A program made the position numbers and the translations under genes. Positions 1-64,000 of a DNA stretch of 64,000 nucleotides are shown here, piece by piece (the first letter of the stretch is position 1; each line of letters starts with the position of its first letter). Under the pieces are notes generated by a model. The model did no database searches and was not told the origin of the DNA. It saw only the letters and a list, made by a program, of their open reading frames with translations. The DNA is taken from NCBI GenBank assembly GCA_002255955.1, contig NKIM01000018.1, positions 52,535 to 116,534 of the forward strand, given 5' to 3'. The stretch comes from Burkholderiales bacterium PBB2 (GTDB lineage Bacteria > Pseudomonadota > Gammaproteobacteria > Burkholderiales > Burkholderiaceae_C).

Positions 1-1679
1 CGGCCGTTCGGATGCTCGGGCGTGTCGCCATAGTCATTGACCGTGTGGGCGCCACGGCTCTCGGTGCGGGCTGCCGCCGACACGATGGTGGCTTGCGCCG
101 CCTCGATCAGGTTCTCGACTTCCAGCGCCTCAATGCGGGCGGTGTTGAAGACCTTGGACTTGTCCTTCAAGGTGATGTTCTTCACACGGGTGGCGATCTC
201 GGCGATCTTGCCCACGCCTGCGTTCAGCGACTCCTGGGTGCGGAACACGCCGGCGTGCAGCTGCATGGCGGCACGCAGGTCGTTGGCCACGTCCTGGGCG
301 TATTCGCCCGAGGTGCTGTTGTCCAGGCGATCCAGTCGCGCGACCGACTGCGCGGCCGCGTCGGCCGGCAGCGGCTTGTGCAGCTTTTGCTTCAGGCCCG
401 ACTCGACGATGTGGTTGCCGGCCGCGCGGCCGAAGACCAGCAGGTCCAGCAGCGAATTGGTGCCCAGACGGTTGGCGCCGTGCACGCTAACGCAAGCGCA
501 CTCGCCCACGGCGTAGAGGCCATTGACCACGGCATTCGGGTTGCCATCCTTGGGCGCCACGACCTGACCGTAGATATTGGTCGGGATGCCACCCATCTGG
601 TAGTGGATGGTCGGCACCACAGGGATCGGTTCCTTGGTGATGTCGACGTTGGCGAAGTTATGGCCGATCTCGAACACCGAGGGCAGGCGCTTCATGATGG
701 TCTCGGCGCCCAGGTGGGTCATGTCCAGCTGGATGTAGTCCTTGTTGGGACCGCAGCCGCGACCTTCCTTGATCTCCTGATCCATGCAGCGGGACACGAA
801 GTCGCGCGGGGCCAGATCCTTCAGCGTCGGCGCATAGCGCTCCATGAAACGCTCGCCATTGCAGTTGCGCAGGATCGCGCCTTCGCCACGGCAACCTTCG
901 GTCAGCAGCACGCCCGCGCCGGCCACGCCGGTCGGGTGGAACTGCCAAAACTCCATGTCTTCCAGCGGGATGCCGGCGCGCGCCGCCATGCCCAAGCCGT
1001 CACCGGTGTTGATGAAGGCATTGGTCGAGGCCGCGAAGATGCGACCCGCGCCGCCGGTGGCCAGCAGCACGGTCTTGGCTTCCAGGATGTGCAGCTCGCC
1101 GGTTTCCATTTCCAGCGCGGTCACACCGACCACATCGCCTTCGGCGTCCTTGATCAGGTCCAGGGCCATCCACTCGACGAAGAACTGGGTCTTGGCCTTG
1201 ACGTTCTGCTGGTACAGGGTATGCAGCATGGCGTGACCGGTACGGTCAGCCGCGGCACAGGCGCGTTGCACCGGCTTTTCGCCGTAGTTGGCGGTGTGGC
1301 CACCGAAGGGGCGCTGGTAGATGGTGCCGTCGGCATTGCGGTCGAAGGGCATGCCGAAGTGTTCCAACTCGTACACCACCTTGGGCGCTTCGCGGCACAT
1401 GAACTCGATGGCGTCCTGGTCACCCAGCCAGTCCGAACCCTTGACGGTGTCGAAGAAGTGATAGTGCCAGTTGTCCTCGCTCATATTGCCCAGCGAGGCG
1501 CTGACTCCGCCTTGAGCGGCCACGGTGTGCGAGCGAGTCGGGAAGACCTTGGACAGCACGGCCACATTCAAGCCGGCCAGAGAGAGCTGCAAGGATGCGC
1601 GCATGCCCGAGCCACCGGCTCCGACGATGACCACATCAAACTTGCGCTTAGGAATTGTCTTGTTGTTCGCCACCGTCAT
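1..1679 (-). CDS. sdhA: Succinate dehydrogenase flavoprotein subunit, partial
   Basis: This is the catalytic subunit of complex II. It oxidises succinate to fumarate on covalently bound FAD, on the cytoplasmic face of the membrane. About 559 codons are present; the C-terminus lies beyond base 1, so the ORF track misses it. Translation begins MTVANNKTIPKRKFDVVIVG, with the dinucleotide-binding motif VIVGAGGSGM near residue 15. It continues into RSHTVAAQGG, whose histidine is the usual FAD attachment site. The ATG overlaps the sdhD stop (ATGA), showing translational coupling in an sdhCDA(B) operon. The family is about 590 residues, so only a short tail and sdhB should follow outside the window. 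Confidence 0.96.
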   Translation of the reverse strand, partial: MTVANNKTIPKRKFDVVIVGAGGSGMRASLQLSLAGLNVAVLSKVFPTRSHTVAAQGGVSASLGNMSEDNWHYHFFDTVKGSDWLGDQDAIEFMCREAPKVVYELEHFGMPFDRNADGTIYQRPFGGHTANYGEKPVQRACAAADRTGHAMLHTLYQQNVKAKTQFFVEWMALDLIKDAEGDVVGVTALEMETGELHILEAKTVLLATGGAGRIFAASTNAFINTGDGLGMAARAGIPLEDMEFWQFHPTGVAGAGVLLTEGCRGEGAILRNCNGERFMERYAPTLKDLAPRDFVSRCMDQEIKEGRGCGPNKDYIQLDMTHLGAETIMKRLPSVFEIGHNFANVDITKEPIPVVPTIHYQMGGIPTNIYGQVVAPKDGNPNAVVNGLYAVGECACVSVHGANRLGTNSLLDLLVFGRAAGNHIVESGLKQKLHKPLPADAAAQSVARLDRLDNSTSGEYAQDVANDLRAAMQLHAGVFRTQESLNAGVGKIAEIATRVKNITLKDKSKVFNTARIEALEVENLIEAAQATIVSAAARTESRGAHTVNDYGDTPEHPNG

Positions 1680-2038
1680 CACAGTCTCCACAGCACTTGG
1701 ATCGCCCAGCCGGCGCAACCCACCAACCACACCAGCGTGACCACCTGCAGAGTCAATCGCAGCGCGACCGACTTCACATAGTCCATCCAGATATCCCGAA
1801 CACCGACCCACGCGTGGTAGGCCAGCGAAATGATGACCACAAAGGTCAGGACTTTCATCCACTGCTGCGAGAAGATGCCCGCCCAGCGGTCATAGCCGAG
1901 TTCACCGGGCATCAGGAACTGAGCCAGCAGCACCACCGTGAACAAAGCCATCAAAACAGCCGTGACACGCTGCGCCAGCCAGTCACGCAAACCATAGTGC
2001 GCACCGACAACGATGCGTTTGGAGCCAAAAGTACTCAT
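1679..2038 (-). CDS. sdhD: Succinate dehydrogenase hydrophobic membrane anchor subunit
   Basis: This is the 119-residue membrane anchor of complex II. With SdhC it holds haem b and the quinone site and ties SdhAB to the inner membrane. Three hydrophobic helices are visible, around residues 20-43, 62-82 and 93-115. The YHAWVGVRDIWMDY stretch is characteristic of SdhD and its first histidine is a likely haem ligand. It lies between sdhC (28 bases upstream) and sdhA (ATGA overlap). Sequence conservation in this family is low, so the call rests on topology, this motif and gene order. Confidence 0.93.
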   Translation of the reverse strand: MSTFGSKRIVVGAHYGLRDWLAQRVTAVLMALFTVVLLAQFLMPGELGYDRWAGIFSQQWMKVLTFVVIISLAYHAWVGVRDIWMDYVKSVALRLTLQVVTLVWLVGCAGWAIQVLWRL

Positions 2039-2066
2039 TGTTTGTCTCTTCTTTCTCGAGGGCCGA

Positions 2067-2507
2067 TCAGTACAGGCCGAACAGCTTGGCGCCCAGCAAC
2101 AGGGTCAGCAGCACGCTCAAGGCCAGGGTGATGACGGCCGAGCTGTGACCTTGCTCTTTGCTCACACTGTGGGTGGCGTCCATCCAGAGGTGACGCACGC
2201 CAGCGATGAAGTGGTGCAGATAGCCCCAGATCAGGCCCAGCACGGTCAGCTTGACGAACCAGGCAGGCACAAAGCCGATGCCGGCGACGAAGGCGTTGGT
2301 GAAGCTCTCGTAGGAGATTTCCGAGCTGACGCTGGTGTCAAACATCCAGATGATGAAAGGCAGCAGCAGGAACATCAGCAGGCCGCTGATGCGGTGCAGG
2401 ATGGACACGATGCCGGCAGGCGGCAGACGGTAGGAAATGATCTCGGTCACATGGATATTGCGATAGACCGGTCGATTTTTTGCTTTTGAATTGGTGGCGT
2501 CTGTCAT
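2067..2507 (-). CDS. sdhC: Succinate dehydrogenase cytochrome b556 subunit
   Basis: This is the 146-residue cytochrome b subunit of complex II. The signature SILHRISGLLMF, near residue 37, is the SdhC motif with the quinone-site serine and arginine. HHFIAGVRHLWMD carries the haem-ligand histidine. Three transmembrane helices are predicted. The ORF track starts two codons earlier at a TTG. I prefer the ATG at 2507 because AAGG sits about six bases upstream and the protein then begins MTDATNSK. It is the first gene of sdhCDA, 116 bases downstream of the co-directional GntR gene, which may be its regulator. Confidence 0.95.
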   Translation of the reverse strand: MTDATNSKAKNRPVYRNIHVTEIISYRLPPAGIVSILHRISGLLMFLLLPFIIWMFDTSVSSEISYESFTNAFVAGIGFVPAWFVKLTVLGLIWGYLHHFIAGVRHLWMDATHSVSKEQGHSSAVITLALSVLLTLLLGAKLFGLY

Positions 2508-2623
2508 ACCCAACCTTTGTAATCAACGTGAAACCACGGGAGTTTATTGCAATGCAGCACAGAGGCCGGTGAAAGCCGTGCGCCGAACACAACGCAGCGA
2601 GTGGCTATTCGGTGCTGCAAGAC

Positions 2624-3496
2624 TCAGTTCAGCTCATTGCGGTAGAAGTGCGAAGCAGTGTTGTAGAGCCCGCGGCGCAACTCTACCGGTTTATCCCCAT
2701 AGGTGAATGACAGGCGCTCGACGCTGAGCAGCGGCGCCCCGACCTCCACCTGCAACAAGGCCGCCGTTTCAGCATCGGCCGCCACGGCTCGAATCTTCTC
2801 CTGAGCACGAATCATGTGAACCCCGAACTCCGCCTCGAAAAGCCCGTAAAACGGGCCTCGATGCTGATTCAGCAGCTCGGTGCTCAAGCCCTTGAACAAC
2901 TGCCCCGGCAGCCAGATGTCATCCAGCACCACGGGCTCGCCCTTGCTGTGCAGCAAGCGGCGCACCTCGACCATGGGATCACCGGTGCGAAGCTGCAGCT
3001 GCCGTGCGATCGCGGCGGGCGCACGCAGCCGCCGGCAGTCCAGCAACTGTCGGCCGAGCGACTCGCTGCCTTCGTCCGGCATCAGGCGCAGAAAACGGTA
3101 CTGCTGCTTCTGTTCGGCATGGGTGGCAACAAAAGTGCCCTTGCCCTGGCGACGCACGAGCAGGTTCTCGGCCGACATTTCATCGATCGCCTTGCGCACC
3201 GTACCCTGGCTCACGCCGAAGCGCGCTGCCAACTCCAGCTCGCTGGGAATGGACTCCCCGGCCTTCCACTCCCCCGCCTGCAAGCGGGCAATGATCAGCC
3301 CCTTGATCTGGCGATACAGCGGACTGAAGGACGGGCTCTCGGCGGACGAAGTGCTGGAGAGCAAGGAGGCCGACGCACCGGTCGCTGCAGCAGGCGCCGC
3401 CGACGTCGCAGGCAGCACCGCCCCCGAGCGCTCAGAGGCGACGGCAGGCGCTGTTCGCGGCAGCGACGAGGGTGGCAGGTTCGGCATGGCCGGCAT
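2624..3496 (-). CDS. GntR-family transcriptional regulator (HutC/UTRA type)
   Basis: This is a DNA-binding regulator. An Ala/Pro/Ser-rich low-complexity N-terminus of about 70 residues precedes a GntR winged helix (LYRQIKGLIIARLQAGEW, then FGVSQGTVRKAIDEMSAE, then RRQGKGTFVATH). A UTRA-type effector-binding domain makes up the rest. The gene is divergent from mdh and directly upstream of sdhCDA, so control of TCA-cycle genes is a reasonable inference. The ORF extends to a GTG at 3547. I chose the ATG at 3496 (290 aa), but neither start has a good Shine-Dalgarno site; the GTG start would place the palindrome at 3552-3565 right at the ribosome-binding region. The effector is unknown. Confidence 0.85.
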   Translation of the reverse strand: MPAMPNLPPSSLPRTAPAVASERSGAVLPATSAAPAAATGASASLLSSTSSAESPSFSPLYRQIKGLIIARLQAGEWKAGESIPSELELAARFGVSQGTVRKAIDEMSAENLLVRRQGKGTFVATHAEQKQQYRFLRLMPDEGSESLGRQLLDCRRLRAPAAIARQLQLRTGDPMVEVRRLLHSKGEPVVLDDIWLPGQLFKGLSTELLNQHRGPFYGLFEAEFGVHMIRAQEKIRAVAADAETAALLQVEVGAPLLSVERLSFTYGDKPVELRRGLYNTASHFYRNELN

Positions 3497-3551
3497 TGCA
3501 GCACAAGCGCCACGGAAAAGTCCATCGCCAAGGCCATGACCCAGCACTCCA

Positions 3552-3565
3552 GTCTTATATAAGAC
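3552..3565. promoter_or_regulatory. Perfect palindrome GTCTTATATAAGAC, probable GntR operator
   Basis: GTCTTATATAAGAC is a perfect 14-base palindrome in the gntR-mdh divergent interval. Its size and symmetry suit a GntR-family dimer. It overlaps a TATAAG-like -10 on either strand, so binding would block transcription. Assignment to the adjacent GntR protein is inferred from position. Confidence 0.65.
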
Positions 3566-3586
3566 AGAAGACTGTCAGATTTTCGC

Positions 3587-3592
3587 CATAAT
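3587..3592 (+). promoter_or_regulatory. Possible -10 element of mdh promoter
   Basis: CATAAT occurs 22 bases downstream of the palindrome and about 200 bases ahead of the mdh ATG. No convincing -35 hexamer is present at 16-18 bases, so if real this is a weak or activator-dependent promoter. Confidence 0.3.
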
Positions 3593-3791
3593 TGCACAAA
3601 TTCGCAGCAGCATTTGAACGGCAGGCGCCGCCGGGACTAGGGGATTGCCCGAGGACTGGCCTACACTTGCCGCGCACTTCTTGCGCCCTCCCCGTGCCTC
3701 GCAGCCCTGCGGCGTCCGGACCGGCCAAGCCGAACACGCTGTCGTACCGATCGATCGATTCCTTTCTCATTCAAACCTTCGGAGCCACTCC

Positions 3792-4778
3792 ATGAGCAAG
3801 ACCCCCGTTCGCGTTGCCGTCACCGGCGCTGCCGGCCAAATTGGCTATGCCCTGCTGTTCCGCATCGCCTCTGGCGAAATGCTGGGCAAGGACCAGCCCG
3901 TCATCCTGCAATTGCTGGAGATCCCTGACGAGAAGGCCCAGAACGCACTGAAGGGCGTGATCATGGAGCTGGAAGACTGCGCATTCCCGCTGCTGGCTGG
4001 CGTCGAGGCCCACAGCGACCCGCTGCAAGCCTTCAAGGACACCGACTACGCCCTGCTGGTCGGCGCCCGCCCCCGCGGCCCTGGCATGGAGCGCGCCGAC
4101 CTGCTGGCCGCCAACGCCCAGATCTTCACCGCCCAAGGCAAGGCCCTGAACGCTGTGGCTTCGCGCAACGTCAAGGTGCTGGTGGTCGGCAACCCGGCCA
4201 ACACCAACGCCTACATCGCCATGAAGTCGGCTCCGGACCTGCCGGCCAAGAACTTCACCGCCATGCTGCGCCTGGATCACAACCGTGCTGCCTCGCAACT
4301 GGCCGCCAAGACCGGCACCAAGGTCGGTGACATCAAGAAGCTGACCGTATGGGGCAACCACTCGCCCACGATGTACGCCGACTACCGCTTCGCCACCACC
4401 AACGGCAAGTCGATCAAGGATTTGGTCAACGACCAGGTCTGGAACGCTGACACCTTCCTGCCCACCGTGGGCAAGCGTGGCGCCGCCATCATTGCCGCTC
4501 GCGGCCTGTCCTCGGCCGCCTCGGCCGCCAACGCCGCCATCGACCACATGCGCGACTGGGCCCTGGGCTCGAACGGCGAATGGGTGACCATGGGCGTGCC
4601 TTCGAACGGCGAATACGGCATCCCCGCCGGCGTCGTGTTCGGCTTCCCGGTGACCACCGCCGGCGGCGAGTACAAGATCGTCGAAGGCCTGGAGATCGAC
4701 GCCTTCTCGCAAGAGCGCATCAACATCACCTTGGCTGAGCTGCAAGGCGAACAAGACGGCGTCAAGCACCTGCTGTGA
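3792..4778 (+). CDS. mdh: Malate dehydrogenase
   Basis: NAD-dependent malate dehydrogenase (328 aa), interconverting malate and oxaloacetate in the TCA cycle in the cytoplasm. The N-terminus carries the Rossmann motif [13 protein letters not shown]. Other family motifs are [15 protein letters not shown] (mobile loop arginines), NPANTN, RLDHNRA (catalytic Asp/Arg pair) and WGNHS (catalytic His). This is the cytosolic-type MDH subgroup. The ORF track starts at 3645, but the ATG at 3792 follows GGAG by seven bases and matches the family N-terminus [12 protein letters not shown]. The gene is divergent from gntR and ends before a strong terminator hairpin. Confidence 0.97.
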
Positions 4779-4825
4779 TGCAGTCAGCGCCCGCGCCTCG
4801 GTGGCGGGCGCAGCAAACGCCTTGA

Positions 4826-4862
4826 AAATCGGGCCGGCATGGCATCCATGCCGGCCCGATTT
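4826..4862 (+). terminator. Rho-independent terminator after mdh
   Basis: AAATCGGGCCGGCATGG pairs perfectly with CCATGCCGGCCCGATTT across a three-base CAT loop. This 17-base-pair stem is followed by TTGTTTT. It separates mdh from the downstream lyase gene. Confidence 0.9.
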
Positions 4863-4915
4863 GTTTTCAGGTCCGCCCCGCCCGTGCCCCCAACCTTCTT
4901 CCGCCTGCCTGCACC

Positions 4916-5920
4916 ATGAGCTCCTTGCCCGCCCTGCACCCCAAACTGGCCTTGTTCGAAGACGGTGACGCCGCCACCGTACTGCCCGTGGTCGACCACT
5001 ACTGCGGCGTCGAAGCGCGCATGCGCAAGAGCCTGGAGTTGCAAGCCGAGATGGGTCCGGTGTTTGACATCACCCTGGACTGCGAAGACGGTGCGCCCAT
5101 CGGCGGCGAGGCCGAGCATGTGCAACTGGTCACGGAGCTGCTCCACAGCGCGCACAACCGGCACGGCCGCGTCGGCGCACGGGTCCATCCTTTCGATCAC
5201 CCGAGCTTCGAGGCCGATGTCGACGGCTTGATCGCCGGGGCCGGCGAGCGCCTGGCCTTTCTGATGATCCCCAAGCCGCGCAGCGCCGAGGAGCTGGCGC
5301 ACGCCTGCGCCTTCATCGACGAGCGCCTGCAACACCACGGCACGCAAAAGCCCCTGCCCTTGCACACCTTGATCGAGACGCACGGCGCCTTGCGCGATGT
5401 GATGCAGATCGCCGCCCACCCGCGCATCGAGTCCCTGTCTTTCGGTCTGATGGATTTCGTCTCCGCCCACCGCGGCGCCATCCCGCGCCATGCGCTGACG
5501 GCCGAGGGTCAGTTCAGCCACCCGCTGATCGCCCGCGCCAAACTCGAAATCTCAGCGGCAGCCCACGCCCATGCCAAGACGCCCTCGCACTGTGTGGTGA
5601 CCGAATTCAAGAACAGCGCCGCCCTGCAAGCGGCCGCCACCCGCGCGGCACGCGAGTTTGGCTACACCCGCATGTGGAGCATCCACCCCAATCAGATTCA
5701 ACCCATCCTGGACGCCTTCGCACCCAGCGCCGCCGAGGTGGATGAGGCACTGGAAATCATCCAGGCCGCACAAGCCGCCCAGTGGGCGCCGATCCAGCAT
5801 CGCGATGTGCTGCACGACCGCGCCAGCTACCGCTTCTTCTGGCACCTGCTGGAACGCGCCCACGCGACCGGCCAGCCCCTTCCTGCGGAAGCGCGCATGG
5901 CCTATTTCAGCGGCGACTGA
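4916..5920 (+). CDS. HpcH/HpaI aldolase / CitE-like CoA-ester lyase
   Basis: A 334-residue member of the HpcH/HpaI aldolase and citrate lyase beta-subunit family, TIM-barrel enzymes that cleave or form acyl-CoA esters such as malyl-CoA. The metal-site motif appears as LDCEDGAP near residue 55 (family LDLEDAV). LIETHGAL and SFGLMDF carry further conserved acid residues. SIHPNQIQPI near residue 255 is also typical. It follows mdh after a terminator, so it probably has its own promoter. Neighbouring TCA genes fit a C4-acid or malyl-CoA-type substrate, but specificity cannot be read from sequence. The ATG at 4916 is the only sensible start. Confidence 0.82.
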   Translation: MSSLPALHPKLALFEDGDAATVLPVVDHYCGVEARMRKSLELQAEMGPVFDITLDCEDGAPIGGEAEHVQLVTELLHSAHNRHGRVGARVHPFDHPSFEADVDGLIAGAGERLAFLMIPKPRSAEELAHACAFIDERLQHHGTQKPLPLHTLIETHGALRDVMQIAAHPRIESLSFGLMDFVSAHRGAIPRHALTAEGQFSHPLIARAKLEISAAAHAHAKTPSHCVVTEFKNSAALQAAATRAAREFGYTRMWSIHPNQIQPILDAFAPSAAEVDEALEIIQAAQAAQWAPIQHRDVLHDRASYRFFWHLLERAHATGQPLPAEARMAYFSGD

Positions 5921-6067
5921 TCCGTCATTCGCTGGAGTGCGCTGCGCGCAACGGCCGCTTGCAATTGCTGGCAAACGATTACCCTCGGGCACGAATCACG
6001 GAGCGACAATAGCTCCATTCAGATGCCAGCGCTGCGGCGCACATCCCTCCTGCTTGAGAGCCCCTCC

Positions 6068-6646
6068 ATGATTCACACCCCCTTGAAATCCACCGTGTTG
6101 GCCTGCGCCCTGGCCCTGCTCAGCAGCTCGGCCTGGTCCGCCGCTGTTGAAAGCGCCAAGCCGCGCAACCGCCTGGCCGCCAAGATCAAGCCGGCCGCGC
6201 CCGCGCCGGTGCCTGCTGTCGAGGACAACAGCCCGCTGAGCGAAGAGCAAATGGCCGTGGCCCCGCAGGTGCACGCCGGCGAAGCCAGCTGCGAGTTCAA
6301 GCACAAGGTCTCGGTGACACCGCATCCCGAGAAGCCCGGCCGCTTCCGCCTGCAGTTCGGCCAAGCCGTCTACAACATGGCGCCCGAGCCCACCACCACC
6401 GGCGCCGTGCGCCTGGAAGACAAGCAAGCCGGCGTGGTCTGGCTGCAAATCCCGGCCAAGTCCATGCTGATGAACACCCGCATCGGCCAGCGCCTGGTGG
6501 ACGGCTGCCAGCATGCCGAGCAAGTGGCCATGGCCCAGGTGAACGAGCCCCTGACCGAAGGCGGCATCGGCATCACCCCGAGCGAGCCGCAGACCCCGCC
6601 GCCCGCCCCGGTGGCCAAGGCCAGCGCCAAGAAGCGCGTCAAGTAA
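6068..6646 (+). CDS. Putative periplasmic protein of unknown function
   Basis: I do not recognise a named family. From the ATG at 6068 the 192-residue product has a classical signal peptide (hydrophobic VLACALALLSSSAWSAAVE, likely cut near residue 22). A Lys/Pro/Ala-rich linker follows, then a compact domain with two cysteines (EASCEFKHKV and VDGCQHAEQV) that could form a disulfide. The C-terminus is Pro/Ala/Lys rich. The ORF track's start at 6023 would bury the signal peptide. The gene stands alone between the lyase gene and a strong terminator. An exported, possibly envelope-associated role is inferred only from the signal peptide. Confidence 0.75.
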   Translation: MIHTPLKSTVLACALALLSSSAWSAAVESAKPRNRLAAKIKPAAPAPVPAVEDNSPLSEEQMAVAPQVHAGEASCEFKHKVSVTPHPEKPGRFRLQFGQAVYNMAPEPTTTGAVRLEDKQAGVVWLQIPAKSMLMNTRIGQRLVDGCQHAEQVAMAQVNEPLTEGGIGITPSEPQTPPPAPVAKASAKKRVK

Positions 6647-6681
6647 GAATTGCTCACACGGCCTGTTCCGCAGGCCCCAAC

Positions 6682-6711
6682 AAAAAAGGAGACCTTGCAG
6701 TCTCCTTTTTT
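6682..6711. terminator. Bidirectional terminator
   Basis: AAAAAAGGAGAC pairs with GTCTCCTTTTTT around a CTTGCA loop. The A and T runs flank the stem on both strands, so it can stop the rightward exported-protein gene and the leftward liv operon, whose last stop is at 6765. Confidence 0.92.
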
Positions 6712-6764
6712 GTGGCCGGGCCGAAGCGAAAGGTCCTCGCCGCCCTCGCGCTCACTCGCCCACT

Positions 6765-7490
<726 letters not shown>

Positions 7491-7529
7491 GTGGGTGTCG
7501 CCTTGTTGCTGGTGATCCTGGGGCCGCGA

Positions 7530-8327
7530 TCAGTGGGCTGCATGCCCGGCGCCCAGATAGGCTTCGATCACTTTCTCGTTGCGCTGCACGTCGTACGGCG
7601 TGCCTTCGGCGATTTGCTTGCCGTAGTCCAGCACCGTGACGCGGTCGCACAGGCCCATCACCAGCTTCACATCGTGTTCGATCAGGAGGATGGTGCGGCC
7701 GTCCTTGCGGATGCGGTCGATCAGCTCGCGCAGCACCACCTTCTCGGTGGCGTTCATGCCGGCGGCGGGCTCGTCCAGGGCGATCAGCTTGGGGTCGGTG
7801 GCCAGGGCGCGCGCGATCTCCAGCCGGCGCTGGTCGCCGTAGCTGAGCGTGCGGGCCTTGTACTCGGCGTACTTGCCGATGCCCACGTAATCGAGCAGTT
7901 CCTGGGCACGCTTGGCAATCGCCGCCTCCTCGGCCTTGAAGCCGGGGGTGCGGAAGATGGCGCCGATCAGGCCCGAGCCGGAGCGCACATGGCGCCCCAC
8001 CATCACGTTCTCCAGCGCCGTCATCTCGGCAAACAGCCGGATGTTCTGGAAGGTGCGCGCGATGCCGGTCTTAGCCACTTCGTGCACGGCGGTCGGGGCA
8101 TAGGGCTTGCCGCCGAGCTCGAACGTGCCGCCGTCCGGGGTGTACAGGCCCGTGATGACGTTGAAGAAGGTGGTCTTGCCCGCGCCGTTGGGGCCGATCA
8201 GGCCGTAGACCTGGCCTTTGTTGATCTGGATGCCCACGTCGGAGAGGGCTTGCAGGCCGCCGAAGCGCTTGGACACACCGGCGACTTTGAGCACCACATC
8301 TGCGTTGCTGTTGTTGTTGCTTGTCAT
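7530..8327 (-). CDS. livG: Branched-chain amino-acid ABC transporter, ATP-binding protein LivG
   Basis: Second ATPase of the importer (265 aa). Visible motifs are Walker A GPNGAGKTTF, signature LSYGDQRRLEIARAL and Walker B LIALDEPAAGMN. The LivG-specific insert between the Walker motifs (RTFQNIRLFAEMTALENVMVG) and the C-terminal VIEAYLGAG are present. The N-terminus is a short Asn/Ser-rich stretch before the first beta strand. It sits 28 bases after livM and 39 bases before livF, in a single leftward operon. Confidence 0.95.
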   Translation of the reverse strand: MTSNNNSNADVVLKVAGVSKRFGGLQALSDVGIQINKGQVYGLIGPNGAGKTTFFNVITGLYTPDGGTFELGGKPYAPTAVHEVAKTGIARTFQNIRLFAEMTALENVMVGRHVRSGSGLIGAIFRTPGFKAEEAAIAKRAQELLDYVGIGKYAEYKARTLSYGDQRRLEIARALATDPKLIALDEPAAGMNATEKVVLRELIDRIRKDGRTILLIEHDVKLVMGLCDRVTVLDYGKQIAEGTPYDVQRNEKVIEAYLGAGHAAH

Positions 8328-8355
8328 GGCTTGTTTTCCTTTGCAGACCCGGTGT

Positions 8356-9441
<1,086 letters not shown>

Positions 9442-9462
9442 GGTCTGTGTCTCCTTGGGGCC

Positions 9463-10386
9463 TCAAGCCCGATCCGCCACGCGCTCGCCCAGCAGGCCCG
9501 AGGGCCGCAGCGTCAGCACCAGGATCAGCGCAATGAAGGCAAAGATGTCGGCATAGTGGCTGCCCAGCACGCCGCCGGTCAGGTCACCCAGATAGCCCGC
9601 ACCGATGGCCTCGATCAGGCCCAGCAGCACGCCGCCCACCATGGCCCCGGCCAGGTTGCCAATGCCACCCAGCACCGCCGCCGTGAAGGCCTTCAAGCCC
9701 GGCATGAAGCCCATGGTGTGCTGCACCGTGCCGTAGTTGGCCGCCCACATCAGGCCGGCCACCGCGGCCAGCGCCGCGCCGATCACAAAGGTGGTCGAGA
9801 TGATGAAGTCGGGCTTCACGCCCATCAGGCCCGCCACCTTGGGGTTCTCGGCCGTGGCCCGCATCGCACGGCCCAGCTTCGTGTGATTCACCAGCCACAT
9901 CAGCGTGGCCAGAATCATCACCGTGGCACCCAGGATCACACACTGCGTCACCGTGATCACCGGCCCGCCCAAATCGATCGGCGTGGTCGGCAGCAGCAGC
10001 GGGAAGGGCTTGGGATTGGGCTTCCAGATGATCATGGCCAGGGTCTGCAGCAGCAGCGACATGCCCATGGCCGTGATCAGCGGCGCCAGACGCGGCGCAT
10101 TGCGCAGCGGCCGGTAGGCAATCTTCTCCACCAAAAAGTTCAGCGTCGTGCACACCAGCACCGCACAGCCCAGCGCGATCAGCATCAGCGCCCAGCCCGG
10201 CAGGCCCGAGCCCGACAGCGCGCTGATCACCGTCCAGCTCACCAGCGCCCCCACCATCAAAATCTCACCGTGCGCAAAATTGATCAGGTTGATGATGCCG
10301 TACACCATCGTGTACCCCAGCGCCACCAGCGCATACATGCTCCCGAGCACCAGCCCGTTGATGATTTGCTGGAAAAAAGTTTCCAT
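9463..10386 (-). CDS. livH: Branched-chain amino-acid ABC transporter permease LivH
   Basis: Partner permease (307 aa) and first gene of the operon. METFFQQIINGLVLGSMYAL and NLINFAHGEILMVGAL are diagnostic for LivH. GRAMRATAENPKVAGLMGV is the ATPase-contact loop. The ORF track starts at 10455, but the ATG at 10386 is preceded by AAGGACG at correct spacing and matches the family start. No livJ/livK binding-protein gene is next to the operon, so the substrate-binding subunit is encoded elsewhere. Confidence 0.95.
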   Translation of the reverse strand: METFFQQIINGLVLGSMYALVALGYTMVYGIINLINFAHGEILMVGALVSWTVISALSGSGLPGWALMLIALGCAVLVCTTLNFLVEKIAYRPLRNAPRLAPLITAMGMSLLLQTLAMIIWKPNPKPFPLLLPTTPIDLGGPVITVTQCVILGATVMILATLMWLVNHTKLGRAMRATAENPKVAGLMGVKPDFIISTTFVIGAALAAVAGLMWAANYGTVQHTMGFMPGLKAFTAAVLGGIGNLAGAMVGGVLLGLIEAIGAGYLGDLTGGVLGSHYADIFAFIALILVLTLRPSGLLGERVADRA

Positions 10387-10695
10387 AGATGTCGTCCTTT
10401 TTTTGCGTCGACTGTGGCGTCGAACTGCGCAGGAGGTGTGCAAGCGACATGCCAAAAATCACGGTTTGCGGGTATTCACCGAGGGCCTCCCATGAAGCGG
10501 GAGGCGCCCGCAGACCGGGCGGCAGGCGCCCTCGGGCGGAATCCGACACCGGCCGCCGCCAGCCAGGGCGGAAATCCGCACAAGACCTGCTTGAACGCCG
10601 CGCGCCAGTGAGAACTCGGCGCCACAAGCCGCGGGCTTCGAGCTCCAAGTGGGCTCGCAAATTGGGCACACTACGCAGCCCGCAGGCTGCCACGC
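10387..10695. other. Divergent intergenic region between livH and the DctB-like kinase
   Basis: The 309 bases contain no credible gene. A hairpin (GCCTCCC / GGGAGGC, seven-base loop) lies at 10485-10505 in the livH leader. It lacks a U tract, so it is more likely a leader structure than a terminator. Promoters for both directions must lie here, but I could not identify convincing hexamers. Confidence 0.5.
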
Positions 10696-12663
10696 ATGAA
10701 TCCGCCCTCCTCGCTTCCCTTCCCCGCCTCCGCTGCCAGCACTGCAGCCAGCCCGGCCGCACGCCGCCGGCTGCAGCCCTGGGTGCTGGCCTGCGCCGGC
10801 CTGGCCCTGGCGGTGCTCGGTGCCGCCCTGGGCCAACGCTTGAGTGAACGCGCCGGTTTGGCACAGCTGGCGGCCGTGGCCAATGAGCGCCTGGAGCTCT
10901 ACGCCGCGGGCTTGGAGGCCGAGCTGGGCCGGCATGCCTATCTGCCGGGCCTGCTCAGTGTCGACACCGATGTGCAGGCCTTGCTGGCCCGCCCCGACAG
11001 CGAGGCCTTGCGGGCGCAGACCCGGATCAAGCTGGCCCGTGTGCGGGTGCGCTCGGGCCTGAGCCTGGCCTTCATCAGCGATGCTCAGGGCCGGGTGCTG
11101 GCCTCCAGCAACAACTACAACCCGCAGGGCTCGATCGCCGACACAGAGACGACCCAGGAGCCGGATGCCGAAGCGCGCCGCCTGGCGCTGCGCCTGGGCG
11201 AGCGCCTGCTCAGCGGGCCGGGCCAGTTCTTTGCCGCACATGAAGACAACGGCAGCAGCGATTATTTCCTCGTCCAGCCGCTGCGGCGCGCCGGCCAGCG
11301 CTGGGGTCAGATCGTGCTCAAGCTCAATCTCGCGCCGCTGGAGGCCACCTGGGTGGACCAAGGCCTGCGCTCGCAGGGCGAGAAGCTGCTGGTGGTCGAT
11401 GGCCAGGGCGTGGTCATCATGTCCTCGGTGCCGACCTGGAAGTACCACATGCTGGGAAGCTCCAGTGCCGAGCAGCGCGCCACCCTGCGCGCCAGCGGCC
11501 ATTACGCAGGCACGCTGGAAGACACGCTGGGCCTGGACATGGAGGCGCTGAGCCAGCAGCAGAACGCCTTGGTGCAGCTCCCATCCTGGGACCCGGCACG
11601 GCCGCAGCAGCGCCACCGCCTGCTGGCGCAGGAGCTGGCCGTCGTGCCCCTGGGCTTGCGCCTGGTCACCCTGTCGGACCCCGCCGAGGTCTGGCGCCAG
11701 GCCCGCTTCGTGGCCTGGGGCGGCGCGGCCCTGGGCGCGGCGCTCAGCCTGCTGGCGCTGTATCTGCTGGCGCGACGGCGCGCCCATGCCGAGCTGGAGC
11801 GTCAGGTGAGCGAGCGCACGGCCGAGCTGCAGCTCAGCAATGCCGAACTCAAACGCCAGATCGCCCAGCGCCTGCAGGCCGAGGACGAGCTGATGCAGGC
11901 GGCCAAGCTGGCCGTGCTGGGCCAGATGTCGGCCGGCATCTCGCATGAGATCAACCAGCCCTTGACTGCCCTGCGCGCGCTCTCGCGCAACAGCTTGCTG
12001 CTGCTCGACAAGGGCCGCTACACCACCGTGGGCGAAAACCTGGGCGCGATCGATGCCATGGTAGAGCGCATGAGCCAGATCACCCGGCAACTGAAGAGCT
12101 TTGCCCGCAAGGCGCAAAGCGCCAGCGCACCGGTTTCACTGGCAGCGGCCGTGGAAGGCGCGCGCGTGCTGCTGGGCCACCGCATCGAGGCCGAGCAGGT
12201 GCGCCTGGAGCTGGCCATCGCGCCCGAGCTGCGCGTCAACTGCGAAGCCAACCGCTTGGAGCAGGTGCTGATCAATCTGATGGCCAATGCCCTGGACGCC
12301 ATGGCCGAACTACCACTTGCCGCAGACGGCAGCCCGCGGCCTCGCCATCTGCGCCTGAGCACCGCGCCGTTCGAAGACGAGAGCAAGAGCCCGGGTGAAC
12401 GCCCGGGACGCATCTGGGTGCGCGTCTGCGACAGCGGTGCCGGCATGGCGCCCGAGCAGATGGCGCGTTTGTTCGAACCCTTTTTCACCACCAAGCCGCC
12501 GGGCCAAGGTCTGGGCCTGGGCCTGGTGATTTCGGCCAAGATCGTGCACGAGTTTGGCGGCACGCTGCGCGCGCGGCCGGCCGGCCGCAGCGATGATGTG
12601 GGCAGCCTGCCCGGCATGTGTTTCGAGTTCGACCTCGAGCTGGCGCCGGCCGACTACCGCTGA
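10696..12663 (+). CDS. DctB-type sensor histidine kinase
   Basis: A 655-residue membrane sensor kinase. One transmembrane helix lies near residues 28-48 and a second near 342-362, enclosing a periplasmic double-PAS-like sensor as in DctB (C4-dicarboxylates) and AauS (acidic amino acids). A coiled coil leads to the phosphoacceptor box GISHEINQPLTALRAL and then an HATPase domain with NLMANALDAM, DSGAGM and GQGLGLGLVIS. It is followed 50 bases on by its response regulator. The ligand is not certain: the adjacent polar amino-acid binding protein favours an acidic amino acid or dicarboxylate. Confidence 0.88.
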   Translation: MNPPSSLPFPASAASTAASPAARRRLQPWVLACAGLALAVLGAALGQRLSERAGLAQLAAVANERLELYAAGLEAELGRHAYLPGLLSVDTDVQALLARPDSEALRAQTRIKLARVRVRSGLSLAFISDAQGRVLASSNNYNPQGSIADTETTQEPDAEARRLALRLGERLLSGPGQFFAAHEDNGSSDYFLVQPLRRAGQRWGQIVLKLNLAPLEATWVDQGLRSQGEKLLVVDGQGVVIMSSVPTWKYHMLGSSSAEQRATLRASGHYAGTLEDTLGLDMEALSQQQNALVQLPSWDPARPQQRHRLLAQELAVVPLGLRLVTLSDPAEVWRQARFVAWGGAALGAALSLLALYLLARRRAHAELERQVSERTAELQLSNAELKRQIAQRLQAEDELMQAAKLAVLGQMSAGISHEINQPLTALRALSRNSLLLLDKGRYTTVGENLGAIDAMVERMSQITRQLKSFARKAQSASAPVSLAAAVEGARVLLGHRIEAEQVRLELAIAPELRVNCEANRLEQVLINLMANALDAMAELPLAADGSPRPRHLRLSTAPFEDESKSPGERPGRIWVRVCDSGAGMAPEQMARLFEPFFTTKPPGQGLGLGLVISAKIVHEFGGTLRARPAGRSDDVGSLPGMCFEFDLELAPADYR

Positions 12664-12713
12664 CCCAGCCCTCCACCTGCCCCACCCGATTCCATCAAGA
12701 AAGCAGCTCATCC

Positions 12714-14060
<1,347 letters not shown>

Positions 14061-14077
14061 AACGCTGACGGGCAAAC

Positions 14078-14998
14078 TCAGCGGTACTGTGCGGGATCGG
14101 GCGAATCGCTGGGATGCTCGATCAGGCGCTGAAACGCCGGGCTCATGGGCAGGCGCAGATTGAGGCCCGAGCCTGGCAGCGGGCTCTCGAACCAGCGCTG
14201 GTAGATGCGGCGGATCTCGCCGCTGCGGAACAAGGCCCGCAGAACCTCATCGACCAGCTGCTTGAAGCCCGGATCGCCCTGCGCCAAACCCAGGGCATAG
14301 GGCTCGATCGAGAAAGACGCCTCGGAGATCAGGTAGTCCTGGGGCCGGCCGCTGCCGGCCAGCCAGGTGCGCAGCAGCACATCGTCCATGGCATAGGCGA
14401 CGGCGCGGCCGGTTTGCAGCAGGCGGAAGGCGTCCTTGTCGTCCTGGCCGACCAAGATCTTCATGTCCAGCTCGCGCGTCTGATTGACCTGGTGCAGGAA
14501 CTGGATGCTGGTGGTGGCGATGGTGGACGCCACCGGCTGGCCGCGCAGCTCGTCCAGGCTGCGAATCGGCTGCTGGCGCTTGGACAGCAGGCGGGTCTCG
14601 GCCACAAAAGTGGTCAGTGAAAAAGCCTGGATGCGCTGGCGCTCGGCCGTGTGGGTGGTGATGCCGCACTCCAGATCGACCGCACCATTGGCCACCATGG
14701 GCATGCGGGTGGCCGAGCTGACGCTGACCATCTTGGCTTCCAGCTCTGGCAGCTGCAGTCGCTCACGCACCGCCTGGACCACCCGCTCGCACAACTCGAT
14801 CGAGTAACCCACGGGCTTGAGATCGGCATCGAGGTAAGAAAACGGCGCCGAGGCCACGCGGTAGCCCAGCACGATCACGCCCGTGTCGCGGATTTTGCGC
14901 AGGGTGGGTGAGCTCAGGGGCTCGGCCGCCCGCGCCGTCAGCAGCGACAGGCCGATCAGCAGGAGCAGAGCGAAAGACCGGAAAGGGAAGTTGAACAT
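14078..14998 (-). CDS. Polar amino-acid ABC transporter substrate-binding protein
   Basis: A periplasmic solute-binding protein of family 3 (306 aa). The signal peptide FALLLLIGLSLLTARAAE is cut near residue 25. The mature domain has the typical LRKIRDTGVIVLGYR start, PFSYLD, GYSIELCERV and GAVDLECGITTHTAER motifs of the glutamate/aspartate group. The ATG at 14998 is chosen over 15028 because it places the signal peptide correctly. No permease or ATPase gene is adjacent, so it is an orphan binding protein. It could serve a remote transporter or act as a ligand-sensing partner for the neighbouring kinase. Confidence 0.88.
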   Translation of the reverse strand: MFNFPFRSFALLLLIGLSLLTARAAEPLSSPTLRKIRDTGVIVLGYRVASAPFSYLDADLKPVGYSIELCERVVQAVRERLQLPELEAKMVSVSSATRMPMVANGAVDLECGITTHTAERQRIQAFSLTTFVAETRLLSKRQQPIRSLDELRGQPVASTIATTSIQFLHQVNQTRELDMKILVGQDDKDAFRLLQTGRAVAYAMDDVLLRTWLAGSGRPQDYLISEASFSIEPYALGLAQGDPGFKQLVDEVLRALFRSGEIRRIYQRWFESPLPGSGLNLRLPMSPAFQRLIEHPSDSPDPAQYR

Positions 14999-15091
14999 GA
15001 GGCGAAGTCGGAACAGAGGCCGCGGCAAGCTGCTGCAGAAAAACTTCCGCGATTGTCACAGCAGCCGCGTGCGGCGCGAGCCTGTGGCAGG

Positions 15092-15808
15092 ATGACTGCC
15101 CTGATGAACCCTCACTCGCCTTCTCTCGACGCCGCCGCCCGTGATGCGGCATGGCGCGAAGTCCTGCCCCTGGAGCAGGCCCTGGCCGCCCTGCCCGTCC
15201 ACAGCAAAGACTTGCTGCAAGAAGCGCGCGCGGCGTGGTGCCGCGAACAAGGCCTGCTGCTCTTCGCCTACGGCTCGCTGATCTGGCGCCCGGGCTTTGA
15301 AGCGATCGAGCAATGGCCGGCGCAGGTCCAGGGCTACCACCGGGCGCTGCGCCTGCGCAGCCTGTCCAACCGGGGCAATCGCGAGCAACCCGGCCTGGTG
15401 CTGACCCTGCTGCCTGGCGGCAGCTGCCGCGGCCTGGTGTACCGGGTGGCGCCCGAGCACAGCGCGCGGGTCCTGGACGAGCTCTGGGTGCGCGAGATGG
15501 TGGTGGGCTCGTACACGCCGCGCTGGCTGCATTGCCACACAAAGGCCGGCCCCCGTTTGGCGCTGAGCTTCACGCTCAAGCGCAACAGCCCGGCCCGGGT
15601 CGGCCCGCTGGACGATGCCGACTTGCTCCACATCCTGCGCCATGCCCGCGGCCGCTACGGCAGCACCCTGGATTACTTGGAACGCTGCGTGCTGGGGCTG
15701 CGTGAGCATGGCATCCGTGACTCCGAACTTGAGCGGCAGCTGCGCCTGGCCGCCACCCACGGCCTGTGCGAAACCCTGGCGCCGATCAGGCGCCGACCTG
15801 GGCCTTGA
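15092..15808 (+). CDS. ChaC-family gamma-glutamylcyclotransferase
   Basis: Member of the ChaC family (about 238 aa), cytoplasmic enzymes that degrade glutathione to 5-oxoproline and Cys-Gly. The substrate-loop motif [12 protein letters not shown] is near residue 55, and the family acid is seen in [15 protein letters not shown] near residue 135. [13 protein letters not shown] and GLVYRV are also typical. Start choice is between ATG 15092 and ATG 15104; the latter has AGGA about 11 bases upstream, so either is possible. The 3' end overlaps the convergent nucleotidyltransferase gene by 23 bases. Confidence 0.87.
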
Positions 15809-16412
15809 CCCGCTGCAGATCGGCCACCGTGTCGACATCGAGCAGCACACCGGGGTCGTCCACATCCACCGCCTGCGAGGGGTAGCGCGCCATGATGCGG
15901 CGCGCGCCCTCGTCGCCATGCAGATCGACCAGCTCGGAGAACAGCTCGGCGCTGAAGCCCACCGGGTGGCCCTGGCGGCCGCGGTACTGGGCGTAGGCCA
16001 CGGGATAACTGCTCAGCGCAGCGGCCACCGCAGTCATGGTTTCGGGCCGCAGCAGCGGCATGTCGGCTGGCACGATCAACCAGCCTTCGGAATCGCCGCT
16101 GGCGCTGACGCCGGCCGCAATCGAGTGGCCCATGCCCACAGGGCTGGGGCGGCCCTGGCTGTCCAGCTCGGGCAGCACCACGACATCGCGCTCGGCCACC
16201 AGCTGCTCCAGGCTGCCGGCCAGGGCCGGTATGGTCACCACCACCACCCGCAGCTGGGTCGCCAAGGCATGCGCCACGGTGCGGGCCAGCACCGTATCCA
16301 GCAGCGGGTCGTGGCCGGCACCCAGGCGCTGCGCCAGCTTGTGCCCTTGGCCGGTGAATCTCATGCCGCGTCCTGCCGCGAGCACGACGACAGCCGGTCG
16401 CCGATGTGTCAT
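15786..16412 (-). CDS. MobA/MocA-like nucleotidyltransferase
   Basis: A 208-residue NTP transferase-fold protein. The nucleotide-binding motif [19 protein letters not shown] opens the protein and [14 protein letters not shown] carries the metal-binding acid. [15 protein letters not shown] and a closing [11 protein letters not shown] complete the MobA/MocA pattern. Relatives attach CMP or GMP to molybdopterin; others serve xanthine dehydrogenase maturation. No molybdoenzyme gene is nearby, so the cofactor assignment is an inference from the family. The ATG at 16412 has GAAGGA about ten bases upstream and removes a non-conserved 26-residue extension in the track ORF. Confidence 0.8.
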
Positions 16413-16586
16413 CAGATCAAATCCTTCAAAAAGCCCCTCGGCTCGGGCGCTGCCCGATCGAGACGCCGGGCTGCACAGTGCCACAAGCATGCCGCCCGGG
16501 CCCGGCTGTGCGCAATGGGGCCATCACTTAAGGTGTTCTACCGTCAGAGCAAGTACCAGCGCCCGCTCTGGGCCGATACTGTGCGC

Positions 16587-17249
16587 ATGAACAGCAGCAA
16601 CCACAGCAAACCCGAATCCCTGGCCGACCTGCGCAAGAGCTACGAGCAAGGCGAGCTCGACGAGGCCATGGCCGCGAACGAGCCCCTGAGCCAGTTCAAG
16701 CAATGGCTGGATCACGCCCTGGCCAGCCAGGTGCCCGAACCCAATGCCATGACCGTGGCCACGGTGGGCGCCGATGGCCGCCCATCCACCCGCATCGTGC
16801 TCATCAAGAGTTATGACGAGCGCGGCATCGTCTGGTTCACCAACTACCAAAGCCGCAAAGGCCAGGAGCTGGCGACCCACCCCTTTGCCGCCCTGCAGTT
16901 CCACTGGGTCGAGCTGGAGCGGGTGGTGCGCATCGAGGGCCGGGTCGAAAAAGTCAGCGACGAGGAATCGGACGCCTACTTCCACTCCCGCCCGCTGGAC
17001 TCACGCCTGGGCGCCTGGGCCTCGCCGCAAAGCCAGGTGATCAGCTCGCGCGGCGTGCTGGTGGCCAATGCAGCCAAGGCCGCCGTGCAGCATGGCCTGA
17101 ACCCCGCCCGGCCTCCGCACTGGGGCGGTTACCGCCTGGTGCCCGAGCGCTGGGAGTTCTGGCAGGGGCGCAAGTCGCGCCTGCATGACCGCCTCAGCTA
17201 CCGCCTGCAGGCCGACGGCCAGTGGCTCAAGGAGCGCCTGGCCCCCTGA
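16587..17249 (+). CDS. pdxH: Pyridoxamine 5'-phosphate oxidase
   Basis: FMN-dependent oxidase (220 aa) that makes pyridoxal 5'-phosphate from PNP or PMP, the last step of vitamin B6 synthesis and salvage. FMN and substrate motifs are [30 protein letters not shown] and [20 protein letters not shown]. The C-terminal [10 protein letters not shown] is the PdxH signature. The track ORF starts almost 1 kb early; the ATG at 16587 matches family length. A TACTGT element ends only a few bases ahead of this ATG, so a leaderless or very short leader is possible. Confidence 0.96.
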
Positions 17250-17286
17250 GCCCCTGCCGCCATAACAAGCTCGAGGCGACGTTCGC

Positions 17287-19416
17287 TCAGAAGCGCAGCT
17301 GAAAGCCGGTGTGCAGGCTGCGGCCCGGCAGCGGGCTCAGCTCGCGGATGGTGGCCACCGAACTGGCGCTGTAGGCCAGTTGATTGCCCACATTGTCGAG
17401 CTTCAGATACCAGAGCGCCTCGTTGTTGCCGATGCGCAGCTGGCGTGACAGGCTCAGCTTGAGCAGACCGTAACCGGCCGTGGCATGGTCCAGGGCCGGC
17501 ACACGGGTCTGCCGCGCGCTCAAGCGCCATTCCACGCGGGCCGTCCACGGGCCCTGGTTGGCATCCAGCGCCAGGCTGGCACGCAGCGGCGCCAGGCGCG
17601 GCAAGGGCTCGCCGGTCTGGCGGTTGCTGCCGCGCACGCCGTCCAGCGTGGCGGTGAGGGCGAACTGCGTGCCCGGCAGCAGCTGGGCGGGCAGATGCCA
17701 GTGGCCTTCCAGCTCAAAGCCCGTCAGCACGGCCGGCACGGCCTTGAAGGCATAGACCGGGAAGGTCTCGCCCGCGTCATCGAACTGCTCGCCTGTGGCA
17801 TCGAGTGCGATATAGCTGGCGAAGCGGGTGCGGAACAGGTTCAAGCGCACAAAGTTTTCAGCCTGCCTCCACTCCAGGCCCAGGTCCACGCCCTTGGCGC
17901 GCTCCAGGCCCAGGCTGGCGTCGCCGCGCTCGTAAGCGCCACTGGCCACATGCACGCCCTGCGCATGCAGCTCGTAGAACATGGGGGCGCGCTGGCTGCT
18001 GTTGACCTGGGCATTGAGGCTGAAGGCTTCGCTCAGGCGATAGCTGCCGCTCAAGGTCAGGCTGCGTGGCTTGAAGCGCAGGCTGCTGGCGGCACCAAAG
18101 CGCGGCTCTTCGGCATCGGCCGCATCACCTGCGGAGTTGACACGCACCGATTCCGCACGCGCCCCGGCCTCCAGGGTCAGCGGGCCGACGGCGTACTGCT
18201 CCAGCAGAAAGACCGCACTGCTGCGCGTCTGCGAGCTGGGCACTAAGGCTTCAGCGCCGATGGCGGAGAAGTCGCTGCGCTCCATCTGCAGGCCCAGCAT
18301 GCCCTTGACGGCAGCACTCGCGCCCCAGGGCGCATGCTCCAGCTCCAAACGCAGGTCCTTGCCGCGGTTCTTGAACACCGTGCCCACCTCGCCCGAGCCT
18401 TCCACCTCCTGATGCTGGTAGCGGCTGCTGCTGGCATTCCAGCTCACCCGGCGCAGCAGTTCGGCCGCACCGCTGCCCGGGGCAAAACGCCATTCGCCGG
18501 CCGTGGCCGCGCGCTGGCGCTGCATCTGGATCTGCACATCGGGCTCAACGGTCACGCCGTAGTCGTTGTGATAGTCCTCCAGCGACAGCCCGGCATAGCC
18601 CTGGGCGAAGATGTAGGAACCGCCCACCGCGCCGCCGTGGCTGCGCGCCGCGGAGTTGCGCACCTCGGTGGCGCTTTCGCCCTCGGCGGTGAAGCGCGGG
18701 GCGCTTTGGTTGGAGGCCCGACGGCCGGCCAGATCGGCATGCCAGGCCCAGCCTTGGCTGCCCGAGCCGACGCCACCGTCCAGCACCACAGCGCCGTTGC
18801 GCTCTTGCGCCGGGCCGCCGAAGCGCACCTCCGCCGCACCGCTCAAGCCCGGCTGCATGGCCTTGGGAATGCGGTTGTCCAGGGTGTTGACCACACCACC
18901 GATGGCATTGCCGCCGTAGAGCAAGGCAGCCGCACCGCGCAGCACCTCGACCCGGTCGATGACCAAGGGGTCGGTCGGCACGGCATGGTCAAAACTCAGA
19001 CTGGAGGCATCGACCGAGGCGCCGGAATTGCTCAGCATGCGCACCCGGTCGCCATCCAGGCCGCGGATGGTGGGCCGGTTGCTGTTGGGGCCGAAGTAGC
19101 TGGCCGAGACACCGGGCAGACCGTCGAGGGTCTCGCCCAGCGAGGAGGCGCGGCGCAGGCTCAGCTCATCGCCGCTGAGCGCGCTGTTGGCTTGGGTCAG
19201 CTGCTGGCTGCGCAGCGGGTTGCCAGTCAGCTGGACGCGGCCCAGGTGCTCGGTGCTGCCAGCCGCGGCAGGCGCGGCGCTCAACACAGCGCCGGCATCC
19301 GCGGCAACCGGAGCCGCGACCGCAGGGCTGGTTTGAGCATGAAGCGACAGGCTCAGGCAGAAAAGGCTGGCACCCAAGGCCAGGGGCCGGGGGGCGAAAT
19401 GGAATGCATAGCTCAT
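17287..19416 (-). CDS. TonB-dependent outer-membrane receptor, ZnuD-like
   Basis: A 709-residue outer-membrane receptor. The signal peptide ends near SLSLHAQ. The plug domain (about residues 55-170) has SLGETLDGLPGVSASYFGPN, RPTIRGLDGDRVRML and IDRVEVLRGAAALLYGGNAIGGV, followed by a 22-strand barrel ending in phenylalanine (GFQLRF). The NSNRPTIRGLDGDRVRML plug is typical of the zinc receptor ZnuD group. It is the last gene of a leftward cluster with a MacB-type ABC system and DUF3299 protein, which supports zinc or another metal as cargo. I saw no clear Zur box or riboswitch upstream. Specificity is inferred from family and context. Confidence 0.85.
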   Translation of the reverse strand: MSYAFHFAPRPLALGASLFCLSLSLHAQTSPAVAAPVAADAGAVLSAAPAAAGSTEHLGRVQLTGNPLRSQQLTQANSALSGDELSLRRASSLGETLDGLPGVSASYFGPNSNRPTIRGLDGDRVRMLSNSGASVDASSLSFDHAVPTDPLVIDRVEVLRGAAALLYGGNAIGGVVNTLDNRIPKAMQPGLSGAAEVRFGGPAQERNGAVVLDGGVGSGSQGWAWHADLAGRRASNQSAPRFTAEGESATEVRNSAARSHGGAVGGSYIFAQGYAGLSLEDYHNDYGVTVEPDVQIQMQRQRAATAGEWRFAPGSGAAELLRRVSWNASSSRYQHQEVEGSGEVGTVFKNRGKDLRLELEHAPWGASAAVKGMLGLQMERSDFSAIGAEALVPSSQTRSSAVFLLEQYAVGPLTLEAGARAESVRVNSAGDAADAEEPRFGAASSLRFKPRSLTLSGSYRLSEAFSLNAQVNSSQRAPMFYELHAQGVHVASGAYERGDASLGLERAKGVDLGLEWRQAENFVRLNLFRTRFASYIALDATGEQFDDAGETFPVYAFKAVPAVLTGFELEGHWHLPAQLLPGTQFALTATLDGVRGSNRQTGEPLPRLAPLRASLALDANQGPWTARVEWRLSARQTRVPALDHATAGYGLLKLSLSRQLRIGNNEALWYLKLDNVGNQLAYSASSVATIRELSPLPGRSLHTGFQLRF

Positions 19417-19695
19417 GATGAGGAAGAGAAGACTCTTTGGCGGTCGCGCACGGCCGCAAGCCCTTCATGGGGGAGGCGGCCGGCACTACGGAGGACGAGG
19501 GCTGCAGGCCCGGCCTGCTCCCGATGGGAGCGACGGACCTGCGTCGACCGACAACCCAGCTTGCCAACACGGCCGAACCCGAAGCAAGCGGGTGGTGTGT
19601 GACGCAGGACTGGCGGTCGAGGCGGAGGAAGAAGAGGGAGGGCGAGCGATGGAACGAGCAGCCTCGGACGGAGGCCGCAGGTGACTCAGGCCCGC
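19417..19695. other. Intergenic leader of the TonB receptor with two small hairpins
   Basis: The 279 bases hold no credible gene. Two adjacent short inverted repeats are present: GCAGGC CCG GCCTGC (19504-19518) and GCTCCC GAT GGGAGC (19518-19532). They could form stem-loops in the receptor transcript. I checked for cobalamin-riboswitch and AT-rich Zur-box features and did not see them. Confidence 0.5.
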
Positions 19696-20133
19696 TCAGG
19701 CGAGCTGAGGGGGGCCGCGCGCCGCGCGCTTCCAGCGCGCCGCCAAGTGCAGCGAGGCCGCACGGGCATCATCCGGCGCTGCGAAGCCAGCATCTTGCAG
19801 CACCAGCACTGGCAGGGCCAGGGGCGCATGGTCGTGGCTGAGTTGGTCCAGCAGCAAGCAGATCAGCTCGCCGCGGCTGTGGCCCCAGCTTTCGCTCGGG
19901 GCTTGCGCCACCGGTTTGGCCTCCGCGACCGAATTCAGGGGCGGCAGAGACGACAGAGACGCCAGCGGCACCAAGGCCCGCGCGAAGCCGGCGCTGTGCA
20001 GCACCCGGTGCGATTGCCCCAGGCCCTGGAAGGCCAGCATCAAGGCCAGCAGCGCCCAGACCCGCCAGGCCTGGGCCAGCGGCCAGCGCAGCGCCGAGGC
20101 GCTGCGGGCTGATGTCTGGGATCTGCGACTCAT
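19696..20133 (-). CDS. Small membrane-anchored or exported protein in the metal-uptake cluster
   Basis: A 145-residue protein with a basic N-terminus and one hydrophobic helix (VWALLALMLAF, near residues 25-40) acting as signal or anchor. The mature part has scattered histidines (SHRVLH, WGHSRGE, LSHDHAP) that could bind metal, and one cysteine. I do not recognise a defined family with confidence. It lies 30 bases after the DUF3299 gene and upstream of the TonB receptor in the same direction, so it probably belongs to the same uptake system. A role as periplasmic metal-binding accessory is speculative. Confidence 0.6.
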   Translation of the reverse strand: MSRRSQTSARSASALRWPLAQAWRVWALLALMLAFQGLGQSHRVLHSAGFARALVPLASLSSLPPLNSVAEAKPVAQAPSESWGHSRGELICLLLDQLSHDHAPLALPVLVLQDAGFAAPDDARAASLHLAARWKRAARGPPQLA

Positions 20134-20163
20134 GGATTCAGTCGATCAGGTTCGGGCTCGCGC

Positions 20164-20718
20164 TCAAGGCGCGCCCAGACCTTGGCCGCCGTTGATGCGG
20201 TAAAACAGACCGTAGGGGTCGTCGCTGAGCACGGCCAGCACCCCTTCGACCAGCACCGGCTCCAGGGTGTAGCGCACCGGCTGCTGGGTGAAGACTTCAA
20301 TCAAGCCCTCGGCACCGGCCGGCACACAAAACGAGCAGGAGGTAGGCACCGATGACAACAAAAAGTGGCGCTGCTTGTCGCCCGGCTCCAGCGGCATCAT
20401 GAAACCCTGAACCTTGACCTTCTTCTGGTTCAGCGCCTGCACCGGAGCGGGAAAGGTCGGCACCAGCCGGTTCTTCTCTGCCTTGGTACTCACCGAGGAC
20501 AGCAGGCTCCAGGACAGCACACCTTCGCGCTCCTGCAGTGGCTTGAAGGGGCTGCGCGGGTCGTGGTAGCCCGGGCCTTGCCCGATGGCTGGCACCTGAG
20601 CCGGCACCTGCGCCTGCACCCCAGCGCAGCACAAGGCCAGGCCCAGCATCAGCAGGTGGCGGCGTGCAGCAAACGCGGAGCGGGACAGAGAGTTCACAAG
20701 AAGCACAGTTCGGTTCAT
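20164..20718 (-). CDS. DUF3299 exported protein
   Basis: A 184-residue exported protein. The signal peptide (MLGLALCCAGVQAQ) is followed by a domain with VKVQGFMMPLEPG, HFLLSSVPTSCSFCVPAG and LSDDPYGLFYRING. This matches DUF3299, small periplasmic proteins often encoded next to MacB-type ABC systems. The CSFC motif could bind metal or redox partners. The ATG at 20718 is preferred to 20742 because it leaves a normal signal peptide. It follows the permease by 42 bases. As I recall, Pseudomonas has a zinc-responsive operon with the same ATPase-permease-DUF3299 composition, which supports the metal assignment. Confidence 0.8.
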   Translation of the reverse strand: MNRTVLLVNSLSRSAFAARRHLLMLGLALCCAGVQAQVPAQVPAIGQGPGYHDPRSPFKPLQEREGVLSWSLLSSVSTKAEKNRLVPTFPAPVQALNQKKVKVQGFMMPLEPGDKQRHFLLSSVPTSCSFCVPAGAEGLIEVFTQQPVRYTLEPVLVEGVLAVLSDDPYGLFYRINGGQGLGAP

Positions 20719-20760
20719 GGCGATTCGGATCGAGTGCGGCATTGTGCCTGCAGCAGCGCT

Positions 20761-21978
20761 TCAGCGCGGCGCCTGCAGCAATTCACTGACATCCAGCCGG
20801 TAAGCGCGCCAGGCTGGCCAGGCCGAAGCCAGCAGAGCCAGCGCCGCGGCAAGCAGGGGCAGGCTCCACTCCCAGCTTGAAAACCAGGCGCCGGTCAGGC
20901 GCAGGCTCTGGCGCTCGGCCAGCACCCGACCCAGGATCTCGCAAAGACCATGCCCCAGGCCAAGGCCGATGACGCAGGCCAGTGCCGCCAGAATCGCCGC
21001 CTCCAGCCCCACCAGCACCGCCACCCGCCACGGTGGCGCGCCCAGCATGCGCATCATGGCCAGATCCGCCTGCCGTGCCCGGACGGCATTGAGCAAGGCC
21101 ACGAACACCGACAAGCCCGCCGCCAGCAGCAACACCCACGCAAAGCCGCGCAAGACCTCGGTGCCCGCGCCCACCATGCGCAGCAAGCGCGCGGTTTCCA
21201 GCGCCGGCGCTGCCGCCTGCAGGCCCGGCTGGGCATTGACCCAGCGCGGCAGACTGATGGCCGCGAGCGGGCTGCGGTAGCTGAGCAGGATCAAGGTGAC
21301 CTCGCGATGGGCCTCATCCCCGTCCTCCGCCTCATGCGCCTCATGCGCCTCACCATGGTGGGCCTCGTGAACCTGCCAGACGGAGGCCAGATCGGTCAGC
21401 ACCAGACGGTCGATCACGGTGCCCGTGGGTTTCAGGATGCCGGTGACGATGTAGCCGCTGCCCTCGTGCGCATCGCCCTGCTCGCCCAGGCCGTGGCTGC
21501 CGGCAAACGATGCGCCCAGGCCCAGGCCGGTGCGCTGTGCGACCTCGGCACCGAGCACGGCCTGCATCGGCCCGGTCCACGCCTGCCCCTGAGCCAGGTT
21601 GGCGCCGTACAACTCCAGATAGCTGCGCTCCGTGCCCACGATGCGAAAGCCACGCAGGCTGTCACCCAGCGACAGTGGCACGGCGCGTGCGACCAGGGGC
21701 TGCGCACGCAAGGTCTTGAGCGTGGCCAGCGGAATGTTGCCGGTCGGCACATCGAGATGGAACACGCCCGAGAGCATGATCTGCATGGGGCTGCCTTTGG
21801 CGCCGACCACCAGATCGATGCCGGCCAGATCACGGCGCACACCCGCCTCGATCTGCTCGCTGACCAGGAGCACAAAGCTGATCGCCGCCAGGCCCAGGCT
21901 CAGGAGCAAGAGGTTCAGGCCGGCCGTCAGCGGCTGCGCCCACAAATAACGCCAGGCCAGGCGAATCAGTGCGCTCAT
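20761..21978 (-). CDS. FtsX/MacB-type ABC transporter permease
   Basis: A 405-residue permease with one N-terminal transmembrane helix (LNLLLLSLGLAAISFVLLV), a large periplasmic domain (about residues 45-270) and three C-terminal helices, the MacB/FtsX topology. A conspicuous His/Glu/Asp-rich stretch (HEAHHGEAHEAHEAEDGDEA, near residue 210) sits in the periplasmic domain and looks like a metal-binding loop. The ATG at 21978 overlaps the ATPase stop (ATGA). Such permeases usually drive extrusion or mechanotransmission; in the zinc-regulated context they are associated with metal acquisition. Confidence 0.87.
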   Translation of the reverse strand: MSALIRLAWRYLWAQPLTAGLNLLLLSLGLAAISFVLLVSEQIEAGVRRDLAGIDLVVGAKGSPMQIMLSGVFHLDVPTGNIPLATLKTLRAQPLVARAVPLSLGDSLRGFRIVGTERSYLELYGANLAQGQAWTGPMQAVLGAEVAQRTGLGLGASFAGSHGLGEQGDAHEGSGYIVTGILKPTGTVIDRLVLTDLASVWQVHEAHHGEAHEAHEAEDGDEAHREVTLILLSYRSPLAAISLPRWVNAQPGLQAAAPALETARLLRMVGAGTEVLRGFAWVLLLAAGLSVFVALLNAVRARQADLAMMRMLGAPPWRVAVLVGLEAAILAALACVIGLGLGHGLCEILGRVLAERQSLRLTGAWFSSWEWSLPLLAAALALLASAWPAWRAYRLDVSELLQAPR

Positions 21979-22652
21979 GCCGCCACCTCGCCCGCGCGGC
22001 CCGCCGCCAAATCCAGCAGTGACCAATCCGCCCTGCCCGCCAGCGGCTGGACCAAGCGGGCGTCGTGCGTGGCAAGGATCAAGCTGACGCCCTGCGCCGC
22101 GGCGACCTCGAGCAGCAAGTGCATGACCTGCTGCGCATGGGCATCGTCCAGACTGGCGCTGGGCTCATCGGCCAGCAAGAGCGACGGCTGCCGCATCAAG
22201 GCCCGCGCCAGGGCGACCCGCTGCGCCTGCCCCACGCTCAGCTGGTGCGGCAGGCGCGCGCCCAGGCCTTGCAAACCCAGCTGCTGCAACAAGGCCAAGG
22301 CCCGCTCGGGCTGGGGCGGCAAGCCAGCGCTGATGAAGGGCAGAGCCAGGTTGTCGAGCACGCTGAGGCTGGCGCTGAGGTGAAGGCGCTGCGGCACAAA
22401 GCCCAGCTGCGCGCCGCGCCAGGCATCGCGCTGGCGCGCGCTCAAGGTGCTCAGCTCGGTGCCGGCCATCTGGATGCAGCCCGCACCTGGCGTCAGCAGA
22501 CCGGCCAGCAGGGCCAGCAAGGTGGACTTGCCGCTGCCCGAGGGGCCTCGCAGCAGCAAATGCCGTCCGGTCGGCAGCGAAAAATCAGGAAAAACGACGG
22601 GGCTGCCGCCACCCGCGTAGTGGTGGCTGAGCCCGGACCATTGAATACTCAT
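21975..22652 (-). CDS. ABC transporter ATP-binding protein (MacB/LolD type)
   Basis: A 225-residue ATPase partner of the downstream FtsX-like permease. Walker A is GPSGSGKST, the signature is LSVGQAQRVALARAL and Walker B is LLLADEPSASLD. The LSVGQ signature differs from the usual LSGGQ by one residue. The ATG at 22652 begins MSIQWSGLSHHYAGGG and matches family length; the track extends 36 codons further upstream into msrA. It starts 40 bases after msrA in the same direction, so msrA and the cluster may share a transcript. Confidence 0.88.
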   Translation of the reverse strand: MSIQWSGLSHHYAGGGSPVVFPDFSLPTGRHLLLRGPSGSGKSTLLALLAGLLTPGAGCIQMAGTELSTLSARQRDAWRGAQLGFVPQRLHLSASLSVLDNLALPFISAGLPPQPERALALLQQLGLQGLGARLPHQLSVGQAQRVALARALMRQPSLLLADEPSASLDDAHAQQVMHLLLEVAAAQGVSLILATHDARLVQPLAGRADWSLLDLAAGRAGEVAA

Positions 22653-22692
22653 CGACGCCAAGCGCTCCGCAGGTGTTTGTGCACGTGATGCG

Positions 22693-23247
22693 TCAATCGG
22701 CCAGGTGCAGCAGGCGCGCAAAGGTCTTGCGGAACTTCTCGACCTTGCCGGCCACGACAAAGGCGCAGTAACCCTGGTCGGGGTTACGGGCGTAGTAATG
22801 CTGGTGATAAGACTCGGCCGGCCAGTAGTTCTGCTCAGGCAGAAGTTCCGTCACCACCCGGCCCTGATGGGCGGCCTGGGCTTCATCCCAAACTTGCCGG
22901 GCTTGCGCCGCCTGCTCAGGTGAGTGGGTGTAGATGCCCGATCGGTACTGCGTGCCGACATCGGCGCCCTGGCGATTGAGCGAGGTCGGGTCGTGGATGA
23001 CAAAGAACACCTCCAGCAACTCGCGCAGGCTGACGACGGACGGATCGAAATCGACGCGCACCACCTCTGCATGGCCGGTCTGGCCCGAGCAGACCTGCTC
23101 GTAGGACGGGTTCTCGACCGGGCCGTTGCAATAGCCGGACTGCACCGCGTGCACACCGCGCACCTGTTCGAACACTGCCTCGGTGCACCAGAAACAGCCA
23201 CCGCCGAGAGTGATGCGTTGCAAAGATGGTGGGATGGGGCTGTTCAT
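22693..23247 (-). CDS. msrA: Peptide methionine (S)-S-oxide reductase MsrA
   Basis: Repairs oxidised methionine (S-epimer) in proteins. The 184-residue protein carries the catalytic motif [18 protein letters not shown] near residue 15, [20 protein letters not shown] and [11 protein letters not shown], all diagnostic. The ORF track runs to 23943, but the ATG at 23247 matches the known N-terminus and length. Cysteines near the C-terminus (GYCAFVV) may be resolving residues. It precedes the metal-uptake-like cluster by 40 bases. Confidence 0.95.
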
Positions 23248-23401
23248 GGTGTCGGGTCGCTTCAGAGCGAAAGTGAGGTGGCAGACAAAAGAGCCGGCGC
23301 GAGCATAGCCGAGCTGGCTGAGGCGCGCGAAAGACAAGACCATGCCCCCAAGCAGCGATGATGCGGATGCATAGGAACAGAAAAGTCCAAATGGAGCGAA
23401 C

Positions 23402-24223
23402 GTGGATTGGAGCTTGCTGACCCAAAACTTGAAGCCGCTGGCCATGAGCCTGGTGCAGGCACCCATGGTGTTCATGGCCCTGGCCATCGCAGGCGGATGG
23501 CAATTACAAAAAGGTTGCCGGCGTCGTGGCTGGCTGCTCCTGATCGCGACCGTGATCGCGGTCTGGCTGAGTGGTTGCGAAGGCTTCGGGCGTTTTTTGA
23601 GCCAGCAATGGCTGAACACCCCGCCCGCCCTGGATCGGGCGGAGATCGCCCGCCTGCGCACGCTGCAAGCCAAGGACGGCGGCGTGGCCGTGCTGGTGCT
23701 CGGGGGCGGTGCACGCCAGTGGGCGCCGGAGTACCAGGGCCCCTCGCTCAATGAACACAGCCAACCCCGGCTGCGCCTCGGCATCTGGCTATCTCGCCAG
23801 ATCCAGGCGCCGCTGGGCTTTTCGGGCGGCATCGGTTGGCAGGCGCGCGACCAGTTGCTCAGCGAAGGCCAAATCGCGCAACGCGTCGCCGCGGGCGAGT
23901 TCCAGCACCCGCTGGCCTGGATCGAAGACCGCTCGCGCGACACCCGCGAGAACGCCCGCTTCAGCCTCGACTATCTGCAGCAGCGCCAGATTCGCACCCT
24001 GGTGCTGGTCACGCACGAGCAGCATCTGCCGCGCGCGCTGCGCGCCTTCCGCGAAGCCATGAATGACAAGGGCGTTCCGAACTCCATCACCCTGATCCCC
24101 GCCCCTGCCGGCCTGCGTCCAGATGGCGCTTGGCGGCTGAGCACCTGGTTGCCGTCCAGCGAGGGCTATGCCCGGGTACGCTACGTCATCTACGAGGCGA
24201 TTGCCCTGGCGGCAGGCCACTGA
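23402..24223 (+). CDS. YdcF/ElyC-like DUF218 membrane protein
   Basis: A 273-residue inner-membrane protein of the DUF218 family (YdcF, SanA, ElyC), implicated in envelope metabolism. Two hydrophobic helices lie near residues 18-33 and 43-58. The DUF218 domain begins [17 protein letters not shown] and carries [34 protein letters not shown] and [15 protein letters not shown], all family motifs. I accept the GTG start at 23402 because GGAG lies five bases upstream. It is divergent from msrA and convergent with ubiD. Confidence 0.85.
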
Positions 24224-24265
24224 ACCGGCGACTCCGAGCGAAAAAGTCGAGACCACAAGTAGAAA

Positions 24266-24293
24266 CCCCTTCCAGGCCTGAACCGGGAAGGGG
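24266..24293 (-). terminator. Hairpin, possible ubiD terminator
   Basis: CCCCTTCC pairs with GGAAGGGG across a 12-base loop. Read leftward it is followed by TTTCT, a weak U tract, so it may terminate ubiD. It sits between convergent genes. Confidence 0.45.
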
Positions 24294-24345
24294 TGTGGAG
24301 GCTGACGCCACCGATGGGGCTCTCGGGGGATGTGCCCGAGGGCTC

Positions 24346-24368
24346 CTGGCGCGCAATGATTGCGCCAG
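24346..24368. repeat. Inverted repeat in the ydcF-ubiD convergent gap
   Basis: CTGGCGC pairs with GCGCCAG around a nine-base loop; GCGCAAT/ATTGCGC inside gives an alternative pairing. It is a candidate terminator stem for either convergent gene, but there is no T tract. Confidence 0.4.
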
Positions 24369-24419
24369 AGGTTGTGCCTGAGACAGGCCTCCCAACACTA
24401 GGTGAAGCCAGGCTTGCTT

Positions 24420-26006
24420 TCAAGCCATCAACCCCCCGGGCAAACCCGGGGCTGAGGATGCAAACAGGGTGTCAAACAGCTGATCGGCGCGCGCCTGCAC
24501 CTCGGGGGTCATGACGATGCCTCGGCCCCACTCACGGCTGGTCTCACCCGGCCATTTGTTGGTGGCATCCAGCCCCATCTTGCCGCCCAGTCCGCTGACC
24601 GGCGAGGCGAAGTCGAGGTAGTCGATCGGCGTGCTGTCCACCAGGGTGGTGTCACGCACTGGGTCCATGCGCGTGGTGATGGCCCAGACCACTTCCTTCC
24701 AGTCGCGGATGTTGATGTCCTCGTCCACCACGACGATGAACTTGGTGTACATGAACTGGCGCAGGAAGCTCCAGAGCCCGAACATCAGCCGTTTGGCATG
24801 GCCGGGATAGGCTTTGCGAATCGAGATCACCGCCATGCGGTAGCTGCAGCCTTCGGGCGGCAGATAGAAATCGACGATCTCGGTGAACTGCTTTTGCAGA
24901 ATCGGCACGAACACTTCGTTCAGCGCCACGCCCAGAATGGCCGGCTCATCGGGCGGCTTGCCGGTGTAGGTCGAGTGGTAGATTGGCTGCTCGCGCCTTG
25001 TGAGGCGGCTGACTTCAAACACCGGGAACCAATCCTGCTCGTTGTAGTAACCGGTGTGGTCGCCGTAAGGCCCCTCCAGCGCGTGCAGGTAGCCGCCCTT
25101 CTCTTTCAGCGGCACGCCGTCTTCGCTGATACCGGCGAAACCCGCAGCCGCCGGCGGGATGTGCCCCTCCAGCACGATCTCGGCGCTGGCCGGCACTTGA
25201 AGCATGCGGCCGGCTTCGCCCACGCCGCTGTCCACCAGCTCGGTGCGCGAGCCCCGCAGCAGGCCGGCGAACTGATATTCCGACAGACTGTCTGGCACCG
25301 GCGTGACGGCGCCCAGGATGGTGGCGGGATCGGCGCCCAACGCCACCGCAATCGGAAACGGCTGCCCCGGATTGGCCAGTGCAAACTCGCGGAAATCCAA
25401 GGCACCGCCGCGATGGGCGAGCCAGCGCATGATGAGCTGGCGCCGTCCGATCAGTTGCTGGCGGTAGATCCCTAAGTTCTGGCGCGCTCGCGGCTTGAGC
25501 ACCGACTGCGGCCCCCGGGTGATGACCAAGCCCCAAGTAATCAGGGGGCCGATATCGCCCGGCCAGCAAGTCTGGATCGGGATGTCCTTGAGGTTGATGT
25601 CGGCGCCCTGCAGCACCACCTCCTGGCACGCCGCGCGGCGCACCGTTTGAGGTTTCATGTCCCAGACCGATTTCATCATCTGCAGCAGACGGCCGACGTC
25701 CTTGACGCCTTTGGGCGGTTCGGGCTCTTTCAGATTGGCCAACACATGGCCAACCTGGCGCAGGTCATCCAGGCTGTCGGCCCCCATGCCCAGCGCCACA
25801 CGACGCGGCGTGCCGAATAAATTGCTGAGCACCGGCATGGTGTGACCAGTGGGCTGCTCGAACAAAAGTGCTGGTCCCTCGGCGCGCAAAACCCGGTCGC
25901 TGAGGGCCGTCATCTCCAAAATGGGGGAGACCGGCTGACTCACCCGCTTGAGCTCGCCCATGCCCTCCAAACCGCCAATAAAGTCGCGCAGGTCACGATA
26001 CTTCAT
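24420..26006 (-). CDS. ubiD: 4-hydroxy-3-polyprenylbenzoate decarboxylase UbiD
   Basis: Prenylated-FMN-dependent decarboxylase (528 aa) in ubiquinone biosynthesis. It removes the ring carboxylate of polyprenyl-4-hydroxybenzoate. The N-terminus [20 protein letters not shown] is typical. The prFMN/Mn site region is seen in [17 protein letters not shown], the family Glu in [10 protein letters not shown] and the substrate-side [11 protein letters not shown]. The length matches Pseudomonas UbiD-type enzymes. It stands alone, convergent with the YdcF-like gene and divergent from the lytic transglycosylase gene. Confidence 0.96.
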
Positions 26007-26039
26007 AATATCCAGTAATATAGAAACCAGTTAACAAGC

Positions 26040-26067
26040 TTGACGGGTTATTTTTGACCCTTAAAAT
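26040..26067 (+). promoter_or_regulatory. Sigma-70-type promoter for the lytic transglycosylase gene
   Basis: TTGACG (26040-26045), a 16-base spacer and TAAAAT (26062-26067) form one of the best sigma-70 matches in the window. Transcription would begin near 26074, leaving a leader of roughly 195 bases before the ATG at 26271. Confidence 0.65.
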
Positions 26068-26074
26068 CCGCCTG

Positions 26075-26090
26075 CCCTGAACGTTCAGGG
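26075..26090. repeat. Perfect palindrome CCCTGAACGTTCAGGG at the promoter start site
   Basis: A perfect 16-base palindrome begins at the expected transcription start of the promoter at 26040. It lies inside a wider inverted repeat, ACGGGTTA (26043-26050) with TAACCCGT (26092-26099). It may be an operator or a 5' stem-loop. Confidence 0.6.
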
Positions 26091-26270
26091 TTAACCCGTG
26101 TCTTCGCCTTTGGGAGGGTGAAGACGCCCCGCTGCCGATGGACGTCGGCCCCGGCGAAGGCCTGCAAACCGCAAGCCCCGCCACCTGGGCCGGCCCATTA
26201 TCACTGCCACCTCTTGAGCCCCTGGCACCAGCCGGGATGCTTGATTCGTGGAAGAGAAGAAAGGAGTCGC

Positions 26271-27125
26271 ATGACAGCGCGTCGTGATCTTTTATCCCTG
26301 ACCCGCAGCACCGGAGCCGCTGCGTCCTTGTTCATCAAGGACATCGGCCAAGGCCTGCTGGTCGTCAGCCACAACACCCTGGCCCTGGTTGGCCTGGCCG
26401 TGGTGGCTGTGCTCCTGACCTTTGCCAGCCAGGCTGAACTGCGCCAGCAACTCGAAGGCCAGGCCCGTGGCTGGCTCCATGCCCGCCAAGAAGCCCGCAA
26501 TATCGCCGACGGCAACACGCTGATCGGCAACGAGGAACCAGACGCCATCGCCCGCGCCACGGCGGTCGACCCCAAGGACCTGCCCCGCCAGCAAGCCGCC
26601 ATCGCCCAATGGGTGGCGCGCCGCTACAAGGTGGCGCCCGAGCCCATCAGCCGCTTGGTGCAGGAAGCCTACGCCGTGGGTCAGCGTGCCCGGGTGGAAC
26701 CGACCCTGATCCTGGCCATCATGGCCATCGAGTCGGCTTTCAATCCTTTTGCGCAAAGCACGGTGGGCGCCCAGGGCCTGATGCAAGTCATGACCCAGGT
26801 GCACAACGACAAGTACGAAGCTTTTGGCGGCAATTTCGCCGCCTTTGACCCCATCACCAATATGCGGGTGGGCGTGCAAGTGTTGAAGGAGTGCATCCAG
26901 CGCGCGGGCACGGTCGAGGAAGGCCTGCGTTTTTACGTCGGCGCCGCCAACCTGCCCGACGAAGGCAACTACACCAGCCGTGTGTTGGCCATGCAGGAAC
27001 AGCTGAAAGCCGTGGCTTCCGGCCGCGCCCTGCCCGCCCGACCGTCCAGCACGCCGATGGCCGCACCCAAGCTGCCGAGCGGCACCGCCGTTGTCGAAGA
27101 CGAGCGCGTCGCCCAGCTGCGCTGA
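26271..27125 (+). CDS. Membrane-anchored lytic transglycosylase
   Basis: A 284-residue SLT-type murein lyase that cuts peptidoglycan glycan strands to 1,6-anhydro ends. A single transmembrane helix (LALVGLAVVAVLLTF, near residues 40-55) anchors it with the catalytic domain in the periplasm. The SLT signature is AIMAIESAFNPFAQSTVGAQ with catalytic Glu in IES, then GLMQVMTQVH and NMRVGVQVLKEC. The tail is Pro/Ala rich. AAGGAG lies four bases before the ATG at 26271; the track's earlier start is not supported. It has a strong promoter and an unusually structured leader. Confidence 0.9.
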   Translation: MTARRDLLSLTRSTGAAASLFIKDIGQGLLVVSHNTLALVGLAVVAVLLTFASQAELRQQLEGQARGWLHARQEARNIADGNTLIGNEEPDAIARATAVDPKDLPRQQAAIAQWVARRYKVAPEPISRLVQEAYAVGQRARVEPTLILAIMAIESAFNPFAQSTVGAQGLMQVMTQVHNDKYEAFGGNFAAFDPITNMRVGVQVLKECIQRAGTVEEGLRFYVGAANLPDEGNYTSRVLAMQEQLKAVASGRALPARPSSTPMAAPKLPSGTAVVEDERVAQLR

Positions 27126-27198
27126 GCGCAGCCAGCCCTGTGCTTTGACGAAGCCAGCTTCCTCGGGAGCCCCTGGCGCTGCAGCTACACTGCAGCCT

Positions 27199-27328
27199 TC
27201 GCGCGACTGGCGATCAAGGAGGGCCAGGTGACCGAGCGTCACCGGCAGCCTGAGGTGGTGGACCACCGGGAAGCGCGAACGTCGATGGGCTGAACCCCAC
27301 GCCGACTTCAGCCGTTCGCCTGGGCAGC
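27199..27328 (+). ncRNA. ZTP (pfl) riboswitch upstream of glyA
   Basis: The 5' half has CGCGACTGGCG, followed by a variable arm and GGTGGTGGACCACCGGG, a hairpin, then AAGCGCG closing on the first strand. The 3' half carries GCCGTTCGCCTGGGCA, the hallmark conserved segment of ZTP/pfl riboswitches. The family senses ZTP/ZMP, signalling shortage of 10-formyl-tetrahydrofolate, and often controls glyA. Downstream, TGCCCAG (27364-27370) can pair with CTGGGCA (27320-27326) in the aptamer, or form a GTGCCC/GGGCAC hairpin (27363-27382), giving a plausible on/off switch. Confidence 0.9.
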
Positions 27329-27408
27329 TTGGTCTCGCTGATGCACCCATTTCTTCAAATCGGTGCCCAGCCGGACGGGCACTCCACCTCTAGAGCACTG
27401 CCACCCCT

Positions 27409-28659
27409 ATGTTTGACCGTAGCACTTCCACTCTCGCCCAAGTCGATCCGGATCTCTGGGCTGCCGTCCAGAACGAAAACCGTCGCCAGGAAGATCACAT
27501 CGAGCTGATCGCCTCGGAAAACTACACCTCGCCGGCCGTCATGCAGGCGCAGGGCAGCCAGCTGACCAACAAGTACGCCGAGGGCTATCCCGGCAAGCGC
27601 TACTACGGTGGCTGCGAGTACGTGGACGTGGTCGAACAGCTCGCCATCGACCGCCTGAAGGAACTCTTTGGCGCGAACTACGCCAATGTGCAGCCCAACT
27701 CTGGCTCGCAAGCCAACCAGGGCGTGTTCTTCGCCCTGCTGCAGCCGGGCGACACCATCATGGGCATGAGTCTGGCCGAAGGCGGTCACCTGACCCACGG
27801 CATGGCCCTGAACATGAGCGGCAAATGGTTCAACGTCATCTCCTACGGCCTGAACGCCAAGGAAGAGATCGATTACGACGCCATGGAAGCTCTCGCCCGG
27901 GAGAAGAAGCCCAAGCTGATCATCGCGGGCGCTTCTGCTTACAGCCTGCGCATCGATTTCGAGCGTTTCGGCAAGATCGCCAAAGAAATCGGCGCCTACT
28001 TCATGGTGGACATGGCCCACTACGCGGGCCTGATCGCCGCGGGCGTCTACCCCAACCCGGTACCGCACGCCGATGTGGTGACATCCACCACCCACAAGAG
28101 CCTGCGCGGCCCGCGTGGCGGCATCATCCTGTGCAATGACGAAGCGATCGCCAAGAAGATCAACTCGGCCATCTTCCCCGGCATCCAGGGCGGCCCCCTG
28201 ATGCACGTGATCGCCGGCAAGGCCGTGGCCTTCAAGGAAGCGCTGACGCCCGAGTTCAAGGCCTACCAGGCTCAGGTGGTCAAGAACGCCAAGGTCCTGG
28301 CCGACACCTTGATCGAGCGCGGCCTGCGCATCGTCTCGGGCGGCACCGAGAGCCACGTCATGCTGGTGGACCTGCGCCCCAAAAACCTGACCGGCAAGGA
28401 AGCCGAGGCCATCCTGGGCGCCGCCCACATGACCTGCAATAAGAACGGCATCCCCAACGATCCGCAAAAACCCATGGTCACCAGCGGCATCCGCCTGGGC
28501 ACGCCGGCCATGACCACGCGTGGATTCAAGGAAGATCAGGTGCGCGCCACCGCTCACCTGATCGCCGATGTGCTGGACAAGCCGCACGACGAAGCCAACC
28601 TCGCCGCCGTGCGCGAGAAGGTGGCGGCGCTGACGCGCGACTTCCCGGTCTACCGCTGA
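27409..28659 (+). CDS. glyA: Serine hydroxymethyltransferase
   Basis: PLP enzyme (416 aa) that interconverts serine and glycine and charges tetrahydrofolate with a one-carbon unit. Motifs are [34 protein letters not shown], the PLP lysine region [16 protein letters not shown] and the C-terminal [15 protein letters not shown]. The start ATG at 27409 has no clear Shine-Dalgarno site, and CCACCTC lies about 20 bases upstream. The ZTP riboswitch immediately upstream fits control by folate one-carbon status. nrdR follows after 24 bases. Confidence 0.98.
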
Positions 28660-28683
28660 GCCTGATCCAGGCACGACACGCCG

Positions 28684-29127
28684 ATGCGCTGCCCCTTTTG
28701 CAATCATGGAGAAACCCAGGTCGCCGAGACCCGGGAATCGGATGAAGGCGATGTGGTGCGCCGTCGGCGTCGCTGCCTGGGTTGTGACAAGCGCTTCACC
28801 ACCTACGAGCGCGCCGAAATTGCCTTGCCAGTGGTGGTGAAGAAAGACGGCACGCGCGCGGACTTTGATTCCCGCAAGGTTCGCGCGTCCATGCAACTGG
28901 CGCTGCGCAAGCGCCCGGTCAGTATTGAACAAATCGACGCCGCCCTGCTGCGCATCGAAGAAGCCCTGCTGACCAGCGGCGCCCGCGAACTGCCCTCGAC
29001 CAAGCTGGGCGAGCTGGTCATGCGCGAACTCAAGCGCATCGACAAAGTGGCCTACGTCCGCTTTGCCTCCGTGTACCGCAGCTTCGAAGATGTGGACGAG
29101 TTCCGCCAGCTGATCCGCGAGATCTGA
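28684..29127 (+). CDS. nrdR: Transcriptional repressor NrdR
   Basis: Zinc-ribbon and ATP-cone repressor (147 aa) of ribonucleotide reductase genes. The N-terminal zinc ribbon MRCPFCNH and [13 protein letters not shown] supplies four cysteines and is followed by the ATP cone ([20 protein letters not shown]). The C-terminal [17 protein letters not shown] is diagnostic. It follows glyA by 24 bases and likely shares its riboswitch-controlled transcript, linking one-carbon supply to deoxynucleotide control. Confidence 0.97.
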
Positions 29128-29162
29128 GCCGCTTCTAGCGCCACACGGTGTCGCAATACCAT

Positions 29163-29200
29163 CCCCCACCAAAGAGGGGGTCCACTCCCACCTCGGAGTG
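29163..29200. repeat. Two back-to-back hairpins between nrdR and the pilin cluster
   Basis: CCCCC/GGGGG with an eight-base loop (29163-29180) is followed by CACTCC/GGAGTG with a six-base loop (29183-29200). No T tract follows. They may end the glyA-nrdR transcript or structure the fimT leader. Confidence 0.45.
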
Positions 29201-29263
29201 ACAGAGTTTCAGACCTGCGCCTCCTAGATTGTGTTCATCGAGATGAATACCAGGAGTTGGATC

Positions 29264-29806
29264 ATGCAGGCACGCCGCAGCCAGACACAGCAAGCAGGCT
29301 TCACGCTGATCGAAGCCGGCCTCAGCCTTTTGATCTCGGCCATCGTGGCCTCGCAGGCCATGCCGGCTCTTGGCAAGCTCAAGCAGCGCCAAGCCCTGAA
29401 CGGCACCGCTCAGACGGTGATGACGGACCTCCAACAGGCCCGCAGCGAAGCTGTGGCCCAGGGCGACACCGTGCACATGAAATTCAGCAGCCACGCCGCG
29501 GGGTCCTGCTACGTGCTCCATGCAGGCCCCAGCGCCTCCTGCAGCTGCGACGAATCCGGGCTAGCGATGTGCTCTGGCAGCGGGCAAGTTGTGAAATCGG
29601 CCTGGTTCCCCTCCCGAGGCGAGCTCAGCGTCCGGGCCAATGTGAACAGCCTCAGCTTCAGCCCTCGCCAGGGCACAACCAGCAGCACCGGCAGCATCGA
29701 CATCAGCCACCGCAACGGCGAAGTCATTCGCCATGTGATCAGCATCGCCGGGCGGGTTCGGAGCTGCGCACCTGGCGCGGCGCACTCAGGCCTCCCGACC
29801 TGCTGA
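29264..29806 (+). CDS. fimT: FimT/GspH-type minor pilin, GRxR variant
   Basis: A type IV pseudopilin (180 aa). The prepilin peptidase site is [11 protein letters not shown], then one hydrophobic helix, then a beta-rich domain. Cysteines occur as [18 protein letters not shown] and near the C-terminus. GRVRSC near residue 163 matches the GRxR motif linked with DNA binding by FimT in naturally transformable bacteria. The prepilin Glu5 is present. The ATG at 29264 is chosen because AGGAG lies seven bases upstream. It opens a six-gene minor-pilin block after nrdR. Confidence 0.85.
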
Positions 29807-29892
29807 TTACCCGCCCCCCCTTGAATAAGTGGAGGGCGACAAGCGGTGGGGCTTCGCCGACCGGCGGCATCAGAAGCGACAGGCGGGTGGCG

Positions 29893-30411
29893 ATGCATTT
29901 CGATAATCCAGCCATGTCATCCACCGCCATTTCATCTCTGGGCCCCGCCCGAACCCCGCGATCCGTGAAGGGCTTCACGCTGATCGAGTTGATGATCACG
30001 GTTGCCATCGTCGGCATCCTGATGGCCGTTGCCTTGCCCAGCTACCGCGATTACATGAATCGCAGCCGGCGCTCGGATGCCATCAACGCTTTGTCCCAAG
30101 TCACCCAGGCCCAGGAGCGTTGGCGTGCGAACCGCAGCGCCTATGCCAGCAGCTTTTCCGATTTGGGCCTCAACTTTCCCAGCAACCTGACCACCGCTGG
30201 CCACTACACACTCAGCCTGGTGGGCGTTGGGACCGCACCCAATGTGAACTTCGACAGCGGCTATACCGTCACCGCGACCACCGCGAGCGGCAGCCCGCAG
30301 AGCAATGACCTCAAATGCGCAACCCTGTCTGTCCAAGTCCGTGGCGGACAGCTTTACTACTTGGCGAGTGATTCGTCCGGTGTGAGCAATTCTCAATGCT
30401 GGCCCAAATGA
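29893..30411 (+). CDS. Type IV pilin PilE-like
   Basis: A 172-residue pilin with a long 29-residue leader, cleavage site [21 protein letters not shown] and the usual hydrophobic alpha1 helix. [21 protein letters not shown] is the PilE-type region that follows. The C-terminal pair of cysteines (DLKCATL and SQCWPK) encloses the D-region disulfide loop. A shorter start at ATG 29914 is possible; neither has a strong ribosome site. Its stop overlaps the next pilin gene by an ATGA junction. In this position it is a minor pilin rather than necessarily the major subunit. Confidence 0.85.
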
Positions 30412-31067
30412 CGCGCCACCCAAGCCTCTACCCGCGATTCATGGTCTCTTTCGACTCTTGTTTGCCACAGGGAGTGCGCCCATTGAGCCCTGTTTCGCGC
30501 GCACAGCACAGCCGTGGCTTTACCTTGGTCGAGTTGCTGGTCGGCGTGGCCATCTTGGGTGTCTTGCTGGCATTGGCCGCGCCGTCCTTGGCGGATTTCA
30601 TCAACCGGCGTCGTGTGGAGGCTGTGGCCGCCGAACTGGCCACCGATCTGGCCTATGCCCGCACCGAGGCAGCGATGCGCGCTGAAAACGTTCTGATACG
30701 GTTCAACAGCGACACCAACCTGACCTGCTACTCCATCACCTACCTGTCGGGAATCGGTACCTGCGACTGCCGCCGCGCAGCCGGCACCAGTTGCGGCGGC
30801 GGATTCTCGACCGCGTACGAACTCAAGCTCAACCAATTGCAACGGTCTTTGGGCGTGACGATGACACCCAGCCAGTCGGACAACCCCCTCAGCTTCATCG
30901 CGCCAAGACTGACGCCCTCAGACCCCAACTTTTTTGTCACCGTGGCAGGTTCGCGGGGCGCGACCCTGATGGTCAAGACCAATGCGGCCGGCCGCGTGAT
31001 CACCTGCTCTCCGAGCGGCAGCAGCAACATCCCTGGGTACCAAACATGTCCGGCAAGCAGCAACTGA
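30408..31067 (+). CDS. FimT/FimU-type minor pilin
   Basis: A GspH/FimT-family pseudopilin (219 aa) with leader cleavage [20 protein letters not shown]. The mature domain has [16 protein letters not shown], the family hallmark, and cysteines in TCYSIT and [12 protein letters not shown]. The C-terminal segment reads GRVITC and lacks the second arginine of GRxR seen in the upstream paralogue. It may fill the FimU role of the pilus-tip complex. The ATG at 30408 overlaps the pilE-like stop; an ATG at 30396 also exists. The 3' end overlaps pilW by 22 bases. Confidence 0.83.
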
Positions 31068-31795
31068 ATCGCCACAACCCCAGGCTGGGTGGCCGCCAGC
31101 AGCGCGGCCTGAGCTTGATCGAGCTCATGGTGGGCATCACGGTCGGCATGATCGTGGTGGCGGCAGCGAGCTTGATGATGACCACCCAGCTGAAGGAGCA
31201 CAAATTGCTGGTTCTGGAAACCCAGTTGCAGCAAGACTTGCGCGCCGCGGGCGACTTGATGCTCAAGGATATGCGGCGTGCCGGTTTCTGGGCCATGCCC
31301 CAAAACGGCGTCTGGGCTGAAGGAAGCTTTGCTGCACCGGCCTCAAATCCCTATGCCAACGTCAGCACCACAGGTGACGCTCAAAGCGGGAAGCTCGAGT
31401 ACCAGTATTCACGGCATTTTGACGAGCGCGACAACAGTTTTGCCTACACCAACCCTGAAGACAGCGCGGTCGACACCAACGAGCGCTTTGGCTTCAAGCT
31501 GGATGACGGTGTTCTGAAGATTCGCCTCGGAACGGCATGGCAGCCCTTGACAGACCCCGCCACCCTCACCGTGACGAGCTTTCAGGTCAACCTGCAAAGC
31601 CAGAACCTGGCACTCCAGGAGTTCTGCGATGCCCCCTGTCCGGCGGGCACCGTCTGCCCGAGCCTGCAGGTGCGCCAAGTGAACATCACCTTGGTCGGCC
31701 AAGCAGTGCATGACAGCAGCGTCGTTCGCAAAGTTCAACTCAGCGGCCGAATCAGAAATGACGGCGTCGTTGGCAGCTGCCCGGTTCCCGCATGA
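31046..31795 (+). CDS. pilW: Minor pilin PilW-like
   Basis: A 249-residue prepilin with cleavage site QQRG/LSLIELMVGITVGMIVV and PilW-type continuation DLMLKDMRRAGFWAMPQNG. Cysteines cluster near the C-terminus (EFCDAPCPAGTVC), suggesting a disulfide-stabilised loop. It starts within the end of the FimU-like gene and overlaps pilX by ATGA, so translation is coupled. PilW joins PilV, PilX and FimU in the priming complex of the type IV pilus. Confidence 0.87.
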   Translation: MSGKQQLNRHNPRLGGRQQRGLSLIELMVGITVGMIVVAAASLMMTTQLKEHKLLVLETQLQQDLRAAGDLMLKDMRRAGFWAMPQNGVWAEGSFAAPASNPYANVSTTGDAQSGKLEYQYSRHFDERDNSFAYTNPEDSAVDTNERFGFKLDDGVLKIRLGTAWQPLTDPATLTVTSFQVNLQSQNLALQEFCDAPCPAGTVCPSLQVRQVNITLVGQAVHDSSVVRKVQLSGRIRNDGVVGSCPVPA

Positions 31796-33132
31796 AGAAC
31801 CTCAGCATTCATCGCCCATTGCACCCGCTCCGATCACAGGCCGGTGCCGCCACCTTGGTCGTGGTCATGGTCTTGTTTCTGGTGATGGCCATGGTGGCCG
31901 CCTTTGCCAACCGAAATCTGATCTTCGAGCAACGCATCGCCAGCAACTACTACCGCGCCGGGATTGCCATGGAAGCAGCCGATGCCGGCGTGGAATGGAC
32001 CGAAGCCCAATTGAATGGGCTCAATATCGACAACGCCTGCCTGCCCGATGCAACGCCGGGAGCCAATCGCTTCCGCGACCGGTATCTGGGCACGGACGCA
32101 AGCACTCAAAAGCTTCGCGTCCTAGCCAGCACTACCAACACAGCCGACTGTTCTCTGGTGGCCGGCCAAGGTTGGCAGTGCCGCTGCCCTGCCTTGAGCA
32201 CATGGACCGTGAACGGTGGCGTGCCGGCAGCCACTGCGATGCAGCCCAATTTCCGGGTCAGGCTGATGCCGCAAACTCGTGCAGATGCGCGCCGGCCAGG
32301 TGTGATCCGCATGCGTGTCCAGGCGTGTTCGACAAGTTCAACCACCCTGAATGCGGACGGCACTCGGTCGCTGGACTGCGATGCGCTGAATGTGCGTCGC
32401 GAGAAGCAACTCGCTGACACCTGGATCGAGGCCGACTATGCCCTGCTCAGCGCCTTGAAGATGCCGCCTGCGGCACCGCTCACCTTGGCCGGCGGCGTGA
32501 TCGCCGGGGCTTCGGGGCTGGGGCTGCACAACAGCGCCCCCGGCAGCAACGGCATGCTGCTCGTCGCCGGAGGAACGGCGGCTGGGCTGGACAACAGCCG
32601 GCTCGACAGCATCCCCGGCACACCCGGCTCACTGGCGGTGATCAGCAATGACGCAACGCTGGCGGCCACCACCACCAGTCCGGGGCGTTTTTTCTCCATG
32701 CACTTTGGCATGTCGATGAACAGCTACATCAACCAGCCCGCCATGCGCAAAGTGAGCTGCCCGGATACAGACTGTGCGGCCACCTTGCTGGCTGAGTACA
32801 ACCGCGGCGTGCGCATGGCCTGGGTCGACGGGCCCATGGTGCTGGCCAGCAACATCACCCTGGGCTCAACAAGCAGCCCCATGGTGGTGGTGGTGAATGG
32901 CGCACTGGAGCTGGACGGCCCCATGCAATTGACAGGGCTCCTTTACGCCAAGGGCAATGTGTTGTGGGAAAACGGGCCTGGCGCGCTCTCTCTCCTCAAT
33001 GGCGCGCTGATGGCCGAGGGCAACCTGACCGTCGCCGGGAATGTCGACATCTGGTACCAACCCGGCATCATTGATGCTCTAAAGAACCGCACGGGCAGCT
33101 TTGTGCGCGTGCCGGGCAGCTGGTGGAACTGA
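31792..33132 (+). CDS. pilX: PilX-family pilus assembly protein, long form
   Basis: A 446-residue protein whose N-terminus (AGAATLVVVMVLFLVMAMV, then NYYRAGIAMEAADAGVEW) matches the PilX N-terminal domain. The remaining 350 residues form a large Gly/Ser-rich, beta-predicted region with NITLGSTSSPMVVVVNGALE and NGALMAEGNLTVAGNVDIWY, about twice the usual PilX length. No pilY1 gene follows, so the extended domain may replace part of the tip adhesin role; that is speculation. It overlaps pilW (ATGA) and is four bases from pilV. Confidence 0.78.
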   Translation: MKNLSIHRPLHPLRSQAGAATLVVVMVLFLVMAMVAAFANRNLIFEQRIASNYYRAGIAMEAADAGVEWTEAQLNGLNIDNACLPDATPGANRFRDRYLGTDASTQKLRVLASTTNTADCSLVAGQGWQCRCPALSTWTVNGGVPAATAMQPNFRVRLMPQTRADARRPGVIRMRVQACSTSSTTLNADGTRSLDCDALNVRREKQLADTWIEADYALLSALKMPPAAPLTLAGGVIAGASGLGLHNSAPGSNGMLLVAGGTAAGLDNSRLDSIPGTPGSLAVISNDATLAATTTSPGRFFSMHFGMSMNSYINQPAMRKVSCPDTDCAATLLAEYNRGVRMAWVDGPMVLASNITLGSTSSPMVVVVNGALELDGPMQLTGLLYAKGNVLWENGPGALSLLNGALMAEGNLTVAGNVDIWYQPGIIDALKNRTGSFVRVPGSWWN

Positions 33133-33136
33133 GGAC

Positions 33137-34399
33137 ATGAGCTCTCTCCAACGCACTCACCGCAGCCCAGCCGACCGCCGCACCGTCCGCGGCGTGACCT
33201 TGATCGAGGCCCTGGTAGCCATGCTCATCATGGCATTCGGGATGGTGGCCCTGGTGGGCATCCAAAGCACGATGCGGCGCGGCGCCGATCTGGCCAAGCA
33301 GCGCGGCGAAGCGCTGCGGATTGCGCAGCAGGAAATTGAACGCGCTCGGGGTTACTGGACACTTGCCGCCCCCGCCGGCGCACCTGCTGGCACAGTGGAT
33401 TACGCCGGACTCACGACACAAGCCGCCAACAGCGCGGCGGGCGATGCCGACAGCAATGCCACCTTCACGCTGACCCGCACTGTCACCGACTGGAGCGACG
33501 CAAGCGCTGAGCAACCTCAGGCACAGGCAGGACTGAAAGCACTCCGAGTGGAAGTGTCCTGGGTCGATCGCGCCAATGAAACACAGCGTGTGGAGCTGAA
33601 CACCTTCATCGCCAAGGCCGACCCCGCCTTGAGCGGTTCGATGATGGTGCCGCCGGTCTCTTCACCCACCCGCCGCCCCGGCGAGCGTGAAGCCAGCATC
33701 CCGGTCCAAGCCAAGGACCTCGGCAACAAGACCAGCGTGTTCGTGCCCGGCCCCACGGCCACGGTGGCTTGGGTGTTCAACAACCTGACCGGCGTGATCA
33801 CCGGGCGCTGCACGGTGGCCATGGGCACATCGTCGAGCAGCCTGACTTTGCAAGACGTTGAGGCTTGTTCGAACAACACGGTGGGCTATTTGCTGAGTGG
33901 CACCATTCGTTTCTCGAACAGCCTCCGCCCGGATCCGGCCAATCCGGAAGGCTTTGCCTTGCCGCTGGACATGGTGATCACCAACAGCCGGCTTGCCGGC
34001 GCGATTGCGGCACCGACCGTGCAGCAGTGCTTCGACGATGCACCGACCAGCCCCTCCTCGACCATGCCCTTCGTGAGCTACAACTGCTTCATCGAGCCCA
34101 ACAACGGCACGCCGAGAATCTGGTCCGGCCGGGCAGAACTCAGCGGCATCGAATTGACGGGAGCCAATGCCCGCAAGGTCTGCCGCTACAGCGCCGATTA
34201 CGACGGCAATGGCAGCATCAGCAATGCAGAACACCCGGAAAACTACAACGCCGTGAGCTCCTCGCTGGCGCGGCAGAACTTCCTGGTCATCAATGCCAGC
34301 GTGAACCGCTGTCCGAGTGGCGCGCCCATCGATCCAGCCAACGGCGTGTTCGTCAACAGCAACACCGAGCTCCAACAGGCGGCGCCCGCGCAACCCTGA
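33137..34399 (+). CDS. pilV: PilV-type minor pilin, long form
   Basis: A 420-residue prepilin with cleavage site VRG/VTLIEALVAMLIMAFGMVALVG and the PilV-like QRGEALRIAQQEIERARGYW. Typical PilV proteins have 150-200 residues; here an extra C-terminal domain of over 200 residues follows (from about residue 190). It includes EACSNNTVGYLLSGTIRFSN, several cysteine pairs and a DYDGNGSISNAE sequence resembling a calcium-binding loop. The ATG at 33137 follows GAGGAC. It ends the pilin block. Confidence 0.82.
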   Translation: MSSLQRTHRSPADRRTVRGVTLIEALVAMLIMAFGMVALVGIQSTMRRGADLAKQRGEALRIAQQEIERARGYWTLAAPAGAPAGTVDYAGLTTQAANSAAGDADSNATFTLTRTVTDWSDASAEQPQAQAGLKALRVEVSWVDRANETQRVELNTFIAKADPALSGSMMVPPVSSPTRRPGEREASIPVQAKDLGNKTSVFVPGPTATVAWVFNNLTGVITGRCTVAMGTSSSSLTLQDVEACSNNTVGYLLSGTIRFSNSLRPDPANPEGFALPLDMVITNSRLAGAIAAPTVQQCFDDAPTSPSSTMPFVSYNCFIEPNNGTPRIWSGRAELSGIELTGANARKVCRYSADYDGNGSISNAEHPENYNAVSSSLARQNFLVINASVNRCPSGAPIDPANGVFVNSNTELQQAAPAQP

Positions 34400-34511
34400 T
34401 CGAGAACCGCGCCCGTCTCTCGTCCTCGGCCATCGGCCTGAGTGACAATCACGTTTTGGTCGCTCGCCTGCAGGCAGCGGCCGCGCACGTGAGACAAGAG
34501 CAAGGACTGCA

Positions 34512-35516
34512 GTGTTCAAGAATTTGATGGTGTACCGCATCGGTGCGGATTGGCAGATCACGGTAGAGCAGATCGAGGACAGCCTGGCGAAGTCGGTTTT
34601 CGTCGAGTGTGGCGCCACCCAGGCACAGTCGCTGGGCTGGGCTTCGCCCCGCGGCATACCCCACGCCCCCCTGGTGGAAGACATTGGCGGCCACTGGCTG
34701 CTGAAGCTGGTGCTGGAGCAGCGTGTGCTGCCCGGCTCGGTGGTGCGCAAGCGCACCGATGAGCTGGCCGCCCGCGTCGAGCAGGAAACCGGCCGCAAGC
34801 CCGGCAAAAAGCAGACCAAGGACCTCAAGGAGCAGGCCACGCTGGAGCTGCTGCCCCAGGCCTTCACCAAACAATCCTCCATCCGGGTCTGGATCGCGCC
34901 GGCTCAGCAGTTGGTGATGATCGACGCCGGCAGTGCCAGCCGGGCCGAAGAGGTGGTCACTTTGCTGGTCAAGGCGCTCGACGGCCTGAACCTGCACCTG
35001 ATCCAGACCGCCGAATCGCCAGCCGTCTGCATGGCCGCCTGGTTGATGGACGGTGTGCCGCCCGAGGGCTTCACCATCGACCGCGAGTGCGAACTCAAGA
35101 GCGGCGACGAGATGAAATCTGTGGTGCGCTACGCTCGCCATGCGCTGGACATTGAAGAGGTGCGCCAGCATCTGCAAAGCGGCAAGGCACCCACCCGCCT
35201 GGCCATGAGCTGGAAGGACCGTGTGTCCTTCATGCTCACCGACACCTTGCAAATCAAGAAGATCAGCTTTCTGGATCTTGCCTTCGAGGGCCGCGACACG
35301 CCCGAGAAGGACGAGGCCTTTGATGCCGACGCCGCCCTGGCCACCGGCGAGCTGTGCAAGCTCATCCCCGAGCTGATCGACGGCCTCGGTGGCGAGCACG
35401 ACTTCTTTGCCGCGGGCGCGGCCTTGGCGGCCATGCCCGCGAGCGAAGCCACGGGCGCGAGCGCTGCCGGAGGCGCCGATGTCTCACAAAACCTCGAAAC
35501 CGCCCCCTGGGATTGA
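34512..35516 (+). CDS. rdgC: Recombination-associated protein RdgC
   Basis: A 334-residue member of the RdgC family, ring-shaped DNA-binding dimers that restrain RecA. The N-terminus FKNLMVYRIGADWQITVEQI, GWASPRG, EQETGRKPGKKQTKDLKEQA and the C-terminal DLAFEGRDTPEKDEAFDADA are characteristic. I accept the GTG at 34512 because AAGGA is five bases upstream. Its end overlaps the chosen ribD start by 38 bases. A link with riboflavin genes is positional rather than functional as far as the sequence shows. Confidence 0.93.
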   Translation: MFKNLMVYRIGADWQITVEQIEDSLAKSVFVECGATQAQSLGWASPRGIPHAPLVEDIGGHWLLKLVLEQRVLPGSVVRKRTDELAARVEQETGRKPGKKQTKDLKEQATLELLPQAFTKQSSIRVWIAPAQQLVMIDAGSASRAEEVVTLLVKALDGLNLHLIQTAESPAVCMAAWLMDGVPPEGFTIDRECELKSGDEMKSVVRYARHALDIEEVRQHLQSGKAPTRLAMSWKDRVSFMLTDTLQIKKISFLDLAFEGRDTPEKDEAFDADAALATGELCKLIPELIDGLGGEHDFFAAGAALAAMPASEATGASAAGGADVSQNLETAPWD

Positions 35517-36681
35517 GCCTGTGAGCGACCGCGCGGCTCCTAGTCGTTCAACCCGCCCGACTCACCTGACCTCAGCGCAGGAGGCCATGGGCCATGCGCT
35601 CAGCTTGGCCGAGCATGCGATCGGCTTGACCGACCCCAACCCGCGGGTCGGCTGCGTCATCGTCGCGGCCGATGGACGGCTGCTTGGCCAAGGTCACACT
35701 CAGGCTGCCGGCCAGGCCCATGCCGAAGTGATGGCCCTGCGCGATGCGCAAGCACGCGGCGAATCGGTGCAGGGCGCGACCGCCTACGTCACGCTCGAGC
35801 CCTGCGCACACCACGGGCGCACGCCGCCCTGCTGTGATGCCTTGATCGCCGCCGGCCTGGGCCGCGTGGTCGCCGCCCTGGAAGACAGCAACCCGCAGGT
35901 GGCCGGCCAGGGCATGGCACGGTTGCGCGCCGCTGGCGTGCAGGCGGAGTGGGTGGAAGACCCCGCTCTCAGCACGGCAGCGCGCGAGCTGAACCTCGGT
36001 TTTCTCTCCCGCATGCAGCGCGGCCGGCCCTTTGTGCGCATGAAGATGGCCGCATCCCTGGACGGCCGCACGGCCCTGGAGAACGGCGTCAGCCAATGGA
36101 TCACCGGCCCGGCCGCCCGCCAGGACGGACATGCCTGGCGCAAGCGCGCGGGCGCCGTGCTCAGCGGCATCGGCACCGTGCGCGATGACGACCCGCGGCT
36201 CGATGTGCGCCTGGTCGACACCGTCTTGCAACCGATGCGCGTCATCGTTGACTCCCGGCTTGAAATATCGCCCGCGGCCCGGTTACTGGCGCCACCGGGT
36301 CAGGTCTTGCTCTGCCACGCGCTTGAGTCGCTAGAGGGGCATGCAATGGCTGCCTCACTGCGCGAAAAAGGCGCCGAGTTAATCAGCCTGCCGGGCCCGG
36401 GCGGCAAGGTCGATCTGCCTGCCTTGCTCGACGAACTGGGCCGGCGCGGCATCAACGAGCTCCATGTCGAAGCCGGGCACAAGCTCAACGGCTCCCTGCT
36501 GCGCGCTGGCTTGGTGGACGAACTCCTGGTCTACCTGGCCCCGCTGCTGCTGGGCCCGGGGCGCGAACTGGCTGCCCTGCCCGCCCTGAGCCAGCTCGAC
36601 CAGGCCCAGCCCTGGCAATGGCAAGAATGCACGCCGATCGGCGAGGATCTGCGCCTGCGGGCCCGACCGCTGCGCGATTGA
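35479..36681 (+). CDS. ribD: Bifunctional riboflavin deaminase/reductase RibD
   Basis: Two-domain riboflavin enzyme (400 aa). The N-terminal deaminase has [10 protein letters not shown] and [19 protein letters not shown] (zinc ligands His, Cys, Cys). The C-terminal NADPH reductase has [20 protein letters not shown] and [15 protein letters not shown]. The ATG at 35479 is preferred because GGAGG lies five bases upstream, though it overlaps rdgC; a GTG at 35521, five bases past the rdgC stop, would give a 386-residue protein. No ribE follows, unlike many relatives where ribD-ribE-ribBA-ribH is the order. Confidence 0.93.
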
Positions 36682-36695
36682 TGACCCCGCTCCAG

Positions 36696-36722
36696 TTGGA
36701 GCGGCCCTGCCCCGCCTACAAT
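36696..36722 (+). promoter_or_regulatory. Candidate promoter immediately before ribB
   Basis: TTGGAG (36696-36701), 15 bases, then TACAAT (36717-36722). The expected start site falls at or beside the ribB ATG (36730), suggesting a leaderless transcript. The -35 lies inside a CCGCTCC/GGAGCGG hairpin (36687-36704). Confidence 0.4.
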
Positions 36723-36729
36723 CGGGTTT

Positions 36730-37830
36730 ATGCCCATATCTCCCGTCCCCGAGTTGGTGGCCGAGCTTGCAGCCGGCCGTATGGTGATCCTGGTTGACGA
36801 AGAAGACCGCGAAAACGAGGGTGACCTCGTGCTGGCGGCCGACCATGTCACGCCAGAGGCGATCAACTTCATGGCCAAGTACGGCCGTGGCCTGATCTGC
36901 CTGACCCTCACCCGCGAGCGCTGCGAGCGCCTGCAGCTGCCGCCCATGGCCAGCCGCAATGGCACCAAGCACGCCACCGCCTTCACCGTCTCCATCGAGG
37001 CCGCCACCGGCGTCACCACCGGCATCTCGGCCGCCGACCGTGCGCGCACGGTTCAGGCCGCCGTGGCCCGCGGTGCCGAGGCGCGCGACCTGGTGCAGCC
37101 CGGCCACATCTTCCCGCTGCAAGCCCAGGATGGCGGCGTGCTGATGCGCGCCGGTCACACCGAAGCCGGCTGCGACTTTGCCCAGATGGCCGGCCTGACG
37201 CCCGCCGCGGTGATTTGCGAAATCATGAAGGACGACGGCACCATGGCCCGTCTGCCCGACCTGATCGAGTTCGCCAAGGAGCATGGGCTCAAGATCGGCA
37301 CCATTGCCGACCTGATCGAATACCGCAGCCGCAACGAAACCCTGATCAGCCGCGTGGCCCAGCGCAAGCTGCAGACCGCCCAGGGCGAGTTCGATTGCAG
37401 CGTCTATACCGACCGCACCGGAGCCACCCACCTGGCCCTGAGCAAGGGCCAGTGGTCAGCCAGCGACGAAGTGCTGGTGCGCGTGCACGAGCCCCTGTCA
37501 GTGCTCGACCTGCTGGACACCGGCTCCTGCGCCCACTCCTGGCCGCTTCCCGCTGCCCTGGCCGAGCTGCAAGCCGCCCCCTGCGGCGTGGCCGTGCTGC
37601 TGAACTGCGGCGAAGAAGCCGGCAGCCTGCTGGCACGCCTGCAAGCCAGCGAACCCGCCCAACCACCGCGTACGGTGATGGACCTGCGCACCTACGGCGT
37701 GGGCGCGCAAATCCTGCGTGAACTCGGCGTGCACAAGATGCGCCTGCTCGGCAGCCCGCGCCGCATGCCCAGCATGACCGGCTACGGCCTGGAAGTCACC
37801 GGCTTCAAAGCCGCCACCCCTAACTCCTGA
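36730..37830 (+). CDS. ribB: 3,4-dihydroxy-2-butanone 4-phosphate synthase fused to a degenerate GTP cyclohydrolase II domain
   Basis: Residues 1-205 form a full RibB domain that makes dihydroxybutanone phosphate from ribulose 5-phosphate. Motifs are [28 protein letters not shown] and [13 protein letters not shown]. Residues 210-366 are homologous to RibA ([19 protein letters not shown]), but the three zinc-binding cysteines and surrounding catalytic motif are absent, replaced by [14 protein letters not shown]. The RibA half is therefore very unlikely to hydrolyse GTP. This is the RibBX type of fusion known in other proteobacteria. No Shine-Dalgarno is visible. ribH follows after 14 bases. 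Confidence 0.92.
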
Positions 37831-37844
37831 GAAGAGCGCACACC

Positions 37845-38318
37845 ATGCAAGGATCGGACAAAGGCCACGCCGCGGCTCAAGCCTCGCTGAACGGGCAAGA
37901 CTTGCGCATCGGCATCGTGCAAGCCCGCTTCAACCACGCCATCACCAGCCGCCTGGCCAAGGCCTGCGTGGCCGAACTCAAGGCCCTGGGTGTGGACGAA
38001 AAGCACATCCGCCTCGTCACCGTGCCGGGCGCCCTGGAAGTGCCCATCGCCCTCAATGCCATGGCCGACAGCCAGGACTACAGCGCCCTGGTGGCCCTGG
38101 GCTGCATCATCCGTGGTGAGACCTACCACTTCGAGCTGGTCGCCAACGAGAGTGGCGCGGCCATCACGCGCGTGGGCCTGGACAACCAGATCGCCATCGC
38201 CAACGCGATCCTGACGGTCGAGAACGAAGAACAAGCCTGGGCACGCGCCGAGGAAAAAGGCCGCGACGCGGCCCGTGTGGCGGTCGAGATGGCCAATTTG
38301 ATGGAAGACCTGCAGTGA
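37845..38318 (+). CDS. ribH: 6,7-dimethyl-8-ribityllumazine synthase
   Basis: Penultimate enzyme of riboflavin biosynthesis (157 aa), forming icosahedral or decameric assemblies. Motifs are [19 protein letters not shown] (aromatic stacking Phe), [33 protein letters not shown] with catalytic His and [14 protein letters not shown]. It is coupled to nusB: the nusB GTG overlaps the ribH TGA. It sits 14 bases after ribB. Confidence 0.97.
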
Positions 38319-38854
38319 ACACGATCAACAAGAGCGCGACAGCCGCCACGCCGAGCACCAGCAAGAGCGCCAGCGCCCCGCGCAAGCGCGTGCAGCCCAA
38401 GTCAGCCCGCCGCCGCTCGCGCGAAGCGGCGCTGCAAGGCCTGTATCAGTGGCTGATCACCGGCGATGACGTCGGCACCATCGACGCCCACATGCGCGAA
38501 CAGCAAGACTTCGACAAGGCCGACCGCGCCCATTTCGATGCCCTGCTGAACGGATGCATCCTGGAAGCGCCCGATCTCGATGGCGTGCTGGCGCGCCATG
38601 TGGACCGCAAGACCACCGAGCTCTCGCCCATCGAGCACGCCGTGCTGATGATTGGCGCCTACGAGCTCAAGCACTGCATCGACATCCCCTACAAGGTGGC
38701 CATCAACGAAGCGGTGGAGCTGGCCAAGGCCTTTGGCGGCACCGATGGTCACAAGTACGTCAACGGCGTGCTGGACCGCGCCGCAGGTGACCTGCGCCCG
38801 CTGGAAGTGAGCGCGCGTGGCAAGTCCGGCAGCGGGAGTTCCGCTTCGAAATGA
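38315..38854 (+). CDS. nusB: Transcription antitermination factor NusB
   Basis: RNA-binding component of rRNA antitermination complexes (179 aa). After a basic, low-complexity N-terminus of about 35 residues comes the NusB fold: [32 protein letters not shown] and [30 protein letters not shown]. The GTG start overlaps the ribH stop, and its own stop overlaps the next gene's ATG. The ribH-nusB linkage is widespread in Proteobacteria. Confidence 0.96.
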
Positions 38855-40062
38855 AGCTGGCCGGCCGACTCGACCACATCGAGCCTTTCTATGTGATGGA
38901 GTGCAGCAAGGCTGCGGCCGAGCTGGCGCGCGGCCCCATCTGCGACCCGGCTCAGGGCGGCCGCCCCATGGTCTTTCTGAACATCGGCGAGCCCGACTTT
39001 GGCGCGCCCGCGGCCGTGCAAGCGGCGGCGCAGGCCTGCATCAGCGCCGGCCGCACCCAATACACCCCGGCCACCGGCCTGCCCGCGCTGCGTCAGGCCC
39101 TGTCCGATTGGTATGGCCAGAGATGGGGTCTGACGATCGTGCCCGAGCGCATCGTCATCACCGCCGGCGCTTCGGCGGGCTTGCAGCTGGTCTGCCAGGC
39201 CTTGTTCGAAGCCGGCGATCAGGTGCTGATGCCCGACCCCTGCTACCCCTGCAACCGGCATTTCGTCGCTGCAGTGGACGCTGAGGCGGTGCTGCTGCCC
39301 GCCGGGCCCGAGCAGCGTTTTCAGCCCAGCCCGGCCCAGGTGCGAGACGCCTGGACCGCGCAGACCCGCGGCGTGCTGCTGGCCTCGCCCAGCAATCCGA
39401 CCGGCACCTCGATCGAACCCGAGGCCTTGCGCGAGATCGTGGCCACCGTGCGCGCGCGCGGCGGCGTGACCATCGTCGATGAGATCTATCTCGGCCTCAG
39501 CCAGGACGCTCGCTTTGAGCACAGCGCACTGGCGCTGGGCGAGGACGTGATCTCGGTCAACAGCTTCTCCAAATACTTCAGCATGACCGGCTGGCGCCTG
39601 GGCTGGCTGGTGTTGCCGCCCGCGCTGGTGGCGCCAATCGAGAAGCTGGCGCAAAACCTCTTCATCTGCCCCAGCAGCATTGCCCAACATGCCGCCCTGG
39701 CCTGCTTCGAGCCCGACAGCCTGGCCATCTACGAACAACGCCGTGCGGCCTTCCGTGAGCGGCGCGATTACATCGTGCCGGCGCTGCAAGCCCTGGGCCT
39801 GCGCGTGCCGGTGTTGCCGGACGGTGCTTTTTACGTCTGGATGGATGCCTCGGACTTCTGCTCCGAAAGCCGCAGCAGCTGGGAGCTGGCCTTTGATCTG
39901 ATGCGCAGCGCCCAGATCGCCCTGACGCCCGGCCGCGACTTCGGCCGCAGCGGCAGCGAACACTGGCTGCGCCTGTCCTACGCCAGCAGCATGGACGATC
40001 TGCGCGAGGCCGTGGCTCGGCTGGCCGAGCAACTGCCGTGTTACCGGATCGCATCCGCATGA
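38851..40062 (+). CDS. PLP-dependent aminotransferase, class I/II
   Basis: A 403-residue fold-type I aminotransferase. [12 protein letters not shown] is the N-terminal substrate segment. [17 protein letters not shown] and [15 protein letters not shown] are cofactor motifs, and [19 protein letters not shown] contains the PLP lysine. [19 protein letters not shown] carries the carboxylate-binding arginine. The family covers aspartate, alanine and aromatic aminotransferases, and the exact substrate cannot be read. It is coupled to nusB and ybgC by ATGA overlaps, an arrangement common in Burkholderiales. Confidence 0.9.
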
Positions 40063-40547
40063 GCTCGAAGGACATGAACCCTGACGCAAGCGCCGTTGCA
40101 CCCGTTTTTGAACATGGCCTGCGCGTGTACTGGGAGGACACCGACGCCGGTGGCGTGGTGTTCTATGCCAATTACCTGAAGTTTTTCGAACGCGCCCGCA
40201 CCGAATGGCTGCGCCGCCTCGGCTTTGGCCAGGAGGCCATGCGCCATGAATCGGGCGTGATGTTCGTGGTCGGCCAGACCTCGGTGCGTTATCTTCGCCC
40301 GGCACGGCTGGATGACTGGCTGTTCGTCACCGTCGAGCCACGCGAGCTCGGTCGTGCGAGCATGCTGGTCTTTCAGCAGGCCTTCATCGAAGGGCCACAG
40401 GGCCGGCGCCTGCTCGCCGAAGGCGAGATCCGCATTGGCTGCGTGTCCGCTCAGCTCGCGGGCAGCGATGCGATTGCCGAATTCAAACCCTGCCGTATTC
40501 CTGCCTCGGTGATCGAGGCGCTCCAAAAACCTGTTGTGGCTCTATGA
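40059..40547 (+). CDS. ybgC: Tol-Pal-associated acyl-CoA thioesterase YbgC
   Basis: Hot-dog fold thioesterase (162 aa) of the Tol-Pal cluster. The signature VYWEDTDAGGVVFYANYLKF carries the catalytic Asp, followed by FFERARTEWLRRLGF and VRYLRPARLDDWL. The ATG at 40059 overlaps the aminotransferase stop, and the ybgC stop overlaps tolQ (ATGA), so the whole run is translationally coupled. A second ATG at 40074 has AAGGA too close to act as its ribosome site. Confidence 0.94.
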   Translation: MSSKDMNPDASAVAPVFEHGLRVYWEDTDAGGVVFYANYLKFFERARTEWLRRLGFGQEAMRHESGVMFVVGQTSVRYLRPARLDDWLFVTVEPRELGRASMLVFQQAFIEGPQGRRLLAEGEIRIGCVSAQLAGSDAIAEFKPCRIPASVIEALQKPVVAL

Positions 40548-41242
40548 ACCAAGACCTTTCCATCGTCGCCCTGATCATGCACGCCAGCCTGGCAGTGCAG
40601 CTGGTGATTGCTGCCTTGCTGACCGTGTCGCTGGCCAGCTGGAGTGTGATTTTCAGCAAGCTGATCTCGCTCTCGCGCATCAAGAAGGGCAACGAGGATT
40701 TCGAGCAGGAGTTCTGGTCGGGCAAGAACCTCAACGAGCTCTACACCGCCGTCAACGGCAAGACCGGTGGCGCGCCGCTGGAGCGCATCTTCGCTTCGGG
40801 CATGCGCGAATTTCTGAAGCTGCGTGAGCGTCGCGTGGTCGAACCCACCGCCCTGCTCGACGGCTCGCGCCGCGCCATGCGCGCCAGCTTCCAGCGCGAG
40901 ATGGACACCATGGAGAGCAACCTCTCCTTCCTGGCCTCGGTCGGCTCGGTCTCGCCCTACGTCGGCCTGTTCGGCACCATCTGGGGCATCATGCATGCCT
41001 TCGTCGGCCTGTCGAATGTGCAGCAGGTGACCCTGGCCACCGTGGCACCCGGCATTGCCGAAGCCCTGGTGGCCACGGCCATCGGCCTGTTCGCTGCCAT
41101 CCCTGCCGTGCTGGCCTACAACCGCTTCGCGCGCCAGATCGACCGCAGCGCCATCACCCTGGAATCCTTCATCGAAGAGTTCTCGAACATCCTGCAGCGC
41201 AACGCCACCCTGCCCGCCCAGCCGGCCGGCCCGGCGCGCTGA
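40544..41242 (+). CDS. tolQ: Tol-Pal system protein TolQ
   Basis: Inner-membrane proton-channel subunit (232 aa) of the Tol motor that constricts the outer membrane at division. Three helices are visible, near residues 15-38, 137-160 and 172-192. LASVGSVSPYVGLFGTIWGI and TVAPGIAEALVATAIGLFAAIPAVLAYN are the ExbB/TolQ channel motifs. It starts on the ybgC stop. tolR follows after 19 bases. Confidence 0.97.
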   Translation: MNQDLSIVALIMHASLAVQLVIAALLTVSLASWSVIFSKLISLSRIKKGNEDFEQEFWSGKNLNELYTAVNGKTGGAPLERIFASGMREFLKLRERRVVEPTALLDGSRRAMRASFQREMDTMESNLSFLASVGSVSPYVGLFGTIWGIMHAFVGLSNVQQVTLATVAPGIAEALVATAIGLFAAIPAVLAYNRFARQIDRSAITLESFIEEFSNILQRNATLPAQPAGPAR

Positions 41243-41261
41243 GCACACGGAGCCCGCCACC

Positions 41262-41717
<456 letters not shown>

Positions 41718-41724
41718 TCCGGCC

Positions 41725-42651
41725 ATGAGCAGCCTGCCCCTGGGTGCCCGCCACCTGCATGATCCCCTGCGCCCGCCGGCCCCGCCCGGCATGGGCCGCG
41801 GTTTTGCCTTCGCCCTGATCGCCCACGCGGCCCTGCTGGCCGCGCTCAGCGCGGGCGTCAGCTGGCGCACGCAGGACCCGCCGGCCTTTGAGGCGGAGCT
41901 GTGGTCCGCCGTGCCGCAAGCCGCCGCGCCAAAGCTGGTCGAGCCGGAGCCGGAACCCGAGCCGCCCAAGCCTGAGCCCAAGCCCGAGCCCAAGGTCCAA
42001 CAGCCCAGCCCCGAAGAACTCCAGGCCGAGCGCGATGCCGAGATCGCCATCGCCAAGGCCAAGGAGAAAAAGAAGCTGGAGGCCGAACGGCAGCGCCTGG
42101 CCGAACTGGAAGCCGAGCGCAAAAAGCAGCTGGCCCTGAAGGAAAAGGAAAAGCTCGAACGCGAGCGCGAGAAGCAGCTGCAGGCCAAGCGCGAAGCCGA
42201 AGACAAGCTCAAGAAAGAGAAGCTCGACAAGCAGCTCAAAGACAAGCAAGCCAAGGCCGAAGAAGCCAAACGCGAAGCCAAGCTGGAGGCGCAGCGCCAG
42301 GAGAACCTGCGCCGTATCCAGGGCATGGCCGGCGCCAGCGGCGGCCCCAGCGCCACGGGCACCGCGCTCAAGAGCTCCGGCCCCTCAGCCAGTTATGGCG
42401 GCCGCATCAAGGCGCGCGTGCGCCCCAACATCATCTACACCGACGCCCCGAGCGGCAACCCAGTGGCCGAGGTGGAGGTGCGCACCGCCCCCGATGGCAC
42501 CATCATCGCCCGCAAGCTGCTCAAGCCCAGCGGCGATGCCGAGTGGGACAAAGCCGTGCTGCGCGCCATCGACAAGACCGAGACCCTGCCGCGCGACACC
42601 GACGGCCGCGTGCCGCCGGTGCTGGTGATCAGCTTCCAGCCGCGCGAGTGA
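41725..42651 (+). CDS. tolA: Cell-envelope integrity protein TolA
   Basis: Periplasm-spanning protein (308 aa) that links TolQR to Pal. A single N-terminal helix (FAFALIAHAALLAALSAGV) is followed by a Pro-rich linker (PEPEPEPPKPEPKPEPK). Domain II is a long Ala/Lys/Glu/Arg alpha-helical stretch with repeated KEK, ERQR and EAEDK patterns. The C-terminal TonB-like domain is VRPNIIYTDAPSGNPVAEVE through VPPVLVISFQPRE. The ATG at 41725 follows tolR by seven bases. tolB and pal are not present downstream, where the strand reverses. Confidence 0.95.
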   Translation: MSSLPLGARHLHDPLRPPAPPGMGRGFAFALIAHAALLAALSAGVSWRTQDPPAFEAELWSAVPQAAAPKLVEPEPEPEPPKPEPKPEPKVQQPSPEELQAERDAEIAIAKAKEKKKLEAERQRLAELEAERKKQLALKEKEKLEREREKQLQAKREAEDKLKKEKLDKQLKDKQAKAEEAKREAKLEAQRQENLRRIQGMAGASGGPSATGTALKSSGPSASYGGRIKARVRPNIIYTDAPSGNPVAEVEVRTAPDGTIIARKLLKPSGDAEWDKAVLRAIDKTETLPRDTDGRVPPVLVISFQPRE

Positions 42652-42667
42652 GGGAGTGGGTGATGGT

Positions 42668-43192
42668 TCAGGCGCGTGCCGCCCGGCGTGCGCCCCACCA
42701 GGCATCCAGCGACCAGGGGCCGGCGCCCCAAAGCGCCAGCATCAGCAGCAAGGCCCCCCAGAGCTGATGGCCCAGCAGCGCAGCCGGCGCGATCTCGCTG
42801 AGGCTGAGCACGGCCATCACATTGACCACGCTCAGGCCCAGGGCAGCGAAGCGGCCGCCCAAGCCCAGCACCAGCAACACGGGCAGCGCCAACTCTCCCG
42901 CGGTGCCCAGGTAGGCCGCCAGCTCCGGCGGCAAGAGCGGCACCTGATACTCGTCCTCGAACAAGGCCAAGGTGCTGGACCAATCGCGCAGCTTGCTCAG
43001 GCCTGAGAGCCAAAACACCTTGGCGACAAACAGGCGCGCCAACAGACTGGCCAGGCCCTGGGCCTGAAGCTCCACGGTTTGCAACCAGGCGGGCAGCGCT
43101 GCCACGCCGGGCGGCGGTGAACGGCGCGGACCGGCGTCTGCCATCAAGAAACCCAAGGCGGCCCGCAGGCCCTGCATCCAACGAGTCGCCAT
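42668..43192 (-). CDS. DoxX-family membrane protein of the bufferin cluster
   Basis: A 174-residue inner-membrane protein with about four helices (near residues 45-70, 90-110, 112-130 and 140-160). LLARLFVAKVFWLSGLSKL and YLGTAGELALPVLLVLGLGG are DoxX-type motifs. The N-terminus is longer than usual by about 30 residues. It follows the DUF2063 gene by about 100 bases on the same strand and completes the common bufA-bufB-bufC-doxX order. DoxX proteins here are thought to support redox chemistry; the specific role is not established. It converges with tolA. Confidence 0.83.
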   Translation of the reverse strand: MATRWMQGLRAALGFLMADAGPRRSPPPGVAALPAWLQTVELQAQGLASLLARLFVAKVFWLSGLSKLRDWSSTLALFEDEYQVPLLPPELAAYLGTAGELALPVLLVLGLGGRFAALGLSVVNVMAVLSLSEIAPAALLGHQLWGALLLMLALWGAGPWSLDAWWGARRAARA

Positions 43193-43223
43193 GGCGCCTC
43201 CTTTTCACATCAGCGAATTGAAA

Positions 43224-43237
43224 TTTGAAAGTTCAAA
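43224..43237. repeat. Inverted repeat upstream of doxX
   Basis: TTTGAA AG TTCAAA lies about 32 bases before the doxX start in the bufC-doxX gap. It could be an operator, or it could be chance in a short AT-rich stretch. Confidence 0.35.
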
Positions 43238-43293
43238 GCTGGCCCAGGCGGACTTACCCGCCCGGAGCCGAGCCATGAAGGGCAATGGGCCGC

Positions 43294-44094
43294 TCAGCCC
43301 GAGATCAGCGAACGGGCAGCCACCAGCCAGCCCAGCTGCAAGGCTTTTTGCAACCAGGCGGCGAAATCCAAGGGCTCGGCCCCAGCAGTGCCCAACTCCG
43401 CGTCTTGCAGGGCCGCTTCCAGGCTCCGGCCTTGCAGGAGCGCCAACATGAAGGCCGCCTCTGCCGCTGGAAGCTGCATCAACTCGGCCTTCCACTGGGG
43501 GCGCCAGAGCAAGATGCTGAGTTGATCGGCCTCGTCTTCTTCGCTCGGGTCAGACCACAGAGGCGCCTGCCAGCGTTGCCAGGCGCCGGCATGCACCGAA
43601 AGCACACGCGAACCAGCGCGCAGACACAGGGTGAAATCCGCGGGCGGCGCTGCGGAAAGCAAACGCAGCGATGCAGCGTCAAAAACATCATCACGCGCAC
43701 GCTCAAGGCCGTGCGCCGCCCATTCCAAGCGAGCCAGATCCACCCACCAAGCCTCCACGCCCCGCTCGGCCAGGAACTCAGGCAAGACCTGACCCCATAC
43801 CCCCAAATCGCCGCGCGCCGGCGGGTGCTGGCGCCAGAAGCTGGCGGCCATGGCCGCAAACGAGTCCTCACCCAAGCCTGCGCGCAAGCGGGGAAAGGTC
43901 TGGGCGAGCACCTTGTCGGCCAAGACCTGGCTGTTGAGCCGGTAGGCCTGCACGCCACGAGCCACGCCACCCTCAATGCCGGCTTGCGCCTGCAGGCCAG
44001 CCGGTGGTGGGTGGCCAGCCCAAGCATCGGTAGGCCTGAGCAAGGTGCGCAGCAAATCCTCCTGCGCCTCCTTCAAGCGGGCCTGGGCATTCAT
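43294..44094 (-). CDS. bufC: DUF2063 partner protein of MNIO enzyme (BufC-like)
   Basis: A 266-residue protein with the DUF2063 N-terminal domain (ARLKEAQEDLLRTLLRP, then AYRLNSQVLADKVLAQTFPRLRAGLG and ASFWRQHPPARGDLGVWGQVLP). The family partners the DUF692/MNIO enzyme, probably recognising the precursor leader. The ATG at 44094 overlaps the MNIO stop (ATGA), so the two are made in step. The track ORF starts in the MNIO gene and is wrong. No catalytic motif is visible. Confidence 0.87.
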   Translation of the reverse strand: MNAQARLKEAQEDLLRTLLRPTDAWAGHPPPAGLQAQAGIEGGVARGVQAYRLNSQVLADKVLAQTFPRLRAGLGEDSFAAMAASFWRQHPPARGDLGVWGQVLPEFLAERGVEAWWVDLARLEWAAHGLERARDDVFDAASLRLLSAAPPADFTLCLRAGSRVLSVHAGAWQRWQAPLWSDPSEEDEADQLSILLWRPQWKAELMQLPAAEAAFMLALLQGRSLEAALQDAELGTAGAEPLDFAAWLQKALQLGWLVAARSLISG

Positions 44095-44978
44095 GCGGGG
44101 GGCCCTGCCATGCAGGCACGAGCTTGGGCCATTTCGCCGAGCAAGACCTCCAGTTCCGGCAGATCGTTGTCCCATTCGACCAGGCTGGGGACCGGGCCGA
44201 AGCGTTCGAGGGCGGCGCGGTAGACCTGCCAAACAGGCGCCGGCACTGGGCTGCCATGGTCGTCGATCACCAGACCTGGCAGATCCAGGTGACCGGCCAG
44301 ATGGATCTCGCCCACCGCGTCCGAGCGAATGGCCTGCAGCCAACGGATGGCCTGTTCGGCCGCTTCCTTGGGTGCATGTCCGGCATTGCGCGCGTTGACG
44401 ACCAAGTTGTTGACGTCCAGCAGCAAGCGGCAGCCGCTGCGACGGGTCAGCTCATTGAAAAACTCGGGCTCCGACATCGCCTCATGCTCAGGCGAAGCCC
44501 AGCTCAGATAGGCGCTGAGGTTCTCCACCAAGATGGGGCGGCGCAGCCGATCCTGCACCTGCTGGACATGGCCCAGCATCAATTCCAGGCTGGCGCGCTC
44601 GAAGGGGATGGGCAAGAGATCCGCCGCATGCATCAGCGAGGGCGGCTGTCCGGGCCCGGCCCCACGGGCAAACGCGGCATGGTCAGACACCAGCAGCGGA
44701 TCCACCCGCGCCACCAGATCGGCCAAGCGATCCAGATGCCAGGCATCCAGGCCGCAAGCCGAGCCCAGGCCCAGGCCCACACCGTGCAGACTGACGGGCA
44801 GGCGCTCCCGCCCGGCCATCAGCACCTGCAGGCTGGCGCCGCCTTCGGCAAAGAAATTCTCAGAGTGAACCTCCAGGAAATCCACGCCCAAAGCATCGCG
44901 GCTTCGACTCAGCAGGGCCTCGTAATGCGGCTGGCGCCAACCCATGCCCACCCTCGCCTCAGCCATGCTGAATTCCAT
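44091..44978 (-). CDS. bufB: Multinuclear non-haem iron oxidase, DUF692/MNIO (BufB-like)
   Basis: A 295-residue TIM-barrel enzyme of the DUF692 family, which oxidises cysteines of peptide precursors. Metal-binding motifs are FLEVHSENFF, VSLHGVGLGLGS, LLVSDHAAF, LVENLSAYLSW, LLLDVNNLVVNARN and EIHLAGH, matching the family's His/Asp/Glu/Asn ligand set. It starts at ATG 44978, or possibly 44966 (MAEARVG). It is 39 bases after the precursor gene and overlaps bufC. The expected product is cysteine-derived thiooxazole-type heterocycles on the precursor. Confidence 0.92.
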   Translation of the reverse strand: MEFSMAEARVGMGWRQPHYEALLSRSRDALGVDFLEVHSENFFAEGGASLQVLMAGRERLPVSLHGVGLGLGSACGLDAWHLDRLADLVARVDPLLVSDHAAFARGAGPGQPPSLMHAADLLPIPFERASLELMLGHVQQVQDRLRRPILVENLSAYLSWASPEHEAMSEPEFFNELTRRSGCRLLLDVNNLVVNARNAGHAPKEAAEQAIRWLQAIRSDAVGEIHLAGHLDLPGLVIDDHGSPVPAPVWQVYRAALERFGPVPSLVEWDNDLPELEVLLGEMAQARACMAGPPA

Positions 44979-45017
44979 GGGACACCATGCGGCCGGGCTG
45001 AGGGTGTGCGCCCAGAT

Positions 45018-45296
45018 TTACTTCTTCACCTTGGCGCGGGCTTCTTCAGCGCTCAAGCCGCCCTCACTCTTGCAGGTGCCCTTGGCCACGTATTTCCACT
45101 CGGCCACGTCCTTGTCGATGGTGGACTGACCCGCGCAGCTGTGGCTGCCGGTCAAGTTGGCGCAGTCGTTTTGACCGGCCTTGGCAATGCCGTAGCACTT
45201 CTCTTTCGCGCCCTTGTCCTGGGCGGCCGCCTGATCGATCAGACCCATGGCACAAACGGCGGCCAGGGCCGCGGAAACCAGCTGTTTGCTTTGCAT
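45018..45296 (-). CDS. bufA1: DUF2282 precursor peptide, bufferin type
   Basis: A 92-residue secreted precursor. The signal peptide [20 protein letters not shown] is cut near residue 25. The mature region has four conserved cysteines at 34, 45, 54 and 75 in EKCYG, NDCANL, SHSCAGQ and GTCKSEGG, the DUF2282 pattern. Such proteins are modified by MNIO enzymes and exported to bind copper in the periplasm. The ATG at 45296 follows AGGAG by nine bases; the track's 45479 start is wrong. The mature charge and cysteine pattern match known bufferin precursors. Confidence 0.9.
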
Positions 45297-45414
45297 GATG
45301 GAAAACTCCTGAAGGGAATGTGGCTCGAAGCGTTGCTGCCGAGCGTCGGGCCTTCGATGGGATGAAGGCCGCGCTGCTGCGGCGGCCGGGGCATGATGCC
45401 GCCGACCGAACTCT

Positions 45415-45440
45415 GTCGCAAGCCAGGCGGCATAACTTAC
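45415..45440 (-). promoter_or_regulatory. Possible ECF-sigma promoter of the bufferin operon
   Basis: On the minus strand GTAAGT, a 16-base spacer and CGAC lie about 120 bases before the bufA1 ATG. The form resembles the GTAACC-N16-CGAA promoters, as I recall them, of the SigF-type ECF factors that control related clusters in Caulobacter. The match is partial. Confidence 0.3.
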
Positions 45441-45479
45441 AGCTCGGCAGAAAAATTTCTCGACCGCATTCAGCCGCAT

Positions 45480-46142
45480 TCAGTTCAAGCTGCCCGCGCT
45501 CTGACGCAGGTCGGTTTGCACCTGCAGGGCCACTTGCAAGGCCAGGCGCAAGCCCTGGCACATGGTGGCCAGGCTCATGCTGGGCGCATGCGCATGACGC
45601 GCCGCTTGCTCGGGCAAGAGCGGGATGTGCATGAAGCCGCTGCGCACCGGGCTGTCGCGCAGCGCGTGCTGAAGGCCAAAAAAGACATGGTTGCAAACAA
45701 AGGTCCCGGCGGTCTGCGAGACGCCAGCCGGGATGCCCGCCTCGCGCAGCGCCGCCACCATGGCCTTGATCGGCAAGGTGCTGAAGTAGGCGGCAGGAGC
45801 CTCCGGCAACACGGGCTGGTCGATGGGCTGGGCTCCGGCGTTGTCCGGGATGCGCGCATCGTCCACATTGATGGCGACCCGCTCCAAGGACAAGTCGGTA
45901 CGGCCGCTGGCCTGACCCAGGGCCAGCACCAGGGCAGGCTGCAGGTCATGGAGGCCTTGGTGGAGCTGATCCAGCGCCTGACCAAACACACAGGGCAAAC
46001 GTCTGGCCACCACCCGATGACCCGCAATCTCCTGGCCATCGAGTGCCTGGGCCAGCAGCCAGGACGGATTCAAGGTTTCGCCGCCAAAGGGGTCGAAACC
46101 GGTCAGGAGCAAGGTCGGCAGGCGAGAAGGTGCGTGGGGCAT
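45480..46142 (-). CDS. pcp: Pyroglutamyl-peptidase I
   Basis: Cysteine peptidase (220 aa) that removes N-terminal pyroglutamate from peptides. [20 protein letters not shown] opens the protein. The catalytic set is seen in [10 protein letters not shown] (Glu region), [16 protein letters not shown] (Cys) and [13 protein letters not shown] (His). The track ORF of 941 residues runs far antisense to the ATPase gene and is an artefact; the ATG at 46142 fits family length. A tandem 15-base repeat lies within the first codons upstream. Confidence 0.93.
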
Positions 46143-46145
46143 GGC

Positions 46146-46175
46146 GAGGTGGGCGTGGCAGAGGTGGGCGTGGCA
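46146..46175. repeat. Tandem repeat of 15 bases, two copies
   Basis: GAGGTGGGCGTGGCA occurs twice in a row just upstream of pcp. It would read as HAHLC repeats if pcp were extended upstream, which I do not favour. Confidence 0.7.
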
Positions 46176-46484
46176 GAACCGAGCGTGTTCGGAGGCAAAG
46201 AGGTCAGGCCTGCCCCGGCATTCTCGGCGAGCCGACCCGTCCTGCCTGCTGCACCCGCAAATGGAAAACACAACACAATGCGAACTCGGGCCGCGCTTTT
46301 CCTGCCAATTCGGGGTTTGTGCGCGCAGGCGGGGCAGTAGCATTCGCCTGAGAGGTATCTGCCTCTGGCGACGCTGTGGGCAAGGCCTGACCCCAGGCAC
46401 AGAGCCAGCACGGCCGAACTTGATTTCTGGATGGCGCCAGCTTGCCGCTGCGCATGAATATTTGTTGTTGGAGACGCTTGCATC
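46176..46484. other. Intergenic region between pcp and the PilB-like ATPase
   Basis: About 310 bases with no gene. A bulged hairpin (TCGCC, AGAGG / CCTCT, GGCGA) lies at 46344-46371. No convincing promoter or riboswitch is visible. The last 30 bases are AT-rich (TGAATATTTGTTGTTGGAGAC) and contain GGAG ahead of the ATPase ATG. Confidence 0.5.
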
Positions 46485-49067
46485 ATGACCGATCTGTCCA
46501 CCCCGTTGCCCTGGCCGCATGAGAAGGCCGGCTCCAGCGCGGGCGAGTCCGGGGGCAACCCGCGCACGCCGGGGGTGCAAGGCCAGCAAGCCGGGGCCGC
46601 GGGCCGCAGCGCCGACAACTTCGCCTGGCCCATGCCGCCCTATGCGGCCTATCCGCAAGCCCTGCCGCAAACCTCGGCAGAGCCTTGCGAAATCCTGGGG
46701 CTGAACAACAGTCGCACGGCCGGCCATGTGATCCTGATGGCGCCGCACGAGCGCCTGGCGCAAATCAATGTGCCGCCGGCGCGCAGCGCCATGCCGCTGA
46801 AGTTCAGTCAATTCCGGGCCATCAAGCTGCTGCGCCCTATCACCGTGCCGCCGCGCTCGCAGACGACCGACGATGTGCTGCGCCTGGACCACCGCCCTCG
46901 CAGCGAGTTCAAGCTGCACTTTGTCGGCGGCGGGGAGCTGCGCGGCGTCACCATCGGCCATGGTCATGACGACCTGGGGCTCTTCCTGTTCCCGCCCCTG
47001 AGCGACAGCGACGACTCGGTGCTGCGCGTCTTCATCCCACGCGAAGCGCTGGAGCATTTCGAGATCGGCGAGCGCATCGGCGACCTGCTGATCAAGGAAC
47101 AGCTGGCCACCTCCGACCAGGTGGAAGACGCCGTCAACGAGCAAAGTCATCTGCGCTCGCGCCGCGTCGGCGACATCCTCGTGGCCCAGCAAATCGTCAC
47201 CGCCGACCAGCTGATCCAGGCCATCGACCAGCAAGCCCGCATGCCCATGGTGCGCATCGGCGAAGCCTTGCTGGCCCTGGACCTGATCACGCAAGAGCAG
47301 TTGGAGCAAGCCTTGCTGCAGCAGCGCGATGACCGCTCGGTGCCGCTGGGCGAACTGCTGGTGCGCAAGGGCGTGGTCACACGGCAGGCCTTGCAGTCGG
47401 CACTGGCGCGCAAGATGGGTTACCCCTTGGTCGATGTGACCAACTTCGCGTTTGAACCCGAGGCCATCGTCAAGCTGCCCTATGCCGTGGCCAAGCGCCT
47501 GGAGGTGCTGCCCCTGCTGCTGCGCGACGGCCGCCTGATTGTGGCCATGGAAGACCCCACCCGGCGCGATGCGCTGGACGAGGTGGAGTTCATCTCCCAG
47601 CTCAAGGTCACGCCCACCCTGGCCAAGGTCGGATCGCTGAGCTTTGCCATCCACCAGGCCTACGAGCGGTTTGGCGCCGAATCCTTGGGCCGCGCCGCCG
47701 ATATGAGCCCGGGCGGTTTCCAGATCGACTTCAGCCTGGACAAGGCCGACAAGCTGATCGAGACGCTGGAACGCGAAGGCCAGGAGCGCAACGTCCGAGA
47801 GGACGAACAGCCGATCGAGCAAAGCGACAACTCCCTGGTGCGCCTGATCAACACCATGATCCTCGACGCCAGCAACCAGGGCGTGTCCGACATCCACATC
47901 GAAACCCACCCGGGCAGCGAGAAAGTCAAGATCCGCTTCCGCCGCGACGGTGTGCTGCACCCCTATCTGGAGCTGCCCCACACCTACCGCAACGCCATGA
48001 TCGCCCGCATCAAGATCATGTGCGAACTCGACATCTCCGAGCGCCGCAAGCCGCAAGATGGCAAGATCAATTTCAGCCGCTTCATGCCGCAGTCCAAGCT
48101 GGAGCTGCGCGTGGCCACCATCCCGACCAACAACAATCTGGAAGACGTGGTCATGCGGCTGCTCTCGTCTTCCAAACCCCTGCCCCTGGCCAAGCTGGGC
48201 TTGAGCGAGTCCAACCTCAAGAATCTGCAGGAGGCGGTGGCCCGCCCCTACGGCATGGTGCTGTGCGTGGGCCCGACCGGCTCCGGCAAGACCACCACCC
48301 TGCACTCAGCCCTGGCCCACATCAACACGCCCGACCGCAAGATCTGGACGGCCGAAGACCCGATCGAAATCACCCAGGCCGGCCTGCGCCAGGTGCAGGT
48401 CAACCCGCGCATCGACTGGACCTTTGCCAAGGCCTTGCGCGCCTTCCTGCGCGCCGATCCGGACGTGATCATGGTGGGCGAAATCCGCGACCAGGAAACC
48501 GCCGAGATCGCGGTCGAGGCTTCGCTGACCGGCCATATGGTCATGTCCACCCTGCACACCAACAGCGCGGCCGAGACCATCACCCGCCTGCTGGACATGG
48601 GCATGGATCCCTTCAACTTTGCCGACTCCCTGTTGGCCGTGTTGGCCCAGCGCCTGGTGCGGCGCCTGTGCCCGTCCTGCCGCGTCGGCGAGCCCCTGAG
48701 CGCGAGCGACCAGGACGAGTGGCTGGACGATTACCTCCATGTCTTCGCCCCCGAGCACCGGCCCGATCGAGCGGCCCTGCTGGCCGACTGGCAAGCCCGA
48801 TTCGGCATCAACGGCGAGCTGCTGCATTTCCACAGCCCCGGTTGCGAAAAGTGCGATTTCAGCGGCTTCAAGGGCCGCGCCGGCCTGCACGAGCTGCTGG
48901 TGGTGAGCAAGTCCATCCGGCGCCTGATCCAGACCGGTGCGCGCGCCGAAGAGCTGTTTCAGGCCGCTTTGAACGAGGGCCTGCGCTCGCTGCGCCAGGA
49001 TGGCATTCTGAAAGTGTTGCAAGGCACCACCACAATGGGCGAAGTGCGCGCAACCAGTAACGCCTGA
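46485..49067 (+). CDS. GspE/PilB-family secretion ATPase with tandem c-di-GMP motifs
   Basis: An 860-residue type II secretion/type IV pilus extension ATPase, much larger than typical PilB (about 570). The first 180 residues are unusual, with a Pro/Ala-rich start and a domain ending [20 protein letters not shown]. Four tandem repeats of about 30 residues follow (near 194, 225, 255 and 286), each RIGDLL...TxxQLxxAxxQ, the MshEN c-di-GMP-binding pattern. The ATPase core has Walker [40 protein letters not shown] and two Cys pairs (CPSC, CEKC). It is isolated from pilC/pilD. Confidence 0.9.
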
Positions 49068-49287
49068 CATACGTTTTTCAAATATTGTTACTTCAAATTG
49101 GGGGGCTCCACCTGCTTACCCCGCCTTCCCCGCTTGCCAGTGCCTGACGCTTGCCCGATAGTGGGCCGTCAAATAATGCACACAGGGGAAGGTTTTGTTT
49201 TCATCCCAACTCGCGCGAGGCACCGCTTCCGCGCACAGCCAGGCTTTACACCACAGCACCATCCAGAGCTCGCATGAACGCTGCCAG

Positions 49288-50463
49288 ATGTTCGGTCTGC
49301 AGCCCCAGCAAGCCCCCGACCTCCACCGCATCGAAGGCAGCCGATTGACCGAGCTGCTGCATCGCAATGCACGGCTCTGCGCCCAGGCCTTGCCGCTGAT
49401 GGAGATGCTTTACGAACAGCTCAGCCATGCCCAGAGCATGGTGCTGCTGACCGATGCCAGCGGCGTGGTGTTGCATTCGCTCGGCGACCCCGGTTTCCTG
49501 GCCCGCGCCCAACAAGTGGCACTGGCCCCCGGCGCGCAGTGGGCCGAGGCCACGCAGGGCACCAATGCGGTCGGCACCACCTTGATGACCGAGCGCCCCA
49601 CCCTGGTCAACGGCGCCGAGCATTACCTGCGCTCGCTGCAGTTCCTGACCTGCTCGGCCGCACCGATCTTTGACCACAAGGGCGCCCTGCTCGGTGTGAT
49701 CGACGTCTCCAGCGACCGCCGCAGCTACCACCCCCACACGCTGGCGCTGGCGCGCATCTCGGCGCGCATGATCGAGAACCAGTGGTTCAACGACAAATTC
49801 AGCCAGCACCTACGCTTGCACCTGCATGCCAGCCCGCAGCGGCTGGGCACCCTCAACGAAGGCGTGCTGGCCCTGGGCGAGGATGGCCAGCTGCTGGGCG
49901 CCAACCGGCGCGCGCTGGACCTGCTCAATCTGCCCTCCACGGCCCTGCGTCGCCTCGACCTGCAACAGCTCTTCGGCCTGAGCCTGGGCGAGCTGTTCGA
50001 GCTGAGCCAACGCCAGGCCGAACCCGCCATGAGCCTGATGCTGCACCCGGCGGCCGGCGCCAAGGACGGCAGCGCTCTGCTCTACGGCCGGCTCAGCCCT
50101 GGTGCCCACAGCGGGCAGCACATCGTCGTGCCCGGTTTCCGTGCGATGCCGGTGCCGAGCAGCCCAGCCGTGGCGCAGGTCGGAGCCGCTGAGTTGCAGA
50201 CTTCTGCAGCACTGCCCGCCGCCAGCGAGCACCACGCCGGCTTCGACAGCGACACCGCCTTCAGCCCCCTGCTCAGCGACGGCGCCGCAGGGCCTGCACA
50301 GGACGCACTGACACTGCGCGAATCCGAAATGCGCATGATTCTGCAGACGGTGCAGAACTGCCAGGGCAATATGGCACTGGCCGCGCGCCAGCTGGGCATC
50401 GGTCGCAGCACGCTCTACCGCAAGCTCAAGGGCGTGAGCACCGATTTGCGACCGGGGCTCTGA
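49288..50463 (+). CDS. AcoR-like GAF and Fis-HTH regulator lacking an AAA+ domain
   Basis: A 391-residue regulator related to AcoR-type acetoin activators. The GAF domain region has MVLLTDASGVVLHSLGDPGF, GTNAVGTTLMTERPTLVNGA and FLTCSAAPIFDHKGALLGVI. A PAS-like segment (LNEGVLALGEDGQLLGANRRAL) follows. The C-terminal Fis-type helix-turn-helix is MILQTVQNCQGNMALAARQL then GIGRSTLYRKLKGV. The central AAA+ module with Walker motifs and GAFTGA is absent, so sigma-54 activation by ATP hydrolysis is not expected. The ATG at 49288 is chosen; an in-frame TTG at 49195 gives 422 residues. No acetoin genes are nearby. Confidence 0.8.
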   Translation: MFGLQPQQAPDLHRIEGSRLTELLHRNARLCAQALPLMEMLYEQLSHAQSMVLLTDASGVVLHSLGDPGFLARAQQVALAPGAQWAEATQGTNAVGTTLMTERPTLVNGAEHYLRSLQFLTCSAAPIFDHKGALLGVIDVSSDRRSYHPHTLALARISARMIENQWFNDKFSQHLRLHLHASPQRLGTLNEGVLALGEDGQLLGANRRALDLLNLPSTALRRLDLQQLFGLSLGELFELSQRQAEPAMSLMLHPAAGAKDGSALLYGRLSPGAHSGQHIVVPGFRAMPVPSSPAVAQVGAAELQTSAALPAASEHHAGFDSDTAFSPLLSDGAAGPAQDALTLRESEMRMILQTVQNCQGNMALAARQLGIGRSTLYRKLKGVSTDLRPGL

Positions 50464-50508
50464 GCCACGGGGAGCCTGAGAGGCTGGCCGGGTGAGCGCC
50501 GGTGCCGA

Positions 50509-50949
50509 TCAGGCCCAATGCAGCCACAGCGCTGAAACGTAGAAAAGCAAGGCCAACAACAGGCCTTGCTGCGGCACGCGGAACCAGAACAGGCGCGCCA
50601 GCACACCCATGGCCAGCAGGTAGACCAGCCCCAGGGCCTGCAGCAGGGGCAGCTGCCAGAACGGCGCCGGCTCGGCCCAGACCAGTTGGGCATACACCAG
50701 CCCAAAAAGCATGGCGCCCAGGCTGTGGCTGGCATGAAAGCCCAGGCCAGCCCGCCACAGCGTGGTCTGGCGCGTGATGCGCGGCGACACCACCTTCATG
50801 CGGGCTTCCAGCTCGGCATCCCGGGGCGCAAAACTGGCGCTGCGAAACGTCAGCCACAAGTGCAGGGCGCCCAGCAGGCCCACGATGGCTGCGCTGGCGC
50901 TCACCAGCAAGGCTGGCAGCTGGAGTGCAGACAGGGGCAGCTCGGTCAT
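50509..50949 (-). CDS. Four-helix membrane protein of unknown function
   Basis: A 146-residue inner-membrane protein with four hydrophobic segments (near residues 9-33, 68-90, 97-118 and 125-146). A cytoplasmic or periplasmic loop carries SFAPRDAELEARMKVVSPR. I do not recognise a named family. It lies 61 bases downstream of the first LytTR regulator, on the same strand and possibly in the same transcript, so a link with that signalling pair is possible. Confidence 0.72.
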   Translation of the reverse strand: MTELPLSALQLPALLVSASAAIVGLLGALHLWLTFRSASFAPRDAELEARMKVVSPRITRQTTLWRAGLGFHASHSLGAMLFGLVYAQLVWAEPAPFWQLPLLQALGLVYLLAMGVLARLFWFRVPQQGLLLALLFYVSALWLHWA

Positions 50950-51010
50950 GGCCTTCCTCCGTGGACAAAGGTCTGGCTTGCGTGGCCTGAGGACCCCTCA
51001 GTGCCGCGAC

Positions 51011-51811
51011 TCACATGGCTTTGAACAAATGCACATAGGCCCGGCTCACCGGCAGCTCGCGCGCCTGACCCTTGATGCGAACGAACAGGCGGCTGACCTC
51101 GTCGCGGCGCGTGCCGGCCAGGTGACGCAGATTGATGATGGTGGAGCGGTGCACCTGCCAGAACTGCTCCGGGTCCAGCTGCTCGGCCAGTTCAACAATG
51201 GGCGTGCGGATCAGATGCTCGGCCTCGGCCGTCTGCACCACGGTGTACTTGTCGTCGGCATGGAAGTAGAGCACCTCATCGACCGGAACCTGGTGCATCA
51301 ACTCGCCTTGCCCAGCCCGCACATAACGCAATCGCGGGGCGGACACAGCGCCGGCTGAGCCCCCCTCGCTGCGGACCATCAACTGGCGCAGCACGCCGGC
51401 CAGACCGGCATCCATCAGTGGCTCGGCCGCAGCGGCAGCGGCTGCGTCTTGCGCCAAGCCCGCCCGCACGCGCTCCAGGGTGCGGGCCAGGCGCTCGGAC
51501 TTGAGGGGTTTGAGCAGGTAGTCGAGCGCGGCATGCTCAAACGCCTCGACTGCGTACTCGTCGTAAGCCGTGACAAACACCACCCGGGTCTTGCCCTCGA
51601 TGCCTTGCGCCACCTCCAGACCGGTCAAGCCCGGCATCTGAATGTCGAGAAACGCGAGCTCAGGCTGCAGGGTTTCGATCAGGCGGGCGGCCTCGCGTCC
51701 GGTGCGTGCCAGCGCCAGAACCTCCAGCTCCGGCCAGAGCCGGCTCAATTCGGACTTCAGGTGTTCGGCCAGATGAATTTCGTCGTCCGCGATGATGGCG
51801 CGCAGGCTCAT
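51011..51811 (-). CDS. LytTR-family response regulator (module 1)
   Basis: A 266-residue regulator. The receiver domain (residues 1-120) has phosphoacceptor region AFLDIQMPGLTGLEVAQGIEG and a conserved Lys in LLKPLKSERL. An Ala-rich linker follows, then the LytTR DNA-binding domain (RYVRAGQGELMHQVPVDEVL, FWQVHRSTIINLRHL and the end RELPVSRAYVHLFKAM). Its start overlaps the kinase stop (ATGA). It is closely related to the second LytTR regulator at 53961-54791. Target genes are not evident. Confidence 0.92.
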   Translation of the reverse strand: MSLRAIIADDEIHLAEHLKSELSRLWPELEVLALARTGREAARLIETLQPELAFLDIQMPGLTGLEVAQGIEGKTRVVFVTAYDEYAVEAFEHAALDYLLKPLKSERLARTLERVRAGLAQDAAAAAAAEPLMDAGLAGVLRQLMVRSEGGSAGAVSAPRLRYVRAGQGELMHQVPVDEVLYFHADDKYTVVQTAEAEHLIRTPIVELAEQLDPEQFWQVHRSTIINLRHLAGTRRDEVSRLFVRIKGQARELPVSRAYVHLFKAM

Positions 51812-52968
51812 GCTGCTGATCCTTGATCTTTAGGCTGGATGGGGAGGGAGAGCAAGGCGCGGCAGCCGGCCTCGTCGATATGCAGATCCAAACTTGCGCG
51901 CGCGCCATAACGGGCCGCCAGGCGTTCACGCACGTTCTTGAGGGCGATGCCATGCCCTTGCTGGCTGCGGCGGGGCTTGGCCAGCAGGCCGAGACCATCG
52001 TCCTGCACCAGCACCTTGAGGCTTGTGCCCTCGACCCAGGCACGGAGTCGCACCTCGCCGCCTTCATCCTTGGGTTCGATGCCGTGCACGATGGCATTCT
52101 CGACCAGGGGCTGAAGCAGCAGCGGCGGCAAGCGCAATTGCTCGGCCGCAGGTTCGGCCTCCACCACAAAGCGCAGACGGTCGCCCATGCGGATCTGCAT
52201 CAGGGCCAGATAGCTGCGCACGGCTTGCAACTCGGTACCCAGCTGGCAACTGTCCTCACGCAGGGCGGCAAGGCTGGCACGCAAATGGTCGGTGAAGTGT
52301 TCCAACATGGCCAGGGCCCGGTCTGGCGCGGGTTTGATCAGGCTCTGTACCGCCGCCAGGCTGTTGAACAAAAAATGTGGTTCGATCTGCGCTTGCAGGT
52401 GCAGCAGGCGGGCCTCGGTGGCCTGCAACTCCAGGGCTTGACGGCGGCGCGCCTGATGGTCAACCGCCCAACCGATCAAGACGCCCACCAGCGAGACGAA
52501 AAGAAACTGGCTCAGCCCACGAGTGCTTTCCAGCGGCGTCGAGACCTGCAACTGCATCCACCAGCCGAGGCCCTGGGCGAACAGCACCATGCCCAAGAGA
52601 ATACAGGCCACCGGGATCAGACTGAAGAACAGCCCCGCCCGCCAGCCCCCTTGTTGGATTGCATCGAGCCGGGCTTGCGGCTGCGTCAGTTCGATGAGCC
52701 GGTACACGCCGTGGATCAAAAAGGCGATGCACAAGCCATTGAGCCAGCTGAAAGCCAAGTTCAGCGCGGTGACTGTGGCGCTGCCAAACAGCACGGCCAG
52801 AGTGAGGAAGAGACTGGGGAAAGCAAGCCCTATGCCGATAGTGATCAAACCCCGCGCCCAGCCGGCTTCGTCACGCTGTTTGTGGAGCCGGAAGTAGCGA
52901 CGGGCGGCATAGCGCAGCTCTGCGCGAAAGGAAGTGGTTTTCATGGAGGGACGGTTCAGCTTGAACAT
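51808..52968 (-). CDS. LytS-type sensor histidine kinase (module 1)
   Basis: A 386-residue membrane kinase of the LytS/YehU class. Four to five hydrophobic helices span roughly residues 35-170. The His-kinase box is QAQIEPHFLFNSLAAVQSLI, followed by LPPLLLQPLVENAIVHGIEP and an ATPase G-box region (VQDDGLGLL, GIALKNVRERL). It is coupled to its regulator by ATGA. Starts at 52968 and 52944 (MKTTSF) are both possible; neither has a strong ribosome site. The ligand is unknown. Confidence 0.88.
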   Translation of the reverse strand: MFKLNRPSMKTTSFRAELRYAARRYFRLHKQRDEAGWARGLITIGIGLAFPSLFLTLAVLFGSATVTALNLAFSWLNGLCIAFLIHGVYRLIELTQPQARLDAIQQGGWRAGLFFSLIPVACILLGMVLFAQGLGWWMQLQVSTPLESTRGLSQFLFVSLVGVLIGWAVDHQARRRQALELQATEARLLHLQAQIEPHFLFNSLAAVQSLIKPAPDRALAMLEHFTDHLRASLAALREDSCQLGTELQAVRSYLALMQIRMGDRLRFVVEAEPAAEQLRLPPLLLQPLVENAIVHGIEPKDEGGEVRLRAWVEGTSLKVLVQDDGLGLLAKPRRSQQGHGIALKNVRERLAARYGARASLDLHIDEAGCRALLSLPIQPKDQGSAA

Positions 52969-53199
52969 GCGCTGAAGCTTAGGGCGCGAGTGTCGCCCAA
53001 GAAGCAAGGCTGCGACGAACGGCAAGCTGCGCTGCCCAATGGCAAGCCGGGGCCGTCAATGACAGCGGCGAGGCATGAACTCATGGTTCAAGGCAGACCG
53101 TTTTGAAGCGCCCCCACGGCCCCAGGCTCATGGCCAGGGTTGAGCTGTTGCATGGCAACTCAGATTCGACCGCTTTCGCATGCACTGCTTGCCAAGGAT
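52969..53199. other. Intergenic region between kinase 1 and the DUF2306 gene
   Basis: The 231 bases hold no credible gene. Base composition becomes visibly less GC-rich towards 53200. No promoter hexamers that I would defend are present. Confidence 0.4.
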
Positions 53200-53853
53200 T
53201 CATGTCTGCCGACCTGCCCCGAGATTCAGCTCGATGGGTCCTGGTCTTTCAAACTCACGGGCTGCAGGCAAATGGCGCCGTATCAACCATTCGGCCACCA
53301 GCAAGTTGGGAACCCAACAGATCCAGGCCAAAACTGGATAGGCATCAAAGAACTTGATTCCCAGAACCACACTCACGCCCAGGTACAGCCTCAAAGTCAC
53401 GCCGGCCAAAGTGACGGCATAGCTTCGGAGCATCCAGTCCTGATGAGACTTCACATGTCCTTGGCGAATCAGACGGTATGCATTCAGCGTGGTGGCCAAC
53501 CAGAAAACCGCCATCAAGCCGAATCCTGATGCCACATACAAGCCCCCGATTGAGTTCACAGCCAAGATCAGCCCAGCAACACCAGCAAAGACGATCGAAA
53601 ACACATAGGCCCGCCCAAGCCAACGGTGCAAACCTCGGTATCTCAGACGCAATGAGACAGAGAACTGAAGCGCTCCCGCCACGATGGCCACCGCGCCCCC
53701 CATGAAGTGGATTGAGGTAGTGACCGGGAAGCGCGCAAACAGATTCTGAATGAACGCAGGCCTGATGCCCGGCATGAGCAGCAAGACCACGGCATACAGC
53801 GCCACCAGAATCGCCGACAGCAGCATCAGAACCCACGTAATTTTTCTGGCCAT
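53200..53853 (-). CDS. DUF2306 membrane protein
   Basis: A 217-residue membrane protein with about six to seven helices. SIHFMGGAVAIVAGALQFSV, LHRWLGRAYVFSIVFAGVAGLIL and VKSHQDWMLRSYAVTLAGVT match the DUF2306 pattern with conserved histidines, which may bind haem or metal. The ATG at 53853 follows GGAGGGG closely and gives a normal family start. The gene has clearly lower GC (about 55 percent in sampled lines) than its neighbours and sits between two paralogous two-component modules, suggesting an insertion. Function is unknown. Confidence 0.82.
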   Translation of the reverse strand: MARKITWVLMLLSAILVALYAVVLLLMPGIRPAFIQNLFARFPVTTSIHFMGGAVAIVAGALQFSVSLRLRYRGLHRWLGRAYVFSIVFAGVAGLILAVNSIGGLYVASGFGLMAVFWLATTLNAYRLIRQGHVKSHQDWMLRSYAVTLAGVTLRLYLGVSVVLGIKFFDAYPVLAWICWVPNLLVAEWLIRRHLPAAREFERPGPIELNLGAGRQT

Positions 53854-53960
53854 GCATCCCCTCCGTACCCCAAAAAATGGCTCTATCGATGGAGCCTCAA
53901 AATCAAAGCAAGCCACACGCAACGCACGACAGGCGCAGACATCCAGGCCCCTGCTCGCGC

Positions 53961-54791
53961 CTACATCGCCTTGAACAGATGCACATAGGCCCGGCTCACC
54001 GGCAGCTCGCGCTCATGGCCGCGCATTCGCAGCAAAAGCCGCGCGTTGTCGTCACGGCGGCTGGACAGCAGGTGGTCCACATTGATCAGCGTGCCGCGAT
54101 GCACCTGCCAGAAACGCTGCGGGTCCAGTTGGCTGGCCAGTTCCAGGATGGAGCTGCGGATCAGGTACTCGTGCGCAGCGGTGCGAACCAGGGTGTATTT
54201 CTCGTCGGACTGCAGGTACAGGATGTCCTCGACCGGGATGATGTGCGTGCTGCTGCCGTGGCTGGCTCGCAGATGACGCAGCGTCGGCTGAACAGGGGTA
54301 GCGCTGGGCATCAGTTGAGCCAGCAGCTTGGCCAGCTGAGTGGCATCGGCTTGCAATGAATGCACTGGCACGCCACCTTCGTCGCCTGCAGGCCAAGGCG
54401 CGCCCGGACGGCTCGCCAAGGCACGGCGCAAGCGGTCCACCGTCAGCTGCAGCCGCTCAGCCCGGACCGGCTTGAGCACATAGTCCACCGCCTCATGCTC
54501 GAACGCGTTCAGCGCGTGTTCGTCATAGGCGGTCACGAACACGACGCGCGTCGCGCCTTCGATGCCCTGGGCCACCTCCAAACCGGTCAGCCCGGGCATC
54601 TGGATGTCCAGGAAGGCGATGTCGGGCTGCAGCCGTTCAATCTGCTCGGCCGCAGCAAGACCATGCTGGACCGTGGCCACAATCTCCAGCTCAGGCCACA
54701 GCTCATGCAGCCGGTCTTGCAGCACGCGCAGCAGATGAGGTTCGTCGTCGGCAAGCAGGGCGCGAGGGCGAGTCATGGCGTCAATGTTCAT
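53961..54791 (-). CDS. LytTR-family response regulator (module 2)
   Basis: A 276-residue paralogue of the regulator at 51011-51811. The receiver has AFLDIQMPGLTGLEVAQGIE and VDYVLKPVRAERLQ; the LytTR domain has RHLRASHGSSTHIIPVEDIL, FWQVHRGTLINVDHLL and the identical end RELPVSRAYVHLFKAM. A second start at ATG 54776 (MTRPRALLADDEP) gives 271 residues. It lies 25 bases after its partner kinase. Differences in the linker and receiver suggest separate signals. Confidence 0.92.
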   Translation of the reverse strand: MNIDAMTRPRALLADDEPHLLRVLQDRLHELWPELEIVATVQHGLAAAEQIERLQPDIAFLDIQMPGLTGLEVAQGIEGATRVVFVTAYDEHALNAFEHEAVDYVLKPVRAERLQLTVDRLRRALASRPGAPWPAGDEGGVPVHSLQADATQLAKLLAQLMPSATPVQPTLRHLRASHGSSTHIIPVEDILYLQSDEKYTLVRTAAHEYLIRSSILELASQLDPQRFWQVHRGTLINVDHLLSSRRDDNARLLLRMRGHERELPVSRAYVHLFKAM

Positions 54792-54816
54792 CGGATTCAG
54801 CTCAATCTCAGGGTCA

Positions 54817-55983
54817 TCAGATGGCGGGCGCCGTTTGAGGGTGCAGACGGGGCAAGTTCAGGCGCACGTGCGTACCATGTCCGTCCGTGCTCGCCTGCAA
54901 TTGCAAGCTGGCCTCTGGGCCGTAGGTGGCCCGCAGCCGCTCGCGGATGTTCTGCAAGGCCACGCCGCTGCCCCGGCGCTGACGCTGCTGCGCAGCAGCA
55001 AGGCCGATGCCATCGTCATCGATCTCGATGCACAAACCCGAACCCTCCATGCGAGCGCGCAAGCAAAGCTGTCCCCCATCAATCTGCGGTTCCAAGCCGT
55101 GGTGAATGGCGTTTTCGATCAAGGGCTGCAGGAGCAGAGGCGGGATGCGAGCGGTGCGCAGCTCGGCCGGAATGTCCAGCTGCCAACGCAGGCGTTGGCC
55201 CATGCGGCACTGCATCACGGTCAGATAACTTTGCACCAGGTCCAGCTCCTCGCCCAAGCTGACGTCTTCGGCACGCATCTGCAGCAGGCTGGCGCGCAGA
55301 TAGTCGGTAAACGCATCCAGCATGCGCTTGGCCAAGGCCGGCTCATAGTCGATCAAGCCCTGCACATTGGCCAAGGTATTGAATAGAAAGTGTGGCTCGA
55401 TCTGAGCCTGCAAAAGCCGCAGCTGCGCCTCGGTCATCTGCTGGCGAACCTTGTGAGCCTGCAGTTGGGCGCGCAATCGCCACCAACTCAGGCCGGACAG
55501 CAGGCCACCGCTGATCAGAAAGGTGATCAGCAGGCCGGAGTTGGGCCATCGGGGTCGGGCAAGGCTGCCCATGCTCACCGAACGCATCAAGACATCCAGC
55601 GTGATCAGACCCAGCACGCTGCAAAGGACCGGCACGCCGATGTAGGCCGACCAGCGCCAAGGCCCCACACCTTCACGCCATTGCAGGAGTCGCTCAGCCG
55701 GGATGACCCAACTCAGAACAAGGAAGCTGCCCTGCAAGAACAGCATGATGATGACGCCCGTGAGCATCGACCAGGCAAGATTGGGCGACCACCACCCCAT
55801 GCGCAGCAGATTGCCGCTGAACAAGGCTGCCAAAAGAACGATCAAGGCCCCCACGCTGGCGCCCGTGAGGGCGATCAGTGGCCAGTGGACGTACCCGGGC
55901 AAGCGGCGAGGTGCACCGATGTGCCAAAGGTCGTCAAAAGCGGTGCTGACCGTGTGCCGCCACGCATTGCTCAGTGGATTCAT
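54817..55983 (-). CDS. LytS-type sensor histidine kinase (module 2)
   Basis: A 388-residue kinase with about four transmembrane helices in residues 30-185. The kinase box is QAQIEPHFLFNTLANVQGLI, followed by IPPLLLQPLIENAIHHGLEP and the G-box region DDDGIGLAAAQQ, SGVALQNIRERL. The ATG at 55983 (MNPLSNAWRHTVSTAF) is chosen over the track's much longer start. It is paralogous to the kinase at 51808-52968. The N-terminal membrane sensor shares only topology with its paralogue. Confidence 0.88.
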   Translation of the reverse strand: MNPLSNAWRHTVSTAFDDLWHIGAPRRLPGYVHWPLIALTGASVGALIVLLAALFSGNLLRMGWWSPNLAWSMLTGVIIMLFLQGSFLVLSWVIPAERLLQWREGVGPWRWSAYIGVPVLCSVLGLITLDVLMRSVSMGSLARPRWPNSGLLITFLISGGLLSGLSWWRLRAQLQAHKVRQQMTEAQLRLLQAQIEPHFLFNTLANVQGLIDYEPALAKRMLDAFTDYLRASLLQMRAEDVSLGEELDLVQSYLTVMQCRMGQRLRWQLDIPAELRTARIPPLLLQPLIENAIHHGLEPQIDGGQLCLRARMEGSGLCIEIDDDGIGLAAAQQRQRRGSGVALQNIRERLRATYGPEASLQLQASTDGHGTHVRLNLPRLHPQTAPAI

Positions 55984-56244
55984 GCGCGGCAGTTTAGGCA
56001 AGAGGCGATCATGGGCGGGCCGGCGTGCGATCGGCGGTTTCAAACCGGCACGAATCGACGAGCCGGCGTCCCGAACGCATGCTCGCGTGCGGCGCGTTCT
56101 GTTGACGGAAGAGCCGACATCAAGCCTGCCTACAATCCACCCTCCACGCGACGCTTGGCGCCGCTGGCACCCACGCAATTCCGGCGTACCGCACTCAGCG
56201 CTCGCCCATTACCCGCCCGTCAACTTCAGGCAGAAGCACAACAC

Positions 56245-57633
56245 ATGCAAGTTCACGCATCCATCTTCAAGGCTTACGACATCCGCGGCGTCGTCGGCAC
56301 CTCCTTGAACGAAGACCTGGCCGAACATCTGGGCCGCGCCTTCGGCACCGAGGCGCGCAAGCTGGGAGAGAAGGCCGTGGCCGTGGGCCGTGACGGCCGC
56401 CTGTCCGGCCCCAGCCTGGTGGCCGCCTTGATCCGTGGCCTGCAGTCCACCGGTCTCGATGTGGTGGACCTGGGCGCCGTCACCACGCCCATGCTGTACT
56501 ACGTGGCAGCCACCCGCAGCAAGCATGGTTGCAGCTCCGGCATCATGGTCACCGGCAGCCACAACCCCAAGGATTACAACGGCTTCAAGATGGTGCTCAA
56601 GGGCGCCGCCGTCTACGGCGAGCAGATCCAGGGCCTGCGCCGCCGCATCGAGGCCGAGGACTACACCGTCGGCCAGGGCCGGGTCGGCCAGATGGACATC
56701 ATCCCCGAGTACAGCCACCGCATCGTGCGCGACGCCAAGCTCAAGCGCCCGATGAAAATCGTGGTGGATTCCGGCAACGGCATCCCCGGCGCCTCGGCCC
56801 CGGCCATCTTGCGCGCCCTGGGCTGCGAAGTGGTCGACATCTACTCCAAGGTCGATGGCGACTTCCCCAACCACCACCCCGATCCTTCGCGCCCGGAAAA
56901 CCTCGAAGACCTGAAGCGCATCGTCCACGCCACCGATGCCGAACTGGGCCTGGCCTTTGACGGCGACGGCGACCGCCTGGGCGTGGTCACCAAGGACGGC
57001 ACCATGATCATGCCGGACCGCCAGATCATGCTCTTCGCTGCCGAAATCCTCGGCCGCAAGCCCGGCTCCGAGATCATCTTCGACGTCAAGTGCACCCAGC
57101 GCCTGGCCCCCTGGATCCGCGAGCATGGCGGCCGCCCGCTGATGTGGATGACCGGCCACTCCCTGGCCAAGGCCAAGCTCAAGGAAACCGGTGCCCCCCT
57201 GGCCGGCGAGCTCTCGGGCCACATCTTCTTCAAGGACCGCTGGTACGGCTTTGACGACGCCATGTACACGGCCGCCCGCCTGCTGGAAATCCTGTCCAAG
57301 GTGGCCGACCCCAGCGCCGTGCTGAACGGCCTGCCCAACAGCTTCAACACCCCCGAAATCAATGTGCCCTGCGCCGAAGGCGAGCACCATGAGGTGGTCA
57401 AGAAGCTGCTGGAGGTGGCCGAATTCCCTGGCGCCAAGGAAATCGTCACCATCGACGGCCTGCGCGTCGAGTACGAAGACGGCTTCGGCCTGGTCCGCCC
57501 CAGCAACACCACGCCGGTGCTGGTGCTGCGCTTCGAAGGCCAGACTCCCGAAGCCCTGGCCCGCATCGAGCATGACGTGCTGGCCCAGCTCAAGCGCGTC
57601 AAGCCCGACGCCACCTTCGCCGCCGGCCATTGA
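56245..57633 (+). CDS. Phosphomannomutase/phosphoglucomutase
   Basis: Alpha-D-phosphohexomutase (462 aa) that interconverts hexose 1- and 6-phosphates for surface sugars. The start is IFKAYDIRGVVGTSLNEDLA. The active-site phosphoserine is in GIMVTGSHNPKDYNGFKM, the metal loop is LAFDGDGDRLGVV, the sugar loop is GELSGHIFF and the phosphate loop is VRPSNTTPVLVLR. This matches the AlgC/ManB type of dual-specificity enzyme. The ATG at 56245 fits family length. It is coupled to waaA, suggesting envelope polysaccharide supply. A TACAAT box lies at 56131-56136 without a clear -35. Confidence 0.94.
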   Translation: MQVHASIFKAYDIRGVVGTSLNEDLAEHLGRAFGTEARKLGEKAVAVGRDGRLSGPSLVAALIRGLQSTGLDVVDLGAVTTPMLYYVAATRSKHGCSSGIMVTGSHNPKDYNGFKMVLKGAAVYGEQIQGLRRRIEAEDYTVGQGRVGQMDIIPEYSHRIVRDAKLKRPMKIVVDSGNGIPGASAPAILRALGCEVVDIYSKVDGDFPNHHPDPSRPENLEDLKRIVHATDAELGLAFDGDGDRLGVVTKDGTMIMPDRQIMLFAAEILGRKPGSEIIFDVKCTQRLAPWIREHGGRPLMWMTGHSLAKAKLKETGAPLAGELSGHIFFKDRWYGFDDAMYTAARLLEILSKVADPSAVLNGLPNSFNTPEINVPCAEGEHHEVVKKLLEVAEFPGAKEIVTIDGLRVEYEDGFGLVRPSNTTPVLVLRFEGQTPEALARIEHDVLAQLKRVKPDATFAAGH

Positions 57634-58982
57634 CCCAGGGTTTGCGTCCCGCCGAGGCTGCGCGCTTGCAATCAACCCTCGCCGCTCGCCTGGCGCTGTG
57701 GCTGTACGGCGGCGTGATGCGCCTGCTCACGCCGGCCTACCTGCTGCGCCTGTGGCTGCGTGGCCGGGCCGAGCCGCTGTACCGGCGCTTTCTGCGCCAG
57801 CGTCTGGGCATCTACCCGGCCCATGAGCATCCCCGACCCGGCTGGGTCTGGGTGCATGCTGTGTCGCTGGGCGAAACCCGCGCGGCCGCGGCACTGATCG
57901 ACGCCCTGCGGCGCGCCCAGCCGGGCCTGCGCCTGCTGCTCAGCCACAGCACGGCCACCGGCCGCGAAGCCGGTGTCGAGCTGCTGCGCAACAGCGACGC
58001 CCAGGTCTGGCTGCCTTTTGACACGCCGGGCTCGGTGCGCCGTTTCCTCCAGCATTGGCAGCCCGGCGTGGGCGTGCTGATGGAAACGGAAATCTGGCCT
58101 TGCTTGCAAGCCGAGGCGGCACGGCGCGGCCTGCCCATGGTGCTGGCCAATGCCCGGCTGTCGGCCCGCAGCCAGCGGCGCGGCGAGCGCCTGCGCGCCC
58201 TGCTCCACCCGGCCGCTCAGCGCCTGAGCCTGGCCCTGGCCCAGACCGAGGCCGATGCCGAGCGCCTGCGTGCCAGCGGCGCGCCGCGCGTGCAGGTGGC
58301 CGGCAATCTCAAGTTCGACATGACGGTGGACGCTGTGCTGCTGGCCCGCGGCCAAGCTTGGCACGAGGCACTGGGTCGGCCGGTGATTCTGGCCGCCGTC
58401 ACCCGCGAGGGGGAGGAAGCCCTGCTGCTGAAAGCCTGGCAGTCCCAGAGCGCCGCAGTGAAGGCGGCCGGCCGTCCCCTGCTGCTGATCGTGCCCCGCC
58501 ACCCGCAGCGTTTTGACGAGGTGGCCCAGGCCATCGGCAACGCTGGCCTGCGGCTGGCGCGGCGCAGCCAGTGGGCCGATGCGCCGGGCCCGGAGGCGCT
58601 GGCGGCGGATGCATGGCTGGGTGATTCCATGCGCGAGATGGCGCTCTACTACGGCCTGGCCGATGTGGCCTTGCTGGGCGGCAGCTTTGCGCCCCTGGGT
58701 GGCCAGAACCTGATCGAAGCCGCCGCCTGCGGCTGCCCCTTGCTGATGGGCCCGCACACCTTCAATTTCGCCCAGGCGGCCGAGCTGGCCGAAACGGCCG
58801 GTGCCGCGCAGCGCGTGAGCGATCTGGACCGCGCCCTGGAAGCCGCGCTGCGCCTGTGCCAGCAGCCCGCGCAGGCCGCTGACATGCGCGCACGCGCCCT
58901 GGCCTTCGCCCGCAGCCACCGTGGCGCTGCCGCCCGCATGGCGGCCGAGATCCTGTCGCTGGAACCAGCACCTCGGGCCTGA
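57630..58982 (+). CDS. waaA: 3-deoxy-D-manno-octulosonic acid transferase
   Basis: Inner-membrane glycosyltransferase (450 aa by this start) that attaches Kdo to lipid A. The N-terminal anchor is LALWLYGGVMRLLTPAYLLR. GETRAAAALIDALRRAQPGL carries the catalytic Glu, then HSTATGREAG, METEIWPCLQAEA and LGGSFAPLGGQNLIEAAACG. The TTG start at 57630 overlaps the mutase stop, implying coupling, but in-frame TTG codons at 57642 and 57666 remain possible; there is no ATG before the anchor. It is downstream of phosphomannomutase, consistent with lipopolysaccharide assembly. Confidence 0.93.
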   Translation: MTQGLRPAEAARLQSTLAARLALWLYGGVMRLLTPAYLLRLWLRGRAEPLYRRFLRQRLGIYPAHEHPRPGWVWVHAVSLGETRAAAALIDALRRAQPGLRLLLSHSTATGREAGVELLRNSDAQVWLPFDTPGSVRRFLQHWQPGVGVLMETEIWPCLQAEAARRGLPMVLANARLSARSQRRGERLRALLHPAAQRLSLALAQTEADAERLRASGAPRVQVAGNLKFDMTVDAVLLARGQAWHEALGRPVILAAVTREGEEALLLKAWQSQSAAVKAAGRPLLLIVPRHPQRFDEVAQAIGNAGLRLARRSQWADAPGPEALAADAWLGDSMREMALYYGLADVALLGGSFAPLGGQNLIEAAACGCPLLMGPHTFNFAQAAELAETAGAAQRVSDLDRALEAALRLCQQPAQAADMRARALAFARSHRGAAARMAAEILSLEPAPRA

Positions 58983-59170
58983 GGCGCCGTGCGCCCGGCC
59001 CTGCCCGCAGGGCTCGGGTGGCAAGGGTTTAGGGCAGCATCTGTGCAAGCCTGCTCAGCCCCGGCAGGCCGCCTGCGTTTCGTCATGCCTGCGTCAGCCG
59101 CTTTGGCCTACATTTGGGGATCAGACCTGCCCTGGATCGGCAGTCTTGAAGCGGGCGGCAAGGGAGCACG

Positions 59171-64000
<4,830 letters not shown>

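Follow-up and report, generated by a model that had tools for sequence, protein, structure and literature searches.

The glyA leader of Burkholderiales bacterium PBB2 carries a ZMP/ZTP riboswitch, located within the 64,000-nucleotide stretch of DNA analysed here as a whole (hereafter, the window). This element is an ordinary folate-stress-sensing switch, and its arrangement is known from related bacteria. We consider it probable that it combines a ZTP aptamer with an OFF state based on a downstream invader strand, that it turns on at folate shortage and that its output most likely lies at the level of glyA translation. A shortage of 10-formyl-THF would lead to a build-up of ZMP/ZTP and thereby to expression of glyA, probably together with nrdR by readthrough. 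In the ligand-bound state, P1, P2, P3 and the pseudoknot would retain the strand CGUUCGCCUGGGCA; in the ligand-free state, the invader UGCCCAGCCGGACGG would capture this strand, and P3 and the pseudoknot would be taken apart. Such a switch would follow the strand-displacement logic of clostridial ZTP riboswitches, minus their U-tract.

Identity and Architecture of the Aptamer

When the entire window was scanned with the covariance models of Rfam 15, a single match exceeded a curated cut-off. This match, to RF01750 (ZMP/ZTP riboswitch), lies at positions 27193–27332 of the + strand, the strand of all features described below, and scores 54.4 bits (E 4.4e-6), the curated cut-off of the family being 39 bits. 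It covers the complete model (positions 1–86 of 86), and the genome contains no other. The aptamer is beyond chance, and beyond doubt. The preliminary description of this DNA, made from its letters, had recognised a ZTP riboswitch ahead of glyA-nrdR and had called for a scan with the ZTP/pfl model; the scan bears out this identification, and both open reading frames are named by NCBIfam. The short motifs on which that description was built are also all found where it had placed them: CTGGGCA at 27320–27326, TGCCCAG at 27364–27370, GTGCCC at 27363–27368, GGGCAC at 27377–27382 and CCACCTC at 27384–27390, with the ATG of glyA at 27409.

According to the Rfam alignment, the 5' strand of P1 (27195–27204) pairs with 27273–27282, with one C-C mismatch (C27197/C27280). 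The pseudoknot-forming strands ACUGGCG and CGCCUGGGC are both present. Within them, GGCG of J1/2 (27209–27212) is complementary to CGCC (27317–27320), the position having been checked and the pairing being taken from the known fold of ZTP aptamers. An extra hairpin, GGTGAC-CGAGC-GTCACC (27227–27243), is seen from sequence and fold between J1/2 and P2, inside a 36-nt insertion of the Rfam alignment. The heptamer GAGGTGG (27252–27258) includes the 5' strand of P2. The P3 stem-loop (27309–27327), whose core pairs join 27311–27313 to 27323–27325, bears the loop L3 CGCCTGGGC, which is unchanging among relatives, and the conserved aptamer strands CGCGCGACUGGCG, CCACCGGGAAGCGCG and GCCGUUCGCCUGGGC are all found in the window. 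The aptamer belongs to the 5' leader of a one-carbon/purine gene, glyA beginning 76 nt downstream, and it likewise lies in the glyA leader in the 90 distinct aptamer-bearing leaders that were compared.

Distribution in Related Bacteria

RF01750 was detected in 236 of the 301 sampled genomes of the family, representing 120 of 141 genera, and in 17 of the 18 genomes of the genus. These counts confirm that control of glyA by ZTP is near universal in the family. The nearest named GlyA is that of Roseateles asaccharophilus (98% identity), and the window probably derives from the Roseateles/Paucibacter group of Burkholderiales.

The first description of the pfl motif already listed glyA among its five most frequent genes (PMC2864571), and a pfl/ZTP riboswitch ahead of glyA was reported in Herbaspirillum seropedicae (PMC7011215). 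In Cupriavidus metallidurans, which belongs to the same order, trimethoprim induces a pfl-glyA-lacZ fusion (PMC10882993). Because the association of ZTP riboswitches with glyA is already published in Burkholderiales, the aptamer and its link to the gene have low discovery value. The elements of C. metallidurans and H. seropedicae share with that of the window the aptamer class, the gene, the position in the glyA 5' leader, the bacterial order and a single copy per genome. The direction expected for them, as for the window, is ON under folate shortage, and switching genes on is the typical effect of ZTP riboswitches (PMC9481103; PMC2864571). We therefore infer that the element of the window would respond to its ligand in the same direction.

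The glyA-nrdR Pair

The gene behind the riboswitch, glyA (27409–28659), encodes serine hydroxymethyltransferase (NCBIfam NF000586, 671.6 bits). It is followed 24 nt downstream by nrdR (28684–29127; TIGR00244, 182.5 bits). No promoter-like site was found between 27100 and 29250, and both genes probably form one operon, which makes a co-regulation of nrdR by readthrough plausible as judged from gene order and spacing.

It had been proposed that linking nrdR to the switch would couple folate shortage to the repression of dNTP genes. The adjacency is real, nrdR being found behind glyA in 71 of the 78 loci with enough sequence. However, nothing points to a special circuit: the same order also occurs at loci with no RF01750 match above the cut-off, for example those of Thiobacillus (L096, L106 and L114). 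The adjacency is thus independent of the switch and calls for no special explanation; a new folate-nrdR circuit was rejected as its cause. Furthermore, the activity of NrdR is set by the adenine nucleotides that it binds, so that a higher level of NrdR would not necessarily strengthen repression. A literature search combining riboswitch, nrdR and glyA found nothing relevant.

A Putative Invader Strand Predicted to Dismantle the Aptamer

The preliminary description had noted that CTGGGCA of the aptamer can pair with TGCCCAG downstream. This complementarity is part of a longer one: the aptamer strand CCGUUCG-C-CUGGGCA (27312–27326) and the invader strand UGCCCAG-C-CGGACGG (27364–27378) are predicted to form a duplex of 14 pairs around a single C-C mismatch (−26.5 kcal/mol), which would dismantle P3, its loop and the pseudoknot. 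Among 5000 dinucleotide-shuffled leaders, 22 matched this duplex, and of 1580 real 81-nt stretches taken from the window, 36 (2.3%) pair with the aptamer strand equally well. The 14-bp helix is thus modestly better than chance. The 7-bp pairing by itself does not rise above chance in this GC-rich leader (p = 0.12 in an 8-nt duplex test with the P3 3' strand), and 31 copies of TGCCCAG are present in the 64-kb window. In a group of 20 leaders, comprising 16 of the genus and the four nearest named relatives, no conservation of the invader was seen (median p 0.60, the window alone being below 0.05). Thus, the mutually exclusive pairing is plausible and longer than first noted, yet confined to this sequence and unconserved in the genus.

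Folding energies are compatible with two alternative states. In a local model, whose energies leave aside the ligand and the pseudoknot, the ensembles with P3 enforced (−35.6 kcal/mol) and with anti-P3 enforced (−35.5 kcal/mol) are balanced. The minimum-free-energy fold of the entire leader is uninformative (z = −0.67). The closest known parallel in reach is the pfl riboswitch of Clostridium beijerinckii, whose invader first pairs with the 3' nucleotides of P3 and then moves by branch migration through the pseudoknot (PMC10085676). The 14-bp helix of the window has exactly the same reach. However, pairing of the clostridial invader yields a complete intrinsic terminator, U-tract included (PMC10085676), whereas no U-tract follows the invader in the window, and no terminator-like site was found on the + strand in 27100–29250.

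The other half of the switch as first proposed was a GTGCCC/GGGCAC hairpin, which TGCCC would join instead of the aptamer. Its bases fit better into another hairpin, P4 (27337–27371; GCUG..GCACC..AUUU/AAAU..GGUGC..CAGC), found by folding and by comparison with the nearest relative, the leader L036. P4 is predicted to compete with both arms named in the preliminary description. Combined with P3, the GTGCCC/GGGCAC hairpin reaches a predicted −28.3 kcal/mol and P4, in its place, −34.8 kcal/mol, a difference of about 6.5 kcal/mol. P4 is retained in L036 with a compensatory change of GCACC/GGUGC to GCAUC/GAUGC.

The layout exactly as first proposed would have TGCCC held in the GTGCCC/GGGCAC hairpin when ZTP is bound, with the start region freed; without ZTP, TGCCCAG would pair with CTGGGCA, and GGGCA would be free to mask UGCC (27400–27403). 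All its pieces exist, the chain is logically consistent, and imposing the hairpin lifts the predicted accessibility of CUGCC to 0.64, against 0.21. Nevertheless, the hairpin is the costlier structure by the energy difference given above, and GGGCAC is confined to the window and L036, the other leaders of the group having GGGAC or diverging. Taken as a whole, with both of its states, this layout is quite improbable.

CCACCTC (27384–27390), which had been seen as an anti-SD-like motif near the glyA start, is indeed present. It is exactly complementary to the P2-strand heptamer GAGGTGG (p = 0.043 against shuffles), and GAGGUGG/CCACCUC is paired when the complete leader is folded without constraints. 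This suggests another ligand-free state, in which the P2 strand (27252–27258) would mask the start region through CCACCUC, the pairing being extended by GGCAG/CUGCC, and from which ZTP would free that region by locking P2. Besides the perfect 7-bp match and its presence in the full-leader fold, the group as a whole shows a 7-nt match somewhat better than that of shuffles (median p 0.15; other relatives, 0.45). However, only 2 of the 20 leaders fall individually below 0.05, no covariation of the variable first base (GAGGUGG/AAGGUGG) with its partner was seen among the leaders, and P2 is a strong local hairpin that forms early. The anti-P2 pairing is suggestive at best, and we hold masking by P2 to be very doubtful. 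The block CTCCACYTC is well conserved in the genus.

From Switch to Output

For the switch based on the invader strand, the translational output is suggested mainly by comparison with relatives. Many leaders, chiefly of the Comamonadaceae type (L012, L023, L031, L107 and others), are short and carry AGGACUGCC immediately 5' of the AUG. This element is a Shine-Dalgarno (SD) sequence whose 3' half complements the P3 strand GGCAG and whose AGG extends the pairing into the CCU behind that strand. In a simple two-state model of these leaders, forbidding P3 sends its strand to the AGGACUGCC site and closes the ribosome-binding region; for example, the accessibility of this region in L012 falls from 0.52 to 0.29. 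These models argue for a translational ON switch in Comamonadaceae-type leaders.

The window shares with this platform the aptamer, the gene and, near the AUG, a CUGCC (27399–27403) that leader comparison identifies as a remnant of AGGACUGCC and that is complementary to GGCAG (27323–27327) in the 3' strand of P3. CTGCC lies at most 16 nt from the ATG in 50 of the 90 leaders, against 7.4% of background open reading frames; the contrast is large, but its nominal probability is meaningless given the relatedness of the leaders. This background was drawn from 20 sampled genome stretches and the window, where the initial ATG of each long frame was crudely taken as its start. Within the genus, CTGCC is retained in 3 of 16 leaders (the window and two others). 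In the relatives, the P3 strand, once freed, is predicted to bind the ribosome-binding site, and the CUGCC of this element survives in the window; control of its glyA at the translational level, by descent from the layout of its relatives, would therefore be the most likely output.

The window nevertheless departs from the Comamonadaceae type, since CUGCC alone is kept. The SD core is lost (AGCACUGCC), CUGCC lies 5 nt farther from the AUG and the predicted switching is weak. No SD core 4-mer precedes glyA in the window, as the preliminary description had rightly remarked, and the whole group is alike: a correctly placed SD core 4-mer is found in none of its 20 leaders, against 53 of the 70 other relatives. 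A hairpin that would mask CUGCC before the start codon (27378–27403; GGCACUC..GAG..UGCC) is predicted in both states. Between the two states, the accessibility of the start region is 0.48 against 0.46 in the two-state folding model, and that of CUGCC 0.21 against 0.32 in the local folding model. The start region being almost unchanged, folding leaves the step from switch to output unexplained.

The main rival to a translational output is Rho-dependent termination governed by the same riboswitch. Without ZTP, Rho would load on the C-rich, G-poor end of the leader and early glyA, and the ZTP-bound fold or translation would prevent it. Such an output would agree with the failure to find an intrinsic terminator in the region scanned. 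In addition, 27379–27456 holds 32 C for 13 G, which ranks it among the highest 0.2% of 78-nt windows, and, upstream of and within early glyA, C outnumbers G by a median ratio of 2.4 in the group, against 1.56 in the other relatives. However, this C-richness may be no more than a mark of SD-free initiation and of the beginning of the glyA coding sequence, and folding does not predict any ligand-dependent exposure of 27379–27456. Altogether, a Rho-dependent output appears unlikely. The stretch 27379–27456, which runs from the last part of the leader into glyA, is rut-like.

A broader proposal concerns the whole Roseateles/Paucibacter lineage: its ZTP-glyA leader may have given up both the terminator and an occludable SD in favour of another readout (Rho access or SD-independent initiation), with fast-changing, lineage-specific invaders. 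This generalization is speculative and, in our estimation, unlikely to hold. The SD-free variant would offer a useful test of riboswitch control where neither an obvious terminator nor an obvious ribosome-binding site is present.

Diversity of Expression Platforms among Related Leaders

The comparison of the 90 leaders means that the platform behind one conserved aptamer differs from clade to clade. In Oxalobacteraceae, P3 competes instead with a perfect GGCAGCC/GGCUGCC hairpin, which lies a long way 5' of a free SD. Such a perfect or near-perfect P3 competitor (GGCAGCC...GGCUGCC) was seen in L070, L076, L079, L081–L083, L086, L088, L090–L092 and L103, about 60–80 nt 5' of the free SD, and in several of these leaders the competitor is followed, after some 10 nt, by a U-rich run. 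This platform is probably different and perhaps transcriptional.

Leaders of the Cupriavidus type (L062, L064, L066, L068, L069, L077 and L085) share a near-invariant stretch after P3, CTCGCCTGGGC(C)AGCGAATGGGAAGCAGGGTGCGCCCTG, which is separated from the AUG by 140–200 nt, a conserved platform unlike that of the window. Whereas these leaders carry this different, invariant downstream element, the window has its own invader and no SD before glyA.

Two leaders (L033 and L038) contain a short TTG-started frame whose end coincides with the glyA start (..ATGTTTGA) and which would permit translational coupling. This frame was rejected as a mechanism for the window, where its start codon is absent. 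Two others (L118 and L123) bear variants of L3, CGCCTGGGTGG and CGCCGGGGC, ahead of glyA and score under the Rfam cut-off; they are possibly degenerating ZTP aptamers.
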